Source of the DNA: Enteractinococcus coprophilus
Lineage (GTDB): Bacteria; Actinomycetota; Actinomycetes; Actinomycetales; Micrococcaceae
Length of the DNA: 64,000 nt
Assembly: GCF_006716305.1 (NCBI RefSeq)
Contig: NZ_VFOU01000001.1
Span: 558,001 to 622,000 of the forward strand
Direction: 5' to 3'
The position numbers and the translations under genes were made by a program. Numbering within the stretch: position 1 is the stretch's first letter; each line of letters opens with the position of its first letter. Below the pieces are notes generated by a model, which did no database searches, had not been told where the DNA came from, and saw only the letters and a list, made by a program, of their open reading frames with translations. Positions 1 to 64,000 of the stretch are shown here, piece by piece.

Positions 1-135
1 TACACCGTTGAGGTGGATTTAGACTTTGCCGGCCTTGAGAACCGCTTCGGAGCTGAGACCGCGGATCCGGTCAGGGAACTGGGCAATTTTGATATTGCAG
101 TTCATCAAGTTCGACCAGGAGGTGGGGCATCGTGA
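1..135 (+). CDS. C-terminal end of a small exported protein (5' cut by window)
   Basis: The window opens inside a reading frame that runs to TGA at 133-135. The 44 visible residues begin YTVEVDLDFAGLENRFGAET. This resembles the end of the protein two genes downstream (GFDVELDLAG at its C terminus), so the two may be paralogues from one operon. The stop overlaps the GTG start of the next gene by four bases (GTGA), which implies translational coupling. Function is unknown; membership of an alternate-signal (SipW/camelysin-like) exported-protein cluster is inferred from the neighbours. Confidence 0.6.
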   Translation, partial: YTVEVDLDFAGLENRFGAETADPVRELGNFDIAVHQVRPGGGAS

Positions 136-839
136 AACACCGTAAAACGCCACCGTCTTGGCAGCGCACCCTGAAACTCTCGGCCGTGGGCATTGCTGCG
201 GGTGTATTCGTCGGTGCAGGGGGTACCACCCTGGCACTCTGGAACACCGAATTAGATTTCGCCGCCCAAACACACAGTGGCTATGAATACTTTGCCGCGG
301 GCACCCCTGGTGCGACCAAGGCTGCGGTCGACGGACAGGTCACCGTGCCCATCAATGCCGAGACAGCCGCGACCCTCAAAGAACAGCGTGCTGTGGCGAT
401 CGCCTTCGAAACCCAATCAATCAGCCAGGGCAACCTGGGCCTGCGCTATGAAATCGAACAACCCGACTGGGGCGACAACATCTTCGGCGCCGCAGACACC
501 ACACTCTTCCGGGTGGGCGCCGAGAACGAATGCACCGTCGATGCCGCCCCAAACGCCGATGCTAAACCCACCTCGACTCCCGTGGGTGCCGAGTACTCGG
601 CCACGGATGAACCGGTCGTTGAGCACTGGTGCCTGATCGCCGTGGTCGATGAATTCCCGGATGAGGGTGGCTATGCCAATGCGGCCAAGGTGACCGCCGA
701 AGACCCCGCCGATATCAGCGTTGAGGCCACCGATGAGTGGCAGGCTGAAGTCACCACCGTCCTGGACCCGGCCGAGGAGCCGCGCCATGAGTTGACCGTG
801 CGCTATGAAACCTTCCGGCCGTCAGTAGCTGATTCGTGA
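132..839 (+). CDS. alternate-type (SipW-class) signal peptide exported protein
   Basis: The product is 235 residues. Its N terminus has a basic head (KHRKTPPSWQR) and then LKLSAVGIAAGVFVGAGGTT and LALWN. This is the hallmark of actinobacterial exported proteins processed by a SipW-like signal peptidase (TIGR04089-type, TasA/camelysin-like). The rest is a beta-rich-looking, acidic domain with two cysteines (about 137 and 167). GTG is chosen as start because it overlaps the previous stop, and its own stop overlaps the next start in the same GTGA fashion, so three genes form one tightly coupled operon. It probably makes an extracellular fibre or surface protein. The dedicated peptidase gene would lie upstream, outside the window. 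Confidence 0.75.
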   Translation: MKHRKTPPSWQRTLKLSAVGIAAGVFVGAGGTTLALWNTELDFAAQTHSGYEYFAAGTPGATKAAVDGQVTVPINAETAATLKEQRAVAIAFETQSISQGNLGLRYEIEQPDWGDNIFGAADTTLFRVGAENECTVDAAPNADAKPTSTPVGAEYSATDEPVVEHWCLIAVVDEFPDEGGYANAAKVTAEDPADISVEATDEWQAEVTTVLDPAEEPRHELTVRYETFRPSVADS

Positions 840-1381
840 AACAACGTTCACGTTCCGTGTTGCAACAACTTGCGGCTATCGCCGGCGGCGGCCTGGTGCT
901 TGCTGCCCTTGGGATGTCTGCGGCCTCGATAACCCAGGGGCACAATGAGGCCATCCAATTATCGTGGGACGGCGAGCAGTACAGTTCGGCAACCTCGGAA
1001 GCGTTTTTCGGGACCCCGGTTGTGGTGCCCGGCGATTCGGTCCGGCGCACGCTGTTCGTGCGCAATGCTGGCCCATCGGATGCGATCCTGCGCGCCACCA
1101 TTACCAACGTGGAGCTCACGCGGGATCGCGCCGATGGCTTCTACGACAACCTGCTCATTGACTGGAACACGGGACAAACCACGATGCGTCAGCTGGCCGC
1201 CAACGAGGAAACGACCATCGTGGATATGCAGCTGGCCCAGGGCGCTGAAACCCAGATCACCATTGGGTATCACCTCCCCCTCGATACGACCCAGGGCAAT
1301 CGTGGTGGCGGACCACCTCGCATGGCCGGTTTCGATGTCGAGTTAGACCTGGCAGGCGCCTCAGCTCCGGGCGACAACTAG
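836..1381 (+). CDS. small exported protein of the same cluster
   Basis: The product is 181 residues, with a basic N terminus (MKQRSRSVLQQ) and one hydrophobic segment (AAIAGGGLVLAALGMSAAS), so it is exported or anchored. The segment PGDSVRRTLFVRNAGPSDA looks like the beta-sandwich 'added-domain' fold common in TasA/camelysin-type operons. The GTG start overlaps the preceding stop. The tail (GFDVELDLAG) resembles the truncated first gene of the window. About 230 nt without a convincing gene follow (1382-1608). Function is unknown; a co-exported surface component is likely. Confidence 0.65.
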   Translation: MKQRSRSVLQQLAAIAGGGLVLAALGMSAASITQGHNEAIQLSWDGEQYSSATSEAFFGTPVVVPGDSVRRTLFVRNAGPSDAILRATITNVELTRDRADGFYDNLLIDWNTGQTTMRQLAANEETTIVDMQLAQGAETQITIGYHLPLDTTQGNRGGGPPRMAGFDVELDLAGASAPGDN

Positions 1382-1608
1382 CATGGCGTGGTCCTGCGTC
1401 AGCGGCGAAATTTTTCAAGGATTCCTGGGCTGACATGCCGGTGCGCCGCGAACACCACTATCGCGACGTCGCAGGGGTTGTGCTGGGAAGTTGCAGCGAA
1501 AACCGTTGAGACCGTAGCCCTAACCACGCAATGCGGATGTGAAACCGGTAAACTTCAGGGAGGCACAAATATAGCCACAAGCACCCGGATCACGATATAG
1601 GTGGGTTC

Positions 1609-3627
1609 ATGACCTTGAGAAAATTTGGGTTGGCACTGGTCACGGTGTCCCTGTTCATTATCGGTTTCCTCTCACCAGCTCAAGCGGCTGACCCGGTAAC
1701 CATTCCGCCGGGAACGTTTGTCGTGGACGAATCCGATGTGCTGTCTTCAAGCCAAGAAGATGAACTTGAGCAGCAGGTGCGCCAGCTGCAATCCGAACAC
1801 GGCGCCAGCTTGTTTATCATTTATGTTCCAAGCTTTGAAAACCCCGCAGAACCCGAGCAGTGGGTCCAGGCGGTCGCCGATCAAAAACAGTTGGGGACTA
1901 ACGATAATATTCTGGCGATTGCCACTGACGATCGGTACTATAACTTTGTCGCGAATTCCGCCGGCCCGTTCCGGCAATACCAATCCGATATTGACCGCCA
2001 ATACATTCTGCCTGCACTGTCCAATAGTGATTGGTTTGGTGCTGGTGAAGGGGCCATCGAGGGCTTGGCCGCTGCAGCCGGCGGTGATGTAAGTTCGGGC
2101 GGTGACGGCAACCAGTCGTCTGGTGGCGGGTGGCTGTTATGGCTGCTGCCGATTGGTATTCTCGTCGCATTTTTCATCTGGCGTTCCTCGACGAAGAAGA
2201 AGGACCGCCAGCAACGGGCTGAGACGGTGCCTTCTGGACCAACCGATCCGCGGGATGCTATGCCCGTCGAGGAGTTGCGTACTCAGGCCGGTTCAGCACT
2301 GATCCAGGCCGATGACGCGATCAAGATCGCAGAACAAGAGATCGGTTTCGCTCAAGCATCCTATGGGGATGCCTCGGTTGAAGTCTTCCAGAAAGATTTG
2401 CAAGCCGCCAAGGACCATATGCAGCAGTCCTTCCAGCTGCAGCATCAGCTCGATGATCATATTCCGGATACTGAAGAAGATCAGCGAGCATGGTTGAAAG
2501 AGATCTTGGACCGTTCGGCCCGGGTCATGTCCTCGTTGCAGGCCCACGAAGATGACTTCGCCAAGTTACGCGATCTGGAACAGAATGCACCCGAAGCGCT
2601 CGAACGCGTAAGAGCCGTCTTTGCGCCACTCCCGGCACAAATTCAAACGGCCCAGGCCACGATCGATAGTCTGTCGGCACACTACGATGGGCCGACGTTC
2701 CAAGAAGGTGTGGAAAACTTAGAGCAAGCCAAGCGCCTGTTGGCCTTCGGTGAAGAAAAGATTCACGCCGCCGACACCGCGTTGCAACAAGGAGACACGT
2801 CCCAGGCAGCCTGGAATGTTCACGAAGCCGAGAACACCACCCAGGAGCTCCAGGAACTTTTCGGCTCGATCCAACAACTCCCGGAGCTCTTAGATAAAGC
2901 GCAACGTCAACTCGGCGTCGAGCTTGCACAAGCCCAGTCTCTCTTAGCGGAAGCCAAAGAGTTTGCTGCTCAGCACAGAACGGATTCCGCGCTGCCGCGT
3001 AGTATCGCCGCCCTGGAGCAGACCGTGGATCAGATATCGGCTCAGACTCCGAGCCGACGTCCGATCAAGGATCTTGAAGCCCTTGATGACACCCTCGACC
3101 CGCTAGCCGAACAATTGCAACCGCTGCGTGACAGCCAACAACAAGTTGACGCCGCCAGACGAGAGTTCGACCCTCTGATGGCCAGAGCCAGAACCACCAT
3201 TGATGCAGCGGATGATTACATTCGCCGTCGTCGCGGCGCTGTTCGGCATGATGCTCGCACCAAGTTAGCCGCGGCCCAAACTCATTTCAATACCGCACTG
3301 GATCTGCGCCAATCCGATCCGGTCCAGGCCGTTGCAGAAGCACAACACGCGGTCCAGCTCGGCCGACTAGCCCAACAACTGGCCGAACAGAACTATCACG
3401 ACTTCGATGACTTCCACCGCGGTGGTGGCAACCGCGGTGGGTCGAATATGGGTGCCATGCTCGGCGGCATTCTGCTGGGCAATATTCTTGGCGGCGGAGG
3501 TCACTCCTCGTCCTGGGGTGGCGGAGGCTTCAGCTCTGGGGGTGGCGGCGGTGGATTCTTCGGCGGCTCCGGTGGCGGATTTGGCGGCGGCGGAGGTTTT
3601 GGCGGTGGCAGCGGCGGAAGCTTCTAA
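1609..3627 (+). CDS. TPM-domain membrane protein with coiled-coil and Gly-rich tail
   Basis: The product is 672 residues. The signal peptide at about 1-26 ends in PAQAA. A TPM (YgcG/TPM_phosphatase) domain follows at about 35-150 (VDESDVLSSSQEDEL near the start). One transmembrane helix lies at about 174-192 (WLLWLLPIGILVAFFIW), followed by a long Gln/Glu/Ala-rich helical region (about 215-590) predicted as coiled coil. The last about 60 residues are Gly/Ser repeats ending GGSGGSF. The gene lies 80 nt upstream of pspA in the same direction, a pairing common in Actinobacteria, so an envelope-stress role is inferred. The C-terminal low-complexity segment is typical of the family. Confidence 0.85.
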   Translation: MTLRKFGLALVTVSLFIIGFLSPAQAADPVTIPPGTFVVDESDVLSSSQEDELEQQVRQLQSEHGASLFIIYVPSFENPAEPEQWVQAVADQKQLGTNDNILAIATDDRYYNFVANSAGPFRQYQSDIDRQYILPALSNSDWFGAGEGAIEGLAAAAGGDVSSGGDGNQSSGGGWLLWLLPIGILVAFFIWRSSTKKKDRQQRAETVPSGPTDPRDAMPVEELRTQAGSALIQADDAIKIAEQEIGFAQASYGDASVEVFQKDLQAAKDHMQQSFQLQHQLDDHIPDTEEDQRAWLKEILDRSARVMSSLQAHEDDFAKLRDLEQNAPEALERVRAVFAPLPAQIQTAQATIDSLSAHYDGPTFQEGVENLEQAKRLLAFGEEKIHAADTALQQGDTSQAAWNVHEAENTTQELQELFGSIQQLPELLDKAQRQLGVELAQAQSLLAEAKEFAAQHRTDSALPRSIAALEQTVDQISAQTPSRRPIKDLEALDDTLDPLAEQLQPLRDSQQQVDAARREFDPLMARARTTIDAADDYIRRRRGAVRHDARTKLAAAQTHFNTALDLRQSDPVQAVAEAQHAVQLGRLAQQLAEQNYHDFDDFHRGGGNRGGSNMGAMLGGILLGNILGGGGHSSSWGGGGFSSGGGGGGFFGGSGGGFGGGGGFGGGSGGSF

Positions 3628-3707
3628 TTGTTCATAAACATCCCCTAACGTAGCAACAACCAACGATGACCCGGCGGCGAGCCGGAACCATACGAAAGGT
3701 AACGAAT

Positions 3708-4442
3708 ATGGAGAAACAATCCGTCCTGGGCCGCATTACCCAAATGGCCAAAGCCAATATTCACGCGATGTTGGACTCGGCCGAAGATCCGCAGAAAATG
3801 CTTGATCAACTCATTCGCGATTACACATCCAACATTGCCGACGCCGAGTCTGCTATCGCACAAACCATTGGTAACCTCCGCTTAGCAGAAGATGATTACC
3901 GCGATGACCTCGAAGAGTCTAGAACCTGGGGCAATAAGGCTCTAGCCGCTTCGAATAAGGCAGAGGAACTCCGCAACAGCGGTGATACCGCCGGTGCCGA
4001 GAAATTCGACAATCTTGCTCGTGTTGCCATCGAACGTCAGATGGATGCAGAATCCTCGGCTAAGACCGCAGAACCGGCGATTACCTCCCAGAATGAGGTC
4101 GTTGACAAGCTGAAACAAGGGCTTGAGATGATGAAGCAAAAGCGCCAGGAATTGGTCAGCCGACGCGATCAGCTGGTCGCTCGCTCCAAAGCCGCCCAAG
4201 CCCAGTCGCAGGTTCAAAACGCCGTCAAATCTATTAATATCTTGGATCCGACCTCAGAGATCTCCCGCTTCGAAGAAAAGATTCGTCGCGAAGAAGCTCG
4301 CGTCCGCGGTCAGGAAGAACTCGCCGCCTCGACCCTCGACTCCCAGTTCGAAGAGCTGGAAGACCTTGGCCAGCAAACCGAAGTCGAAGCACGCCTGGCT
4401 GCACTGAAGGCTGGCCAACAGCAAAAAGAGCTCGGTAGCTAG
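3708..4442 (+). CDS. pspA: PspA/IM30 family envelope-stress protein
   Basis: The product is 244 residues starting MEKQSVLGRITQMAKANIHA, with the DPQKMLDQLIRDY motif that is diagnostic of PspA/IM30 (ESCRT-III superfamily). Almost the entire protein is helical coiled coil. The ATG at 3708 is preferred over an in-frame upstream ATG at 3666 because GAAAGG precedes it at suitable spacing and homologues start here. These proteins assemble on the inner face of the membrane and protect it from leakage. It is probably cotranscribed with the upstream TPM gene. A strong hairpin lies after the stop. Confidence 0.9.
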   Translation: MEKQSVLGRITQMAKANIHAMLDSAEDPQKMLDQLIRDYTSNIADAESAIAQTIGNLRLAEDDYRDDLEESRTWGNKALAASNKAEELRNSGDTAGAEKFDNLARVAIERQMDAESSAKTAEPAITSQNEVVDKLKQGLEMMKQKRQELVSRRDQLVARSKAAQAQSQVQNAVKSINILDPTSEISRFEEKIRREEARVRGQEELAASTLDSQFEELEDLGQQTEVEARLAALKAGQQQKELGS

Positions 4443-4462
4443 TACACCGCCGCTCTAGCAGG

Positions 4463-4499
4463 CTGACCGTCAATTCCCGTTATGGGTTTTGACGGTCAG
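4463..4499. terminator. bidirectional hairpin between convergent genes
   Basis: An 11-bp perfect inverted repeat, CTGACCGTCAA (4463-4473) and TTGACGGTCAG (4489-4499), has a 15-nt loop. It sits between the pspA stop and the stop of the convergent ABC ATPase gene. It lacks a long U-run, as is usual for actinobacterial terminators. Confidence 0.7.
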
Positions 4500-4526
4500 T
4501 TCGTTAAGGCCAGTTGAGGAACATGG

Positions 4527-5285
4527 TTACTTGGCCGTCGCCATTATTCGATCGGTCGAGACCACTTTGCCGTCGGAAAGGGTGACTTGTTGATCTGCGT
4601 ACTGCACGAGTCCGCGATCGTGGGTTACCACCACCGTGGCGACTGAAAACTCTTTGGTCAGTTCTTGAAGTAACCGCATGATGTCGTGCGAACGCGGCTG
4701 GTCTAATGCTGAGGTCGGTTCATCGGCCAATAGCACCTGTGGGGTGCCCATCAGGGCACGCGCGATGTTGACTCGCTGACGTTGTCCGCCGGAAAGGGCA
4801 TGGATTTTTCGGTCGGCCATGTCCTGTAATCCCACAATCTCGAGCAATTCATCGGCACGAGCGCGGCGGGCTTTGAGCTGTTTTCCGCGCAGACCACGCA
4901 GATGGTCCGTGACCAACAGTTGATCACGCACTCCCAGTGCCGACAGCAGATTGGGTTGTTGGAAGATCAGGCCAACGGTATCACGCCGTAGCTGTGACTG
5001 CTGTGCGTCATCGAGTTTTCCAATATTAGTGCCTCCGATCATGACCGTGCCCGATGTCGGCTGCACCAGGGCACCGATGACCGATAGCAACGATGATTTT
5101 CCAGAACCGGATTCCCCAATCAGTGCGGTGAGCTCACCCTGCTGCGCTTGGAAGTCCACGTGGTCTAGAGCCGCGATGGTTCGTGGTGTTCCATCCGGGC
5201 GCTGGCCATCCGGGTATATCAGGCTTACCTGGCGAAGATCGACGGTGGCGGTACCGTTACGGGTGGGTGTCGAATTCATGATCAT
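4527..5285 (-). CDS. ABC transporter ATP-binding protein (MacB/LolD type)
   Basis: The product is 252 residues with Walker A GESGSGKS, Q-loop FQQPNLL, signature LSGGQRQR, Walker B VLLADEPT and the switch His in VVTHDRG. All catalytic elements are present. Its length and sequence fit the ATPase that pairs with FtsX/MacB-type permeases. The permease is encoded immediately upstream (27-nt gap, same strand). The start ATG at 5283-5285 is followed two codons later by a second ATG (5279); either could be used. The divergent two-component genes suggest it exports an antimicrobial or envelope-active molecule. Confidence 0.88.
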   Translation of the reverse strand: MIMNSTPTRNGTATVDLRQVSLIYPDGQRPDGTPRTIAALDHVDFQAQQGELTALIGESGSGKSSLLSVIGALVQPTSGTVMIGGTNIGKLDDAQQSQLRRDTVGLIFQQPNLLSALGVRDQLLVTDHLRGLRGKQLKARRARADELLEIVGLQDMADRKIHALSGGQRQRVNIARALMGTPQVLLADEPTSALDQPRSHDIMRLLQELTKEFSVATVVVTHDRGLVQYADQQVTLSDGKVVSTDRIMATAK

Positions 5286-5312
5286 AGGTCCTATCTAGTC
5301 GAAACGAATTGG

Positions 5313-6419
5313 TTAGTTGCCACCGAGAGCCAACAGCGGGTCAACGTTGGCCACACGGCGCACGGCGAGCGCGGATCCAAGGATGCCCAAAACCCAGATG
5401 CCCACGGCAGGCCCAATCACAGTCAGCACCGACAAGCTCACTGGCACGGCTGCACTGGCCAGGGCTCCCAGCCCGCCGCCGAGTCCTGCCCCTGCGGTCA
5501 CACCGATGGCCAGGATGACGGCGGCCTGGCCCAGCGAGTCTTTCATCAGGTATCCACCCGATGCCCCGAGAGCTCGTAAGACGGCCAGGTCGCGAGTGCG
5601 TTGGATGGTCCACACGGTGACAAACGAGACGATCACCAGCGCGGAAATCGCATAGAGGAAGCCTTGCATCATGGTCAGCGAACCGGATTCGGATGAATAC
5701 GCGGGCAATGCCTGGAACGCTTCGGACACCCCGGTGCTTACGGTTGCGGTGGTCTCTGCAGTGGCAGCCCAAGCTGCTGTGTCTTCTTGTCCGAAGACAG
5801 CTAAAACCGTACCGACGACGTCGTCGCCGGCGTGAGCAATCGCCTGCCAAGAGTCAGTGGTCACCCAGACGATTGCCGAGTGTGAATACCACTGGTCTTC
5901 AACGATGCCCGTCACGGTCAACTCCAGCGGACCGATCGTCACATCGTCGCCAACCGTCAGCGCTAATTCTTCAGCGATAGATTCCGGCACCACTGCGCCG
6001 TCGTCAACAGGTTCAGTGACCCCGGCTAAAGCGGGTGAGGCTGTGTGCTCCACTAGACCGGAGCCTTCGGGGATACCCCATACAGCCACAGAGCCAGATG
6101 ATTCCCCGGTCACCAGGGTTTGGGTCATGCCGACCGGTATCGCCTCGTCAACTCCGGTGGTCGCAGCCCAAGCTGACTGGTCCGTGGCGGTTACCGATGA
6201 TTCAGCAAAAGTCGGGTCTTCGGGTGCAGTATCGTCGAGCGCGTTGCCAAAGACGTAGCGTTGCGGGTCCAGTGCATTGAGGCCCGCCGTATTTTGCGCC
6301 CCGAGTCCGCCAGTTAGGCCGGTGAGCATCACTAATAGCAGTGTGATCATGCCGACTACTGCGCCCATCAGCGTGAACCGCCCCTTGGCGGCTCGAATTT
6401 CGCGTAATCCAACAAACAT
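5313..6419 (-). CDS. FtsX/MacB-family ABC transporter permease
   Basis: The product is 368 residues. One N-terminal transmembrane helix (about 17-40, LMGAVVGMITLLLVMLTGL) is followed by an extracellular domain of about 210 residues, then three C-terminal helices (from about 255, 300 and 335). This is the FtsX/MacB topology. The N-terminal FVGLREIRAAKGRF and C-terminal RRVANVDPLLALGG are typical of two-gene DevC/MacB-like exporters. It forms an operon with the ATPase downstream and is divergently oriented to a histidine kinase/response regulator pair about 140 nt away. Substrate is unknown. Confidence 0.85.
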   Translation of the reverse strand: MFVGLREIRAAKGRFTLMGAVVGMITLLLVMLTGLTGGLGAQNTAGLNALDPQRYVFGNALDDTAPEDPTFAESSVTATDQSAWAATTGVDEAIPVGMTQTLVTGESSGSVAVWGIPEGSGLVEHTASPALAGVTEPVDDGAVVPESIAEELALTVGDDVTIGPLELTVTGIVEDQWYSHSAIVWVTTDSWQAIAHAGDDVVGTVLAVFGQEDTAAWAATAETTATVSTGVSEAFQALPAYSSESGSLTMMQGFLYAISALVIVSFVTVWTIQRTRDLAVLRALGASGGYLMKDSLGQAAVILAIGVTAGAGLGGGLGALASAAVPVSLSVLTVIGPAVGIWVLGILGSALAVRRVANVDPLLALGGN

Positions 6420-6510
6420 GAAATCATCCCTACGGTCTAAGATTTGGGTACTGATTCCAGTCTGACTTTTCGCGCTCCGTTATACATCGGGGGATAAGTT
6501 GATTTGGCGG

Positions 6511-6526
6511 TCAACCATTCGGTTGA
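6511..6526. promoter_or_regulatory. inverted repeat in divergent ABC exporter / kinase promoter region
   Basis: TCAACC-ATTC-GGTTGA is a perfect 6-bp-arm repeat in the 140-nt region between the exporter permease and the histidine kinase. It may be a response-regulator binding site, but NarL-type sites vary widely and this is inference from position and symmetry. Confidence 0.35.
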
Positions 6527-6560
6527 TGCTCGTCCGCATAAATTTCGTTACGTTATATAT

Positions 6561-7916
6561 ATGACCACCGCTGTATCTCCAGGGCACTCCCCGGTTTTGC
6601 GTATCCTGCGCATCGGGCTGCACGTGATGTTTGCGCTATTGTTGCTGCTGGGACTGGTCCGCACCTTTCTTCCCGCCAACGGCGTGCCAGCACCGCCCAT
6701 ACACCACCGATTATTCATCGTCTTTCTCGTTGTGGTGCTGGCCCTGGTGTATGTACTGGGGACCTCGCGAGAGTACCGTCGGTACCGTCAAGACAGCGGT
6801 GCCACCGGGGATGTGTCGGCAACCCCTGCAGCGGCTGCAACCAACACCCTGGTGTGGGGATGGTTGATAGTGATTACTGCGTTGTGGCTGACGCTGTTGT
6901 TTTTGAGTCCAGCCTTTGTCTGGGTCGCGTTCCCGTTGATGTTTCTCTACCTCGCCCTGGCAGGAAAAGTCTCTGGAGTGGTTGTCGTGGTGCTCCTGTG
7001 GGTGGCCGCCTGGGTTGTGCCGTGGTGGGATACGGTGCGCGCCACGGGGCCACAGTCTCCGGATATTGCCACTATCCTCGGCCCCGGTATCGGTGCCGTC
7101 TTAGCCGTACTGGTCTCGGCTGCCTATCGACATTTGCTGGGCCAGGCGACGCATCACCAGCGGGTTGCCGCAGCGCTGCGCGCGGCCCAAACCGATCTCG
7201 CCATCACTGAACACCGGGCCGGCCAGCTTGAAGAACGCGAACGCTTGGCTCGCGAAATCCACGACACCCTGGCCCAGGGGTTCTCGTCCATCGTGTTACT
7301 CGCCAGGGCAGCCGGCCAGCACGAGCTGCCAGCACCCACGCATCGAGCGTTGGAAACCATCGAAGAAACCGCCGTCGCTAATCTGTCTGAGGCCCGAGAA
7401 CTCGTGCGTCACCTGTCCACTGCCGATCCCCATGTCTCGCTGGGTACAGAGCTCGAGCGGCTCACCGCACGCTACGAAACCGAACTTGCCGTGCGCAACC
7501 AACCCTTACAAACCTCTCTGCGGTGGGAAGGGGACTCTCCGGCGACCCTGTCTGAGCCCGTCCGAGCCGCCGTGTTGCGTACCGTCCAAGTTGGATTGGG
7601 CAATGTCGCCGCCCACGCCCGCGCCCGTCACGCCGTCATCACGATTGGGATCTGGCCCAATGAACTCACCGTGGATATTTTTGACGACGGCGTGGGTTTT
7701 GACGTCCCCCACACCTTTCGGCCAGGTTTCACGCAAGCACCACACAACCCGCAAGACCAGCACACCGGATATGGTCTCTACGGTCTCGAACAACGCCTGA
7801 CCGCCCTCAAAGGCAGCCTCACCGTTGAATCGACCCCCGGCGAAGGTACGGTGCTTGCCGCGAGGATCCCGCTGACCAGTCAATCCAACCGGTCCGCCCA
7901 GGAGGCAACACCTTGA
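6561..7916 (+). CDS. NarL-type sensor histidine kinase
   Basis: The product is 451 residues from ATG 6561. An in-frame codon at 6504 would add 19 untypical residues. At least five N-terminal hydrophobic segments (about 12-215) form a membrane sensor without a large extracytoplasmic domain. The HisKA_3 dimerisation/phosphoacceptor motif ERERLAREIHDTLAQG carries the phospho-His, and the HATPase_c domain shows FDDGVGFD and GYGLYGLEQRL. The gene overlaps the response regulator by four bases. Its position opposite an ABC exporter suggests that it senses the exporter's substrate or cell-envelope stress. No clear Shine-Dalgarno precedes this ATG. Confidence 0.88.
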   Translation: MTTAVSPGHSPVLRILRIGLHVMFALLLLLGLVRTFLPANGVPAPPIHHRLFIVFLVVVLALVYVLGTSREYRRYRQDSGATGDVSATPAAAATNTLVWGWLIVITALWLTLLFLSPAFVWVAFPLMFLYLALAGKVSGVVVVVLLWVAAWVVPWWDTVRATGPQSPDIATILGPGIGAVLAVLVSAAYRHLLGQATHHQRVAAALRAAQTDLAITEHRAGQLEERERLAREIHDTLAQGFSSIVLLARAAGQHELPAPTHRALETIEETAVANLSEARELVRHLSTADPHVSLGTELERLTARYETELAVRNQPLQTSLRWEGDSPATLSEPVRAAVLRTVQVGLGNVAAHARARHAVITIGIWPNELTVDIFDDGVGFDVPHTFRPGFTQAPHNPQDQHTGYGLYGLEQRLTALKGSLTVESTPGEGTVLAARIPLTSQSNRSAQEATP

Positions 7917-8533
7917 GCCAAACTGCGGTCAGAGTCCTGCTCGTCGATGATCACCCGGTGGTGCGCACCGGGTTGCGCGCTTTATTAGAAGGTTTTGACG
8001 GGGTGCACGTCGTCGGCGAGGCCGCTGACGGCGCCGAAGCCCTGGCCATGCTCGATGACCAGGTCGACGTCGTGGTCATGGACATCGAAATGCCAGGATT
8101 AGACGGCATTACCACCACGCAGCGCATCACGGTTGCACATGGCCCTCCGGTGCTCGTGTTGACCACCTACGATACGCAGTCGGACGTGCTAGCAGCCATC
8201 GATGCCGGGGCCAAAGGATATTTACTCAAAGACGCCGCCCCGGAGAAACTCCGCCAGGCGATCGTGGATACAGCGGCCGGAAAACCCACCCTGTCACCGA
8301 ACATCGCCGCGATGTTAATGAACCGAATGCAGCAGCCCAAAACCGCCTTATCGGCCCGCGAAGTGCAACTGTTAACCCTCTTGGCCACCGGAGCGACGAA
8401 TAAGCAACTGGCACAGTCCTTGTTTATCTCGGAGGCCACCGTGAAGACCCACCTGGTGCACATCTATCAGAAGCTAGGTGTGACCAACCGGACGGCCGCT
8501 ATTACCACCGCCCAAGAACAACGATTGATTTAG
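7913..8533 (+). CDS. NarL/LuxR-family response regulator
   Basis: The product is 206 residues. The receiver domain has the acidic pocket (LLVDDHP) and phospho-acceptor Asp in VVVMDIEMPGLDG; the switch Lys lies in GYLLKDA. The C-terminal LuxR helix-turn-helix is LSAREVQLLTLLATG and ATVKTHLVHIYQKLG. The start codon is TTG, whose last two bases overlap the kinase stop (TTGA). It is the partner of the preceding kinase and probably regulates the divergent ABC exporter. Confidence 0.9.
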   Translation: MSQTAVRVLLVDDHPVVRTGLRALLEGFDGVHVVGEAADGAEALAMLDDQVDVVVMDIEMPGLDGITTTQRITVAHGPPVLVLTTYDTQSDVLAAIDAGAKGYLLKDAAPEKLRQAIVDTAAGKPTLSPNIAAMLMNRMQQPKTALSAREVQLLTLLATGATNKQLAQSLFISEATVKTHLVHIYQKLGVTNRTAAITTAQEQRLI

Positions 8534-8615
8534 TACAGAGTTGGGGTATCCGAACGAGTACTGCCGTTGCGCAGGTTTATACTAAGGTCAGCCGCAGCGT
8601 GGTGTAGGAGGTCGA

Positions 8616-9506
8616 ATGGAAGTCACCGAAGCCAGGGCATTTATCGTGCTGGCTGAAGAACTGCATTTCGGTCGGGCCGCCGAGCGCCTGCAAATGGGCC
8701 AACCACCCTTGTCACGGCTCATTCAACGACTCGAACGGTCCCTGGGTGCCCAGCTGTTCAACCGCACCTCACGCCAAGTCGAGCTCACGGTGGCCGGGAA
8801 AACGCTCATCGAGCCGGCCCGTGATTTGGTAGCAGCCTCCGAACGCGCTATTGAATCGGTCAAGTCCACGATCACCGGCCAGATCGGTACCGTATCACTG
8901 GGCTTTGCTGGTGCGTCATCGAATGCTGAGGTCGCAGCACTGGCCCGGGAGCTTGCCATGCGGGCGCCCCGCTTGCGCTTTGAAGTCCAGTCCTCCCAGT
9001 TTGCCGATGACTCGTTGAAAAAAGTCCTCGATCAGTCCCTGGATTTCGCCATCGGGCTCTGGGAATTTCTGCCCTCCGAACTCGACGCCTTGCACCTGAG
9101 CGACGACGAGGCACTGATCGCCCTGCCCAAAAACCATCCGCAAGCCAAACACGACACCATCCAGATGGCCAAGTTAGCCCAGGATCCGTGGATCAACCTG
9201 CCCGGCGGGTACAACTCCGCTCTGCAGAACCGTTTTCGGCAGCTCACACTCAATGCTGGTTTTGTGCCGCGGCGACAACAAACTGTGCCAGATTCCTGGA
9301 CCGTCATGTTGCTGGTGGGCCTGGGTATGGGTGCATCACTGACGCTGTCCTCCGTGGCTTCGTCAATACCTGCCGACGACGTGAAGTTCCTGCAAGTTGA
9401 GGATCCTTCAAATACACCGCTGCCCTTGCGCCTGGTTTGGAGACGCGATGCGCTGAATCCGGTGTTAGAGACCGTCATCGACACGGCGACTGCGCTCTTC
9501 GGCTAG
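8616..9506 (+). CDS. LysR-family transcriptional regulator
   Basis: The product is 296 residues. The N-terminal winged helix-turn-helix has the classic LysR pattern (LHFGRAAERL and QPPLSRLIQRLERSLG), followed by a periplasmic-binding-like effector domain (about 90-296). The BenM/CatM-like opening (ARAFIVLAEELHFGRAA) often accompanies aromatic catabolism. GGAGG lies six bases before the ATG. It is convergent with the hydroxybenzoate-hydroxylase-like gene, which it may or may not control; the divergent IclR gene is the nearer candidate. Confidence 0.88.
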   Translation: MEVTEARAFIVLAEELHFGRAAERLQMGQPPLSRLIQRLERSLGAQLFNRTSRQVELTVAGKTLIEPARDLVAASERAIESVKSTITGQIGTVSLGFAGASSNAEVAALARELAMRAPRLRFEVQSSQFADDSLKKVLDQSLDFAIGLWEFLPSELDALHLSDDEALIALPKNHPQAKHDTIQMAKLAQDPWINLPGGYNSALQNRFRQLTLNAGFVPRRQQTVPDSWTVMLLVGLGMGASLTLSSVASSIPADDVKFLQVEDPSNTPLPLRLVWRRDALNPVLETVIDTATALFG

Positions 9507-9563
9507 CCGCCGGCCCGGGCCACAGACGAGTGGTGACCCAGGCCGAGGACGAGGATCTCGCTG

Positions 9564-11513
9564 TTAGGCGCTAACCTTGGTGTCCAGCAGGTAGGTCGCG
9601 AAGTAGGCATCGAGCGTATCGAATTCATTCAGCGGCAATACCTGGGCGATGTACTGGTCCGGCCGGACGACGACGACCGCACCCTTGGTACGGTTCACAC
9701 CGCGCAGCTCATAGAGGTCTTGGGTGGCGTCGAGACCTGGAATATCGCCCAGCAACCGACCATTGGTCTTTTCCGCTGAGAAAACTTTCTCGTAGTCTTT
9801 CAGCCCAAATGTGCCCTTGGACGGTTGCAAGAGTCCGTGGATGTCGTTGACATCAACGTCCAGGTGCGGCTCCTGGGTGACCGCATAAATATCAAAGGTC
9901 GTGTCACGATCAGCGCCCGGTTCGGTGAATCGGTTGATCGCGCTGGTGGGTTCGGTGTTCATCCGTTCGCACCAGTTTGCCACAGTCGAACCGGAGCCCA
10001 CCCCGGTCTCATCCGCAAACAGGTAGATCCGCCAGCGACCATCCGCGCGGTGCACGTGGCCCAGCTGCACCGGTTTGGCGTCGGCCACCCGAATGACCGG
10101 TGCCGAGTGGAAGCGGGTGCCGATCTCAAAACCGGTGGCCAGTCGCTGGTGTTCACCGGTGCCGGTCAGCGGGGAGAACTCTGGTTTGTAATGGGTGGCA
10201 AAACCGGCGGTGAATTTGCCGCCGCGCACAAACTGGTCTTGAACATCCTTCGGGGTGACCGGATCATCTGAGTCACGGGAGCCGACCATGCGGGACCAGT
10301 GAGTGTCGTAGTCAATAAGTTCTTGCGCGGTGACCCTGCGTTCCTCGGCATAAGTGTGCAACAGGCTCGGATGTGCCTGGCCGCGGAGCACCGCACCTAG
10401 TTTCCAGCCGAGGTTGAACGTGTCCTGCATTGAAACGTTCATGCCCTGACCGGCTTTCGCCGAGTGGGTGTGGCAGGCGTCGCCGGCGATGAAGATGCGC
10501 GGCTGATTTGCGGCACGTTCGTCGTCATTGAGGTTGTCGAAACCATCGGCGATGCGTTGGCCGACCTCGTACACCGACCACCAGGCGACGTCTTTGACGT
10601 CCACGGTATAGAGCGACAGGATCGCATTGGCTTGGTCGATGACCTGCTCGACGGTGATGCGGTTGCGGAATTCTGAGTCGTCTTCCGGGACGGCACCCAT
10701 ATCCGCGTATATGCGCACCAGATAGCCACCTTCGCGTGGGATGAGAATCATCGAACCGGCCTCGGAGCTGATCACGGCTTTTTTGCGAATATCCGGGAAG
10801 TCGGTGACGGCCAGAATATCGAGCACACCCCAGGCGTGGTTTTGGACGTCGCCGTGCAGCTGGCGACCAATGGATTTTCGTACCGCTGAGCGGGCGCCGT
10901 CGCACCCGACCACGTATTTGGCACGGATAGTGCGGGTATCACCGGCGGTGGCCTCGCGGGTTGACTCCAGTGTCACTTCAACCGGATAGTCGTGAGTTTC
11001 GTCAATGAGCTGAGAAACATACTGCCAGCCGTAGTCCACTTCGTGACGGGACGGCGATTTCTTCGCGTTATCAAAGAGCAATTCCTGCATGCGTGCTTGG
11101 TTAACGATCACGTGCGGGAATTCAGACAGGCCATCGGCCACGTCTTGGACCAGGCCGGTGCGGGTGATGCCGGCTCCGGATTCTTCCACCGACCAAAAGG
11201 CCGTTTCATTGACCCACAGCGCTTCGCGCACCAGGGTATCGGCCAGGCCGAACGCTTCAAACATTTCTACGGTCCGGCAAGCAACACCATCGGCGTGGCC
11301 GCGCGCCAGGGGTTCGGTGCGACGATCGACGGTCACCACCGAGACTTCCGGAAACTCAGCCAGCTGCACGGTCAGCACAGCGCCGGCAGGTCCGGTGCCA
11401 ACAACCAGCACATCGACTTCGGCTGGCATTTCCTCGTCGAGACGACGATGGTTTGGGTCGGCAGGAGCGATGCTTGGATCGCCGTAGGTATAGCCGTTGA
11501 GGTGGTATTGCAT
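9564..11513 (-). CDS. FAD-dependent aromatic hydroxylase, 3-hydroxybenzoate 4-monooxygenase-like
   Basis: The product is 649 residues. The FAD dinucleotide fold is VVGTGPAGA (about 36-44), the DG motif YVVGCDGARSAVR, and the GD motif FIAGDACHTHSAKAGQGMN. A C-terminal thioredoxin-like extension (about 470-649) is typical of the phenol 2-monooxygenase/MobA group, whose length (about 640) matches. It would hydroxylate a phenolic ring with NAD(P)H and O2, giving a catechol such as protocatechuate. No ring-cleavage genes are in the window, so the substrate cannot be fixed. It is divergent from an IclR regulator. Confidence 0.82.
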   Translation of the reverse strand: MQYHLNGYTYGDPSIAPADPNHRRLDEEMPAEVDVLVVGTGPAGAVLTVQLAEFPEVSVVTVDRRTEPLARGHADGVACRTVEMFEAFGLADTLVREALWVNETAFWSVEESGAGITRTGLVQDVADGLSEFPHVIVNQARMQELLFDNAKKSPSRHEVDYGWQYVSQLIDETHDYPVEVTLESTREATAGDTRTIRAKYVVGCDGARSAVRKSIGRQLHGDVQNHAWGVLDILAVTDFPDIRKKAVISSEAGSMILIPREGGYLVRIYADMGAVPEDDSEFRNRITVEQVIDQANAILSLYTVDVKDVAWWSVYEVGQRIADGFDNLNDDERAANQPRIFIAGDACHTHSAKAGQGMNVSMQDTFNLGWKLGAVLRGQAHPSLLHTYAEERRVTAQELIDYDTHWSRMVGSRDSDDPVTPKDVQDQFVRGGKFTAGFATHYKPEFSPLTGTGEHQRLATGFEIGTRFHSAPVIRVADAKPVQLGHVHRADGRWRIYLFADETGVGSGSTVANWCERMNTEPTSAINRFTEPGADRDTTFDIYAVTQEPHLDVDVNDIHGLLQPSKGTFGLKDYEKVFSAEKTNGRLLGDIPGLDATQDLYELRGVNRTKGAVVVVRPDQYIAQVLPLNEFDTLDAYFATYLLDTKVSA

Positions 11514-11572
11514 GAGGGTCTATCCGTCCTTTACAAAAAGTGCTGCACAACACGTCCTGAGGTGACCCTACC

Positions 11573-11603
11573 CAGGTTTATGCGACACAAGCAACGAAAC
11601 CTG
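11573..11603. promoter_or_regulatory. candidate IclR operator in divergent promoter
   Basis: CAGGTTT (11573-11579) and AAACCTG (11597-11603) form perfect 7-bp arms 17 nt apart in the 103-nt region between the hydroxylase and iclR. TAGATT at 11605-11610 could be a -10 box that would start transcription at the GTG of iclR (leaderless). Assignment is by position and symmetry only. Confidence 0.4.
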
Positions 11604-11616
11604 TTAGATTTGCGGT

Positions 11617-12402
11617 GTGAGCAAATATATACCGCGTATTGAGGCGATTCATCGAGCACTCCAGGTCCTCAAGCTCATGGCGTCCCAAGGTTCAGTGAAC
11701 GTCACGGAAGTCGCCGAGCATCTCGAAGTCAACCCGTCGACGGCGTCGCGCATTTTGACGACGATCGAAGCCGACGGATTTGCCGTGCGCGGGGCGAAAC
11801 GTCGCTACTTTCCAGGAACTAACGCACTGCATTTTGGGCGGGCACCAGAGGTCCCGGCACTTCATGATCGGTTGCGCCCGCACCTGGAACGACTATCGAG
11901 TCTGGTGCATGAAACCGTGCACGTTGCCAACCTGGTTGGCACTACGGTGCACCACAGTGATGCAATAGCGGCTACCGACCAAGCGCTGGTATTGACCAGT
12001 CGAATCGGCAAACGACTGCCGGCACATCTGGCGTCGTCCGGCAAGGCAATGCTGGCGGATCTCGCCCCAGCGGTCGTTAATGCGCGCTACGCCCCGACCG
12101 CTCAGGGGGCCACCCCACAGGCGGTGGCGTTCAATCTCGCCCAGTTACACCACGAGCTCGACGACATTCGTAGGCAAGGCTACGCGATCAATGTCGAAGC
12201 CACGGAAAAAGGACTCGTGGCGCTTGCGACCTCGTTGGGCCACATCGGCGGGGAACACGTCGCCTTCAGTGTCGCCCTGCCCCTAGCCAGATATTCGACT
12301 GTGGCACGCCAAGAAATCGCTGATGCACTGCTCACGGTCCAGCATGAGGTGCGAGAAGCTTTTTCCGGGGAAGATCAGCCGCCCCGGTCCGATATGCTCT
12401 AG
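11617..12402 (+). CDS. IclR-family transcriptional regulator
   Basis: The product is 261 residues. The N-terminal winged helix is VNVTEVAEHLEVNPSTASRI, and the IclR effector (GAF-like) domain is at about 75-250, including LPAHLASSGKAMLADL, a family signature. The GTG start has no leader if the TAGATT box upstream is the real -10. Divergence from the 3-hydroxybenzoate-hydroxylase-like gene makes it the likely regulator of that enzyme, since IclR members (PcaR, PobR) commonly sense aromatic acids. Confidence 0.88.
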   Translation: MSKYIPRIEAIHRALQVLKLMASQGSVNVTEVAEHLEVNPSTASRILTTIEADGFAVRGAKRRYFPGTNALHFGRAPEVPALHDRLRPHLERLSSLVHETVHVANLVGTTVHHSDAIAATDQALVLTSRIGKRLPAHLASSGKAMLADLAPAVVNARYAPTAQGATPQAVAFNLAQLHHELDDIRRQGYAINVEATEKGLVALATSLGHIGGEHVAFSVALPLARYSTVARQEIADALLTVQHEVREAFSGEDQPPRSDML

Positions 12403-12419
12403 ATCCAACAGTCAGGCCT

Positions 12420-13682
12420 TCACTGGCTGCCCTCGCCCGCCCGATGTTCATGTGGACGATGCGCCCAGATCTCTGCTTCTAAGGCTAGCGTTAGGTCTGT
12501 AATGACAAGTGGCGAAGAAAGCGAACCCCCTAGCAAACTTTCGGCACGTCCTAGTCGGTACCGCACTGTATTTGGATGCAGGAATAACTGTTGAGCAGTG
12601 TCATTCACGCTCAGATCATTAGCAAGGAATATGATGACGGTTTCTAAAATCTCGGCATGCTGATCAAAAGTGCCCAACAAACCTCGTTTCCGACTGCGAA
12701 ATTGATCAATCGGGGAGATGACGGCGCTCCAAGTCCCTAAACGAAGTTCACGATAGTTTGCCACTTCAGCAATCAGTTCACTGCCCTCCCCGGTGTTCAT
12801 TCGCGCTTTTGCCCGAGTGATGGCAACTCGTTGAGCATACTCAGCTTCACGCAGTCCAATCGGAACATCTGTGAGGGAATAATGTGACTCTGAAATACCC
12901 ACAGCCCGACCAGAAAAGTCACGCCTCAACCAGTCTTTCGCATCTGCTGTATCTGGGACGAGCATGTGTATGACGGAATCACTTGAAGCAATCGCGAGCC
13001 GAGCCGCAGCTAATAAGGGAACGCCTGAGGAATAGGCCCGTTCGTGGAGCGTCCACAGAAAATCGCTCGAGGGCACGTCTCCCGTGACTGCTTCGTCTAC
13101 GACAACCAGAAAGGACGTGTGCGCAATAAAGCCAAATTCTGTTAACCGAGGCCAAAACCGATGTTCTCTGGCCTGCGGAATTCCTTTTTCAAGCGCTTCT
13201 AACAGCTCAGCATTCTCTCGTACCCAGCGAGCATCGTCACCCCGAAGAACCGCCAGAACTGCATTTATTGCTATTTCTGCAGCATCAATGAGCTCAGCAG
13301 AAGCTTCAACTTCTTCAGCAACTCGAGTCGCAAGAACCAAAGTGAAGCCCTGTCTGTTAGGGCCTAAACGTCGAGTGAGCAGGACCCACTTCCCCACACG
13401 CGCTGTTGATTCGACCACATCCTCTTCCACTTTTTCCCAAATCAGTTCGGAAGGAGCGCCACCAATCGACCCCACGAGTTCGCCTTCAATATCGAATACC
13501 AACACCGCTGCATTAATCTCGGCAGCAATGCTCGAGAGCACGTAACCCAACTGGTCTTCATCAGGAAGGTGCCTCATGACCCGTTGGAGAAACTTCAAAG
13601 CACGTCCATCGACTGTCACTACTGGACTCCATTCACACAGAAAAATCGGCATCTTGAAGACAAGATTTTGACCAGACGCCAC
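12420..13682 (-). CDS. PucR/CdaR-family transcriptional regulator
   Basis: The product is up to 420 residues. The C-terminal PucR helix-turn-helix is LSVNDTAQQLFLHPNTVRYR, and a GGDEF-like/GAF-like central region typical of the family precedes it. The GTG start at 13680-13682 lacks a good ribosome-binding site; ATG at 13652 or 13577 (MRHLPDEDQ) are alternatives, and the last agrees better with conserved sequence. The gene is divergent from hyuA-hyuB 164 nt away, so it probably senses the substrate or product of that pathway. It is convergent with iclR with an 18-nt gap. Confidence 0.8.
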   Translation of the reverse strand: MASGQNLVFKMPIFLCEWSPVVTVDGRALKFLQRVMRHLPDEDQLGYVLSSIAAEINAAVLVFDIEGELVGSIGGAPSELIWEKVEEDVVESTARVGKWVLLTRRLGPNRQGFTLVLATRVAEEVEASAELIDAAEIAINAVLAVLRGDDARWVRENAELLEALEKGIPQAREHRFWPRLTEFGFIAHTSFLVVVDEAVTGDVPSSDFLWTLHERAYSSGVPLLAAARLAIASSDSVIHMLVPDTADAKDWLRRDFSGRAVGISESHYSLTDVPIGLREAEYAQRVAITRAKARMNTGEGSELIAEVANYRELRLGTWSAVISPIDQFRSRKRGLLGTFDQHAEILETVIIFLANDLSVNDTAQQLFLHPNTVRYRLGRAESLLGGSLSSPLVITDLTLALEAEIWAHRPHEHRAGEGSQ

Positions 13683-13805
13683 GATTTTTCGGAATTTGAG
13701 GTGGGCGTTGGCGCCACCCCACCCTACTGTCTTGGAATAATTACAATATCCGAATCTCGGTTTCTCGTTCTACCCAATGGCCAAACCTGCACGCGTCCAC
13801 GAGAC

Positions 13806-13818
13806 TTGTGTCACACAA
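13806..13818. promoter_or_regulatory. palindromic operator candidate upstream of hyuA
   Basis: TTGTGT-C-ACACAA is a perfect palindrome 28 nt before the hyuA start, in the divergent pucR/hyuA promoter region. Position favours control by the adjacent PucR-type protein. The hyuA Shine-Dalgarno GGAGG (13836-13840) lies just downstream. Confidence 0.4.
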
Positions 13819-13846
13819 ACTATGAGCTCACTACTGGAGGTTAGCT

Positions 13847-15883
13847 ATGGCGCAACTCCGAGTCGCTGTTGATGTCGGCGGCACGTTCACTGACGTTTGT
13901 ATTTTCGACGATGAATCGAAAAGCATGCGAGTAACTAAAGTCCCTTCTACTCCCCACGACCCCATGATCGCCGTGATGAATGGAGTCGAGCGAGGTGACA
14001 TTAATCTTGCCGACGTCTCGCTCTTTTCCCATGGCACCACCGTGGCGACCAATGCTCTCATTACGCGGAACTTTCCAAAGGCGGCTCTCGTCACGACCAC
14101 CGGGTTTCGGGATGTCATAGAAATTCGTGACGGCACTAAAGATGATCTTTGGGACGCGTACAACGATGTATCAGGCCCCTATATTCAACGCCGTGACCGA
14201 TTCGAGGTCAGTGAGCGTATCGATTATCGGGGTCGTGTGGTTAAAGCATTAGATGAAGACGAAGCTCGGCGCCTCGCCGCGCTGCTACGCAAACGAGGAA
14301 CAAAAACCATTGCGGTATGTTTCTTGAACTCTTTTGCCAACTCTGCCCATGAGTTGCGGATGCGAGAGATTCTTGAGGAGGAACTGCCCGACGCTTCAAT
14401 TACTACCTCCGCTGAGATCCTGCCAGAGATGTTTGAATACGGACGATTCAATACAGCCGTAGCGAATGCTGTGCTAGCACCGCTTGTCACGGGGTATGTG
14501 AACCGTCTCTCGGACAAACTGCACGAAGGTGGCTACGCCGGAGACCTATTATTGCTTCACTCCGGTGGTGGCTCTATGACCCCGCGGACAGTTGATCAGT
14601 TCCCTGTTCGGCTTGCAGCTTCCGGGATCGCAGCTGGCGCGATTTCTGCCCAACATGTTGCTTCCCAGTGTGGTTATGCCAACGCCGTAAGTCTCGATAT
14701 GGGAGGTACCTCTACGGATATCTCCCTGGTCGCAGATGGTGAACTGCGCATCACTCAAGAGTGGTCAGTCGAGTACGGACACCCTATTATCTTCCCGTCA
14801 ATTGAAGTCAAAACTATCGGCGCTGGCGGCGGCTCCCTCGCTCACATCGATATCGCCGGATCGCTGCGCAATGGCCCGCAGTCGGCTGGCGCCGCACCGG
14901 GGCCGGCTTGTTACGATACCGGCGGCGATCAGCCAACCAATACTGATGCGAACCTGGTCTTGGGACGTCTTGGTACATCATTGGCGGACGGCGCAAAAAG
15001 CCTCGACAAGGATCTCGCTGCAGCAGCCATTCAACGGGTCATCGCCGAGCCGCTTGGCCTCACGTTGGAAAAAGCCGCTGAATCGATCATTCAGGTTGCC
15101 AACGCAAACATGGCCGATGCAGTGCGCATTATTTCGATCCGGCGTGGCCATGATCCTCGCGACTTCGCACTGCTCGCCTTTGGCGGAGCGGGAGCTTTGC
15201 ACGGCGTAGACGTTGCAAGAGAACTCAATATCCCGACCGTCGTCGTGCCGCCGAATCCCGGTGTCACTTCCGCAATGGGTTGTTTATTGGTCGATATCCA
15301 ACACGACTTCTCCCGCCAATACACCGGGCTAGCGAGCGAAGCTGACATCGAAGAGCTCGAAGCAAATTACCGTCGAGTGGAGAGCGAGGCCGCGGCACGT
15401 TTGCGTCATGAGGGAGTCTCTGATGATCGCGTTGTTCTGCAGCGTCTGGTCTCCATGCGGTACGTGGGTCAGTGGCGTTCACTCGTGATTCCAATGGGTC
15501 ATGGTAAAGATGCACTCAATAAGGCAATCGAAGCCTTCCACGAACAACACGAACGCGAATTCGCCTTCCGCAACGACGAGACCCCGGTCGAGCTGTATCA
15601 ACTGCAGCTACATGCCGTCGGCAAGACCACCAAGCCAAACTTCCAACCAGCTGCGATCACTGACGGAGGCCCCGGGGAACCCGTCGAAAGGCGCTCCGTC
15701 TACTTTGACGGGCAATGGCACGAAACACCGATTTATAACCGTTCCGACATCCCAGCCGGCGCAAAGTTCACAGGTCCGGCAATCATCAACCAGCTTGATT
15801 CGACCACTGTGGTACCTCCAGAAACTGATGCCGAGGTTGATGAGTGGCTCAATATCCGTATCCATATTAGAAGGAGCAACTAA
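13847..15883 (+). CDS. hyuA: hydantoinase/oxoprolinase family subunit A (HyuA)
   Basis: The product is 678 residues. The ASKHA-type phosphate-binding motif lies at the N terminus (VDVGGTFTDVCIFDD, residues 6-20) and a second in the middle (SLDMGGTSTDISLV). The N-terminal Hydant_A_N, central Hydantoinase_A and C-terminal domains give the usual length of about 680-700. These proteins, with HyuB, perform ATP-dependent opening of N-methylhydantoin or 5-oxoproline, or carboxylate acetone or acetophenone; sequence alone does not decide which. The stop overlaps the hyuB start by one base (TAATG), so the two subunits are coupled. Confidence 0.88.
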   Translation: MAQLRVAVDVGGTFTDVCIFDDESKSMRVTKVPSTPHDPMIAVMNGVERGDINLADVSLFSHGTTVATNALITRNFPKAALVTTTGFRDVIEIRDGTKDDLWDAYNDVSGPYIQRRDRFEVSERIDYRGRVVKALDEDEARRLAALLRKRGTKTIAVCFLNSFANSAHELRMREILEEELPDASITTSAEILPEMFEYGRFNTAVANAVLAPLVTGYVNRLSDKLHEGGYAGDLLLLHSGGGSMTPRTVDQFPVRLAASGIAAGAISAQHVASQCGYANAVSLDMGGTSTDISLVADGELRITQEWSVEYGHPIIFPSIEVKTIGAGGGSLAHIDIAGSLRNGPQSAGAAPGPACYDTGGDQPTNTDANLVLGRLGTSLADGAKSLDKDLAAAAIQRVIAEPLGLTLEKAAESIIQVANANMADAVRIISIRRGHDPRDFALLAFGGAGALHGVDVARELNIPTVVVPPNPGVTSAMGCLLVDIQHDFSRQYTGLASEADIEELEANYRRVESEAAARLRHEGVSDDRVVLQRLVSMRYVGQWRSLVIPMGHGKDALNKAIEAFHEQHEREFAFRNDETPVELYQLQLHAVGKTTKPNFQPAAITDGGPGEPVERRSVYFDGQWHETPIYNRSDIPAGAKFTGPAIINQLDSTTVVPPETDAEVDEWLNIRIHIRRSN

Positions 15884-17865
15884 TGACTACGATGACACAG
15901 CCAGTCGAACAACAGACTGATCGTCTCGACCCGGTGACATTTGAAGTCCTCAAAAACGCCTTCGCTACCTCGGTCGATTTGATGAGCGAACAAATTCTTC
16001 GCACCTGCTACTCGTTTGTCATATACTCGCGAGACTTCTCTTCAGCGCTGTGCGACGCCAAGGGCAATACGGTCATGCAGGGCTCCGGCGATATTGCAGT
16101 ACACGTGGGAACGTTGCACTTCCAAGCCAAAGCGGTGCTTGAACAGTTTGAAGATGACATCCACCCGGGCGACGTGTTCTTAATCAACGACCCTTACCGC
16201 GGTGGGACACACTTCAACGACGTCTCGTTCATCCGCCCGATCTTCTCGGAAGGGGAGATCATTGCCTTCTCGCAGAACAAAGGGCACTGGGCGGACATTG
16301 GGGGTGTGGTCCCCGGGTCGTTTTATATCAACGCCACGGACCACTTTGGAGAAGGTGTCAGAATCCCGCCAGTACGTGTTTGGAGCAAGGGCGTCTTTCT
16401 CAAAGATGTTGCGCAGCTGATTGTCTCCAATACGCGATCCCCCGAGGTTGCTATGGGCGATCTTCATGCGCAGTCCGAAGCCACAGCGGTTTGCGAGCGC
16501 GAGGTGCTTCGCCTCGTCGACCGATACGGCAAGCAAACTGTAGTAGATGCCATGCAAGAAACTCAGGATTACGTTGAGCGCACGGTCTTGGAAAAGATCA
16601 AAACACTCCCGCACGGAACGTGGGAAACAGTGGACTACATCGATAATGATCCCTCCACTCCTGAGCAGCTGATCCCGATTCGCATTAAACTCACACTCGA
16701 TGAGAATGGGATCCATTACGATCTCAACGGTTCAGCACCCTCAGTGGCTACCTTTCTCAACTCCGGTTATGGCACCACGCACTCGTCGCTGTATTCCGGA
16801 ACGAAGACCTTCTTTCCGGAAGTCCCCCTGAACTCAGGATTTTATCGCGCAGTCACTGCAGACATCGGTCCCGAAGGGACCGTCGTTAATGCCGCGTGGC
16901 CGACAGCTGTGACCGGTTTCTGTTCGGGTCCACACGAGAAAATTATGAACGGTGTGTTCGAACTGTGGTCTCGCATCATGCCAGAACGTGCCATGGCCTG
17001 TTCGTTCAACCTTGAATATCTTCTAGTTGGCGGACGGGATGCACGCAGCGAATCCAAGCCATATTTCATGTGGTACGACTGGATGGCCGGTGGTTGGGGC
17101 GGTCGCGCGACCAAAGACGGTTCCGGTGCGACCTCGCCGGTATTCGGTGCCGGACTTGCAGTGCAACCTCTCGAAGGCCAAGAAAGATTGTCACCTGTTA
17201 TCACCACCGAACACTCGATTGCCATCGATTCAGCCGGTCCAGGCAAGTTCCGCGGTGGTGTAGGGGTCCAAAAGGGTGGGATCCTCACAGATGCTCAATC
17301 GACAGTCGTCAGTTACTCCTGCGACCGTGCCCGGTCTGTCACCTGGGGTATCGAGGGCGGCCTCCCCTCGATACCGCACGGGGTGTGGATCAATAAAGGT
17401 ACTGAGGAAGAACAGTATCTGGGCTCAGTATTCTCCGGCCACCCGGTTCAACCCGGTGACGAGTTCACCCGCCCTTCCGCTGGTGGAGGCGGTTTCGGTG
17501 ACCCGCTCGAACGCGATCCAGAACTTGTCCTTGAAGACGTCATTGACGAATACGTGTCGGTGGACCGCGCAGAGAAAGACTATGGCGTCGTGATCCGTGT
17601 CGGCGACCCCGAGCTAGATGAGTACGAGATCGATGAAGCTGCCACGACGGCTGCTCGAGCGTATATCGCCGAGAATCGCTCCTCCTGGTTGGAAGAAGAT
17701 CCAGAATCGGTTGCCCAAAGATTCCGAAGTGGTGAGCTGACGATGCATGATGTCATCCGTCGCTATGGGGTCATCCTCGACTGGGGCACTGGTGAACTCT
17801 TCCCGGAAACGACTCGCGAGTACCGTGAATCAATGAAACTCCGTTCAGCCAACCATTGGTCTTAA
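15883..17865 (+). CDS. hyuB: hydantoinase/oxoprolinase family subunit B (HyuB)
   Basis: The product is 660 residues. The Hydantoinase_B domain occupies about 15-550: DPVTFEVLKNAF near the start, LINDPYRGGTHFNDV and SAGGGGFGDPLERDP near its end. About 100 further residues (from VDRAEKDYG on) make it longer than many HyuB proteins of about 570; such tails occur in the acetone/acetophenone-carboxylase-like branch, so a carboxylase is a live alternative to hydantoinase. It forms a two-gene operon with hyuA, ended by a strong hairpin. Confidence 0.87.
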   Translation: MTTMTQPVEQQTDRLDPVTFEVLKNAFATSVDLMSEQILRTCYSFVIYSRDFSSALCDAKGNTVMQGSGDIAVHVGTLHFQAKAVLEQFEDDIHPGDVFLINDPYRGGTHFNDVSFIRPIFSEGEIIAFSQNKGHWADIGGVVPGSFYINATDHFGEGVRIPPVRVWSKGVFLKDVAQLIVSNTRSPEVAMGDLHAQSEATAVCEREVLRLVDRYGKQTVVDAMQETQDYVERTVLEKIKTLPHGTWETVDYIDNDPSTPEQLIPIRIKLTLDENGIHYDLNGSAPSVATFLNSGYGTTHSSLYSGTKTFFPEVPLNSGFYRAVTADIGPEGTVVNAAWPTAVTGFCSGPHEKIMNGVFELWSRIMPERAMACSFNLEYLLVGGRDARSESKPYFMWYDWMAGGWGGRATKDGSGATSPVFGAGLAVQPLEGQERLSPVITTEHSIAIDSAGPGKFRGGVGVQKGGILTDAQSTVVSYSCDRARSVTWGIEGGLPSIPHGVWINKGTEEEQYLGSVFSGHPVQPGDEFTRPSAGGGGFGDPLERDPELVLEDVIDEYVSVDRAEKDYGVVIRVGDPELDEYEIDEAATTAARAYIAENRSSWLEEDPESVAQRFRSGELTMHDVIRRYGVILDWGTGELFPETTREYRESMKLRSANHWS

Positions 17866-17906
17866 GGCACCGCCGCGACCTTGCATCACCGTATGCGCGT
17901 GTAAGA

Positions 17907-17945
17907 GCTCAGTCACCGAAGACAAAACATCTTCGGTGACTGAGC
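17907..17945 (+). terminator. strong hairpin terminator after hyuB
   Basis: A 16-bp perfect stem (17907-17922 with 17930-17945; GCTCAGTCACCGAAGA is the left arm) closes a 7-nt loop 41 nt after the hyuB stop. There is no U-run. The remaining intergenic sequence to 18159 shows nothing else I recognise. Confidence 0.8.
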
Positions 17946-18159
17946 CCCTCACTGCAGTAGGTCGCAACTCGTCAGCTCTTCGATAACCAAAACGTTTGAA
18001 ATTCACCATAGACGGGACGGCACAGTCTTCAATAGGCGACCACGGTCATAGAGTCCGCTGCTGATCGGGAGCAGCTCTACCCGCTTAAACACCCACTTCG
18101 AACCAACTCTTCATAAAGTTTCCAAGCTAGCTATCTCACATATTCTCACGACGAGGACT

Positions 18160-18579
18160 TTAGGCAGTCCATGGGTTGACGCTTCCGATGCCTGTTCCGG
18201 TGAAATTTTTCGTGTTGCGGGTTGCACAGATTGCTCCGTGCACTCGGCAGATCGCTGCGATCTGCGCATCCGCCATGCTTACCGGCCGGCCCTCACGCTC
18301 GCGTCCCGCGATCACATTCGCATATTCAGTCGCAGCATCGGAGTCGAAGGCGAGAATGGACTGGGTGTGGCGATACGGTCCAACCGCCGCATTGACTGCA
18401 GCTTCCAGCTGCGTCTTTCGCCCGCCATCCGGTAAACGCTGAACTCCGGCCAGCAACTCAGCCAGCGTGATGGTCGTGATGGCAACATCATCCGTGAGCA
18501 ACTCAAGCCATGAGAGCACTTGCGGGTCAGGACGCGGACGGAATATCTCCGGAATTACATTCGTATCGGAAACAATCAT
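18160..18579 (-). CDS. PIN-domain toxin (VapC/FitB-like ribonuclease)
   Basis: The product is 139 residues. The PIN-domain acidic residues are present: Asp in MIVSDTNVIPE (residue 5), Glu in TLAELLAGVQ, and Asp in VSMADAQIAAI. These coordinate Mg2+ for RNA cleavage. The start overlaps the antitoxin stop by four bases (ATGA), the usual antitoxin-first order. Such toxins arrest translation by cutting tRNA or rRNA until the partner binds them. The module sits in a visibly AT-richer stretch, consistent with acquisition by transfer. Confidence 0.87.
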   Translation of the reverse strand: MIVSDTNVIPEIFRPRPDPQVLSWLELLTDDVAITTITLAELLAGVQRLPDGGRKTQLEAAVNAAVGPYRHTQSILAFDSDAATEYANVIAGREREGRPVSMADAQIAAICRVHGAICATRNTKNFTGTGIGSVNPWTA

Positions 18580-18809
18580 TCAAAATCCACACTTCGTGCT
18601 GGATCAGTCCGTTCGGGAATCTGCAGATCGTCAACACCGCCGACTTCGCGAGCGGCCTGCGCCAATGCAAGGCCTATATGCGGGCGTGTTGCAGCGCGGG
18701 TAAGGATGTCCCACACCTCGGCTTCCAGCGACCGCCCGTGTTCTTTAGCCTGTACCGCCAGTTGACGTTTCACAGACGGGTCAAGTCCGCGAACAATAAT
18801 TGATGACAT
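18576..18809 (-). CDS. ribbon-helix-helix antitoxin (FitA-like)
   Basis: The product is 77 residues from ATG 18807-18809. A longer open frame reaching 18956 is rejected because its extra residues are untypical. The Arc/CopG ribbon-helix-helix at the N terminus is MSSIIVRGLDPSVKRQLAVQ. The C-terminal segment (LQIPERTDPARSVDFE) would thread into the PIN toxin's active-site groove. As a rule such proteins bind the module's promoter to repress it alone or with toxin. The region 18810-19068 upstream has no gene. Confidence 0.85.
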   Translation of the reverse strand: MSSIIVRGLDPSVKRQLAVQAKEHGRSLEAEVWDILTRAATRPHIGLALAQAAREVGGVDDLQIPERTDPARSVDFE

Positions 18810-19046
18810 CAAGGCACCTCGCGTTGATGGCACTAATGATATAAAGTCTCTGCGAGTTCGTCGACAAGCAGCCCTGCTTCTGACGACGACCTGGGATTGC
18901 AGCTCATACCAGCTCCTCATCCATGAGCAATACCCAACTCCGTCGGCAACCTGCATGAGTATGCGGTGATATCAGGAGTCATAGGCTTGTTTCTGATAGA
19001 CGAACTATAGACCCTCAGCCAACAAATCGCACTTAACTTCTAGCGC

Positions 19047-19067
19047 CTGTAAATGTTATGTTTACAG
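19047..19067. promoter_or_regulatory. inverted repeat directly before a candidate toxin-antitoxin operon
   Basis: CTGTAAA-TGTTATG-TTTACAG has perfect 7-bp arms and ends two bases before the GTG start at 19069. A TATGTT-like -10 lies inside it, so the transcript could be leaderless and the site an autorepressor operator. This is inferred from geometry. Confidence 0.5.
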
Positions 19068-19068
19068 T

Positions 19069-19305
19069 GTGGAAGTTTTGCAAAGCGCGCTTAAACATGG
19101 ATACAGCAAAGCAGATATTCTCCATGCTTATGACAACGCTTTACGACTTGTTGAATATGAGTACCACGGCGAGGACCGTCTATTGGTGATAGGCCCTGAT
19201 CGATCGGGCAATTTGATGGAAGTGGTGGCTGTGCCAGCGCAGACTCCCCTACGAATCATCCACGGAGATGCTCTACGTCCAAAATTCTACGACTATCTGA
19301 GGTGA
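19069..19305 (+). CDS. BrnT/DUF4258-like small protein, candidate toxin
   Basis: The product is 78 residues: [16 protein letters not shown], then [16 protein letters not shown] and [10 protein letters not shown]. This pattern (HG...DI.hA / IGPD..GN..E / lRpkfY..L) is one I associate with small RelE/BrnT-superfamily-like proteins of unproven function. GTG start lies immediately after an inverted repeat. The stop overlaps the next gene start (GTGA). As the first gene of a two-gene unit beside other toxin-antitoxin modules it is a candidate toxin. No activity can be claimed. Confidence 0.65.
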
Positions 19306-19556
19306 TAAACATGAGCTCTAAGATACACGCAAACGACCTCAACGGTCTGGGTTCTCTTGACCCTGCGACTACCCCGGCCAGGGACGCAACGCACTTCCGG
19401 AACATTCGTGCCGCCCGCGCAAAAGTCGCCCAGGCCGAAGCTGACCTTCATAAAGCGGTAGCCGAAGCCAGAGCAGCTGGAGACTCCTGGACTATAATTG
19501 GCGCAGCGCTCGAGACTACTCGGCAAGCCGCTTACCAGCGCTTTGGGCGCGACTAA
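19302..19556 (+). CDS. small helical DNA-binding-like protein, candidate antitoxin
   Basis: The product is 84 residues from the overlapping GTG, or 81 from ATG 19311. It is mostly helical, Ala-rich ([20 protein letters not shown]), ending in a helix-turn-helix-like segment ([20 protein letters not shown]) that resembles sigma-factor/TetR-type recognition helices. Overlap with the preceding small gene indicates a single operon. A DNA-binding antitoxin is the natural hypothesis; a stand-alone regulator is the alternative. Confidence 0.6.
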
Positions 19557-19560
19557 AACG

Positions 19561-19638
19561 GCGCACCTCATATTGCACGGTTTCCGCCAGGCATCCCTGA
19601 CCATTCAGTCCGTACCAACCAGGATGAAAGGAAGCTAA
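19561..19638 (+). pseudogene. remnant of a HigB/RelE-type toxin C terminus
   Basis: In the frame ending TAA 19636-19638 the sequence reads AHLILHGFRQASLTIQSVPT then RMKGS. LLHGF followed by a basic tail is the usual end of HigB-like (Gp49) toxins, though the expected K/T-rich tail is altered. There is no start codon or N-terminal domain. It lies just upstream of the broken XRE antitoxin remnant with normal HigBA spacing. Weak but positionally consistent. Confidence 0.4.
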
Positions 19639-19643
19639 CCGAA

Positions 19644-19893
19644 ATGGCACTGCGTTATGAAGACTTCCTGGCAAGCACCCTGTGGACCGCGAAACCATCG
19701 AGAAGCACAAGTCATGTATGCTCGCAGAGGTTCGCGCCTACCTTCTCCGCGAGCTGCGTGAACAAGTCGGATTCACTGCGGCTCAACTCGCTGAGCGAAT
19801 CGGCATGAGAAGACACCTCAAAGCCGTGACGGGGCGCTCACTGTTGAGTATGTTCTAGGCGATCACCGTGTGCGGATTATACAGGCACTGTAA
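19644..19893 (+). pseudogene. frameshifted, internally deleted XRE-type antitoxin (HigA-like)
   Basis: A good Shine-Dalgarno (AAAGGAAG) precedes ATG 19644, giving MALRYEDFLASTL. The frame then shifts: the continuation DRETIEKHKSCMLAEVRAYL and LLRELREQVGFTAAQLAERI is found in another frame, the recognition-helix region is missing, and a third frame gives LTVEYVLGDHRVRIIQAL and TAA 19891-19893. These pieces in order match the shape of HigA-like XRE antitoxins. At least two frameshifts and a deletion mean it cannot be functional as written. Confidence 0.65.
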
Positions 19894-20025
19894 GTGCCGA
19901 AGACTTGGCTAAAGCATCGCGGGCTGAGGATGGTCCATGAGATACTGACGACAGCGCACGAGGTTCGATCAACTTTCGCGAGTGAATAATTGTCACCTCG
20001 TCCTGATCTTTTGAGTCCCGATATA

Positions 20026-21501
20026 TCAATGTTTTTCGACTCGGGCCGATGTAATACGTTGCCGTTCTCGTTCTTGTACGGCTCTGATAAGGCGTTCTTC
20101 AACGTCTTCTCCTGCACGAATTCCCCGTGGTAGTCGGTAGTAGAAGAAGGCTCCTGCGACCCACCAGGCCAAGAAGATAACCCACGGTTGCCAGCTCAGC
20201 TGAGCGGGCATACCGGGCAGATACTGGATGAGCAGCGCGATCGTCAAGATGATCGCAAACCACCCGATGAGCTCTCCCCCGCGACCCTTACCGCCGACAC
20301 GCAATGGCCGTGGCATCTGCGGCTCGCGACGCCGCAGAATCACAAACGAAACCGACACGAGCATATAGGTAATCACGATCATCGGTGACCCAGATTCAAC
20401 CAACCAATCCAGCATTGCCGATCCGAAAAATGGTGCCACGGCAGAGATAGCGCCCAGCATTAACAACGCATTGACCGGAGTTTTATAGACCGGATGCAGT
20501 TTCGCCAGCCGCTTGGGCAACATACCGGTCCGGGACAGCGCATAGATCATCCGGGAGGCGCCAATCAGCAGCGAGTTCCAGGTGGTCAGGATGCCAGCCA
20601 GTCCCCCGGCGATCAGAATATTAGCGGCCGCTTGGGAATTGAACATGTTGAACACCGCATCAGCAGTCGCCAGATGCGAATTCACCAACTGTTCACCGCT
20701 CAGGCCGAGCACACTGGCAAAAATAACCATGATGTACCACAGGGTCGCCATGATGACAGAAATAACCACGAGCCGGCCGACTTGCCTCGGTGGTACGTTG
20801 GCCTCTTCCGCAGACTGTGGGATGACGTCGAAACCAACAAACAAAAACGGTACGGCAATCATCACGGCGAAGAAACCGGTGACTCCCGGGGTAAATAACG
20901 GTTCCAGGTTGCGGGCTTCTCCGCCGGTAAATGCACCGGTGATTAACATGATGCCGACCAAGAGCAGAAAGAGGACGACAAACGTCTGGACCATGCCCGC
21001 GACTTTGGTGCCTCGAATGTTGATCCAGGTCAGCACAATGGCGGTGACTACTCCGATTAACGCCCAGGTGAGGTGGACTTCAAATCCAGCGATCGTCCAG
21101 AACGGCACGTGGTTAATGTTAGGCCAGATGTATTCGATGGTGTTGGGCACCGCCACTGCTTCAAAAGCGATGATGGTGACGTATCCGCCGATGAATCCCC
21201 AGGACCCAATAAATGCGCCGTGCGGTCCGCGAGCGCGCAAAATGAAGTTATGCGCGCCTCCGGCTTTCGGCATCGCGGAGGTCAGCTCGGCGTAGACGAG
21301 CCCGACGAACGCCATGATGATGCCGCCGACCAGGAAGGCCAGGGAGGCGCCACCCGGCCCGGCGTCGAGCAGCCAACCCTTTGTCAGCACCACCCACCCG
21401 AAGCCGATCATGGCGCCGAATCCGAGGGCCAGCACGTCTTTATTCGACAGGGTCTTGGCTAACGAGATCTGCTCGGTCTGCTGGTTCACTGCTTTGGTCA
21501 T
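20026..21501 (-). CDS. APC-superfamily amino acid permease
   Basis: The product is 491 residues with about 12 predicted transmembrane helices. The N-terminal signature is LALGFGAMIGFGWVVLTKGW, in which GxMIGxG unwinds TM1 in LeuT-fold carriers; AGGAHNFILRARGP follows TM2. It imports an amino acid or amine by cation coupling. It lies 14 nt after the CoA-transferase gene on the same strand, so the two are probably cotranscribed. Next to glutaryl-CoA genes, a lysine-, 5-aminovalerate- or glutarate-related substrate is possible but unproven. Confidence 0.82.
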   Translation of the reverse strand: MTKAVNQQTEQISLAKTLSNKDVLALGFGAMIGFGWVVLTKGWLLDAGPGGASLAFLVGGIIMAFVGLVYAELTSAMPKAGGAHNFILRARGPHGAFIGSWGFIGGYVTIIAFEAVAVPNTIEYIWPNINHVPFWTIAGFEVHLTWALIGVVTAIVLTWINIRGTKVAGMVQTFVVLFLLLVGIMLITGAFTGGEARNLEPLFTPGVTGFFAVMIAVPFLFVGFDVIPQSAEEANVPPRQVGRLVVISVIMATLWYIMVIFASVLGLSGEQLVNSHLATADAVFNMFNSQAAANILIAGGLAGILTTWNSLLIGASRMIYALSRTGMLPKRLAKLHPVYKTPVNALLMLGAISAVAPFFGSAMLDWLVESGSPMIVITYMLVSVSFVILRRREPQMPRPLRVGGKGRGGELIGWFAIILTIALLIQYLPGMPAQLSWQPWVIFLAWWVAGAFFYYRLPRGIRAGEDVEERLIRAVQERERQRITSARVEKH

Positions 21502-21515
21502 GGTGGGGTTCCCTC

Positions 21516-22715
21516 TTAGTAGGCAGCTTCGGAGATGGGCGGGCTCACGGTGCCCGTGTTCGGCGAATCAAGCCAGGCCAGGATGGCATCGGCATCCTCA
21601 TTGAGTTGCGGTGGCGCTTTGTCGTAGGCGACTGTGCTGCGCGAGTAGTCGATCGGGTGTTTCACGGTTGGCACTTGTTCGGCTCCAGCGGGTTGGACGG
21701 GTTCCAGCCCGATGTCTTGGGCGAACTCGACACCCTGGGCGATCGTGAAGACTTCTGAGCACGGGATCTGCACCTCGCGCAGTTCCTCCACCCACTCGGA
21801 GGCGGTCTTGTGGCGCAGATGGGTTTCGAGCTCGGTGCGTAGTTGCTCGCGATGAGCGTTGCGCGCCGGGTTGGTGGCATAGCGCTCGTCATCAGCGAGC
21901 TCCGGTGCACCGAGTGCTTCGGCGAGCCTGCGGAATTGGCCGTCATTGCCGACTGCGATAATCAGTGGCTGGTCGGCTGCCGCAAACGGCCCGTAGGGCG
22001 CAAGTGAGGGATGGTCGTTGCCCATGCGCGTCGGCACCACGCCGCCGGCCACATAGGCGGAGGTCTGATTGACGAGTCCCGACAGCGCTGACGACATCAG
22101 ATTCACCGCAATGTGTTGCCCCTTGCCACTGCGCTGGCGTTCCTGCAGGGCGCCAAGAATTCCAACGGTGGCGTGCAGGCCGGTGACGACGTCGAAAATC
22201 GCGACCCCGGCTTTCTGACCGTGTGATTCGGGTTCGCCGGTGATGTCCATCAGCCCGGAGGCGGCCTGGGCAAGCAGGTCATATCCGGGCAGATGCGCCC
22301 CACCCTTAGTACCGAAACCGGTGATCGAAGCGTGCACCAGGTGCGGGTAGCGCTCGGCAACCGTGGCCGGGTCCATCCCGAATTTTTCTAGCCCACCGGG
22401 TTTCCAGTTCTCGATGAACACATCGGCCTTAGCCAACAACTTGTGGGCCCTGGCCAGGTCGTCGTCGTCCTTCAAATCCAGTGCGATCGCGTGTTTATTG
22501 CGGTTGACGGATAAGAAATAGGTCGCCTGATCGTCCCGGACCGGCGGCTGCCAGGCACGGGTGTCATCGCCCGCCGGGGACTCGACCTTAATGACGGTCG
22601 CGCCCATATCGGCCAGGAGCATGGTCGCATACGGGCCGGCGAGCACGCGCGAGAAATCTGCGACGACAATGCCGTCGAGCACACCGTGAGATGAAGAACC
22701 TAGTGTCATAGTCAT
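21516..22715 (-). CDS. class III CoA-transferase (CaiB/BaiF), probable glutarate CoA-transferase
   Basis: The product is 400 residues starting MTMTLGSSSHGVLDGIVVAD. The ATG at 22713-22715 is preceded by GGACC, and the family signature RVLAGPYATMLLADMGATVI follows. The region YDLLAQAASGLMDITGEPES carries the usual active-site acidic residue. Class III enzymes move CoA between acids. Divergence from glutaryl-CoA dehydrogenase 180 nt away makes succinyl-CoA:glutarate CoA-transfer (GcdG/SUGCT type) the best guess. The intergenic region holds a direct repeat GGTCCAATG (22717 and 22740). Confidence 0.82.
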   Translation of the reverse strand: MTMTLGSSSHGVLDGIVVADFSRVLAGPYATMLLADMGATVIKVESPAGDDTRAWQPPVRDDQATYFLSVNRNKHAIALDLKDDDDLARAHKLLAKADVFIENWKPGGLEKFGMDPATVAERYPHLVHASITGFGTKGGAHLPGYDLLAQAASGLMDITGEPESHGQKAGVAIFDVVTGLHATVGILGALQERQRSGKGQHIAVNLMSSALSGLVNQTSAYVAGGVVPTRMGNDHPSLAPYGPFAAADQPLIIAVGNDGQFRRLAEALGAPELADDERYATNPARNAHREQLRTELETHLRHKTASEWVEELREVQIPCSEVFTIAQGVEFAQDIGLEPVQPAGAEQVPTVKHPIDYSRSTVAYDKAPPQLNEDADAILAWLDSPNTGTVSPPISEAAY

Positions 22716-22895
22716 AGGTCCAATGGTGGGCGGGCGGACGGTCCAATGCAAGATCGATGTTCAAAACGTATTGATCGGCGTCGAAGTCTGCAATGATGCG
22801 GTCAAGTTGTTGCTGGGTGCCCGCCTGTTCGCTACGGTGAATGCCATCACAACCAACCACACAGGCCCCGCAGCCGTTTGATCCCGGGAGTATGC

Positions 22896-24134
22896 ATGTC
22901 GAAGACTCAACTACGCAATTCGAAAACCGATCTGTTCAATATCGCGTCCATGCTGACCGATGCAGAACTCGAAGTCCGCGACAAGGTTGCCGAGTTCGTC
23001 GACCGCCGGGTGCGCCCAAATATCGCCCAGTGGTTCGATGATGCTCACCTGCCGATGGAACTTATCCCAGAAATGGCCGAACTGGGGCTGTTTGGCATGC
23101 ACATCGACGGCTACGGTTGTGGCGGCCGCTCGGCGGTGGAATACGGGATTGCGATGCAGGAAATGGAAGCTGGCGACTCCGGGCTGCGCACCGTAATTTC
23201 CGTGCAGGGCTCGTTGGCGATGACGGCGATCGCCAAGAACGGCTCCGAGGAACAAAAACAGACCTGGCTGCCCAAGATGGCAACCGGTGAGATCATCGGG
23301 TGCTTCGGGCTGACCGAACCGACCGCGGGCTCGGATCCGTCGTCGATGGCCACCCACGCCAAACTGGTGAATGGCGAATGGGTGCTCAATGGCGCCAAGC
23401 GCTGGATCGGCCTGGCAACCGTCGCCCAGGTCGCGATCATCTGGGCCAAAGTCTCCGTTGCTGATGCCAAAGCGGCCGGTGTGCACCCCGACGGCGATAC
23501 CCGCCCCGACGATGAGATGGTGGTCCGCGGGTTCATTGTGCCAACCGAAACCGCTGGCTTCCGCGCCGAAGCGATCGAACAGAAACTGTCGATGCGCGCC
23601 TCCCTGCAGTGCGATATCGCCCTGGACGATGCCCGGGTACCGGTTGATGCAATTCTGCCGCACAACCCCGGTTTGCGCGGCCCGTTCCTATGCCTCAATG
23701 AAGCGCGCTACGGCATCGCTTGGGGTGCGCTGGGCGCGGCACGCGATTCCATCAAAGACGCGCTGGAATACGCATCGACCCGCATGCAGTTCGGCAAACC
23801 CCTGACCGCCTACCAGCTGACCCAAAAGAAACTGGCTGACATGACTATCGCCCTGAATAAGGGCCAGCTCATGGCGCTACAGTTGGGGCGCGCTAACGAT
23901 GCCGGGACCATGGAGCTGCACCAGATTTCGATGGCCAAACTCGATAACGTGCGGGTCTCCATTGAGATCGCCCGCGAATGCCGGACCATTCTGGGTGGCA
24001 ATGGGATCACCGGTGACTACTCGCCGCTGCGTCACGCAAATAACCTGGAATCCGTGCGCACCTATGAAGGTACTGACGAGGTTCACACGCTGATCGTCGG
24101 GCAGAAGCTGACTGGTGAAGCTGCGTTTAGCTAA
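22896..24134 (+). CDS. gcdH: glutaryl-CoA dehydrogenase
   Basis: The product is 412 residues from ATG 22896 (GGGAG five bases before). It has the acyl-CoA dehydrogenase fold: FGLTEPTAGSDPSSM (FAD/substrate loop), LNEARYGIAWGALGAA, STRMQFGKPL, LGGNGITGDY and the catalytic Glu in TYEGTDEVH. The motifs closely match glutaryl-CoA dehydrogenases, which oxidise and decarboxylate glutaryl-CoA to crotonyl-CoA, passing electrons to ETF. The neighbouring class III CoA-transferase would make its substrate. Followed by a strong terminator. Confidence 0.88.
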   Translation: MSKTQLRNSKTDLFNIASMLTDAELEVRDKVAEFVDRRVRPNIAQWFDDAHLPMELIPEMAELGLFGMHIDGYGCGGRSAVEYGIAMQEMEAGDSGLRTVISVQGSLAMTAIAKNGSEEQKQTWLPKMATGEIIGCFGLTEPTAGSDPSSMATHAKLVNGEWVLNGAKRWIGLATVAQVAIIWAKVSVADAKAAGVHPDGDTRPDDEMVVRGFIVPTETAGFRAEAIEQKLSMRASLQCDIALDDARVPVDAILPHNPGLRGPFLCLNEARYGIAWGALGAARDSIKDALEYASTRMQFGKPLTAYQLTQKKLADMTIALNKGQLMALQLGRANDAGTMELHQISMAKLDNVRVSIEIARECRTILGGNGITGDYSPLRHANNLESVRTYEGTDEVHTLIVGQKLTGEAAFS

Positions 24135-24138
24135 GCTC

Positions 24139-24180
24139 AGAAGACCGGCGGGCACCGTGTGCCGCGCCGGTCTTCTCTTT
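24139..24180. terminator. terminator after gcdH, between convergent operons
   Basis: AGAAGACCGGCG (24139-24150) pairs perfectly with CGCCGGTCTTCT (24165-24176), with an inner stem GGCAC/GTGCC, followed by CTTT. It lies five bases after the gcdH stop. The following 24181-24296 shows nothing recognisable. Confidence 0.85.
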
Positions 24181-24296
24181 ATGCTGAACCAAAGGGTAAA
24201 AACCTATGCGCGCCGCTGCGGCATCATCGAATCGTCTTCGGATCTGGGTTGTGACCGTGGCGTCGGCGTTAGCACTGGCGGTTGGGGTCTGTCGCG

Positions 24297-25832
24297 CTAA
24301 ACGGATGGGTGGCGTTCGTTGGCGGTCGTGACAATTGTGGCCTGCCGACGACGTCCCAACCACCAGCGCACAATCGGTAGCGCGACCACAATCAGCGCAA
24401 CAGCAATCCAAATGCCAGCGGCAATCGGCTGGGTAACGAAGTAGGTCAGGTCGCCGTTAGCTGCGGTAATACCCTGACGGAAGTGTCGCTCCACGAGCGG
24501 TCCGATCAGGGTGCCCAGCAGCACGGGTACCAGCTGGAAGTTGTAGCGCAGCATGAAGAAACCGATGACGCCAAGAGTTGCCGCGACGAGAAGGTCATAC
24601 CAGCTCATTCGGAACGTGTACACCCCGGCCCAGCACACCGCTACCACCGCGGGTAAGAGCACCCAATTGGGCACTCGCAGCACCGCAACCCAGACGCGGA
24701 TCAGGTTCACGTTCAAGAGCAGCAGCATCACGTTGCCGATCAGCAGGGAGGCAATCAGGCCCCAGAATAAATCCGGATTCGTGGTGACCAGTTGCGGCCC
24801 GGGCTGGATCCCGTGGACTTGCATCGCCACCAACATGACCGCAAGGGTCGCTGAGAATGGCAGCCCCAGCGCGAGCAGCGGGATCATCGATGACGTCGCA
24901 GCAGCATTATTGGCCGATTCAGGTCCGGCCAGCCCCGAGACCGCACCTTTGCCAAATTTTTCTCGATCACGTCCGACCATGGACTCCAAGCGATAACTCA
25001 ACAGCGTGGACAACGAGATACTTGGTCCGGGTAATAATCCCAGCGCAAAGCCGATCCCGCTGCCGCGAAACCAGCTGCCCACCGAATTGCGCATATCCGA
25101 TTTTGACGGGATCAATTCACGCCACCGCAAGGAGTCGACGCGCGGAGTGGAGCCCCGTTGGATGATGATGCGCAGGATTTCGGTGAGCCCAAACAGGCCA
25201 ACCGCCAGGGCGACGATACTGACGCCCTGAGTGGCTTCGCGGACGCCAAAGGTAAATCTCGCCTGACCGCTGATCGCGTCTTCACCCAGTACACCCAGCA
25301 ACAGGCCAAAGGCTAACGGCAACAGCCCGGCGGTCAGGGACCCACCCATGATCCGGGCAAGCACCAACAGTCCACCCAGAGTCAGCGCAAAGTATTCGGC
25401 GGATCCAAAGACTACCGCCACCTGGGCCACGGGGGCTGCCACCATGCTCAGTACGATCACACTGCCGGTGCCCCCGATGAATGATGCAATCGCGGTGATC
25501 CCCAATGCCGGCCCAGCGCGTCCTGAACGGGCCAGCGGATAACCTTCGAATGCTGAGACCACCGAGGGCGCATCTCCGGGAATATTCAGCAGCACCGACG
25601 TCGTCGAGCCGCCGTACATGATCCCGTAAAACATCCCGGCGATCACGATCATGCCTGTCAGTGGGTCAAAGACATAGGTCAGCGGCAGTAAGATAGCGGC
25701 ACCGGACACCGGACCGATACCGGGTATCAGCCCCATAATGGTGCCCAGTAATGCTCCCACGAGTGCGGCAATCAGGTGTTCAACGGTGAATGCAACGCTA
25801 AGTCCGTACAGTAAACCTTCCCAAGGATTCAT
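24297..25832 (-). CDS. tctA: tripartite tricarboxylate transporter large permease TctA
   Basis: The product is 511 residues with about 12 transmembrane helices. The TctA signature GLIPGIGPVSGAAILLPLTY is at about 38-57, and a second related loop LGLLPGPSISLS in the middle reflects the internal duplication of this family. With TctB and the binding protein TctC it takes up di- or tricarboxylates by a cation gradient. It overlaps tctB by four bases. Beside glutaryl-CoA genes a C5 dicarboxylate such as glutarate is a reasonable guess. Confidence 0.9.
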   Translation of the reverse strand: MNPWEGLLYGLSVAFTVEHLIAALVGALLGTIMGLIPGIGPVSGAAILLPLTYVFDPLTGMIVIAGMFYGIMYGGSTTSVLLNIPGDAPSVVSAFEGYPLARSGRAGPALGITAIASFIGGTGSVIVLSMVAAPVAQVAVVFGSAEYFALTLGGLLVLARIMGGSLTAGLLPLAFGLLLGVLGEDAISGQARFTFGVREATQGVSIVALAVGLFGLTEILRIIIQRGSTPRVDSLRWRELIPSKSDMRNSVGSWFRGSGIGFALGLLPGPSISLSTLLSYRLESMVGRDREKFGKGAVSGLAGPESANNAAATSSMIPLLALGLPFSATLAVMLVAMQVHGIQPGPQLVTTNPDLFWGLIASLLIGNVMLLLLNVNLIRVWVAVLRVPNWVLLPAVVAVCWAGVYTFRMSWYDLLVAATLGVIGFFMLRYNFQLVPVLLGTLIGPLVERHFRQGITAANGDLTYFVTQPIAAGIWIAVALIVVALPIVRWWLGRRRQATIVTTANERHPSV

Positions 25833-26314
25833 GGCAGTCCAATCCCTAAAAGGCGCTCAAAAACAAACCAGATGCCAAAAACTATCGCCGTCATGGTGAC
25901 CGGGATCTTCCAGTGGAATTTCCCCTCAATCATGATGGCCAGTGCGATGGTACCCACCAGAGCGACCGGCAGGAATCCGAAGATCGGCAGCGTCACGGCA
26001 CCGCCCAAGATGACTGCGGCCGCGAGCCCGAAGCGTCGCCAGGCAATGGGTTCATACCCGAAGGTGGCACCGCGGGCCTCAACCAGGGCAATGACCGAGG
26101 CGATAGCCAACAACCCCGCCACCAGCAGTGGAAAGAAGCCAGGGCCGGGCCGATCTAGTGTACCTAGTTCATAATTCGTCCAGGAAACCCAGGCGACGAC
26201 TGCCGATACGAGCAGCCCCAGGACCCCGGCGACGCGCCAGGCAGTGGTGGCTGAGCGTTGCTCAACCTGCGGCGTTTGTAGCGGGGTGCTTTCGGGTTGC
26301 TGCTGGTGTGTCAT
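25829..26314 (-). CDS. tctB: tripartite tricarboxylate transporter small permease TctB
   Basis: The product is 161 residues with four predicted transmembrane helices (from about 27, 56, 92 and 125). The pattern GTLDRPGPGFFPLLVAGLLA is the TctB/DUF1468 hallmark. It lies between tctC (9-nt gap) and tctA (4-nt overlap) on the same strand. Confidence 0.88.
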   Translation of the reverse strand: MTHQQQPESTPLQTPQVEQRSATTAWRVAGVLGLLVSAVVAWVSWTNYELGTLDRPGPGFFPLLVAGLLAIASVIALVEARGATFGYEPIAWRRFGLAAAVILGGAVTLPIFGFLPVALVGTIALAIMIEGKFHWKIPVTMTAIVFGIWFVFERLLGIGLP

Positions 26315-26323
26315 GGTGTCCGG

Positions 26324-27295
26324 TTATGGCTCAAGGACAGCATATTCATCAATGAGATTGGAGATTTCTTCCTGCGTCGCCTCATGATCCAGTGTGGCTT
26401 GCGGTAGGCCGAGGCTTTCCAGGGTTTCGGACCATTCCTCGGATGCCACGAGCTCATTCATGGCGGTGATCATTTCTTCGCGCAGCTGTTCATCCAACCC
26501 CTCGGGACTGACGACATAGAAGCTGGTGCCCATGGGCACCTCGAGACCAAAGGTATCTATGGTTGGGGCATCAGGGTTTTCGGGTTCAGCATCATCAGCC
26601 AGGACGGCCAGAATGTTGACGTCGCCGGAGTTGATCTGTCCCTGGACCCCGGCGGTCGTGGAGATTTGGGCATCAACTTCGCCGCGCATGACCGCTAGGA
26701 TGCCTTCACCAGCGCCGTCGGTATATGGCACGCTGCGCAGATTCCAGTCGTTTTGTTCATTGAGTAACTGGACCGTCAGGTCAGTTTGGGCGCCTTCACC
26801 GGTGACGGCGATGGATAATTCGGTGCCCGAGTCGGCTTCATCAATGAAGTCTTCCATGGTGTCAAAGTCGCCCTCGGAGGCAACCATCAAGGAAAACGGT
26901 GATTCAGCAACTTTTGCCAGTGCTTCGTAGCCTTCGGTCTGATCGTAAGTCAGGCCGTCTTCAACTAGGGGCTGCCACAATAAACCGTTGGACGTCGCCA
27001 GGGCCAGGGTCGTGCCGTCGGCTTCGGCGCTGAGTGCTTCATTCAAGGCGATCGTGCTGGCCCCACCGGTGCGGTTGGTCGCCGTTACATTAATGCCGTG
27101 CTCACTTTGCAATTGATCACCGACCCCACGACCGATCAGATCCGGTGTTCCCCCGGGGCCGAAGCCGATGAGCATCTCCAGGTTGGAATCAGGCCAGGCG
27201 GCGTCGTCCTGGCTCCCTTCGGCGGTGCAAGCAGTCAGTGTCAATACGGCTGCAGCCAATGCTCCAGTGACACGCAGTGCGGTCGTCAGCTTCAT
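26324..27295 (-). CDS. tctC: tripartite tricarboxylate transporter substrate-binding lipoprotein TctC
   Basis: The product is 323 residues from ATG 27293-27295, preceded by GGAGG. It has a lipoprotein signal peptide with lipobox LTAC (Cys about 22). The Bug/TctC fold is indicated by MLIGFGPGGTPDLIGRGVG and GGASTIALNEALSA, in which the conserved loop binds the carboxylate. It captures the substrate outside the membrane and hands it to TctAB. It leads the tctCBA operon and is divergent from a luciferase-like oxidoreductase gene. Confidence 0.87.
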   Translation of the reverse strand: MKLTTALRVTGALAAAVLTLTACTAEGSQDDAAWPDSNLEMLIGFGPGGTPDLIGRGVGDQLQSEHGINVTATNRTGGASTIALNEALSAEADGTTLALATSNGLLWQPLVEDGLTYDQTEGYEALAKVAESPFSLMVASEGDFDTMEDFIDEADSGTELSIAVTGEGAQTDLTVQLLNEQNDWNLRSVPYTDGAGEGILAVMRGEVDAQISTTAGVQGQINSGDVNILAVLADDAEPENPDAPTIDTFGLEVPMGTSFYVVSPEGLDEQLREEMITAMNELVASEEWSETLESLGLPQATLDHEATQEEISNLIDEYAVLEP

Positions 27296-27491
27296 GGGTG
27301 GCAAACCTCCGGTGTGGCTAAAACGGTTATAAGAAAACCAAGTATTAGGGCAACCGCTCATGCTATTCGGCTGACCCCGCGATTTAACTTGCAGCTGCAA
27401 CTCAAGGTAACAATGCTTTGCCTATTGGGCGCGTCTCGGGGAAGATGTTCAGCGATACTGCGCATCTTGAACACGGAAGGCGGCTGGACAC

Positions 27492-28499
27492 GTGCCACGC
27501 ATTGGATTTTTTACTCGGCTCCTCGAAGACGGCACCGCGAGTCAACGCTACGATTGGGCTCTGCAGCAGATTCAGCAGGCTGAACGGTGTGGTTTTTCCA
27601 CCGCCTGGATTGCCCAACACCACTTCAATGCGGATGAAGGTGGGCTGCCCACCCCGTGGCCGTTACTGGGCGCGGCAGCACAGGCCACGCAACGAATTCG
27701 CTTAGGCACCGCTGTGGTCACCCTGCCACACGAAAATCCGGTGCGCACCGCTGAGGACGCCGCCGTGGTAGATATCCTTTCTGGGGGCCGGCTTGAATTT
27801 GGTATCGCCCCGGGCGCCAGCGCTGAAAACCTGGATGCACTGGGGTATGCCAACACCAACGCTCGGGAGCTCTTCAACGATAAGCTCCCGATCTTACGTG
27901 CCGCCCTGGCCGGAGAACCGCTGGGTCAAGCCGGGATGGTGCTGCAACCGTTGGCCGAAGGTCTCAATGAGCGCATGTGGCAGGCAACCTTTTCCGCCAA
28001 CGGTGCCACCCGCGCAGGACAAGCCGGTGATGGGCTGATGCTTTCGCGCATTCAGCCGGGCTCGGAAGTGGGCGAACTGGTCGGAGACCTGCAGATGCCG
28101 ATCATCCAGACGTACATCAAGCAACTGGCCGACGGCGTGGCACCGCGCATTCTCGCGTCCCGTACTGCGGTCGTTATTGATGAAGAAAATCGTTCCGCTG
28201 CTTTGCAACACTTGCGGAGCCGGGTGGCGGTGCTAGCCGAACGCAACCTGCGCAACAACGGCGAACTAATCTCGGCTGATGATCTCAACGACGCCGATCT
28301 GCTGCGCTACACCAACACCTACTTCGGCACCGTCGATGAAGTTGCCGAGCAACTAGCCGGAGATCAGGCCGCCAACGCATCGACCGAAGTCAGCTTCCAA
28401 GTCCACTCCCTAGATCCGGGCCATGAAATCACCATGCGCTCGCTGGAACTCTTAGGCACCCAAGTCGCACCAGCGCTGGGCTGGAGCATCGAAAACTAA
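27492..28499 (+). CDS. LLM-class flavin-dependent oxidoreductase (alkanal-monooxygenase-like)
   Basis: The product is 335 residues from GTG 27492. A bacterial-luciferase TIM barrel is indicated by GFSTAWIAQHHFNADEG, RIRLGTAVVTLPHENPVR and LSGGRLEFGIAPGAS. It uses reduced flavin (F420 or FMN) to oxidise an unknown substrate. It stands alone between divergent tctC and convergent marR. It is only distantly similar to the two NtaA-type LLM enzymes later in the window. Confidence 0.8.
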   Translation: MPRIGFFTRLLEDGTASQRYDWALQQIQQAERCGFSTAWIAQHHFNADEGGLPTPWPLLGAAAQATQRIRLGTAVVTLPHENPVRTAEDAAVVDILSGGRLEFGIAPGASAENLDALGYANTNARELFNDKLPILRAALAGEPLGQAGMVLQPLAEGLNERMWQATFSANGATRAGQAGDGLMLSRIQPGSEVGELVGDLQMPIIQTYIKQLADGVAPRILASRTAVVIDEENRSAALQHLRSRVAVLAERNLRNNGELISADDLNDADLLRYTNTYFGTVDEVAEQLAGDQAANASTEVSFQVHSLDPGHEITMRSLELLGTQVAPALGWSIEN

Positions 28500-28551
28500 G
28501 CCCCCAACACGGCGCCCAACCTCGAGCAGGGTTTGCACAGAAATCCAGACG

Positions 28552-29022
28552 TTAGGAGTCTCTTTCCGGGCGCGGGTGCGCATCGATGAGCTTACCGAGC
28601 AGCCTGCTCAGTTCGCCACGATCGGCCTCATTCAGGACGGCGAAGAACTCTTTGCTTGAGCGCTGGCGCTCGACCCGTAACTCTTCGTGCAGTGCGCGCC
28701 CTTCATCCGTAATGACGACGAGCGTCGCGCGCCGATCTTTCGGGTGCGGCACGCGCTGGACCAGGCCGCGTTCTTCAAGGCCGTCGATCACCTCGGTGGC
28801 CGAGCGCGGCGCGATGCGTAGCCGTTCGGCAATGTCACGCAGCTTGAGCCCAGACACTCCGCCGTCTTCTACATGTGGCGAATGCGCGATGGCGGCAAGC
28901 GCGCGATAGTAATGCGGGCTCATCCCATGTGGCGCAAGCTGGGAACCCCAGCGACGTCGCAGGCGATGGTTGATGCGGTGCAGTTGTTCTGCAAGTTCAG
29001 GCTGAGCTGGTTCCTCGGACAT
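28552..29022 (-). CDS. MarR-family transcriptional regulator
   Basis: The product is 156 residues from ATG 29020-29022 (MSEEPAQPELAEQLHRIN). The winged helix contains LKLRDIAERLRIAPRSATEV and the wing LVQRVPHPKDRRATLVVIT, the MarR DxR signature. It is divergent from a multidrug-type ABC exporter with a perfect palindrome between them, so it very probably represses both genes until a ligand binds. Confidence 0.9.
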   Translation of the reverse strand: MSEEPAQPELAEQLHRINHRLRRRWGSQLAPHGMSPHYYRALAAIAHSPHVEDGGVSGLKLRDIAERLRIAPRSATEVIDGLEERGLVQRVPHPKDRRATLVVITDEGRALHEELRVERQRSSKEFFAVLNEADRGELSRLLGKLIDAHPRPERDS

Positions 29023-29048
29023 GGTTCTACTGTAACCCACGTTGACCA

Positions 29049-29069
29049 GTTACCTCATGATGAGGTAAC
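29049..29069. promoter_or_regulatory. MarR operator upstream of ABC exporter
   Basis: Perfect palindrome with arms GTTACCTCAT and ATGAGGTAAC around a single central G. TTGACC at 29042-29047 could be the -35 box and TAACCT (29066-29071) the -10, so bound repressor would block polymerase. It ends seven bases before the exporter start codon. Confidence 0.75.
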
Positions 29070-29075
29070 CTCAGC

Positions 29076-30935
29076 ATGAATATGACGCTTACTCCACAAC
29101 TTTCTACACGCACGCAACCCGGTGGTGCGACCCGCCAGCGTGGCCCGGCAAAGCTGAACCCCAAAGACCGCACGCAGTTGACCCAGCATCCGGTGAGCCT
29201 GCGGCGCATCGCCCGGTTGTTCAAGCCACACCGCACTACGATCATCACGGTCGTAGCGCTCATTAGCCTGGCATCGGTCGTCAACCTCGCCCAACCATTT
29301 TTGTTGCGCGGGGTGTTAGATGAGGCCCTGCCACAACAAAATCTCGGGTTGTTGGGACTGCTGACCGGTGGCATGGTCGTCGTCGCCGCGATCACCGCGC
29401 TGATCGGCGTCGTGCAAACCTGGATGTCGACCAAAATGGGCCAAAAGGTCATGCATACGTTGCGCGTGCGCCTGTTTACCCACGTGCAAGCCCAATCCAT
29501 GAGTTTTTTCACCACGACACGTTCGGGCGAAGTCCAATCCCGGTTGATGAACGACATCTCGGGCATGCAACAGGTGGTGACGACGACGGCCACGGGTGTC
29601 GCATCGAACCTGACGACCGTGGTGGCAACCCTGACGGCAATGGTCGTTTTGTCTCCTGTACTCACGCTGTTGTCGCTGATCGTACTGCCGCCGGCGATCT
29701 GGTTGTCGCGGAAGGTCGCGTTTATTCGGCGTGCGGTCACCGATGAACGCCAACAAGCGTTAGCCCAGCTGCATACGCAGGTCGAAGAAGGTCTGTCGGT
29801 TTCTGGTGCGCGGTTGTCCAAAACACTGGGGACCACCCAGCGCGATGCCCAGCGATTCGAAGAGCGCTCCGAGGCACTCATTGATCTCGAGATGCGCAGT
29901 CAGTTAGCGGGTCGCTGGCGGATGGCCACGATGCAGATCGTCTTTGCCGCCATTCCGGCGATCATTTACTTCACGGCCGGGCTGCCCGTGGCTTCGGAGG
30001 CGATGACCATTGGAACACTCGTAGCGTTTACAACGCTGCAAGCCCAGATCTTCCGGCCGTTGATGAGCCTCTTAGATGTTGGCGTCCAGTGGGTTACCGC
30101 GATGGCCTTTTTCTCGCGGATCTTTGAATACCTGGACCTGAAACCTGAAATCGTGCCACCGGCTGATCCGGTCAAGATTGATCCGACGACAGTAGCGGGC
30201 ACGGTGCGCTTCGAGAACGTCGACTTTACCTATGCAAGTAGCTCAGATGCGACCGAGCGCAACATCTTGGACGGTATTGATCTCGAAATCCCGGCGGGCT
30301 CTACACTCGCGGTGGTGGGGCCCACCGGTTCCGGTAAATCCACGTTGGCAGCATTGCTACCTCGGCTGTATGATCCCACGGCAGGACGCGTGCTGATTGA
30401 TGGCACTGACGTGCGAGATATTGATCCCGAAGTCCTGGCTTCGTTAGTCGGTGTGGTGTCGCAAGAAACCTATCTGATTCACGATACGGTGCGACAAAAC
30501 CTGTTGTTGGCCAAGCCCGAAGCCGATGACGGCGAGCTCTGGGCCGCACTGGAATATGCTGCGGTTGCCGAAACGATTCAGCAACTCCCCCAGGGCCTGG
30601 ACACGCTCGTCGGGGCGCGCGGGCACCGCTTCTCCGGTGGTGAGCAGCAGCGCTTAGCGATTGCTCGCACGCTACTGCGCAACCCACCAATTCTGGTGTT
30701 AGATGAGGCGACGTCAGCATTAGATAACACAACCGAAGCTCATGTGCAGCAAGCACTCGATGAGCTGGCCGAACATCGCACCACGATGATGATCGCGCAC
30801 CGACTCTCGACTGTCATGAACGCCGACACGGTGGTGGTTCTCGAGGCCGGTCGAATTATTGAAGTCGGGGCGTCCCATGACCTACTTCGGGCCGGTGGGG
30901 CGTTTGCAACGCTGGCGGCCCGTCGCGCCGTCTAG
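29076..30935 (+). CDS. ABC exporter, fused permease-ATPase (multidrug type)
   Basis: The product is 619 residues. A six-helix ABC membrane domain (about 45-345) is fused to an ATPase domain with Walker A GPTGSGKST, signature FSGGEQQRLAIART, Walker B ILVLDEATSALD and the His-loop MIAHRLST. It is a half-transporter, so it acts as a homodimer or with a partner. Homology to MsbA/LmrA-type pumps and a MarR repressor suggest export of a toxic compound. No good Shine-Dalgarno precedes the ATG, which fits a leaderless mRNA. Confidence 0.9.
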   Translation: MNMTLTPQLSTRTQPGGATRQRGPAKLNPKDRTQLTQHPVSLRRIARLFKPHRTTIITVVALISLASVVNLAQPFLLRGVLDEALPQQNLGLLGLLTGGMVVVAAITALIGVVQTWMSTKMGQKVMHTLRVRLFTHVQAQSMSFFTTTRSGEVQSRLMNDISGMQQVVTTTATGVASNLTTVVATLTAMVVLSPVLTLLSLIVLPPAIWLSRKVAFIRRAVTDERQQALAQLHTQVEEGLSVSGARLSKTLGTTQRDAQRFEERSEALIDLEMRSQLAGRWRMATMQIVFAAIPAIIYFTAGLPVASEAMTIGTLVAFTTLQAQIFRPLMSLLDVGVQWVTAMAFFSRIFEYLDLKPEIVPPADPVKIDPTTVAGTVRFENVDFTYASSSDATERNILDGIDLEIPAGSTLAVVGPTGSGKSTLAALLPRLYDPTAGRVLIDGTDVRDIDPEVLASLVGVVSQETYLIHDTVRQNLLLAKPEADDGELWAALEYAAVAETIQQLPQGLDTLVGARGHRFSGGEQQRLAIARTLLRNPPILVLDEATSALDNTTEAHVQQALDELAEHRTTMMIAHRLSTVMNADTVVVLEAGRIIEVGASHDLLRAGGAFATLAARRAV

Positions 30936-30940
30936 CACCA

Positions 30941-31288
30941 TCAGAAGGCAAGCAACCCGTAGGTGTTGGAGATTTCGTTGAAGAACGATGCTCCCATAGC
31001 CGCTAAGAGCATGAACATCACGATGCTCAACACGATCCCTACGGCCATCCAGATCAGGCTGGCACGAGCGAAGTTGCGTTTCGCGATCGAAGTACCGCTA
31101 CCAAACGCCAACACCAGCATGTAGATCACGTTCACCAGCGGGATGAACATGATAAACGTAACCAGCACCCAGCTGCCTAGGCTTTCCCGATCCTGGGGTG
31201 GCAGATTGCCGTAGCTAAGATTCCCTGATTGCTGGGGTTGCTGATAGGGAGGCTGGCTTGATTGTGGATACGGCGGGTACTGCGTCAT
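30941..31288 (-). CDS. small two-helix membrane protein with Pro/Gln-rich N terminus
   Basis: The product is 115 residues. The first about 30 residues are Pro/Gln/Tyr-rich (YPPYPQSSQPPYQQPQ). Two hydrophobic helices follow (about 43-63 and 77-97). The layout resembles DUF4190/CD225-like small membrane proteins but I cannot assign a family. Ribosome-binding sequence AGGAGC precedes the ATG. It ends five bases from the convergent ABC exporter. Confidence 0.6.
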   Translation of the reverse strand: MTQYPPYPQSSQPPYQQPQQSGNLSYGNLPPQDRESLGSWVLVTFIMFIPLVNVIYMLVLAFGSGTSIAKRNFARASLIWMAVGIVLSIVMFMLLAAMGASFFNEISNTYGLLAF

Positions 31289-31446
31289 AAGATAGCTCCT
31301 GATTGAGACATAGAGAGAATACTTCCACCACTACCTTACTCTTCTAGACTTCGTGCCCAGTCGGCCCGCAACCGATGTTCATCGAGCTGGTAACCCCGCA
31401 CGATCACAAGCACTACAAGTGCACAGCTTTCATTATCGGCCCGTTC

Positions 31447-32076
31447 TTAAACGTCTTGCATGCCACCGGCGGTTGCTAGTATGTGGCTCAACCGGCGGGC
31501 AAGCTGGGAGGCAGGCTCTGGGTCGTTATCTCGGAGCCAACGCTCTGTTCGCCAGAGTGCGCCCGCACCTAAAAACATGGCGTGTTCGCGCAGCCCTGCA
31601 GCAGTGGATTCAGCTTTCTTGATGACAGATCCAAGCGTGGGTACGTTAATAATCCGCGAAGCTAAAAACTCGATGACATCTTCTCGCACGTCTCGCCCTG
31701 CGGTCGAGTCTAAGATCGCTAAGTAAAAGGCGCGGCGATGCTCCAGCTCTTGAAGTAGAGCTTGCAACACTTTTGTGGCGGCCGTCGCCCACGACACCGT
31801 GTGAGGCGGTTGCAGAGATGGAACCGTATCAAATAGCGATTCGAGTCGCACCAGTGCCGCTGCGCGCATCAGGCTTGGCAGGTCCCCAAAGTGCTGATAC
31901 AGGGTTGGTCGGCTCACTCCTGCCGCTCGTGAAATTTCTGCAACACTAAAGGTTTCCCCCGGCTGCCCTTTATCCAAAGCTTCGGTGACGGCAACAATCA
32001 ACGCTGTTCTCGAGCGCTCAGCTCGCGGATTGACCGAACCATCGACACCTTCGAGCTCAGAGGTCACTGCCATCAT
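31447..32076 (-). CDS. TetR-family transcriptional regulator
   Basis: The product is about 209 residues from ATG 32074-32076; a second ATG follows directly. The N-terminal helix-turn-helix is FSVAEISRAAGVSRPTLYQHFG, a textbook TetR motif, and the rest is the helical ligand-binding domain. A longer open frame to 32172 is not needed. It is divergent from the YhgE/Pip-like gene and is its likely repressor. Confidence 0.88.
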   Translation of the reverse strand: MMAVTSELEGVDGSVNPRAERSRTALIVAVTEALDKGQPGETFSVAEISRAAGVSRPTLYQHFGDLPSLMRAAALVRLESLFDTVPSLQPPHTVSWATAATKVLQALLQELEHRRAFYLAILDSTAGRDVREDVIEFLASRIINVPTLGSVIKKAESTAAGLREHAMFLGAGALWRTERWLRDNDPEPASQLARRLSHILATAGGMQDV

Positions 32077-32144
32077 GTTGTTACACCAATCCTCATCGAT
32101 AAGCGTGCTGTCAGATTGACATGATCTAGCATACCAGGATAAGT

Positions 32145-32156
32145 TTACACCTGTAA
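32145..32156. promoter_or_regulatory. candidate TetR operator
   Basis: TTACA-CC-TGTAA is palindromic, closely followed by TTTACATGTGT (32159-32169) containing the palindrome ACATGT. The pair lies in the 131-nt divergent region between tetR and the YhgE/Pip gene, consistent with a TetR-type site of repeated TTTACA half-sites. Confidence 0.45.
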
Positions 32157-32207
32157 GATTTACATGTGTCAAAGTAGTGTACGAAATGCAGCTTGGGAGT
32201 TCGTTTT

Positions 32208-34475
32208 ATGTCCCGACTCAACCCCAAGGTTCAGTTGACGATTATCCTGACGGCACTGGCCGTGATTCCTCTGATCTATGCCAGCCTGTTGGTTTGGTCG
32301 GTCAAAGACCCCACCGGTTCTTTAGAGGTCATGTCCGCCGCCATTGTAAATAAGGACGAGCCTGCCACGACCAGTGAGGGTGAGCAGCTTCAATTAGGCG
32401 ATGATCTCACCGAGACGTTGCTAGATTCTGATGAAAGCTTCCATTGGACAACCATGGACGAAGACGTCGCTTACGATGCTTTAGAAAACGACGACATTCG
32501 AGCAATTTTAGAGATTCCCAAAGACTTCTCGTCAAGCGCGGCATCCCTGGGCGACGATGACCCTTTAGCTGCAGTTCAATCTCAACTGACAATCATCACC
32601 GATGATGCTTCGAATATTATCGCCGGCAATATCGCTGCCACCGTGGGCGAAGCCGTTCAAATGTCTGTATCAAAGCAAGTCGGCGAAGAATTTGTAGCGC
32701 AGATGACGGTGGGCTTTACCGAGATTGGGGAAGCACTAGATAAAGCGGCCGATGGTGCCCACGAGCTTTCCGATGGAACTTCCAGTGCTCGTACCGGAGC
32801 AGGCGATCTGGTCGTGGGTCTTGATGAGCTCACCAGTGGAGCCAATACGCTGTCAAATGGTGCGGCTGATCTCGCGGCTGGCACTAGTGAAGCCGCTTCT
32901 GGGTCCCGTGAGCTAGCTTCAGGTCTAGCCACCCTTGATACCCAAACTCAAGACCTGCCTGATACAGCTGAAGATATTGACAACAAAGCTCACCAGTTCG
33001 CCGACCGCATCGAAACCATCGCTGACGATATTGCAGACGCCTCGGCAAAAGTCGACACTCTGGCGAGTGATGCACAAAGCGCTTTAGATAACGCTCAGGG
33101 GGCGGGATCAGCCTCCGAAAATATTGAGGAGTTACTCACCTCCGGGTCACAGTACACCGATGACATCTCTGCTAACGGACAGGACCTCTTAGATAGCTGG
33201 GACGCCTTCTCGGACGAACAACGTCAGGCTGCTGTGCAAGAAATGATGGACAACGCGGAGGCAGTAAAAAACTCCCACGATGAGGCGCAAAAACAGGCCA
33301 ATGCACTACGCCAGGATGTAGCCGATCTGGTTGGCGTCGAGACGACAGGTGGTCCCGCCACCGGCCTGACCGGTTTATCAACAAACATTGCACAGTTGCA
33401 GGAAGTCCTGGATCGCGTGCATGCCGGAGCAGATCGGGGCACTGAGGGTAGTGAGCTGATGCACGAGGCTGCTGATCGCTTGACGACGTCCACCGGCGAT
33501 CTCGTAGATGCGGCACAAGAGCTTTCTGGTGCGATTAGCACAGCGGCAGCCGCTTCCAGTGAGCTCAGCACCGGGCTTGAGACGCTTGATGAGGGCGCTA
33601 CCGCACTGAATGATGGTTCATCCGATTTAGCCTCCGGGGCAGGCGACGCAACGGCGGGAGCTTATGATTTGCGCGGTGGACTGGGTCGGCTCGACACGGG
33701 AGCTAGTGATCTAGCAACAGGACTCGATGAGGGTAAAGGCGATGTTCCCCGCTATTCCGACGAAGAAAGCGATCACCTGGCTGACACTGCTTCAGACCCT
33801 GTCACTCTAGCTCAGCAGCGTCTCCATGAGGTCCCCGGTTATGGTTGGGGTCTCGCGCCGTATTTCATGGGACTTGCACTCTGGGTCGGAGCCATGGGCT
33901 ATTTCCTGATGCAACCTGCCATCAACGTCCGTCGCGTTATGGCCACTGATTCCCGACTACGCGCCGTATTGGCTAGCATAACGCCGGCGTTTCTCATGGC
34001 GTTTATTCAAAGTGCGTTGATGGTCACTTTTGTACGATTCGTCGTGAATATTGATATGGCGCAAACAGCTGGAGTCTATGCACTGAGTTTCTTCGCAAGT
34101 CTGACGTTCTTCATCTTGAATCAGATGCTCATAGCCGTCTTCGATGCACCCGGCCGCTTCTTTGCGCTGATCCTGATTGTCTTGCAGCTATCAGCTGCGG
34201 GCGGGACGTATCCAATTGAAACAGCTCCGCAGTTCTTCCAACACCTACATAGTTGGCTGCCCATGACCCACGTGGTCACCGGGTTGCGATCGCTGATTGC
34301 CGGGGGCACATTCAACACAAGTGGTATCTTGCTACCGCTGGCCGTATGGCTGCTAGTTTCCTTCGTCGCGCTTATCAGCGCAATCCTGGTGACCTGGGCT
34401 AAGACCCACCGCTCCCGCCCCGCGAAACGCTCTGCTCAGCACGCCAAAACAACGAAAGAACCCGCGCGGAGCTGA
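32208..34475 (+). CDS. YhgE/Pip-family membrane protein
   Basis: The product is 755 residues from ATG 32208 with GGGAG eight bases before. One N-terminal helix (about 12-33) is followed by the family start SVKDPTGSLEVMSAAIVNKD, a roughly 500-residue extracellular part rich in repeating L..G...L..G heptads (ELSDGTSSARTGAGDLVVG type, coiled-coil-like), and five to six C-terminal helices (from about 560). This is the YhgE/Pip (phage infection protein) family, related to ABC-2 permeases and EsaA. Its role is unknown; regulation by the divergent TetR protein suggests efflux. Confidence 0.85.
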   Translation: MSRLNPKVQLTIILTALAVIPLIYASLLVWSVKDPTGSLEVMSAAIVNKDEPATTSEGEQLQLGDDLTETLLDSDESFHWTTMDEDVAYDALENDDIRAILEIPKDFSSSAASLGDDDPLAAVQSQLTIITDDASNIIAGNIAATVGEAVQMSVSKQVGEEFVAQMTVGFTEIGEALDKAADGAHELSDGTSSARTGAGDLVVGLDELTSGANTLSNGAADLAAGTSEAASGSRELASGLATLDTQTQDLPDTAEDIDNKAHQFADRIETIADDIADASAKVDTLASDAQSALDNAQGAGSASENIEELLTSGSQYTDDISANGQDLLDSWDAFSDEQRQAAVQEMMDNAEAVKNSHDEAQKQANALRQDVADLVGVETTGGPATGLTGLSTNIAQLQEVLDRVHAGADRGTEGSELMHEAADRLTTSTGDLVDAAQELSGAISTAAAASSELSTGLETLDEGATALNDGSSDLASGAGDATAGAYDLRGGLGRLDTGASDLATGLDEGKGDVPRYSDEESDHLADTASDPVTLAQQRLHEVPGYGWGLAPYFMGLALWVGAMGYFLMQPAINVRRVMATDSRLRAVLASITPAFLMAFIQSALMVTFVRFVVNIDMAQTAGVYALSFFASLTFFILNQMLIAVFDAPGRFFALILIVLQLSAAGGTYPIETAPQFFQHLHSWLPMTHVVTGLRSLIAGGTFNTSGILLPLAVWLLVSFVALISAILVTWAKTHRSRPAKRSAQHAKTTKEPARS

Positions 34476-34826
34476 AATCACACGCCAGCGCCTTGACGGT
34501 AGCGATGCGTGTCGGTTGAGACGCCAAGCGGAACATGCTCGAGTACGCAGGTGCCCAGTTGCATTCTAACCAAGACGGGTTCAGGCACCAGCCTAATACC
34601 CCATTTCGATTCCACCCTATTACGGACAGTGTTTGGCGGCGGAAATCAGGTCCTAAGTGGTGGCACCGCCACGGTTCGTTAACGCCAGCGTGTGCTTCCT
34701 CGACAGCGACGCTCTACCGTTGACGGCACCGGGTTCACCATTGAGACCAAAACCTTTGTGAAAACCGGCATGATCAATGAACCCGGCGGCTGACAGTTTG
34801 ATGGTCTGGGCATTGTCGCCGGCCTC

Positions 34827-35087
34827 GTGATCGACAAAACGCGGCGCATCGTCAGGCAGAGTGGTAGCGACTTCAATCGGCACGACGGGGTTGGTGAAAA
34901 GGCGCCGGTTGACCAGGCCAACGCCAAGGTCGTTACTTGGTTGCAAAACTTTGAAATTGCTTCGGAGTTGCTGGACTCGTTAGAACGCGTGCTGTTTAAT
35001 GAGAACTAGGATGTCGATGATTACCGTTCGATCATCGAGGAATGAGTAGTAGCAAACCAAGAATACGTTGAGGGTCTGACTCAGTAG
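34827..35087 (+). pseudogene. fragment of a glycine-betaine-binding protein (OpuAC-like C terminus)
   Basis: The frame running to TAG 35085-35087 reads NAKVVTWLQNFEIASELLDS, LERVLFNEN, then TAG 35007, DVDDYRSIIEE, TGA 35043 and VVANQEYVEGLTQ. A WL.NF...L..L......D.......W...N...V.GL pattern is how OpuAC/ProX-type substrate-binding proteins end. Two internal stops and no start make it non-functional. The stretch 34476-34826 before it contains no gene I can support; open frames on both strands there look random. Confidence 0.45.
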
Positions 35088-35184
35088 TTAGTCCTTCAAC
35101 TTGCTGACAGCCGCTGGTTTCCACTACCCAACTCGAAGCTAGCGGCACCAGCGTATCCACTCCTGTCGCCACTTAGGACACACC

Positions 35185-35499
35185 ATGAAAATCTCAGCTC
35201 GATTCTATAAAACGGCCGCGATCCTTTCTGTTGTCGGCCTAGCTCTGACCGGATGTATTGACGACTATGACCCAGAGGACACCGCCCCTCCAGGTGATGG
35301 TGAAACCCAAGGCAGCTCGGTCACCATCGATGGTTTCAACGGCTGGGATGAAGGGATCGCCTTCTCCGAGCTGTAGCCACACGTCCTTGAACAAAAAGGC
35401 TATGACGTTAGCCTCGAATATGCGGATCCAGCTGTGACTGTTACTTTCGTTTGGCGGTTGCTCACAGCTTCATATGGCGGTCTGCCCGGTACTTCTTAA
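35185..35499 (+). pseudogene. truncated glycine-betaine-binding lipoprotein (OpuAC N terminus) with internal stop
   Basis: ATG 35185 starts a lipoprotein signal peptide with lipobox LTGC, then SSVTIDGFNGWDEGIAFSEL, TAG at 35374-35376, and in the same frame HVLEQKGYDVSLEYADPA. The I.....W.E.IA...L...LE.KGYDV...YAD pattern is the start of OpuAC substrate-binding domains. The frame diverges after about 85 codons and ends at 35497-35499. A dead 5' part of a compatible-solute importer subunit. With the preceding fragment it suggests a collapsed tandem pair. Confidence 0.65.
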
Positions 35500-35551
35500 T
35501 GTTGCTACCCAAATGCACCGCCCTCAAAGGGGCCTTGGAAAGGTAGCGCAA

Positions 35552-35863
35552 TTGTCTAAGAACGCCGCATGGATTGCCGTCATCGTGAGCTCGGCAGTGG
35601 TCATTGCCGCGCTAGTCTCTGTGGCTGCTTTCCGCTACGCCTTGCCCCTGGTGTATCCGGCTCCTCCGGAGCCTGATTACATGCTCCAAGCGCTCATTGC
35701 CTGGATCGGTTGCGCCGGGGTGGCAGTGGCCGGCGGCATCACCGGTGTGGCTGCACACACGCCCCCAACCCAGCGAAAACGCTCCGTGAGAAACGGGTGC
35801 ATGGTCATGATGGGGATCGGGGTTCTAGCAGCGGTAGCTGCGCTAACCATCCCCTCGGCCTAA
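35552..35863 (+). CDS. small membrane protein, unknown
   Basis: The product is about 103 residues if started at TTG 35552, which has GGAAAGG eight bases before it; in-frame ATGs at 35474 and 35513 lack ribosome-binding sites. Three hydrophobic stretches (AAWIAVIVSSAVVIAALVSV, LIAWIGCAGVAVAGGITGVA, MVMMGIGVLAAVAAL). No family recognised. It follows a pseudogene and may itself be of little consequence. The 35864-36129 interval holds nothing I can support. Confidence 0.45.
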   Translation: MSKNAAWIAVIVSSAVVIAALVSVAAFRYALPLVYPAPPEPDYMLQALIAWIGCAGVAVAGGITGVAAHTPPTQRKRSVRNGCMVMMGIGVLAAVAALTIPSA

Positions 35864-36129
35864 TGCAACGCATAGAACCGCCCACCCAAGTTAACGAACA
35901 CAGCACATGTCAAGGATGGTATACCCTGGTGGGCCATGCGGGGCGGGCTTCAGCGAGTCGTGTGTTTACCTTTTGTGCTGCGGTGGACGTTTGGGTCAGG
36001 TCATAGGCCAGTCCCGGTATCGTGGTCAGAGTAAATTGCCAGCATCCAGGACCGGTCTAGAAGATGTCCGATTACGGCGGGCTTAGTGCTGCACCGGATG
36101 ATCCTGGTTCGTTTCCTCGCAGCGGCTGA

Positions 36130-36723
36130 TTAGGCATCGCGCGCGGTCTGGGTCAACGTCTCATCCTCCGGCTCGGTCGCTCGGGAGCGCTGCAGGGCTT
36201 GACGGCGTTCGCGTTCGCGGAAGCTGTAGGCGGCCTCGCGGACCGACTCTTCGGACTCGAAGCCTGAGCCGATGGCACCGGCCACGGTTGCGGCGGCGGT
36301 TGTTATCAGAGCAACGATAAGGTGCTCTGCGAGTCCAGGCTCCGGTCCGGCGTACTGGCGAAACACCTCGGGCGTGAAGACCAGGAATGTGGCGATCAGG
36401 TTGAGAACAAAGAGCGCCAGGTAGCCAAATACCAGCCCGATGGTCAGGGTGATTACGGTCGAGGCATTAAACAAGCCCGTGAGATCACGTTCCTGCGGCG
36501 GTAGATGCGTCTTGCGCTCCCACAGGTGATGGTAGACGATCAGCCACGTGAGCATCACGGTGATCGAGGCGATGACCGTGGCCACCCGTTGCCACACCGA
36601 CATCGTGAGTGCCAGTTCCCACAAGGTGGTGTTGATCAAATAGAACGCGCTAAATGCGAACGCTCCCACCAGCGCTCCCCGCAGACCCGACACCAACCGC
36701 CAGGGCCGGTTATCCCGGACCAT
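36130..36723 (-). CDS. C-terminal membrane half of a conserved protein split by an in-frame TGA
   Basis: The product is 197 residues starting MVRDNRPWRLVSGLRGALVG. Four hydrophobic segments lie at about 13-33, 44-64, 88-115 and 131-152, ending in a charged tail (FRERERRQALQR). The ATG follows directly on the TGA of the upstream frame with no frame change (CTG-ATC-TGA-ATG). From memory, actinobacterial homologues carry the motif RLLxGMVRxNRPWRL inside one polypeptide of about 390 residues, so the two genes appear to be one gene with a Gly-to-stop change. Independent expression by stop-restart (TGAATG) is possible. Confidence 0.6.
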   Translation of the reverse strand: MVRDNRPWRLVSGLRGALVGAFAFSAFYLINTTLWELALTMSVWQRVATVIASITVMLTWLIVYHHLWERKTHLPPQERDLTGLFNASTVITLTIGLVFGYLALFVLNLIATFLVFTPEVFRQYAGPEPGLAEHLIVALITTAAATVAGAIGSGFESEESVREAAYSFRERERRQALQRSRATEPEDETLTQTARDA

Positions 36724-37290
36724 TCAGATCAGCAGCCGCAGCCGACTCCGCGACGCGAGGATGCGCAGGTCGATATCATCGTCGTCGGGTGTGGTCCGAC
36801 GCAATGCCCCACTCAGCGCGGCGATGCGGCGCTGGCGATGCTCCTCAGAGTCCTCGTGCGGGGTTCCCTTGCAGTACAGGTCGATAATGAGCTGTGCCGT
36901 CACCTGACGGACTCGACGCCGCAATGCCATCGCGCCGAAGGCCGGAAGAGACACCACCGCGACGTTTCGACTGCTGCTTGCATCAGCTGCAACGGCGTGA
37001 CCGTCGGCAATCAGCGGAAGATCGGTGATGCACACCGCGAAGTGCCAGCTACGCTGCCGCTTACGCTCGGTTGCCAGGTTCAGCATTTCGGCGTCACGCA
37101 TGTCGCTGGGCGGCAACCGCTCCCGACACACTTCGATTTTCCACTCTCGATCCGGCAGTTGTTCAGACAGGAGCCCCGGGAGCTCCTGTTCGAGATGCTG
37201 TGCGACCTCTGAGGGTGCAGCCACCGGATCGGCCAGCACACCGATGATCATCGGTTCCGGATTCTGCCTGTGGTTGTCGTGTATTGTCAC
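36724..37290 (-). CDS. N-terminal soluble half of the same split protein
   Basis: The product is 188 residues starting MTIHDNHRQNPEPMIIGVLA. A soluble alpha/beta region contains WHFAVCITDLPLIADGHAVA, and it ends LASRSRLRLLI at TGA 36724-36726. Homologues I recall continue straight into the membrane part with GMVRANRPW, so this frame is probably the amino half of an interrupted gene. Function of the family is unknown. A possible start context lies in the about 240-nt region 37291-37533, which otherwise shows nothing. Confidence 0.6.
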   Translation of the reverse strand: MTIHDNHRQNPEPMIIGVLADPVAAPSEVAQHLEQELPGLLSEQLPDREWKIEVCRERLPPSDMRDAEMLNLATERKRQRSWHFAVCITDLPLIADGHAVAADASSSRNVAVVSLPAFGAMALRRRVRQVTAQLIIDLYCKGTPHEDSEEHRQRRIAALSGALRRTTPDDDDIDLRILASRSRLRLLI

Positions 37291-37533
37291 AGTCCGCTCC
37301 TTCGATACGAGAAGTTCACGTACCCGTCCGACCGCACCATCCGCATAACGTCGAACTTACCGCGAGTGTAGCGTAGGCCACAGAGAGCCGGCTGAACGCT
37401 GCGACCATGATCCCATCTCAGCTTGGGCATTGGGCCAATTCATCTGGGCGCCCACATCAACTGCGATTTCGATGCGCCTCAGACGTGCCGTCCGGGCCTG
37501 TGAAAAACCGCCAAACGAAGTTAACAGTCATAT

Positions 37534-38328
37534 TTAGGCCCATCCCAACTCATGCAGCTGTGCATCGTCAATACCGTAATAGTGCGCGATTTCGTGGATG
37601 AGTGTGACGCGAACTTCTTCACGCAGGTGCGTCTCATCGTTGCACGTGTCTAACAACGGTTCGCGAAACAATACAATACGATCCGGCAACTGCATATATC
37701 CGTAATCGGCACGGCCGGGGAGATCGAAACCTTCATAGACGCCCAGCACACCCTGCGAGCCATCATCCGGTCGATCTTCCACCGCAAAGACCACATTGTC
37801 CAAGCCTTCGACCATGCCTTCAGGCAGGGCATCGAGTTCTTCGCCGACGAGGTGTTCAAACTCTTCCAATGACATCTCAAGCGCTTGGTGCTCCAGGGCC
37901 AGGTCGCCATCTGCCAAGGCCTGCAGGATCATGGAACTCAACGGCGCAAGCCGATAGCCATCGGCAAGAGAAACCTGCCCGGGAGTCACCCATAGGAGTT
38001 CGGCAATTTCTGCTTGTGCTTGCACATTCGCTTTAGGCGGGAGTTTCGTTGCATACACCCGGGAATGCAGTGCGGTATCGGCTTCGTTAGCTGCAGGTGT
38101 GGTGAACTCTCCCAAGTCGATCAGGCCCTCAATGCTCAAGGCAACCTCAAGCTCTTCAGCGACCTCGCGAACGGCGGTTTCTGGGCCGGTTTCACCGGCC
38201 TCGGGTTTCCCACCCGGGAAGATGAACGCTGTGGTGCCGTGTTTGCGGACCAGTGCGACCTGGCCGTCGTCGCTGAGTAGTACAACGGCCGAGACGCTAA
38301 TGGACGGGTGGGAGTGCTGTGCGGTCAT
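37534..38328 (-). CDS. NUDIX hydrolase fused to a zincin-like metallopeptidase domain
   Basis: The product is 264 residues with two domains. Residues about 8-130 are a NUDIX fold with the box GGKPEAGETGPETAVREVAE plus EELEV (all conserved G, E and R positions present), which hydrolyses nucleoside-diphosphate-X bonds. Residues about 150-264 match the small actinobacterial zincin family (PF06262-like): ELDALPEGMVEGLDNVVFAV, LPGRADYGYMQLPDRIVLFR and the Zn site HEIAHYYGIDD. Each part normally exists as a separate protein. The joining in one frame has no stop or shift, so it reads as a true fusion. Confidence 0.82.
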   Translation of the reverse strand: MTAQHSHPSISVSAVVLLSDDGQVALVRKHGTTAFIFPGGKPEAGETGPETAVREVAEELEVALSIEGLIDLGEFTTPAANEADTALHSRVYATKLPPKANVQAQAEIAELLWVTPGQVSLADGYRLAPLSSMILQALADGDLALEHQALEMSLEEFEHLVGEELDALPEGMVEGLDNVVFAVEDRPDDGSQGVLGVYEGFDLPGRADYGYMQLPDRIVLFREPLLDTCNDETHLREEVRVTLIHEIAHYYGIDDAQLHELGWA

Positions 38329-38566
38329 GGAACTTATCTAATCACAGGCTGCGTGCGATGTTGTATGAGGCAACGGGTGAGCGATTATCCACCCGGCGTC
38401 CAAGAAACATACTCATCGAAGCTGCATCATATGCTTACCAGTCCCATCGACTACCAAATCACAACACCAGGAGATCGCCATGATTAGGGTCACATCGTAT
38501 AGCCTTGGGTAGCAACACGTTTCGTCCCGGCGCTTTTATGAGCGTTTCCTGCAAGGAGCACCCCTT

Positions 38567-40975
<2,409 letters not shown>

Positions 40976-41824
40976 ATGACCGATGTACACAGCAGGAACA
41001 CCGCGGCGGCCGGTCAGCAACAGCCGGCCACCGTGGTGTTCTTCCTATCTGATAGCACCGGCGTCACCGCCGAAACGCTGGGCAATTCCTTGCTGACCCA
41101 GTTTCCCGACCACCGGTTCGAACGCCACACCATTCCCTTTATCGCTTCCGTGCAGGAAGCGGAAAACGTCGTGCAAGACATCGATGACGTCGCAGCGGCA
41201 GACAAGCGGCCGATTATCTTCTCCACGGTGGTCAACCCGGACATTCGTGCACTGCTGTCACAGAGCAGCGGGCACTTCATCGACCTACTCGGCAGCCACA
41301 CCGCCCAGTTGGAGGACGCCCTGCAGACGACGGCGAGCCCAGAACCTGGCAGGGCTCACGGCCTTGGTGACGCGATCCGTTACCAGTCCCGCATCGCCGC
41401 CATCGAGTACGCCATTGAGCACGACGACGGACAGTCCATCCGCGCCCTGGAACGGGCGCAGCTGATCCTGATCGCCCCCTCGCGATGCGGCAAAACGCCC
41501 ACCACAATGTATCTGGCGCTGCAGCACGGCATCCTGGCCGCGAACTTCCCACTGATCGATGAGGACTTTACGAGTCAGTCCCTGCCGGAGCCGTTGCGCC
41601 CCTTCGTGCGCAAATGCTTCGGGCTGACATTCCAGCCGATGCGGCTGAGCCAGATCCGTCAGGAGCGCCGACCGGACAGCACCTACGCCTCGTTGTCGCA
41701 GTGCAGTTGGGAACTGCGCAACGCCGAGGACCTCTACGCGATGCACCGGATCCCCTATGTGAACTCGGCGTCAATGTCGGTCGAGGAGATCTCCGCGACC
41801 ATCCTGCAACGGATGAATTTATAA
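40976..41824 (+). CDS. ppsR: PEP synthetase regulatory kinase/pyrophosphorylase (DUF299)
   Basis: The product is 282 residues. The DUF299/PSRP signature is VVFFLSDSTGVTAETLGNSL near the start and the P-loop APSRCGKTPTTMYLALQHG in the middle, followed by NFPLIDEDF. The family adds (from ADP) and removes phosphate on the Thr beside the catalytic His of PEP synthase, switching it off and on. It starts at the base after the ppsA stop. The ppsA-ppsR pairing is best known from Proteobacteria. Confidence 0.92.
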   Translation: MTDVHSRNTAAAGQQQPATVVFFLSDSTGVTAETLGNSLLTQFPDHRFERHTIPFIASVQEAENVVQDIDDVAAADKRPIIFSTVVNPDIRALLSQSSGHFIDLLGSHTAQLEDALQTTASPEPGRAHGLGDAIRYQSRIAAIEYAIEHDDGQSIRALERAQLILIAPSRCGKTPTTMYLALQHGILAANFPLIDEDFTSQSLPEPLRPFVRKCFGLTFQPMRLSQIRQERRPDSTYASLSQCSWELRNAEDLYAMHRIPYVNSASMSVEEISATILQRMNL

Positions 41825-41899
41825 CCATAACGATCTAGTCAACGGCCAGCTGAATCAGGGCACCTAGCCGTCGTGGTTGGTGAGCACACCGTCGAGCCC

Positions 41900-42829
41900 C
41901 TAATGGATGGGTTGTGGTGCCCGTCGGCTCATCTTTCGATCGGCAATGACCATGGTGGTCACCACGGCCGCGCCGATGATTGCCAAGAGGATGTTCAGGC
42001 CCAGTCCGCCGTCTATCGGTTGTAGGGCGCCGTCGTCATTTTGGTATGGCCACAGGGCGCGCAGGGCGCCGATCATGATGCCGGACAGGATGATCAGGGT
42101 CGTCGCGTGGTGGTGTTCGAGTAACCACTTCATGCACTGGACGATCACGACTGCACCGAGGGCAAGGCCTGCAAGGAACACTCCGAGATATCCCAGATCA
42201 AGGGTTTCGACCGCTCGCAGAGTGGGTTCATACAGTCCCAGGGTCAGCAGCACGAGTGAGCCGGACAGGCCGGGGAGCACAAGGGCTGAGACGGCGATCG
42301 CGGCGGCAGGCAGCACAATATACCAGTGCGGTTCTAACGCTAGGGTGGCAGGCAGCGAGAGCACCACAAAGGCAACCACGGCACCGGCAAGGAACATCAC
42401 CAGATGGCGCCATCCGAGACGTTTATTGCGGTAGGTGACGTCGTCGCGGACCATGAGCAGCGGCACCATGACGGAGGCTGCGACCATACCAAAGAACAGC
42501 GAGCGCATGCGCTCCGGGTAGGTTTCATATAGGTTCACGACGGGGCCGGCGATCGTGAAAACGGCGGCGACCATGCCGAGACCCAACGGGATGAGCAGCC
42601 GCCAAGAAATGTGGCTCCAGTACTCGCGGGCATCGTCGCGTCGTCCACGGATCAGCGACAGGCCCCAGTGGATCAAGGCCGAAGCGGATTCGATGAGTTG
42701 TTGGTAGATACCCACGACCAAGGCGACCGTGCCGCCGGAGATGCCGGGGATGGTTTCCACAATGCCGATCAGCACGCCGCGGATGAGGTTGCCGATCAAC
42801 GAAGTTTTTCTTTGGGGTGTTGGGGTCAT
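41900..42829 (-). CDS. DUF368 membrane protein (undecaprenyl-phosphate translocase family)
   Basis: The product is 309 residues with about eight hydrophobic helices. The DUF368 signature GIVETIPGISGGTVALVVGI lies at about 20-39 and its repeat LVLPGLSGSLVLLTLGLYEP in the middle. Members (PopT type) were shown to recycle undecaprenyl phosphate across the membrane for cell-wall synthesis. It appears monocistronic; no terminator is evident before ppsR. Confidence 0.87.
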   Translation of the reverse strand: MTPTPQRKTSLIGNLIRGVLIGIVETIPGISGGTVALVVGIYQQLIESASALIHWGLSLIRGRRDDAREYWSHISWRLLIPLGLGMVAAVFTIAGPVVNLYETYPERMRSLFFGMVAASVMVPLLMVRDDVTYRNKRLGWRHLVMFLAGAVVAFVVLSLPATLALEPHWYIVLPAAAIAVSALVLPGLSGSLVLLTLGLYEPTLRAVETLDLGYLGVFLAGLALGAVVIVQCMKWLLEHHHATTLIILSGIMIGALRALWPYQNDDGALQPIDGGLGLNILLAIIGAAVVTTMVIADRKMSRRAPQPIH

Positions 42830-43012
42830 CTACTCACAATCCTTTGAATCGGACCTAGATTAGTTGAACCGGCTGAGAAGTTACTCTATTACACACCGTA
42901 TTGCACTGACAGCGAGCATCCGGGGCACCCATTGTGCTGGGCCTCGCGTGGTCGTAAGGTGTGAAACGACCCCACAGTTCAACGCGCTGCCCGAGTATGG
43001 GAGATGACGCTG

Positions 43013-43303
43013 ATGTCTTTTCAGGCGTATCTAGATGCGATTGAGGACAAGACCGGACTGACTCCGCGGCAGCTAATCGAGATTGCCAAGAGTCACGGGT
43101 TTGACGGCACTGATGTCAAGGCCGGCGAGATTCTGGCCTGGCTCAAGGAAGATTATGGTCTGGGTCGCGGCCACGGGATGGCTCTGGTGCACGTGATCAA
43201 AAAGGGGCCGCAGATTGACGCAAAACATGTCGGGAGTACCGGTTCGCACCGTGATGACTCCGATACGTTGTGGTTAGACGGTCAAGCCACCAAACCTCAG
43301 TAA
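43013..43303 (+). CDS. DUF4287 domain protein
   Basis: The product is 96 residues starting MSFQAYLDAIEDKTGLTPRQ, then GFDGTDVKAGEILAWLKEDY and GLGRGHGMALVHVIK, a complete DUF4287 domain. ATG 43013 is preferred over ATG 43004 because GGGAG (42999-43003) is nine bases before it and adjoins the other. The family is small, soluble and uncharacterised. Followed by a strong hairpin. Confidence 0.85.
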   Translation: MSFQAYLDAIEDKTGLTPRQLIEIAKSHGFDGTDVKAGEILAWLKEDYGLGRGHGMALVHVIKKGPQIDAKHVGSTGSHRDDSDTLWLDGQATKPQ

Positions 43304-43306
43304 TGC

Positions 43307-43346
43307 CTCGGCCCGAGCACTATGCGCTTGAGGTGCTCGGGCCGAG
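43307..43346. terminator. bidirectional terminator
   Basis: CTCGGCCCGAGCAC (43307-43320) pairs perfectly with GTGCTCGGGCCGAG (43333-43346), 14 bp with a 12-nt loop, between the DUF4287 stop and the end of the convergent MFS gene. Confidence 0.85.
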
Positions 43347-43367
43347 AAAGGTGCCGGTGCCGTGGTG

Positions 43368-44723
43368 TTATTGCGCTTCGGTGATGACGACGTCGTCTTT
43401 GACGCGCAGCCGTTCGCCCAGCAGACCGCCCAGGGCGGTCAGCAGCGAAACGATGACCAGCAGGACCACGGCCGGCATGACGCTCGGGGTCTCTTGGATT
43501 CCGGTTGCCCAGGTGGCAATAAACGGCAGGAAGCCGGTGAGCGCACCGGCCAGGTTGTAGCCCAGCGAGACGCCCGAGTAACGCAGTTCCACGGGAAACA
43601 GCTCGGCTAATAGTGCGCCGGTGACCGAGTAGGTGATGGTGAGCAGGCCGATGCCCGCTGAGATCGCCACCGTGATGGCCCATGGTTCGCCGGTGTCGAC
43701 GAGCAGGAACAGTGGCCAGGCGGCCAATGCGGTTGCAAGCCCACCGATAAAGGTGACTCGGCCGGGGCCGAGGCGTTCGGCGACGCGGCCGAAAATCACG
43801 ACGACGACGATCTGGACCAGTGCGGCAATGAGGGTCGCGTTGACGACCGAGGATCGTTCGACGTCCAGCACGGTAGTGGTATAGGAGATGACGTAGGTGT
43901 TCATCAGATAGAACCCGCCAACGCCTAACAGGGCAGCACAGATCGCGATGACCAGACGGCCAAACGCCTTCGTAAAGACAGCTGCCGCTGGGACTTTGGG
44001 GCGGTCATCCATCTCAGCTAGCTGTTCGAAGACCGGAGATTCTTCCACTTTCATCCGGATCCACAGCGCAACCGCCAGCAGTGGGAAGGCTGCCAAGAAC
44101 GGCAGGCGCCAACCCCAAGCATTGACAGTGTCTTCGGGCATGAGCAACACCATGGCGAAAGCACCCGAGGACAGCAGGGTACCCACCGGGGAGCCCAACT
44201 GGACCATGGCCGCATAGCGGGCGCGTTTTTCTGGTGGGGCGTGTTCGATCGCGATCGTCGTTGCACCACCCCATTCGCCACCAACCGCCAGACCCTGGAA
44301 CAGACGCAGCACGACCAGCAGGACCGGGGCTGCTAACCCGATTTGGTCATAGGTCGGCAGCATACCGATGATGCCGGTGGCGACTCCGATCAACACGATC
44401 GACAGGATCAGGGTCGGGCGCCGGCCCCAGCGGTCGCCGAGAATACCGAACACGAATGCACCGATCGGGCGGGCGGCAAAACCGACGCCGAAGGTTGCAA
44501 AAGATGCCAGCACGGCTGCAGTTGGGTTCAGTTCAGTGAAGAAGAGGAAGTTGAAGACGAGAGCTGCTGCGGTCCCGAACAGGAAATAGTCGTACCATTC
44601 TAGTGCGGTCCCGGCGAATGCGGCCCGCGCGATGCGCGCCACGTCCTTCGAGTTGACCTGCAGGCTTTCTGTCTGCGGTGAGTCATGTGACGCGGCGGCG
44701 GTTGACCCAGAAGTATTGGTCAC
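43368..44723 (-). CDS. MFS transporter, metabolite:H+ symporter (MHS) family
   Basis: The product is 451 residues from GTG 44721-44723, preceded by AAGGAGG. The MHS opening is GTALEWYDYFLFGTAAALVF, the MFS loop GDRWGRRPTLILSI, and the second signature GLAVGGEWGGATTIAIEHAP. Twelve transmembrane helices. Relatives (ShiA, KgtP, ProP types) import organic acids or betaines with protons. The adjacent PucR-type regulator (93 nt upstream, same strand) and amidohydrolase genes suggest that it imports the substrate of that pathway. Confidence 0.88.
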   Translation of the reverse strand: MTNTSGSTAAASHDSPQTESLQVNSKDVARIARAAFAGTALEWYDYFLFGTAAALVFNFLFFTELNPTAAVLASFATFGVGFAARPIGAFVFGILGDRWGRRPTLILSIVLIGVATGIIGMLPTYDQIGLAAPVLLVVLRLFQGLAVGGEWGGATTIAIEHAPPEKRARYAAMVQLGSPVGTLLSSGAFAMVLLMPEDTVNAWGWRLPFLAAFPLLAVALWIRMKVEESPVFEQLAEMDDRPKVPAAAVFTKAFGRLVIAICAALLGVGGFYLMNTYVISYTTTVLDVERSSVVNATLIAALVQIVVVVIFGRVAERLGPGRVTFIGGLATALAAWPLFLLVDTGEPWAITVAISAGIGLLTITYSVTGALLAELFPVELRYSGVSLGYNLAGALTGFLPFIATWATGIQETPSVMPAVVLLVIVSLLTALGGLLGERLRVKDDVVITEAQ

Positions 44724-44816
44724 GCGAGGCCTCCTTAAGGTGAGTAAATAATGACCCCAATATTTCGGCATGACCCACACCACTCGCAATGGGATCTTGC
44801 ACTGCCGAGTTCAAGA

Positions 44817-46028
44817 TTAATTGTGCATTTGCATCTTGGGTGATGCCAGGACCAGAGCTGCCAGGACCGCGTCGCGAGGGATTTTCACGTCGAGCCCGGT
44901 GGCCGCTTCGAAACTTCGCAGCCGGTTGATCACGGTATTGCGATGCCGGTCAACACGCACTGCGGTGTCTTTGATCGATCCGGTCTCAAGGAACTGGCTG
45001 ATGGTAGTGATGACGTCGTCTAGTTCACCTGGCGGCAGGTGTTTGAGTCCGGCCAGGAAACTGTCTGGAAAACCTGGCAGTAACGACGACAGGGTGTCGG
45101 AAATAGCTGTCGGCCAGAGGGTTTCAATGCTCACCAACTCGTTGAGTTCCGGCTGGTATTCCAACAATCGGGTAAGTGCTGCCACGGCGTTGGGGACCGC
45201 TTCGAGTCCTGTGGTTCGAGGGACATACGCTCCGGCGTAGTTGTGAGATAACCGCACCAAAGATGCCCCATGTGATGTACGCTGTTGAATCAGGCAGTAG
45301 CCTGACCGGTAGGGGTAGCCCAAAATCTTGCCAGCAGCCAGTGGTTCGGCTAACGCCTCCTGGACTTCCAGCACCGCAGACTCATTGATCACCACGACCT
45401 CAAATTCAGCATTGACCTGTACGCTGAGCCCTTGAGCGATGACCTCCAGGCTGGCAGGGGTCAGCTGGCTGGTATTTAATAGTCGAGCCATATGTCGCTC
45501 GGTGGCGAGCCGCGCATCGCGGGCAATACGTGCGGTTTCTGCCAGAAATTCCAACTGGACTTCGCGAATATAGCGTTCAATTGTGGTGAGCATGGTCTCG
45601 GTGTGATCGACCAACACCGGCAACTCATCAGGGGCCATGGTCGCTCGGATACGCCGCCACAACACCACAAAGTCAAGGCGGATCGCGGCCATGAGATCTT
45701 CAATTTGAACCTTCTGGCGCGCGCGTCGCACTCCGAGCCGTCGTGCAGCATGCTGTTGGTGCTCAGTTAGCGGTTTGCCCATTATCCGGTCGAGAAGATA
45801 GCGAAACGTTTCGATCGCAGTGTGGCGTAGGTCGGTGCTTTCTACCTGGCCGTCCTCGTAGACGCCGCGTCCGTGCAGTTCGGTAAGAAATTCCTCGACT
45901 ATCGATTCTAAGTCGTCGGCAACCCGCTGCACTATCGTCTGCCAGCTGGCGCCGGTGGTGATGTTACCACCCTGGGAGAAGACGTTGTTGGCGGACACTG
46001 CTTGGCGGTGATCGTTATGCATATGCAT
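44817..46028 (-). CDS. PucR/CdaR-type transcriptional regulator
   Basis: The product is 403 residues from ATG 46026-46028. A helical N-terminal domain (about 20-180) is rich in Arg and hydrophobic residues and a C-terminal PucR-type helix-turn-helix lies in GSIKDTAVRVDRHRNTVINR. A 16-bp palindrome covers the start codon, a strong hint of autoregulation. It is divergent from an amidohydrolase operon and upstream of an MFS gene, both probable targets. An earlier in-frame start to 46142 is unlikely since it would run through the amidohydrolase leader. Confidence 0.78.
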   Translation of the reverse strand: MHMHNDHRQAVSANNVFSQGGNITTGASWQTIVQRVADDLESIVEEFLTELHGRGVYEDGQVESTDLRHTAIETFRYLLDRIMGKPLTEHQQHAARRLGVRRARQKVQIEDLMAAIRLDFVVLWRRIRATMAPDELPVLVDHTETMLTTIERYIREVQLEFLAETARIARDARLATERHMARLLNTSQLTPASLEVIAQGLSVQVNAEFEVVVINESAVLEVQEALAEPLAAGKILGYPYRSGYCLIQQRTSHGASLVRLSHNYAGAYVPRTTGLEAVPNAVAALTRLLEYQPELNELVSIETLWPTAISDTLSSLLPGFPDSFLAGLKHLPPGELDDVITTISQFLETGSIKDTAVRVDRHRNTVINRLRSFEAATGLDVKIPRDAVLAALVLASPKMQMHN

Positions 46029-46030
46029 AA
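46015..46030. promoter_or_regulatory. perfect palindrome over the regulator start codon
   Basis: TTATGCATATGCATAA is its own reverse complement and covers the first codons of the PucR-type gene, 99 nt from the divergent amidohydrolase start. A related sequence, ATGCAAATGCAC on the minus strand (44823-44834), lies 100 nt before the MFS start. Confidence 0.6.
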
Positions 46031-46128
46031 TTCTACGGGGTTGCGTCTCACATTTTACCATTGCAGCCCGAGGCCAAGCTTTATTGAATCGGACTGGATG
46101 TAGTGGACGTTGGAAGGATGCTTGGGGC

Positions 46129-47784
46129 ATGCGCTTGGACACGCTAATTTATAACGCTGAGGTTCTCACGGGTGATCGTGCTCGGCCCCGGGCCTCGCGG
46201 ATTGGGATCTGGCAGGGGCTTATCGTAGGTCTCGATGAGCAACTGGATCCGTTACTGCAGGGTCCCGATGCGGCCTCCCCGCTCCAGGTATTTGATGCCA
46301 AAGGTGCCTGTATTGTGGCGGGCTTCAATGATGTGCATGCCCACAGCGTATGGTTTGGCCAGACACTTCTGGACATCGACCTCGCCGAGGTGACCACCCC
46401 CGATGACGTCTATGCTGCCATCGCACTGCGTATCGCCGATATGGAGGCTGACGAGTGGGTGATCTGTTCGAACTTCAACCCTTTGCAGCTGACCGGCAGT
46501 CTGGATCGTGATCGTCTCGACGGCGTCGCCCTCGGCCGCCCGGTGCTGATCAAACACCGTTCGGGCCACGCTTATACCGTCAACGGTGTTGCCCTTGGCC
46601 TTGCGGGCATTGACGAATACCCGACGACACAACCAGAAGGTGGCGAAATTGTCACCGATGATCGCGGCCGAGCCACCGGTCTGCTGGATGAAAACGCGAT
46701 GCGCGCCGTTCAAGACCTGTTGCAGCCCGAAGCCTTCGGATCGGTGGCCGAAGCGTTGGCCGCTGCTTCCAAGCACTACCTGACCGAGGGACTCACCTCG
46801 GTGACCGATGCGGGCATCGCCGGTGGTTGGATCGGGCACACTCCTCGAGAATTCGCGGCCTACCAGCTGGCCGCCGACCGTGGGCTGCTGAAACACCGTG
46901 CCCAAACCATGATCACCATAGACGCGCTGCATGACTTGCCCGGCCATGCCCACGACCCGGCTGCCCGTGGGCTGGATGCCGGCATCCGATCGGGCGTGGG
47001 CGATGATCGCCTGCAAATCGGGCCGGTCAAAGTCTTCACCGACGGCTCACTGCTGGGCGCCACCGCCGCGATGACCGAAGGTTATGCGCACTGCCAGCAC
47101 CACCACGGCTACATGCAGGGCGACCCCGAGACCATGCGCACCGCCGTCATCGAAGCCGCCGGCGCGGGCTGGGCGCTGGCCCTGCACGCGATAGGTGATG
47201 CGGCCATTGATTTTGCCATCGAAACCATCACCGAAGCCCGCCGCATCCACGGTCCCGGCCCGATGCCCGACCGCATTGAACACGGCGGCGTCGTCCGCGA
47301 TGACCAAATCGCGCTGATGGCCGCCCAAAAAATTGTGCTCGTCCCCCAGCCATATTTCATTTCCGTATTTGGCGAGGGGATGTTGCACAACCTCGGCCCG
47401 GATCGCGCCACGCTATCGTATCCGGCACGCAGATTGCTCGACGCTGGTATGATCCTGCCTGGAAGCTCGGACCGTCCGGTCGCCCACGGGGCACCACTTG
47501 CAGTCATCCAAGCTTTCGCCCAACGACTTACCGAAGCAGGCAACCCGTACGGAAGTAACGAGCGCGTTACCGTTGCCCAAGCCCTGCACGCGTATACCGT
47601 TGGATCTGCTCGGGCAACCGGGTGGGGACACAACAAAGGCACCCTGGCCAACGGTTATCTCGCTGATCTGGTCGTCCTCGGCGCACATCCACTGGACGTG
47701 CCGGTTACCGAGGTCGCCCACATCCCAATCGTTGCCACCATGGTCGGCGGCGTCATTGTATACGGCCAACTCGATGCACACTAA
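46129..47784 (+). CDS. amidohydrolase family 3 (YtcJ-like)
   Basis: The product is 551 residues from ATG 46129. Metal-binding motifs are HAH in VAGFNDVHAHSVWFGQTLLD, His residues in IKHRSGHAYTVN and LALHAIGDAAID, and Asp in LPGSSDRPVAHG. The Lys in QIGPVKVFTDGSLLGA is the usual carbamylated-Lys position. YtcJ-like enzymes hydrolyse amides, carbamates or lactams; substrate unknown. It is followed after 13 nt by a carbamoylase-like hydrolase, suggesting sequential C-N bond cleavage. Confidence 0.82.
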   Translation: MRLDTLIYNAEVLTGDRARPRASRIGIWQGLIVGLDEQLDPLLQGPDAASPLQVFDAKGACIVAGFNDVHAHSVWFGQTLLDIDLAEVTTPDDVYAAIALRIADMEADEWVICSNFNPLQLTGSLDRDRLDGVALGRPVLIKHRSGHAYTVNGVALGLAGIDEYPTTQPEGGEIVTDDRGRATGLLDENAMRAVQDLLQPEAFGSVAEALAAASKHYLTEGLTSVTDAGIAGGWIGHTPREFAAYQLAADRGLLKHRAQTMITIDALHDLPGHAHDPAARGLDAGIRSGVGDDRLQIGPVKVFTDGSLLGATAAMTEGYAHCQHHHGYMQGDPETMRTAVIEAAGAGWALALHAIGDAAIDFAIETITEARRIHGPGPMPDRIEHGGVVRDDQIALMAAQKIVLVPQPYFISVFGEGMLHNLGPDRATLSYPARRLLDAGMILPGSSDRPVAHGAPLAVIQAFAQRLTEAGNPYGSNERVTVAQALHAYTVGSARATGWGHNKGTLANGYLADLVVLGAHPLDVPVTEVAHIPIVATMVGGVIVYGQLDAH

Positions 47785-47797
47785 CCCTCAGGACCCC

Positions 47798-49042
47798 ATG
47801 ACATCACGAGATTTTTTGACTGACTTCCAGCACATGTCCGCCGTCGGTGCGACCGCAGGAGGCGGTGTGGACCGGCAAGCCGGCACAGCCGCCGATCTTG
47901 AGGTCAGGGCTTGGCTCCGCGACACCTTCAGCGCCATGGGGCTGAGTGAGCACCAAGACGCCATCGGCAACCAATTTGGCCTCAAAGAATACATCCCCGG
48001 CGCGCCCTATGTCCTGCTCGGTTCCCACCTCGACTCGCAACCGATGGGTGGAAAATACGACGGCGCCTACGGCGTGCTCGCCGCCGCCCACGCTGCCCAC
48101 CGCGTCATGGAGAGAATCGCTGCCGGTCGCCTGAACCCATCATTGAACCTGGCGGTCGTTAACTGGTTCAACGAAGAAGGTTCCCGCTTCACCCCGTCGA
48201 TGATGGGCTCCAGCGTTTACACCGGCGAGCTTGAGCTCGACGAAGCATTGGCCGTCACCGATAAGGCGGGCATTAGCGTTGCTGAGGCACTCGCTGACGA
48301 AGAGGTCCACCGCTGTGACACTGCGCCGCGCGCCGCATGCTACGCGGAGATCCACATTGAACAAGGCCCGATTCTCGAACGCGCCGGTAAGACCATCGGC
48401 CTGGTCGACGGCACCTGGGGTGCCAAAAAGTACACGGTGACCATCAAGGGCGAACAGGGCCACACGGGTGCCACCCCAATGGACCAGCGCAAAGATGCGC
48501 TCTACGGTGCCGCAAAGTTCATTGTTGCTGCCCGCGAGCTCGTCGACCAGTTCCCCGAAGGTCTGCTGCATACCTCAGTTTCGACCCTGGAGTTATTCCC
48601 GAATTCACCGGTCACCTACGCCGGTGAAGTCACAATCAATCTTGATCTGCGTTCGGTAGATACCACGGTATTAGCCGACGCCGAGGTCGTCTTAGCACAG
48701 CAGCGCAACGCGATTGAAGCCGTGGCCAGAGTCGAGATCACACAAGAGCTCACCCACCAGTGGGGTCTCATGCCGTATCATTCTGCCGGTTTGGAACTTG
48801 CCGAAGACGTCGTGCGTGAGTTGGATCAACCATTCCAGTACATCAAAACGGTTGCCGGACATGACTCCACAAATATGAAAGAACAAGTCCCCACCGTGAT
48901 GCTCTTTGTGCCCAGCCGCGACGGCTATTCACATAATGAAAAAGAGTTCACCACCGATAAGGACATGCTGGCCGGCGTTGATATGCTCACCGGTGTGGCC
49001 GAACGTCTGATCACCGGTGAGCTGGTCGAAAACACGCTGTAG
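47798..49042 (+). CDS. M20 N-carbamoylase / allantoate amidohydrolase-like hydrolase
   Basis: The product is 414 residues from ATG 47798 (AGGA before it); ATG 47774 would add eight residues. Binuclear-metal motifs are GSHLDSQPMGGKYDGAYGVL (His, Asp) and NWFNEEGSRFTPSMMGS (Glu-Glu). HIEQGPILE and GATPMDQRKDA are typical of the L-N-carbamoylase, beta-ureidopropionase and allantoate-amidohydrolase group. It would remove a carbamoyl (urea-type) group. It is the second gene of an operon with the amidohydrolase. Confidence 0.85.
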   Translation: MTSRDFLTDFQHMSAVGATAGGGVDRQAGTAADLEVRAWLRDTFSAMGLSEHQDAIGNQFGLKEYIPGAPYVLLGSHLDSQPMGGKYDGAYGVLAAAHAAHRVMERIAAGRLNPSLNLAVVNWFNEEGSRFTPSMMGSSVYTGELELDEALAVTDKAGISVAEALADEEVHRCDTAPRAACYAEIHIEQGPILERAGKTIGLVDGTWGAKKYTVTIKGEQGHTGATPMDQRKDALYGAAKFIVAARELVDQFPEGLLHTSVSTLELFPNSPVTYAGEVTINLDLRSVDTTVLADAEVVLAQQRNAIEAVARVEITQELTHQWGLMPYHSAGLELAEDVVRELDQPFQYIKTVAGHDSTNMKEQVPTVMLFVPSRDGYSHNEKEFTTDKDMLAGVDMLTGVAERLITGELVENTL

Positions 49043-49045
49043 GGT

Positions 49046-49849
49046 CTAAAACTCCTCGTGGGTGGCCGGATCCATGTAGATCCGACCGCGTTCAAGACCA
49101 TCGATCTCAGCTATATCCTGGTCATCGAGTTCAACGGTAAAGTGCAGGTTCGCACGCTGGCGTTCGGGATTCGACGACGCCGGCAACGGGACCGAGCCGT
49201 GGTGCACGTGCCAGGCCAGTACGACTTCAACCGGGGTTGCGCTGTGCTTTTCGGCGACCTTGGCTAACACCGGATCGTCGATCATGTCCGTCGTCCGCCC
49301 CAGGGGTGACCACGCTTGGGTTTGGATGCCGTGCTCTTTGTGGAACGCGCGTAGCTCGGCCTGCCCAAAGTACGGGTGCATCTCAACCTGGTTGATGGCC
49401 GGCATTTCACCGGATTCATCCGCCAGTCGCTGCAGGTGTTCAGGTAGGAAGTTCGACACTCCGATGGTGCGGATCAGTCCGGCGTTACGCATTTCGATCA
49501 GCGCGCGCCAGGTATCAACGTACTTGTGCTGGTTCGGCAGCGGCCAGTGGATCAATGCTGTATCAACGTAGGGCAGATCAAGGTCAATCAGTGAGCGAAT
49601 GATCGAGGTTTTCGCCTCGTGGTAGCCCTGGAAACGGCCGGGGATCTTCGTCGTCACTGTGATGTCCTCGCGAGGCACATCCGCTTGGGCAATCGCCTGG
49701 CCGACTTGGACTTCGTTTTCGTAGCGCAACGCGGTGTCGAGGATACGATACCCCACTTCTAGGGCTGAAAGCGTTGCGGTGCGGTATATATCCGGGTTGT
49801 CTTTGCCGGCTTGTACAAGGGTTCCGAAACCAATAAGTTCTGAGCGCAT
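49046..49849 (-). CDS. aldo/keto reductase
   Basis: The product is 267 residues forming an AKR barrel. The catalytic tetrad is visible: Asp and Tyr in LDTALRYENEVQVGQAI, Lys in VTTKIPGRF, His in ALIHWPLPN. NADPH-binding elements near the end include VPLPASSNPERQRANL. It reduces aldehydes or ketones with NADPH; the substrate cannot be inferred. It converges on the M20 hydrolase with a 3-nt gap. Confidence 0.88.
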   Translation of the reverse strand: MRSELIGFGTLVQAGKDNPDIYRTATLSALEVGYRILDTALRYENEVQVGQAIAQADVPREDITVTTKIPGRFQGYHEAKTSIIRSLIDLDLPYVDTALIHWPLPNQHKYVDTWRALIEMRNAGLIRTIGVSNFLPEHLQRLADESGEMPAINQVEMHPYFGQAELRAFHKEHGIQTQAWSPLGRTTDMIDDPVLAKVAEKHSATPVEVVLAWHVHHGSVPLPASSNPERQRANLHFTVELDDQDIAEIDGLERGRIYMDPATHEEF

Positions 49850-50075
49850 GCAGCCAGTCTAGGCCCGCGAGCGTCACCCCACACGATTCGACTTCTTCAA
49901 GGGTAAAACGCGTACTCAACTCCCGGTTACCCTCTAGACTCGTCGCGTAGCCCGTGAGTCGGCGGAGCAACGATTGCTAAACCGGACAAGGTTTCGCGGC
50001 ATCTGTACAACTCTTCCCACGAATCATTCGACTCATAAGCACCCCGGACGCATGTTGCTTTTGAGAGGAGACCTC

Positions 50076-51347
50076 ATGACCACCGTCCGCTCCGCCATTT
50101 CCCGTAGCCTGTTGAGCCTTGTCACAGCCGTAGCACTGCTGCTCACCTCATGCGCCGCCCAGGGCCCTGCAGAGAATGCCGACGACGGCGCCAATGCAGC
50201 ACCGTCGTCCACACCCGCTGAAGCCATCGCCAATGACGGCGAACTGATCGCGGAGGTGGACGATCCGGCTGAGCTCGAAGCATGCGTTCAGGCCGAGCAG
50301 CTCGAAGGTGCCACGGTCGAGTGGCTCGACGACGCCGTCTTTGAAGAACAACGCATTGAGGGCGTGGAGGCTCGCACCGTGGAAATCGAGGGTGCAGTGG
50401 TTGAGCTGCCGGGCGCACCCGAGATCGTAATTCCCGAACGGATAGCCCAGGCCGGATGCATTATTGAGTATCCAGCGCCGGGCGGATGCTTGCCGGCTGT
50501 GGAGATTTCGGAGGCGTTCATTCCTGGATACCGCGTTCCAGAGCGGCGACTCGAAGGTCTTGAATTGCCAGATGGTACGGTGCTTGAGGAAGCTGTTCAG
50601 GACAGCATTGAGGTCGAGGCCGTGCACATCGCCGGTGTTCGCGAAGACCAGGTGTGTCAGGCCGAGCCAAAGACTTCGGAAAACACCCAGATCGTGTCCA
50701 GCGTGGTCCGGCCCTCCATTGTGCGTCCTTATGACCTGTCCCCGACCCAAATCCAGCAGTATGATGCGCGCGGCGGTGGTGCATCCAATAGCGGAACCCA
50801 CATCAATCTCATGGCGCTCAATCCGTATTCAACCAAGCCCCAATGGCTTCCGGCCGCCCATATTCCTGCTGATTATTTGGAATCCTATGTGGTTGAGGGC
50901 ACCGAAAATACCGAGGTTGCCGAGCGCGACGAAGTCACCGCCTACACGACCGAAGGTGATGTGCTGTTCGATAGCGACGACCACGAGCTGCGCTCAGATG
51001 CGACCGCCGAGTTGCAGGCCATCACCGATGATATTGCCGAGCGCGGTGACGACGTCACCATCACTGTTGAGGGGCACACGGATAATCTCCCGTCGCAGAA
51101 ATACACAGACAATACAGAGCTGGCGGAGCGCCGAGCGGGATCGGTGCTGCAGTGGCTGACCGATAATACCGATATCGCGGCCGGTGATATGACCGCCAAG
51201 GGATTAGGCGAAGAGCACCCTCGAGCGTCGAATTCCTCGGACGACGGGCGCCAGCAGAATCGTCGCGTGGTCATTACGGTGACTCCAAAGGATTATGACC
51301 CCAGCATTGACTACCAAGTGAACGATTCGCAGGCTCCAGCCGAGTAA
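50076..51347 (+). CDS. OmpA-domain lipoprotein
   Basis: The product is 423 residues from ATG 50076 with GAGAGGAG five bases before. The lipoprotein signal peptide ends LLLTSC (Cys about 25). An acidic central region repeats VEIEGAVVELPG-type strands. The C-terminal OmpA-like peptidoglycan-binding domain (about 310-415) has VLFDSDDHELRSDATAELQA, VTVEGHTDN and GLGEEHPRASNSS with the NRRV end. It would tether the membrane to peptidoglycan. OmpA-like lipoproteins occur in Actinobacteria (compare ArfA) but are uncommon. Confidence 0.8.
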   Translation: MTTVRSAISRSLLSLVTAVALLLTSCAAQGPAENADDGANAAPSSTPAEAIANDGELIAEVDDPAELEACVQAEQLEGATVEWLDDAVFEEQRIEGVEARTVEIEGAVVELPGAPEIVIPERIAQAGCIIEYPAPGGCLPAVEISEAFIPGYRVPERRLEGLELPDGTVLEEAVQDSIEVEAVHIAGVREDQVCQAEPKTSENTQIVSSVVRPSIVRPYDLSPTQIQQYDARGGGASNSGTHINLMALNPYSTKPQWLPAAHIPADYLESYVVEGTENTEVAERDEVTAYTTEGDVLFDSDDHELRSDATAELQAITDDIAERGDDVTITVEGHTDNLPSQKYTDNTELAERRAGSVLQWLTDNTDIAAGDMTAKGLGEEHPRASNSSDDGRQQNRRVVITVTPKDYDPSIDYQVNDSQAPAE

Positions 51348-51353
51348 CGAATG

Positions 51354-51400
51354 CAATGACGCCGGCTGCACCAACCAAACCAATGCAACCGACGTCATTG
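51354..51400. terminator. interrupted hairpin between convergent genes
   Basis: CAATGACG (51354-51361) pairs with CGTCATTG (51393-51400); inner CGG/CCG and TGCA/TGCA pairs extend the stem with mismatches. It lies between the OmpA-lipoprotein stop and the convergent hydrolase stop. Confidence 0.5.
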
Positions 51401-51407
51401 TAAAAGA

Positions 51408-52295
51408 TTACTGCTTCTTGCGCGGGAAACGCTGCTTGAAGTCTTGAGCGATGTCTTTCATGTAGGCAAATTCCACGCCCGGGTGCGATTGGAAATGATC
51501 GAAGAGTCGTTCCAACATCAACAGGACGTGAGGACGCCCGGAAACATCCGGGTGGATGGTCATCGGGTAAACAGCGTAGTCCATCTCGCGGTATACCCAG
51601 TCGAACTGGTCACGCCACATCTGTTCAATGTCGCGCGGGTTGACAAAACCGTGCGAGTTGGGGCTGGATTTGATGAACATCATCGGTGGGAGATCGTCGA
51701 TGTACCAGGACGCCGGGATCTCTACCAGATCCGTTTCCTGACCCCGGACCAAAGGTTTCATCCATTCCTTGGCACTTTCGGCTTCGTAATCGATATTGGT
51801 CCAAGTGTCCCCGACGCGCACGTAGTAGGGCTCAAAATCGCGGTGCATGAACGAGTGGTCATACAACATGCCCGCTTCTGCGAGGATCTCGTTGGTGTGA
51901 TGCGACATCTCCCACCACGGGGCCACATAACCGACCGGCGCGGTCCCCGCCCGTCGTTCGATGAGATCATAAACGTATTCGAAAACCTCGGTCTCTTGTT
52001 CTCGTGACATTTCAAGCGGGTTTTCGTGCGAATAACCGTGGTGCCCGATCTCGTGGCCGGCTTCGACAACCTGGTCAAATTGTTCTGGAAACGTCTCGAT
52101 CGAGTGTCCGGGCCAGAACCAGGTGAACGGAATATTGCGTCGCTGGGCCAACTGCAACAGCCGTGGGACGCCGACTTCACCGGCAAATAGTCCCCGCGAA
52201 ATATCGTTTGGGGAGTCTTCACCGCCGTAGGATCCTAACCAACCCCCGACGGCGTCCACATCCACACCGACTGCAATATAGATTTTCTTTGCCAT
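51408..52295 (-). CDS. HpPgdA-like polysaccharide deacetylase-fold hydrolase (possible cyclic imidase)
   Basis: The product is 295 residues. [20 protein letters not shown] near the start, [14 protein letters not shown] (metal-binding His motif), [10 protein letters not shown] and [15 protein letters not shown] are near-identical in pattern to the Helicobacter PgdA-type protein. That group has been described both as peptidoglycan deacetylase and, in Pseudomonas, as Zn-dependent cyclic imide hydrolase, from memory. It lacks signal peptide and membrane helix, so a cytoplasmic imide/amide substrate is more plausible than cell wall. The gene seems monocistronic. Confidence 0.82.
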
Positions 52296-52454
52296 AAGCT
52301 ACCTCGACTCCTTACGTCGTCGCGCCATAATTAGGACGCTTCTTAGCCTAATCAGCAAGTCGGGTGGTAAGCCATGGTCTGAGGCAGGCAACTTCTTCTC
52401 ACGGTATTCTCATTGTCTGCGCTAGTGGGTGGGTTCACCACTCTAAGCGTCACT

Positions 52455-53975
52455 TCACGCGCGGCCAGCAGCTAGAGCTACCCGCAGCCCAAAGTCCTCA
52501 GACTGCCGATGTGGCTTGCTCAAGCACTTCAGTCTTTGGGCGTTCCGTAGCAGCCGCGCTATATTGGCTAAATGCTCCACGGAAAGCTGCCGCAGGATGC
52601 GTTGCAGGCAGGCGATCCGCACCGGTGAGTCGGCCGCGCGGGTTTGTTCCTTGCTGTGGAGTAATTCCTCAGCAGATCGAGCCATGCCCCGACGCCGTAA
52701 TTCGGGGATGATGTGTTCAATGAATTCGACATAGCTTCCGGGGAGCGTTGCATTGATGACGTTGATACCGTCAATGCCCGCGTCCTGCCACCGTTCGAGT
52801 TCATCCACGATCTGTTCCGGAGTTCCAGTGATGCGCGTTGCTTGGGCGCGGAACCGTGCCAGGTCGCGCACGGTCATATCCCCATCCGGCACCATTTTTT
52901 GCAGCTCAAGCAGGTGCCCGCGGGAACCTTCGGTGGTGAGTTCACCGATCGGAGTATCCAGCGGTAAATACCCTAAATCAACACCCAGGCTGCCCCCGGT
53001 GTGGGCGATCAGCGCGTGATCATCCAATGATTCGTCGAGATCGGCTGCTTTAGCGCGGGCCTCTGCCTCCGTGGAGCCCACGACGAACGACAAGCCTTGA
53101 ATGAATTTCACATCGTGCGGGTTACGACCAAATTCGGCGGCACGGCGTCGTATATCAGCGGCCTGTTCCTCAGCCTGTTCGATGCGCGGTGCCATCGAAA
53201 ACGTTGCTTCAGCGTGTTCGGCGGCAACCTGACGCCCCCGAGGTGAGGATCCGGCCTGGAAGAGCAGCGGCGTGCGCTGCGAAGATGGTGATGACAGGTG
53301 CGGCCCATCGACCTGATAGTTATCGCTGCAGTGATAAATTTTGGCGATCTTCGCCGGATCCGCGTGGAGCCCAATCCCGCGCTCATGCTTTCGGGTTTTA
53401 TCCGCCAACAGGGCATCGTCTTCCCAGGAACCCTCCCAGAGTTTATAGCAAACTTCGAGATATTCTTCGGCAAGATCATATCGATCAGCATGCCGGGCTA
53501 GTCCCGGCCCGCCGTAGTTGCGGTGCGCGTTCTCCAGGGCGGAGGTCACAACATTCCACCCCACCCGGCCGCCGGTCAGGTGGTCTAAGGTACTCAGCTG
53601 CCGGGCAAACGTGTACGGATGGGTCTGGATAACCGATGAGGTCAGTGCCAGGCCGATGCGTTGCGTGGTCGCAGCCAAGGCAGATAGTAACACCAGTGGA
53701 TCGTTCGCTGGGATCTGCAGACCGCGGCGAACATGCGAAGCCCAACCACCTTCGTGATCCCCATAGACGCCGACCACATCGGCGAAGAAGGCAATATCAA
53801 ACCCACCGTCTTCGAGTGTTTTCACTAACTCCACCCAGTGCGAGAGCTCATTGAAGCGGTGCTGTTGTGCCTCGTCACGCCGCCAAGCACCGCCCAAAAT
53901 ATGGCTGGTGGTATTCATCATGAATGCTGACAGAATCAGCGGGCTGCGCTGCAGGGAAGAAGACTGAGGTGACAA
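52455..53975 (-). CDS. NtaA/SnaA/DszA-family LLM flavin monooxygenase, last gene of SAM-riboswitch operon
   Basis: The product is 506 residues from TTG 53973-53975 (AAAGGAG nine bases before), giving MSPQSSSLQRSPLILSAFMM. The luciferase-like barrel has GGFDIAFFADVVG, TFARQLSTLDHLTGGRVGWN and TPLLFQAGSSPRGRQVAAEH, hallmarks of FMNH2-dependent monooxygenases that cleave C-S or C-N bonds (NtaA, DszA, SfnG relatives). After GMARSAEELL it carries about 70 extra residues not present in the paralogue at 58.9 kb. Located 44 nt after tandem metQ genes, it probably processes an imported sulfur compound. The region 52296-52454 shows no gene. Confidence 0.82.
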   Translation of the reverse strand: MSPQSSSLQRSPLILSAFMMNTTSHILGGAWRRDEAQQHRFNELSHWVELVKTLEDGGFDIAFFADVVGVYGDHEGGWASHVRRGLQIPANDPLVLLSALAATTQRIGLALTSSVIQTHPYTFARQLSTLDHLTGGRVGWNVVTSALENAHRNYGGPGLARHADRYDLAEEYLEVCYKLWEGSWEDDALLADKTRKHERGIGLHADPAKIAKIYHCSDNYQVDGPHLSSPSSQRTPLLFQAGSSPRGRQVAAEHAEATFSMAPRIEQAEEQAADIRRRAAEFGRNPHDVKFIQGLSFVVGSTEAEARAKAADLDESLDDHALIAHTGGSLGVDLGYLPLDTPIGELTTEGSRGHLLELQKMVPDGDMTVRDLARFRAQATRITGTPEQIVDELERWQDAGIDGINVINATLPGSYVEFIEHIIPELRRRGMARSAEELLHSKEQTRAADSPVRIACLQRILRQLSVEHLANIARLLRNAQRLKCLSKPHRQSEDFGLRVALAAGRA

Positions 53976-54019
53976 AGCGGATCGCTCCTTTGAAATACTG
54001 CGTGTGGCGTTTGTGGTGG

Positions 54020-54922
54020 TTATTTTTGGGTGAAGTTTTCCCAAGGGTCAGCAATGTTATCGGTCGTGTATTCGTCGGTGAATGCGACCGACCCCTCCAG
54101 GTATTCCGCGAACCAGTCTTGGACCTGCGGGGAATGATAGGCCTGTTGCAATGCCTGAATCTTTTCACTGTCCTCGGTGCCGGGTTGGACACCGACGACG
54201 ATCGAGTACGGCAGCGACTCATCGAGCTCTGGTTCCAGCTCGAGGGTTATCTCATCAAGGTCGTAGTCGGCTTCGACCACCATGCGAACAAATGAGAACC
54301 CGGCGTCGACGTCGGGCAGGGTCTGCGCGGTCGATTGTTGATCGACTTCAATGAAGTCGAAGTCGTGTGGATTATCGACGATGTCGTCCTGTGACAGCTG
54401 GGTGACATCAACAGATTCATCGATTTCTAGCAGTCCGGCATCGGCGAGGATCTTGATGCCACGCCCGTTATTTGCGGTATCGACTGGCAACGAGATTTGG
54501 GCGCCGTCTGGAAGCTCATCGAGGCTGTCGTATTGCAGCGAGAACAGCCCTGCTGGAGCGTAGTAGACCGAGAACGCCGGTGCCACGTCGGTGTCATTAT
54601 CCTTGTTGAACTGACGCAGATATGCAGCATTCTGGAAGTAGTTGGCGTCGTATTCGCCGCGTGAGACCACTTGGTTTGGTTGAATAATGTCGGTGACATA
54701 CGTGGTGTCCAGTTCCCAACCATCTTCGGCCAAGACTTCTTTGGCGATCTCAGTCGGTTCTTGGTACGGCGCCGATTCTGTCACGATTATTCGGATCGTA
54801 CGGTCTTCAACTTCTTGCACAGACGGAGCCGCTTGGGTCAATCCGCAGCCACCCAGTGCAAATGCCGCCAGGCTCAGGCTGATAACCCCAAAGTGACGCT
54901 TGGTTTGAAAAATATTTTGCAT
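54020..54922 (-). CDS. metQ2: MetQ-type substrate-binding lipoprotein (second copy)
   Basis: The product is 300 residues from ATG 54920-54922; a GTG at 54943 overlapping the upstream stop is an alternative. The lipobox is LGGC. The NlpA/MetQ fold is seen in VTESAPYQEPTEIAKEVLAE, YDANYFQNAAYLRQFN and VDTANNGRGIKILADAGLLE. It is clearly a tandem duplicate of the preceding gene, with the same motifs in register. It captures methionine or a related sulfur compound outside the membrane. Operon: metN-metI-metQ1-metQ2-LLM. Confidence 0.87.
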   Translation of the reverse strand: MQNIFQTKRHFGVISLSLAAFALGGCGLTQAAPSVQEVEDRTIRIIVTESAPYQEPTEIAKEVLAEDGWELDTTYVTDIIQPNQVVSRGEYDANYFQNAAYLRQFNKDNDTDVAPAFSVYYAPAGLFSLQYDSLDELPDGAQISLPVDTANNGRGIKILADAGLLEIDESVDVTQLSQDDIVDNPHDFDFIEVDQQSTAQTLPDVDAGFSFVRMVVEADYDLDEITLELEPELDESLPYSIVVGVQPGTEDSEKIQALQQAYHSPQVQDWFAEYLEGSVAFTDEYTTDNIADPWENFTQK

Positions 54923-54939
54923 AAGAAGTCTTCTTTCAA

Positions 54940-55857
54940 TCACTCTGCGGTGAATTCTGCCCAGATTTCCTGGGCATTATCGATGGTGATGTCATCGTTG
55001 TATTCGATGGCGCCGTCAAGATAGTCCGCAAACCATTCCTGCACTTCAGGGGACTGATACGCACGTTGCAGTGCCCGGGTTTTTTCAGAGTCCTGTTCCC
55101 CCGGCTGCACGGCAATGACGTTGGTGTACGGACGGCGCACGTCATCATCGTCTTCTAAAGCCAGGGCCACGTCGTGCACGTCATGACCTGCTTCAGCGAC
55201 AAGACGAGCAAACGCGAAACCGGCATCCACATCGGTCAGTGTGTGGGCCGATGATTGCTGATCAATTTCAATGAACTGAAAATTCTTGGGGTTATCGATG
55301 ATATCGGCTTGGGATAGCTCGGTGACGGGTACGGACTCATCGATTTCGAGAAGACCGTGATCGGCCAGCAGTTTGATGCCACGCCCGTTATTGGCGGTGT
55401 CCACGGCCAATGAGATTTCCGCGCCGTCAGGTAGCTCTTCGAACGAGTCGTGCTGCAGGGAGAAGATCCCGGAGGGCTGGTAATAGGTCGAAAATGCAGG
55501 TTCCACCTCGGTGCCGTTATCTGCGTTGAATTGTCGTAGATAGGCCAGGTGTTGGAAATAGTTTGCGTCATATTCACCCTGGGAAACCACTTGGTTGGGC
55601 TGCACAATATCTGTGACGTAGGTGGTCTCGAGCTCCCAACCATCTTCGGCAAGCAGTTCTCGAGCAATTTCGGTGGGTTCTTGGTAGGGGGCAGATTCAG
55701 TGACGATCAAGCTGATGGTTTTGTCTGCGGCGCCACTATCGGCGGAATTTGCTTGTGTCACACCGCAGCTTGTCAGCGTCAGGGCTGCTAGGGCACCTAG
55801 CGCGGCGGTGATTTGATGGCGGGTGCTGGATGTGATTCGGGTAGTGAAAAATGGCAT
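54940..55857 (-). CDS. metQ1: MetQ-type substrate-binding lipoprotein (first copy)
   Basis: The product is 305 residues. The signal peptide ends with lipobox LTSC. VTESAPYQEPTEIARELLAE, YDANYFQHLAYLRQFN and VDTANNGRGIKLLADHGLLE define the NlpA/MetQ family. It lies 46 nt after metI. Its sequence is close to, but diverged from, the second copy, especially in the C-terminal lobe, so the two may prefer different ligands. Confidence 0.9.
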   Translation of the reverse strand: MPFFTTRITSSTRHQITAALGALAALTLTSCGVTQANSADSGAADKTISLIVTESAPYQEPTEIARELLAEDGWELETTYVTDIVQPNQVVSQGEYDANYFQHLAYLRQFNADNGTEVEPAFSTYYQPSGIFSLQHDSFEELPDGAEISLAVDTANNGRGIKLLADHGLLEIDESVPVTELSQADIIDNPKNFQFIEIDQQSSAHTLTDVDAGFAFARLVAEAGHDVHDVALALEDDDDVRRPYTNVIAVQPGEQDSEKTRALQRAYQSPEVQEWFADYLDGAIEYNDDITIDNAQEIWAEFTAE

Positions 55858-55903
55858 GGCAAATCCTCGAGAGGTCGATAAGAGTGTGAGTAGTCGGTGT
55901 GGT

Positions 55904-56566
55904 CTAGAGACGTTTGTCGGTCACGCAAGCCAGTCGATTGCCGCCCAGCTGGACCGCGGTGACCAGTAGCACCATGAGTATGACGGCGATGACCATAACC
56001 GGAGTCTCGTACCGGTAGTAGCCATAACGGATCGCAAAGTCACCGATCCCGCCACCGCCGACTAATCCGACCATTGCTGAGTAGGAGATAAAGCTAACGG
56101 TGGTGATGGTGATGGAGCCGATGATGCCGGGTTTGGCATCGACGAGCAGCACGTTGCGGATGATTTGCCTGCGGGTTGCTCCCATGGCTCGGGATGCTTC
56201 GACCGCGCCGGTACCCAGTTGGGTGATGTTTTGTTCGACGAGGCGCGCGAAATACGGGATGGCGTTGATCGTCAGTGGCACGATAGCGGCTGCGGTGCCG
56301 ACCGTTGTTCCTACGACGAATCGGGTGAAGGGAATGATGGCGATCAGCAGGATCAGGAATGGAAACGATCGCAGCATATTCACCAGGCCACTGACGAATG
56401 CATGCAATTTAGGTTGCGGAGCGATCGATCCGGGGGCGTGGACAAAAAGCCAGATACCTAACGGGGTGCCAAGTAACACGGCGATGGGGATGGCCACCCC
56501 GATCATCGCGAACGTTTCGAGGAGGGCTTGGATGAGTTCGGGGCGAAGTTCGATAATCCGTTGCAT
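55904..56566 (-). CDS. metI: methionine-type ABC transporter permease MetI
   Basis: The product is 220 residues with five to six transmembrane helices. The binding-protein-dependent permease (EAA) loop is GAVEASRAMGATRRQIIRNV. MLRSFPFLILLIAIIPFTRF is typical of MetI. The start overlaps the metN stop by one base (TAATG). It forms the membrane channel with MetN; MetQ proteins deliver the ligand. Confidence 0.92.
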   Translation of the reverse strand: MQRIIELRPELIQALLETFAMIGVAIPIAVLLGTPLGIWLFVHAPGSIAPQPKLHAFVSGLVNMLRSFPFLILLIAIIPFTRFVVGTTVGTAAAIVPLTINAIPYFARLVEQNITQLGTGAVEASRAMGATRRQIIRNVLLVDAKPGIIGSITITTVSFISYSAMVGLVGGGGIGDFAIRYGYYRYETPVMVIAVILMVLLVTAVQLGGNRLACVTDKRL

Positions 56567-57429
56567 TAGTCGCGCCCTCCTGCCACCGCAACTGGCTCAC
56601 GATCAAGTGCCCGTTCGACCCCGGTCACCGCTGTGACTGGAGTCAGGGTGTCTGCACTCGTCGGGGCACGGTCCACTTGGATGCCATCGGATACCAAGTA
56701 TTTACCGATGGCGGTCGCCGGCTGGAATTGCGGGTCGTGGAGTTGCAGTGCTGGGAACCGTTCCACGATTCGGCCGGATTCCATCACTGCGACGTGATCG
56801 GTCAGTGCTTTGACGACTTCCATTTCGTGTGTCACCACGACCACGGTGATGCCGAGTTCGCGATTAATATCGGCAAGATACTGCAGGACAGTCGCGGTGG
56901 TAAACGGGTCCAGTGCTGAAGTTGGCTCATCGCAGAGCAGAACGCGCGGGCGGGTGGCCAGGGCTCTGGCGATCGCCACCCGTTGTTTCTGACCGCCCGA
57001 TAGGTGCGCCGGATACGCATCGGCTTTTTCTGCGATATCGACGATGCTTAACGCCTCGGCGGCACGTTCGCGACGATCACGGCTGCCCTTCACCCCGGCG
57101 AATTTCAGCGACAGCTCAACGTTTTGTGCCACGGTGAGGTTGTTAACCAGGTTGAAGCCCTGAAAAATCATGCCAATCTGATGACGGGCTTGGCGGAGCT
57201 CTTCGTCATTGAGCTGGGTGAGGTCCGTGCCGTCAAGCAGAACTTGCCCCTGGGTTGGGCGTTCCAGCAGGTTGATATTGCGCAGGAGCGTTGACTTTCC
57301 GGCACCGGAGAACCCAATAATGCCTTGGATACTACCCTTTGGAATATCCAGGCTGACATCGTCAACTGCTGTAACAGGAGTTTTGCCACGCGCGGTAAAG
57401 ACGGTTGAAATATTGCACAAAGAAATCAT
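56566..57429 (-). CDS. metN: methionine-type ABC transporter ATPase MetN (short form)
   Basis: The product is 287 residues. Walker A is GFSGAGKST, signature LSGGQKQRVAIARAL, Walker B VLLCDEPTSALDP and switch VVVTHEMEVV. The first 240 residues match MetN, but the C-terminal NIL domain (about 80 residues, methionine sensing in the Escherichia protein) is absent and replaced by a short low-complexity tail. Feedback may therefore rest on the SAM riboswitch in the leader, whose 3' stem overlaps the Shine-Dalgarno GGAG (57436-57439). Confidence 0.9.
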   Translation of the reverse strand: MISLCNISTVFTARGKTPVTAVDDVSLDIPKGSIQGIIGFSGAGKSTLLRNINLLERPTQGQVLLDGTDLTQLNDEELRQARHQIGMIFQGFNLVNNLTVAQNVELSLKFAGVKGSRDRRERAAEALSIVDIAEKADAYPAHLSGGQKQRVAIARALATRPRVLLCDEPTSALDPFTTATVLQYLADINRELGITVVVVTHEMEVVKALTDHVAVMESGRIVERFPALQLHDPQFQPATAIGKYLVSDGIQVDRAPTSADTLTPVTAVTGVERALDREPVAVAGGRD

Positions 57430-57437
57430 CGATCACT

Positions 57438-57532
57438 CCATTGTTCCTGGCAGTAGCACCGTCCAACTTGGTGAAACAAGGTGGTGGTTGCTGCGACGTC
57501 AACGAGCCAGATCTCTCGGTCGCTCTGAATGG
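57438..57532 (-). ncRNA. SAM-I (S-box) riboswitch upstream of metN
   Basis: Read on the minus strand the leader contains GACCGAGAGATCTGGCTCGT, then TGACGTCGCAGCAACC and GGTGCTACTGCC. These are the S-box core blocks (GAGGGACTGGCCC, GTGAAGCCCGGCAACC, GGTGCTAATTCC pattern). P1 can form from CCATT (57532-57528) and AATGG (57442-57438). The 3' P1 strand includes the GG of the metN ribosome-binding site six bases before the ATG, so SAM binding should block translation. Actinobacterial S-boxes of this pattern commonly precede methionine genes. Confidence 0.8.
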
Positions 57533-57544
57533 TTTGCATGTGAA

Positions 57545-57574
57545 ACGGTACCCGATCTTTGCTTCACCTCACAA
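57545..57574 (-). promoter_or_regulatory. promoter of the metNIQQ-LLM operon
   Basis: On the minus strand TTGTGA (-35, 57574-57569) and TACCGT (-10, 57550-57545) are 18 bp apart and would start RNA a few bases before the riboswitch. Sequence match is partial; the position supports it. Confidence 0.4.
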
Positions 57575-57674
57575 TGTCTCGGCCTACCGACGTGTCACAT
57601 TGAGTCACAGAGCACACCGCATGGCGGGGTGACAGCGCCAACAGTGAGCAGCTTTGGTGGCCCATCAGCAGGAC

Positions 57675-57705
57675 TTGACGTGGACCGCTACTTTCTGGCT
57701 ATAGT
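57675..57705 (+). promoter_or_regulatory. promoter of the first TPP-riboswitch operon
   Basis: TTGACG (57675-57680) and TATAGT (57700-57705) with a 19-bp spacer place the transcript start at about 57712, exactly where the THI-box begins. Confidence 0.6.
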
Positions 57706-57712
57706 AGGCACC

Positions 57713-57788
57713 GGACACGGGGTGCGCCGCCCGGCGCTGAGAACATACCCGCTGAACCTGATCTAGTTCGAACTAGCGAAGGGATGTT
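57713..57788 (+). ncRNA. TPP riboswitch (THI-box) no. 1, upstream of SDR-LLM genes
   Basis: Conserved blocks in order are GGGGTGC, CTGAGA, ACCCGCTGAACCTGATCTAG and the 3' element AACTAGCGAAGGGA. CTAGTTCGAACTAG forms the P4/P5-side hairpin. ACA/TGT closes P1. The 3' GAAGGGA is itself a Shine-Dalgarno sequence, so TPP binding can hide it. The first genes downstream are a short-chain dehydrogenase (58131) and an LLM monooxygenase, not classical thi genes; a leader of about 340 nt separates them. Confidence 0.92.
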
Positions 57789-57793
57789 TATCG

Positions 57794-57940
57794 GTGCATT
57801 CTCACACCAGCATTTTTCTGCACGGTCTTAGCAGACCAAGCCTTTCACCTAGCTGCCGATGGTCTTCCGTGCTGCGCATCGGCCGGTCATACTCTGAGCA
57901 CCCGCCCGATTCACGGTGGCTCAAGACGCCCTGCTTGACT
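57794..57940 (+). CDS. 48-codon leader reading frame after TPP riboswitch (doubtful)
   Basis: GTG 57794 lies nine bases after the GAAGGGA element, the same geometry as the thiD GTG behind the second riboswitch. The frame MHSHTSIFLHGLSRPSLSPS continues to TGA 57938-57940. No family is recognised and the composition looks random, so it could be a leader peptide, the residue of a lost gene, or chance. Between 57941 and 58130 there is nothing else I can support. Confidence 0.25.
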
Positions 57941-58130
57941 TCATAGCGTGCCGACAGCGGCCCCCAAGCCTTGCATGCCAATTTGGCTCTCCTCAGTCAC
58001 CCTTCTATGTGCACCCGGCGTATTCAGCGCGTCCGCAGTGACTCCCGTTGCAGGATGTTGTTCCCAGCATGCTGCCGTGCACAGCCACGTCCTATCAAGC
58101 TGCCTTGCGCAGCCACGAAAGTGAGATCAC

Positions 58131-58895
58131 ATGCAACTATCACAACAACTTGTTCTGGTCACCGGCGGCGCCCGTGGCTTGGGCAAACGCATCGTCAAGG
58201 CGTTTGCCAGCCAAGGAGCTCGGGTCGTGATTAACTACCACCAAAGCCACCAAGCGGCCCAACAACTGGTTGAAACGCACGGCCCAGACCGCGCCCTCGC
58301 GGTGCAGGGCGACGTCACCGACCCAGCACAGGTCACGGCAATATTTAAAACCGCCCAACACCATTTCAACGCCCCCATCACCACGGTGGTTAACAACGCG
58401 CTGATGGACTTTTCGTTTAACGGGGACGCCCGCCCGCATCCAACAGATATTCGTTGGGAACATTTCGAGGCTCAACTGGCTGGCAGTGTTCGGGGCGCAC
58501 TCAACACGGTCCAGGCGGCGCTTCCCGGCATGCGCGACCAGGCATTCGGTCGCATCATCAACATTGGGACCAATCTGTTCCAACACCCCGTAGTGCCCTA
58601 CCATGACTACACGGCAGCAAAAGCCGCTCTGTTATCGCTGACTCGCACATTGGCCACGGATCTTGGACAACACCAGATTACGGTCAATATGGTGTCAGGT
58701 GGTCTATTGCAGACCACCGATGCCAGCGCAGCAACCCCCGATGAGGTTTTTGACCTCATCGCCTCATCGACCCCCTTGCGGAAAGCAACGACCCCGGAAG
58801 AGTTTGCTGATGCCATCATGTTCTTCGCTTCTCCGTGGGCCAGGGCCGTCACCGGCCAAAATCTGGTCGTTGACGGCGGCCTTGTGATGAACTAG
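58131..58895 (+). CDS. short-chain dehydrogenase/reductase, TPP-riboswitch operon
   Basis: The product is 254 residues forming a Rossmann fold. Cofactor motif is VTGGARGLGKRI; NNAL replaces NNAG; the catalytic Tyr-Lys is YTAAK. The residue 13 positions before the Tyr, normally Ser, is Thr (NIGTNLF). The C terminus ends VDGGLVMN as in FabG-like reductases. It lies in the first TPP-riboswitch transcription unit, 12 nt before an LLM monooxygenase. A redox step in thiamine-precursor salvage or thiamine-analogue breakdown is inferred from context only. Confidence 0.85.
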   Translation: MQLSQQLVLVTGGARGLGKRIVKAFASQGARVVINYHQSHQAAQQLVETHGPDRALAVQGDVTDPAQVTAIFKTAQHHFNAPITTVVNNALMDFSFNGDARPHPTDIRWEHFEAQLAGSVRGALNTVQAALPGMRDQAFGRIINIGTNLFQHPVVPYHDYTAAKAALLSLTRTLATDLGQHQITVNMVSGGLLQTTDASAATPDEVFDLIASSTPLRKATTPEEFADAIMFFASPWARAVTGQNLVVDGGLVMN

Positions 58896-58907
58896 GACGA
58901 GATTTCT

Positions 58908-60203
58908 GTGCGCGAACTGCATTTCAACCTCTTTCTCCACGGCTGCGGGCACCACCAGGCGGCCTGGCGCCATCCAGCGTCCGCGGTCGAGCAACTGACC
59001 GATATCACCTACTATGAGCGCCTAGCGCAAACAGCCGAAGCTGGGCTATTCGACGCGGTGTTCTTTGCGGATGGACAGTCTGTGGGTGCCCCATCTGCAG
59101 GTCCACTGTGGAGTTTGGAACCGTTGACCACGCTAGCCGCCATGGCCCGTAACACCACCCGTATCGGGCTCATTTCTACTGTGTCCACCACCTTTCACTC
59201 GCCTTTCCACGTGGCGAGAATGCTTGCCTCGCTGGACCACATTAGCCACGGGCGGATTGGTTGGAATGTGGTGACCTCAATGTTCGATGCAGAGGCACAG
59301 AATCATTCGATGGACGGGATGCCACCGAGTGACAAGCGCTATGCACAGGCTGCGGAATTCATTGATGTCGTAACTGCCCTGTGGGATTCCTGGGCTGATG
59401 ATGCGGTGCTGGCTGACCGGAACGGGCTCTTCGCTGATCCCACCAAGCTGTATCCGGTGGATCACGTCGGCGAACATTTTCAGGTGGCAGGACCTTTAAA
59501 TATTTCGCGCGGCCCCCAGGGCCGCCCAGTCTTGTTTCAGGCTGGTGCCTCAAAGGCAGGCCGCAATCTGGCGGCACGCTATGCCGAGGGGATCTACGCG
59601 GTAGCATACGATCAGACCCAGGGTCAGGAATATTATGCCGACCTGAAAACACGGATCGCCGGACAGGGTCGGAACCCGGCCACGGTCGCCATCATGCCTG
59701 GGCTGGTCACCTACCTGGGGTCTACCGAGGCTGAAGCCCGAGCACAACAAGCAGAAATTGATCAGCTGCTGCCTGCCACCCAATCCTTAGCCCAGTTATC
59801 TACGTTTCTTGGGCAGGACTGCAGTGACTGGGACCTTGATATGCCCGTTCCCGACCTGCCGCCGCCTGCTGAATTCGCTGGCCCACAAGGTAGGTATGCC
59901 ACGATCCTGCGGATTATTGAAACAGAGCGCCCCACGGTTCGCCAACTGCTGGGCAGACTGGCAGCGGGCGGTGGGCACTGCACCATGGTGGGGACGCCCG
60001 AGCAGGTGGCTGATGCCATCGAATGTTGGTTTAGCACAGGTGCCGCCGATGGTTTTAATCTGATGCCCCCGCTGTTGCCTGGCGCAATAGAAGAGTTCAT
60101 TGACCGGGTGGTTCCCATCCTGCAGCGTCGGGGTTTATATCGCACCGCATATACGGCGTCCACTTTGCGAGGCCACCTCGGACTGGAGCGGCCTAGCGTC
60201 TGA
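58908..60203 (+). CDS. NtaA/DmoA-family LLM flavin monooxygenase, TPP-riboswitch operon
   Basis: The product is 431 residues from GTG 58908 (GGACGAG before it). The luciferase-like barrel has AGLFDAVFFADGQSVG, VARMLASLDHISHGRIGWNV and GRPVLFQAGASKAGRNLAAR. Such enzymes use FMNH2 and O2 to open or cleave C-S, C-N or N-heterocyclic bonds. Its place between two TPP riboswitches, after an SDR gene and before thiD, marks it as a candidate thiamine-metabolism enzyme, for example acting on a degraded pyrimidine or thiazole. Length matches the family, without the C-terminal tail of the 52.4-kb paralogue. Confidence 0.86.
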   Translation: MRELHFNLFLHGCGHHQAAWRHPASAVEQLTDITYYERLAQTAEAGLFDAVFFADGQSVGAPSAGPLWSLEPLTTLAAMARNTTRIGLISTVSTTFHSPFHVARMLASLDHISHGRIGWNVVTSMFDAEAQNHSMDGMPPSDKRYAQAAEFIDVVTALWDSWADDAVLADRNGLFADPTKLYPVDHVGEHFQVAGPLNISRGPQGRPVLFQAGASKAGRNLAARYAEGIYAVAYDQTQGQEYYADLKTRIAGQGRNPATVAIMPGLVTYLGSTEAEARAQQAEIDQLLPATQSLAQLSTFLGQDCSDWDLDMPVPDLPPPAEFAGPQGRYATILRIIETERPTVRQLLGRLAAGGGHCTMVGTPEQVADAIECWFSTGAADGFNLMPPLLPGAIEEFIDRVVPILQRRGLYRTAYTASTLRGHLGLERPSV

Positions 60204-60254
60204 ATGTAGAGCGTTCCAAAACCAGCCTGACCACCATATTTCAACTCGACTTGC

Positions 60255-60328
60255 GGGCACGGGGTGCGCTGTTGCAGCGCTGAGACAACACCCGTGGAAC
60301 CTGATCTAGTTCATACTAGCGAAGGGAT
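60255..60328 (+). ncRNA. TPP riboswitch (THI-box) no. 2, upstream of thiD
   Basis: The blocks GGGGTGC, CTGAGA, ACCCGTGGAACCTGATCTAG and ACTAGCGAAGGGA occur in canonical order. The 3' half is nearly identical to the first riboswitch; the P3 stem (GCGCTGTTGCAGCGC) differs. GAAGGGA lies 10 bases before a GTG (60336), so translation of thiD is probably controlled directly by the aptamer. Confidence 0.93.
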
Positions 60329-60335
60329 GTCCATA

Positions 60336-61238
60336 GTGACTTCACTGAACCTTGATGTTGTTCCTCGCGTATTATCCATCGCAGGAACTGACCCTTCTGG
60401 CGGTGCCGGCACCGCTGCAGACCTCAAATCCATTACCGCAGCCGGCGGTTACGGGATGGCTGTAGTGAGCTCACTAGTGGCTCAAAATACGCACGGGGTG
60501 CGGGCTATCCACACCCCGCCGACCACGTTTCTTGCCGCACAACTCCAGGCAGTGAGCGACGACGTCACCATTGACGCGATGAAAACCGGCATGCTGGGCA
60601 CCGCAGAGATTATCGAAACCGTGTCTGCCTGGCTCGATGACCATCCACCACAGGTTTTGGTGGTAGACCCGGTCATGGTAGCAACCAGCGGCGACCGGCT
60701 GATTGATCGGCGCGCAGAGCATGCCATGATCCAGTTCTGTACTCGGGCCACACTCGTGACTCCAAATATCGACGAGCTGGCGGTCCTGACCGGCGCTACC
60801 CCGGCCACGAACGAATCCGAGGCCATTGCCCAAGCATCCGACTGGGCCGCCACCACCGGGGTTTCAGTGCTCGTCAAAACCGGCCATCTCACCTCCCGCA
60901 GGATCACGAATACCTGGGTCGGTCCCGAAGGTGTGCGCACTTCGGCCTATGCCACCCGCCTTGCGGTGACCAGTACACACGGCACCGGGTGTTCCCTGTC
61001 TGCAGCGCTTGTCACCCGGCTTGGTGCCGGAGATGATCCGGCCACCGCGCTCTTGTGGGTCACCGATTGGCTCCACGAAGCCATCCAACACGGTGAAGCG
61101 CTCAATGTCGGCACAGGGCAAGGGCCGGTAGATCATTCCTACCGATCACGACGCAGCCTGGTGGAGACACCACCAACAGCGTCCAAAAATCCATCCGAGA
61201 CGCCGTCCCTGAATTTGATACAGGGTGAGGTTCGATGA
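60336..61238 (+). CDS. thiD: hydroxymethylpyrimidine (phosphate) kinase
   Basis: The product is 300 residues from GTG 60336; ATG 60327 abuts the ribosome-binding element and is less likely. Ribokinase-fold motifs are SIAGTDPSGGAGTAADLKSI, DAMKTGMLG, VVDPVMVATSGDRL, LVTPNIDELAVLTG and the catalytic end TSTHGTGCSLSAAL. It phosphorylates HMP and HMP-P to HMP-PP. About 35 C-terminal residues (after VDHSYRSRRS) are extra and Ser/Pro/Thr-rich. It overlaps the transporter gene by four bases. Confidence 0.93.
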   Translation: MTSLNLDVVPRVLSIAGTDPSGGAGTAADLKSITAAGGYGMAVVSSLVAQNTHGVRAIHTPPTTFLAAQLQAVSDDVTIDAMKTGMLGTAEIIETVSAWLDDHPPQVLVVDPVMVATSGDRLIDRRAEHAMIQFCTRATLVTPNIDELAVLTGATPATNESEAIAQASDWAATTGVSVLVKTGHLTSRRITNTWVGPEGVRTSAYATRLAVTSTHGTGCSLSAALVTRLGAGDDPATALLWVTDWLHEAIQHGEALNVGTGQGPVDHSYRSRRSLVETPPTASKNPSETPSLNLIQGEVR

Positions 61239-62620
61239 CACAACTTCCTACCGCGACCTCAACATCGTCGACTAGACTCAGCGATCTGCCACCGGCGGGT
61301 CAGGCTGCGTTGCGAGCCGGGGTGGTTGGCAACTGGATTGACAATATTCATGTGTTCCTGCCATTAACCGCTCTAGCACCGGCCATGGTGGTTCTGGCGG
61401 GTCCCACGACCGGTGCATCAACCGCCGCACTGGTGGTGGTCGCAATGCTGTTTGGACGCCCCCTAGGTGGCGTGATTTTTGGGCGACTCGCTGACCGGTT
61501 CGGCCGAACTCGGACCACCCGCATAGCCATCGGCGGCACTGCTGCGTGCGCACTGGCCATTGCCCTGCTGCCCACATATGACGTGCTGGGTAGCGGGACC
61601 ATCGTTTTGATCTTGGCGTTGCGGTTCCTCGGTGGGATCTTTGTGGCCGGCCAATATTCAGCAGCTATTCCGCTGGCGATGGAGTGGTCTACCCCGCGCC
61701 GTCGTGGCCTCATGAGCGGGCTGATCCTTTCGATGGCGCCATGGGCCCAAGCAAGCATCGCGCTGGCCGTAGCAATACTGTTGCTGGTGCTAGGCCCTGA
61801 CGCGTATGCCGCGTGGGGTTGGCGGGTCCTATTTGTCCTCGGGGCGATGTTGTCGCTCGGTTTACTGCTCTATTACGGTCGCCAGGTCACCGACGCCCCG
61901 ATATTTGACCGCCATATCCAACGGGATCGGGAACAACCAACCCAACCACGGACACGGCTGCGCGACATGCTGGTGGGTACGTGGGCTTCAGCGTTCTGGC
62001 AGGTGTTTCTGCTGATGACCGGGTTGTGGTTGCTGACCAACAGCACGGTGCTGCTACTCACCGCACGGCTGGCAACTGATGCCGGCCTGTCGGACACGCG
62101 AGTCTCTGTGACGATTGGCATCGCCACGATTGCCCAGGCACTGGTTATGGCACTGGCGGGGCATCTATCCACCTACATCGGGCGACAAAAACTCTTCGTT
62201 ATCTGGGGGCTAAGCGCCGTGCTGGTGGCTCCGTTCATCTGGCGGCTGGCGGTGACATCATCGTCATTGAGCCAGGCAATCTTGTGTACAGCGGTGCTTC
62301 AGGTGATCACGGTCGCCGCCTACGGTCCTGTATCGGCGTACCTTTCCGAGCGGTTCCCCACCGAGGTGCGCTCCACCGGCTATGGCATGGGCTATAGCCT
62401 ATCCCTGGTGCTTCCGGCGTTATATCCGTTCTATCTACCGTTGATTGAACCGGTGCTGGGACGACACGGTTCAGTCATGGCGATGGTTGCGCTGGGCGGC
62501 GCCCTGGTAATTGTTGGTGCTCTACTTGGCCCGCGCTTAACGCCCCGAGAGATCGATCAGCAACTGGACGTCGTGGCCGCGACCTTGGCAACCGACCGAT
62601 ACAAGGGCGGTAGGCTATGA
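61235..62620 (+). CDS. MFS transporter in the thi operon, candidate thiamine-precursor carrier
   Basis: The product is 461 residues with 12 transmembrane helices. MFS loop is GRLADRFGRTRTTRIAIGGT and LRFLGGIFVAGQYSAAIPLA corresponds to the MHS-family second signature. AYLSERFPTEVRSTGYGMGY is also typical of that family. Four-base overlaps on both sides (with thiD and thiM) make it an integral part of the operon. Known actinobacterial thiamine-related importers are mostly ECF, NMT1 or CytX types, so this MFS carrier would be a different solution for HMP, thiazole or a related compound. Direction of transport is not provable here. Confidence 0.85.
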   Translation: MTQLPTATSTSSTRLSDLPPAGQAALRAGVVGNWIDNIHVFLPLTALAPAMVVLAGPTTGASTAALVVVAMLFGRPLGGVIFGRLADRFGRTRTTRIAIGGTAACALAIALLPTYDVLGSGTIVLILALRFLGGIFVAGQYSAAIPLAMEWSTPRRRGLMSGLILSMAPWAQASIALAVAILLLVLGPDAYAAWGWRVLFVLGAMLSLGLLLYYGRQVTDAPIFDRHIQRDREQPTQPRTRLRDMLVGTWASAFWQVFLLMTGLWLLTNSTVLLLTARLATDAGLSDTRVSVTIGIATIAQALVMALAGHLSTYIGRQKLFVIWGLSAVLVAPFIWRLAVTSSSLSQAILCTAVLQVITVAAYGPVSAYLSERFPTEVRSTGYGMGYSLSLVLPALYPFYLPLIEPVLGRHGSVMAMVALGGALVIVGALLGPRLTPREIDQQLDVVAATLATDRYKGGRL

Positions 62621-63390
62621 GCCCTGATCCTGACGTGCAAGGCATCGCCAGTGTGCTGAATGCGGTGCGTGAGCAGCAGCCTGTGGTGCATTGCATCACC
62701 GCGACCGTTTCGATGGGCATCGTGGCCGATGGGCTACTCGCCGCCGGTGCACGACCGATGATGACCGAGACCATGCACGAAGCACCCGTCCTGACGACCG
62801 CCGCCGATGCGTTATTGGTCAACCTGGGCACTCTGAGCAGCGATGCGATGGAAGGTATTCCGGCAACCGTGGAGGCCGCGGTTGCTGCCGGGCACCCGTG
62901 GGTTCTTGATCCCACGGCCATCGGGATAGCTCCGGTCCGGACGCCGCTGGCTCGCACCCTGTTGGCTTCTCGCCCAACGGTGGTGCGCGGCAACGCCTCA
63001 GAAATATTGGCCCTGGCCGACGCTGGGCCGGGCGGACGGGGTGCTGACTCACGTGCCACCCCGGACATGGCCCGGGATGCGGCTGTGACGATCACCGACC
63101 GCACCGGTGGTGCTGTGGCAGTGTCCGGTGCGGTGGATTTGATTGTCGACGGGTCCCAGCAGCGTCGAGTGCACCGCGGAACCCGAATGCTCACCCGGGT
63201 GACCGGTACCGGGTGCTTACTGGGTGCGCTGACTGCGGCGTGTGCTGCGGTGAGTCCAGACCGGTTCCTGGCGGCCGTGGCTGCCACCACGTGGCTCACC
63301 CTGGCCGGCGAAATCGCACTCGAGCGTGCCGCAGGTCCCGGATCCTTTCGGTTACATGTACTTGATGCGTTAGATGAGGTTGGACAATGA
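62617..63390 (+). CDS. thiM: hydroxyethylthiazole kinase
   Basis: The product is 257 residues. Motifs QPVVHCITATVSMGIVADGL, MMTETMHEAP, WVLDPTAIG, VVRGNASEILALA and VTGTGCLLGALTAA match ThiM, with the catalytic Cys in the last. The usual Asn in 'vN' of the first motif is replaced (TATVSMG). It phosphorylates hydroxyethylthiazole salvaged from outside. Overlaps its neighbours by four bases each (ATGA). Confidence 0.92.
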   Translation: MSPDPDVQGIASVLNAVREQQPVVHCITATVSMGIVADGLLAAGARPMMTETMHEAPVLTTAADALLVNLGTLSSDAMEGIPATVEAAVAAGHPWVLDPTAIGIAPVRTPLARTLLASRPTVVRGNASEILALADAGPGGRGADSRATPDMARDAAVTITDRTGGAVAVSGAVDLIVDGSQQRRVHRGTRMLTRVTGTGCLLGALTAACAAVSPDRFLAAVAATTWLTLAGEIALERAAGPGSFRLHVLDALDEVGQ

Positions 63391-64000
63391 ACCTAGAGTT
63401 CCGGTGCTATCTGGTCACTTCCGGTACCGATCGAAGTACAGTTGATACTGCAGCACAGGCAGCTCGCGCTGGCGCCGGGATGGTTCAGGTCCGGGCCAAA
63501 AAAACGTCCGCAGCCCAGTTGCTCCAGCTGACCGTGGCTGTCGCCGAGGCGGTGGCTGAGGCAAATCCGCAGACCCGTGTAGTGGTCAATGATCGTGTCG
63601 ACATCGCCATGGCGGCCCGACAGCGCGGTGCCGCTGTGCACGGGGTACACCTTGGTCAAGAAGACCTACCGGTCACCGATGCTCGCACCCTGCTGGGCGG
63701 CGAGGCAATCATCGGGTTGTCCGCCGGGACCCTAGAGCAGGTTCGACAGGCAGATCAGTATCGTAAAATCATCGACTACCTAGGAGTGGGGCCTTTTCGA
63801 CCCACTCCGACCAAAGACTCGGGGCGTGAACCCCTGGGCCTGACCGGCTATCCAAGAATCGTAACAGCGACACAGCTGCCGGTCATAGCCATTGGGGATG
63901 TCACACCGCAAGATATTGGTGAGCTCGCCGGAACCGGCATCGCCGGGGTGGCTTTAGTTCGTTCGATCATGCAGGCGGCGCAGCCCGGCCGTGTGGTGCA
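63387..64000 (+). CDS. thiE: thiamine-phosphate synthase (3' end cut by window)
   Basis: The visible 204 residues begin MNLEFRCYLVTSGTDRSTVD. VQVRAKKTSAAQL, VVNDRVDIAMAA, GVHLGQEDLP, YLGVGPFRPTPTKDSG and AIGDVTPQDIGELAGTGIAG match the ThiE barrel, including the pyrophosphate-binding loop. It joins HMP-PP and thiazole phosphate. With thiD, thiM and the carrier it completes a salvage route; no de novo thiC or thiG is seen in the window. Confidence 0.93.
   Translation, partial: MNLEFRCYLVTSGTDRSTVDTAAQAARAGAGMVQVRAKKTSAAQLLQLTVAVAEAVAEANPQTRVVVNDRVDIAMAARQRGAAVHGVHLGQEDLPVTDARTLLGGEAIIGLSAGTLEQVRQADQYRKIIDYLGVGPFRPTPTKDSGREPLGLTGYPRIVTATQLPVIAIGDVTPQDIGELAGTGIAGVALVRSIMQAAQPGRVV

Follow-up and report, generated by a model that had tools for sequence, protein, structure and literature searches.

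The window, by which we mean the whole 64,000-nucleotide stretch of Enteractinococcus coprophilus DNA that was analyzed, ends on the plus strand in a thiamine salvage operon in which a TPP riboswitch is followed by the genes thiD-MFS-thiM-thiE (Table 1). The reading frame of the MFS carrier shares a four-base ATGA overlap with the gene on either side (thiD stop at 61238, thiM start at 62617), as the original prediction had it, and the carrier stands, again as predicted, under the same riboswitch as the thi genes. Such overlaps are ordinary in operons, and it is conservation that counts. The thiD product has no TenA domain, unlike that of many relatives, which encode ThiD-TenA fusions. The GTG at 60264 falls within the aptamer and is an unlikely start for thiD; the conserved 3′ end of the aptamer, GAAGGG, lies about 9 bases ahead of the likely GTG start, a layout common to many relatives, and probably doubles as the ribosome-binding site of thiD. 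The operon closes with thiE just beyond the window, where a convergent LysR gene comes next.

Table 1. Features of the window at and upstream of the thiamine salvage operon.
Feature	Coordinates	Strand	Basis and remarks
MetN/MetI/MetQ-like operon	52455..57429	-	
SAM riboswitch	57435..57535	-	
Second TPP riboswitch	57708..57801	+	
SDR	58131..58895	+	
NtaA/DmoA-type LLM monooxygenase	58908..60203	+	
TPP riboswitch (THI element)	60250..60344	+	Rfam RF00059, 74.9 bits, E 6e-13; heads the operon; thiD follows immediately
thiD, HMP/HMP-P kinase, 300 aa from likely GTG start	60336..61238	+	PF08543 E 1e-70, Pfam/NCBIfam
MFS carrier, 461 aa, ATG start; MHS-like, outside the MHS model; predicted HET importer	61235..62620	+	PF07690, TIGR00883 below cut-off, conserved thi context, AlphaFold pLDDT 92
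thiM, hydroxyethylthiazole kinase	62617..63390	+	PF02110 E 1e-62, NF006830 over cut-off
thiE, thiamine phosphate synthase, 222 aa overall	63387..64000, continuing about 55 bases past the window end	+	PF02581; remainder from locus L009

Five TPP riboswitches were found in this genome, heading the thiD-MFS-thiM-thiE operon, an SDR/LLM pair, a YkoFEDC-type system, a ThiBPQ-like ABC system and, in one case, no recognizable gene. The last (positions 7066-7166 of locus L056; G000:C1:1016065-1016165) has only a 100-aa ORF behind it, and its target gene has possibly decayed. The SDR/LLM pair lies just upstream of the operon, and the role that a TPP-controlled flavin monooxygenase might have in B1 salvage is not obvious. 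On the opposite strand, the SAM riboswitch heads an operon in which two MetQ-type lipoproteins are encoded alongside a second NtaA/DmoA-type LLM monooxygenase, a content that suggests sulfur-compound salvage. A profile search of the genome found neither ThiC nor a full-length ThiG. The TPP-controlled YkoFEDC and ThiBPQ-like systems are candidate importers that would cover HMP, the pyrimidine half of vitamin B1, and thiamine, and the MFS protein is the sole candidate we found in this host for import of hydroxyethylthiazole (HET), the thiazole half.

The carrier belongs to the MFS (PF07690, 96.1 bits against a cut-off of 33.4), with the 12-TM fold of that superfamily, which its AlphaFold model also displays (pLDDT 92, pTM 0.91). 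The model matched OCTN2, URAT1 and XylE at Z 34-38 over about 400 residues, with OCTN2 and URAT1 among the closest solved structures by Z, and a PDB sequence search with the carrier returned only distant SLC22 and phosphate carriers. It had been described as MHS-type (TC 2.A.1.6), and TIGR00883 is indeed its best-matching subfamily model; however, at 153.7 bits against a curated cut-off of 443.45 it falls outside that family, and the label is only approximate. An orthologue of the carrier scored 144.7 bits, whereas E. coli YhjE, ShiA, KgtP and ProP all passed (482-510 bits). Identity to these four proteins was 24-27%, and YhjE, at 27%, was no closer than ProP. Residues that are constant in 73 clade members and absent from all eight near relatives include N33, T268, M305, V360 and Y363, which we assigned to TM1, TM7, TM8 and TM10 by helix only, using where the helices of the model begin and end and the standard MFS topology. 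TM1, 7 and 10 form the walls of the MFS cavity, which makes these residues candidate substrate contacts.

Within 59 relatives, ten genomes (the host's own copy counted) held a copy of the carrier at at least 52% identity; the next match was at 35%, and the others at about 30% and less. Scanning a single genome from each species yielded 80 named loci, distributed over Micrococcaceae, Dermabacteraceae, Propionibacteriaceae, Intrasporangiaceae, Microbacteriaceae, Actinomycetaceae, Brevibacteriaceae and others, and in a class-wide sample of 373 genomes carriers were too few for statistics. Five of the 80, in Arthrobacter, Pseudarthrobacter and Pseudonocardia, are relatives at 39-41% identity without a thi link, and all clade counts refer to the remaining 75. 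The phylogeny that the original prediction had called for placed the thi-linked carriers in one monophyletic clade (100/99) of about a dozen actinobacterial families. Counted with a model built in this analysis, a TPP riboswitch lay immediately 5′ of the carrier in 27 of the 75 and ahead of the operon in 39 (66 in total); thiM was directly downstream of the carrier in 51, and thiD was a neighbor in 26. A second look with Rfam at ten loci, either mid-clade or weak, placed the upstream TPP match above the gathering threshold in L119, L128, L107 and L087 and at 48.8-52.5 bits against a gathering value of 54.3 (E 2e-6 or better) in L111, L123, L126 and L130; L105 was still weak, and L109 was below gathering in the standard mode. 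A TPP riboswitch, thiM or both accompanied the carrier in 70 of the 75 members, and five had neither nearby. The original prediction was to fall if the operon position were unique to this strain and homologues elsewhere had a proven unrelated substrate; with 70 of 75 members thi-linked, that is not what we found.

The arrangement itself varies. Genomes G001 and G004 have MFS-thiM-thiE under its own TPP riboswitch and thiD under another, and elsewhere a solitary carrier stands directly behind its own TPP riboswitch (genomes G009 and G046; loci L047 and L048). At two Arthrobacter loci (L107, L116), a solitary carrier gene and a thiM-thiE-thiD operon, each TPP-controlled, face each other.

Which precursor a genome would need can be read from its complement of synthesis and salvage genes. 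Among the 59 relatives, all 10 genomes with the carrier had ThiM, compared with 14 of the 49 without it (Fisher p 3e-5); ThiG was present in 1 of the 10 and 23 of the 49 (p 0.04), and ThiC showed no trend. The combination of ThiC and ThiM without ThiG was confined to two of the 59, both of them carrier genomes. The 50 named carrier genomes, which include one from outside the clade (L129, one of the two without ThiM), had ThiM in 48, ThiC in 21 and ThiG in 8 (42 without); ThiC and ThiM without ThiG were found in 18 and ThiM alone in 23. These counts are not independent, as the carrier genomes are related and were found via the carrier, with three common to both sets, and those for ThiG leave out weak matches (E 1e-4 to 1e-8), which occur in almost all genomes and span a small part of the profile. 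A profile search for Thi4 gave no match in 51 carrier genomes, and the five controls were matched. At seven loci (L089, L091, L094, L096, L098, L102, L106), thiC comes after the TPP riboswitch and before the carrier; its identity was confirmed by Pfam in L089, L091, L094 and L106 and taken from ThiC coordinates and sequence in the other three. The carrier is followed by thiM in all seven and by thiE in five, the Enemella loci L089 and L096 being those without thiE, and six of the genomes lack ThiG, the exception being Enemella evansiae (L096). In Kytococcus (L133) the order is TPP-thiC-carrier, and thiM is located elsewhere. Since the six genomes lacking ThiG would make HMP from the carrier's own operon, HET would be the precursor they are missing.

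We propose, with a probability of roughly 0.6, that the carrier imports HET, and consider this the best reading because ThiM is near-universal in carrier genomes, ThiG is mostly absent, Thi4 is absent and thiC occurs in carrier operons. The 12-TM protein would bring in HET, probably by proton symport; ThiM would phosphorylate it to HET-P, which ThiE would join to the HMP-PP supplied by ThiD, giving thiamine phosphate, and TPP would switch off the whole operon through the riboswitch. Substrate, direction of transport and proton coupling are all predicted here from sequence and gene context. Several points count against HET. Five of the eight ThiG-positive genomes in the set of 50 lack ThiC, so HMP would be the precursor they need; the five clade members mentioned above have neither thiM nor a TPP riboswitch close by; 7/49 carrier-less relatives have ThiM but neither ThiG nor ThiC and must therefore have a different route for HET; and HET, being small and neutral, may not need a carrier.

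The original prediction had named HMP, HET and the substrate of the LLM/SDR pair as candidates; a role of the carrier in thiamine-precursor salvage is supported, with HET now clearly in the lead. HMP fits less well: thiD adjoins the carrier in Yaniella and others, the host has no ThiC, and ThiG occurs without ThiC in five carrier genomes, but the 18 of 50 with ThiC and without ThiG make their own HMP, thiC sits within the carrier's operon at seven loci, thiM is a commoner neighbor than thiD (51 against 26 of 75) and YkoFEDC is already present in the host, and we regard HMP import as improbable. Support for the LLM/SDR substrate has not materialized, and we consider its import very improbable, as the pair, although TPP-controlled and close by, has its own riboswitch and, among the 80 loci, accompanies the carrier only at L083, in Yaniella.

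Unlikely, in our judgment, is the import of a carboxylated or otherwise modified thiazole, for example carboxy-HET (cHET), whose anion would enter with protons and be processed en route to ThiM. MHS-like carriers frequently transport organic anions, and two of the nearest relatives outside the clade are found among catabolic genes, in clusters that also encode aldehyde dehydrogenase and carboxymuconolactone decarboxylase; on the other hand, the substrate of ThiM is HET, and no decarboxylase gene lies beside the carrier in the operons inspected. In E. coli and in algae, cHET is usable as a precursor of B1 (PMC5899164). The solitary carriers behind a TPP riboswitch (L047, L048) recall thiamine importers and could point to transport of thiamine itself, or else the protein could export pathway intermediates. 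ThiM in 48/50 carrier genomes would not be expected under either alternative, the host has a TPP-controlled ThiBPQ-like ABC system, and repression by TPP suits uptake better than export; we think it improbable that the carrier works in either way.

Import of HET by this clade would matter because, in the literature we searched, the bacterial HET carriers that are named, ThiW and ThiU, are both predictions, and we found there no report of measured HET uptake or of an experimentally tested bacterial HET carrier. The clade offers a well-bounded candidate, with species that make HMP, lack ThiG and have thiC-carrier-thiM-thiE in one operon. The carrier is present in Cutibacterium, Micrococcus, Brachybacterium and Actinomyces, genera of skin, oral and cheese-rind communities, and would thus bear on the exchange of B1 precursors there.

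An MHS carrier within a thi operon had been put forward as a new carrier class, a claim that the literature anticipates. ThiU (TC 2.A.1.6.12, H. influenzae HI_0418) is an MHS carrier encoded in a thi cluster; it is a HET transporter by prediction only, and the MHS member YhjE is its closest relative (PMC10588857, citing Rodionov 2002); ThiW/ThiU are the HET carriers in Table 1 of PMC6593275. What would be new is the carrier family. Like ThiU, our carrier is an MFS protein of a thiamine salvage cluster with thiM, thiD and thiE under thiamine control; unlike ThiU, which is listed in the MHS family, it falls far below the MHS cut-off and was not grouped with YhjE in the tree. ThiW, an ECF S component predicted to take up HET (PMC6593275), has the same proposed role and belongs to another protein class; a ThiW profile search gave no match in 51 carrier genomes, a result that does not imply absence, as the controls were also unmatched. 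MHS proper (YhjE, ShiA, KgtP, ProP) shares the MFS fold and the best subfamily model with the carrier, at 482-510 bits against 145-154. Plasmid MFS carriers of Prescottella, Sodalis and Paraburkholderia (33-35% identity) are among the carrier's closest relatives that lack a thi link; they have no thi genes nearby and differ at N33, T268, M305 and Y363; those of Sodalis and Paraburkholderia lie in catabolic clusters and that of Prescottella amid varied metabolic genes.

In a 41-row tree, built without two paralogues (par_L033, par_L043) that had been extracted badly and gave absurd branches, the thi clade formed one branch (100/99) and its nearest rows were non-thi relatives. Constraining the thi clade to join YhjE without these relatives was rejected (dlnL 189), whereas joining all three was not (p 0.12). 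With YhjE standing in for the ThiU branch and HI_0418 itself outside the comparison, separate recruitment appears likelier than orthology with ThiU, because the MHS cut-off was missed, the nearest rows are non-thi and the grouping of YhjE with the thi clade alone was rejected. We give even odds to a fuller scenario, in which a hitherto undescribed MFS subfamily, not part of MHS proper, arose when an ancestor shared by many Actinomycetia took a carrier whose substrates were unrelated, and perhaps catabolic, into service for import of the B1 thiazole precursor, independently of ThiU and ThiW.
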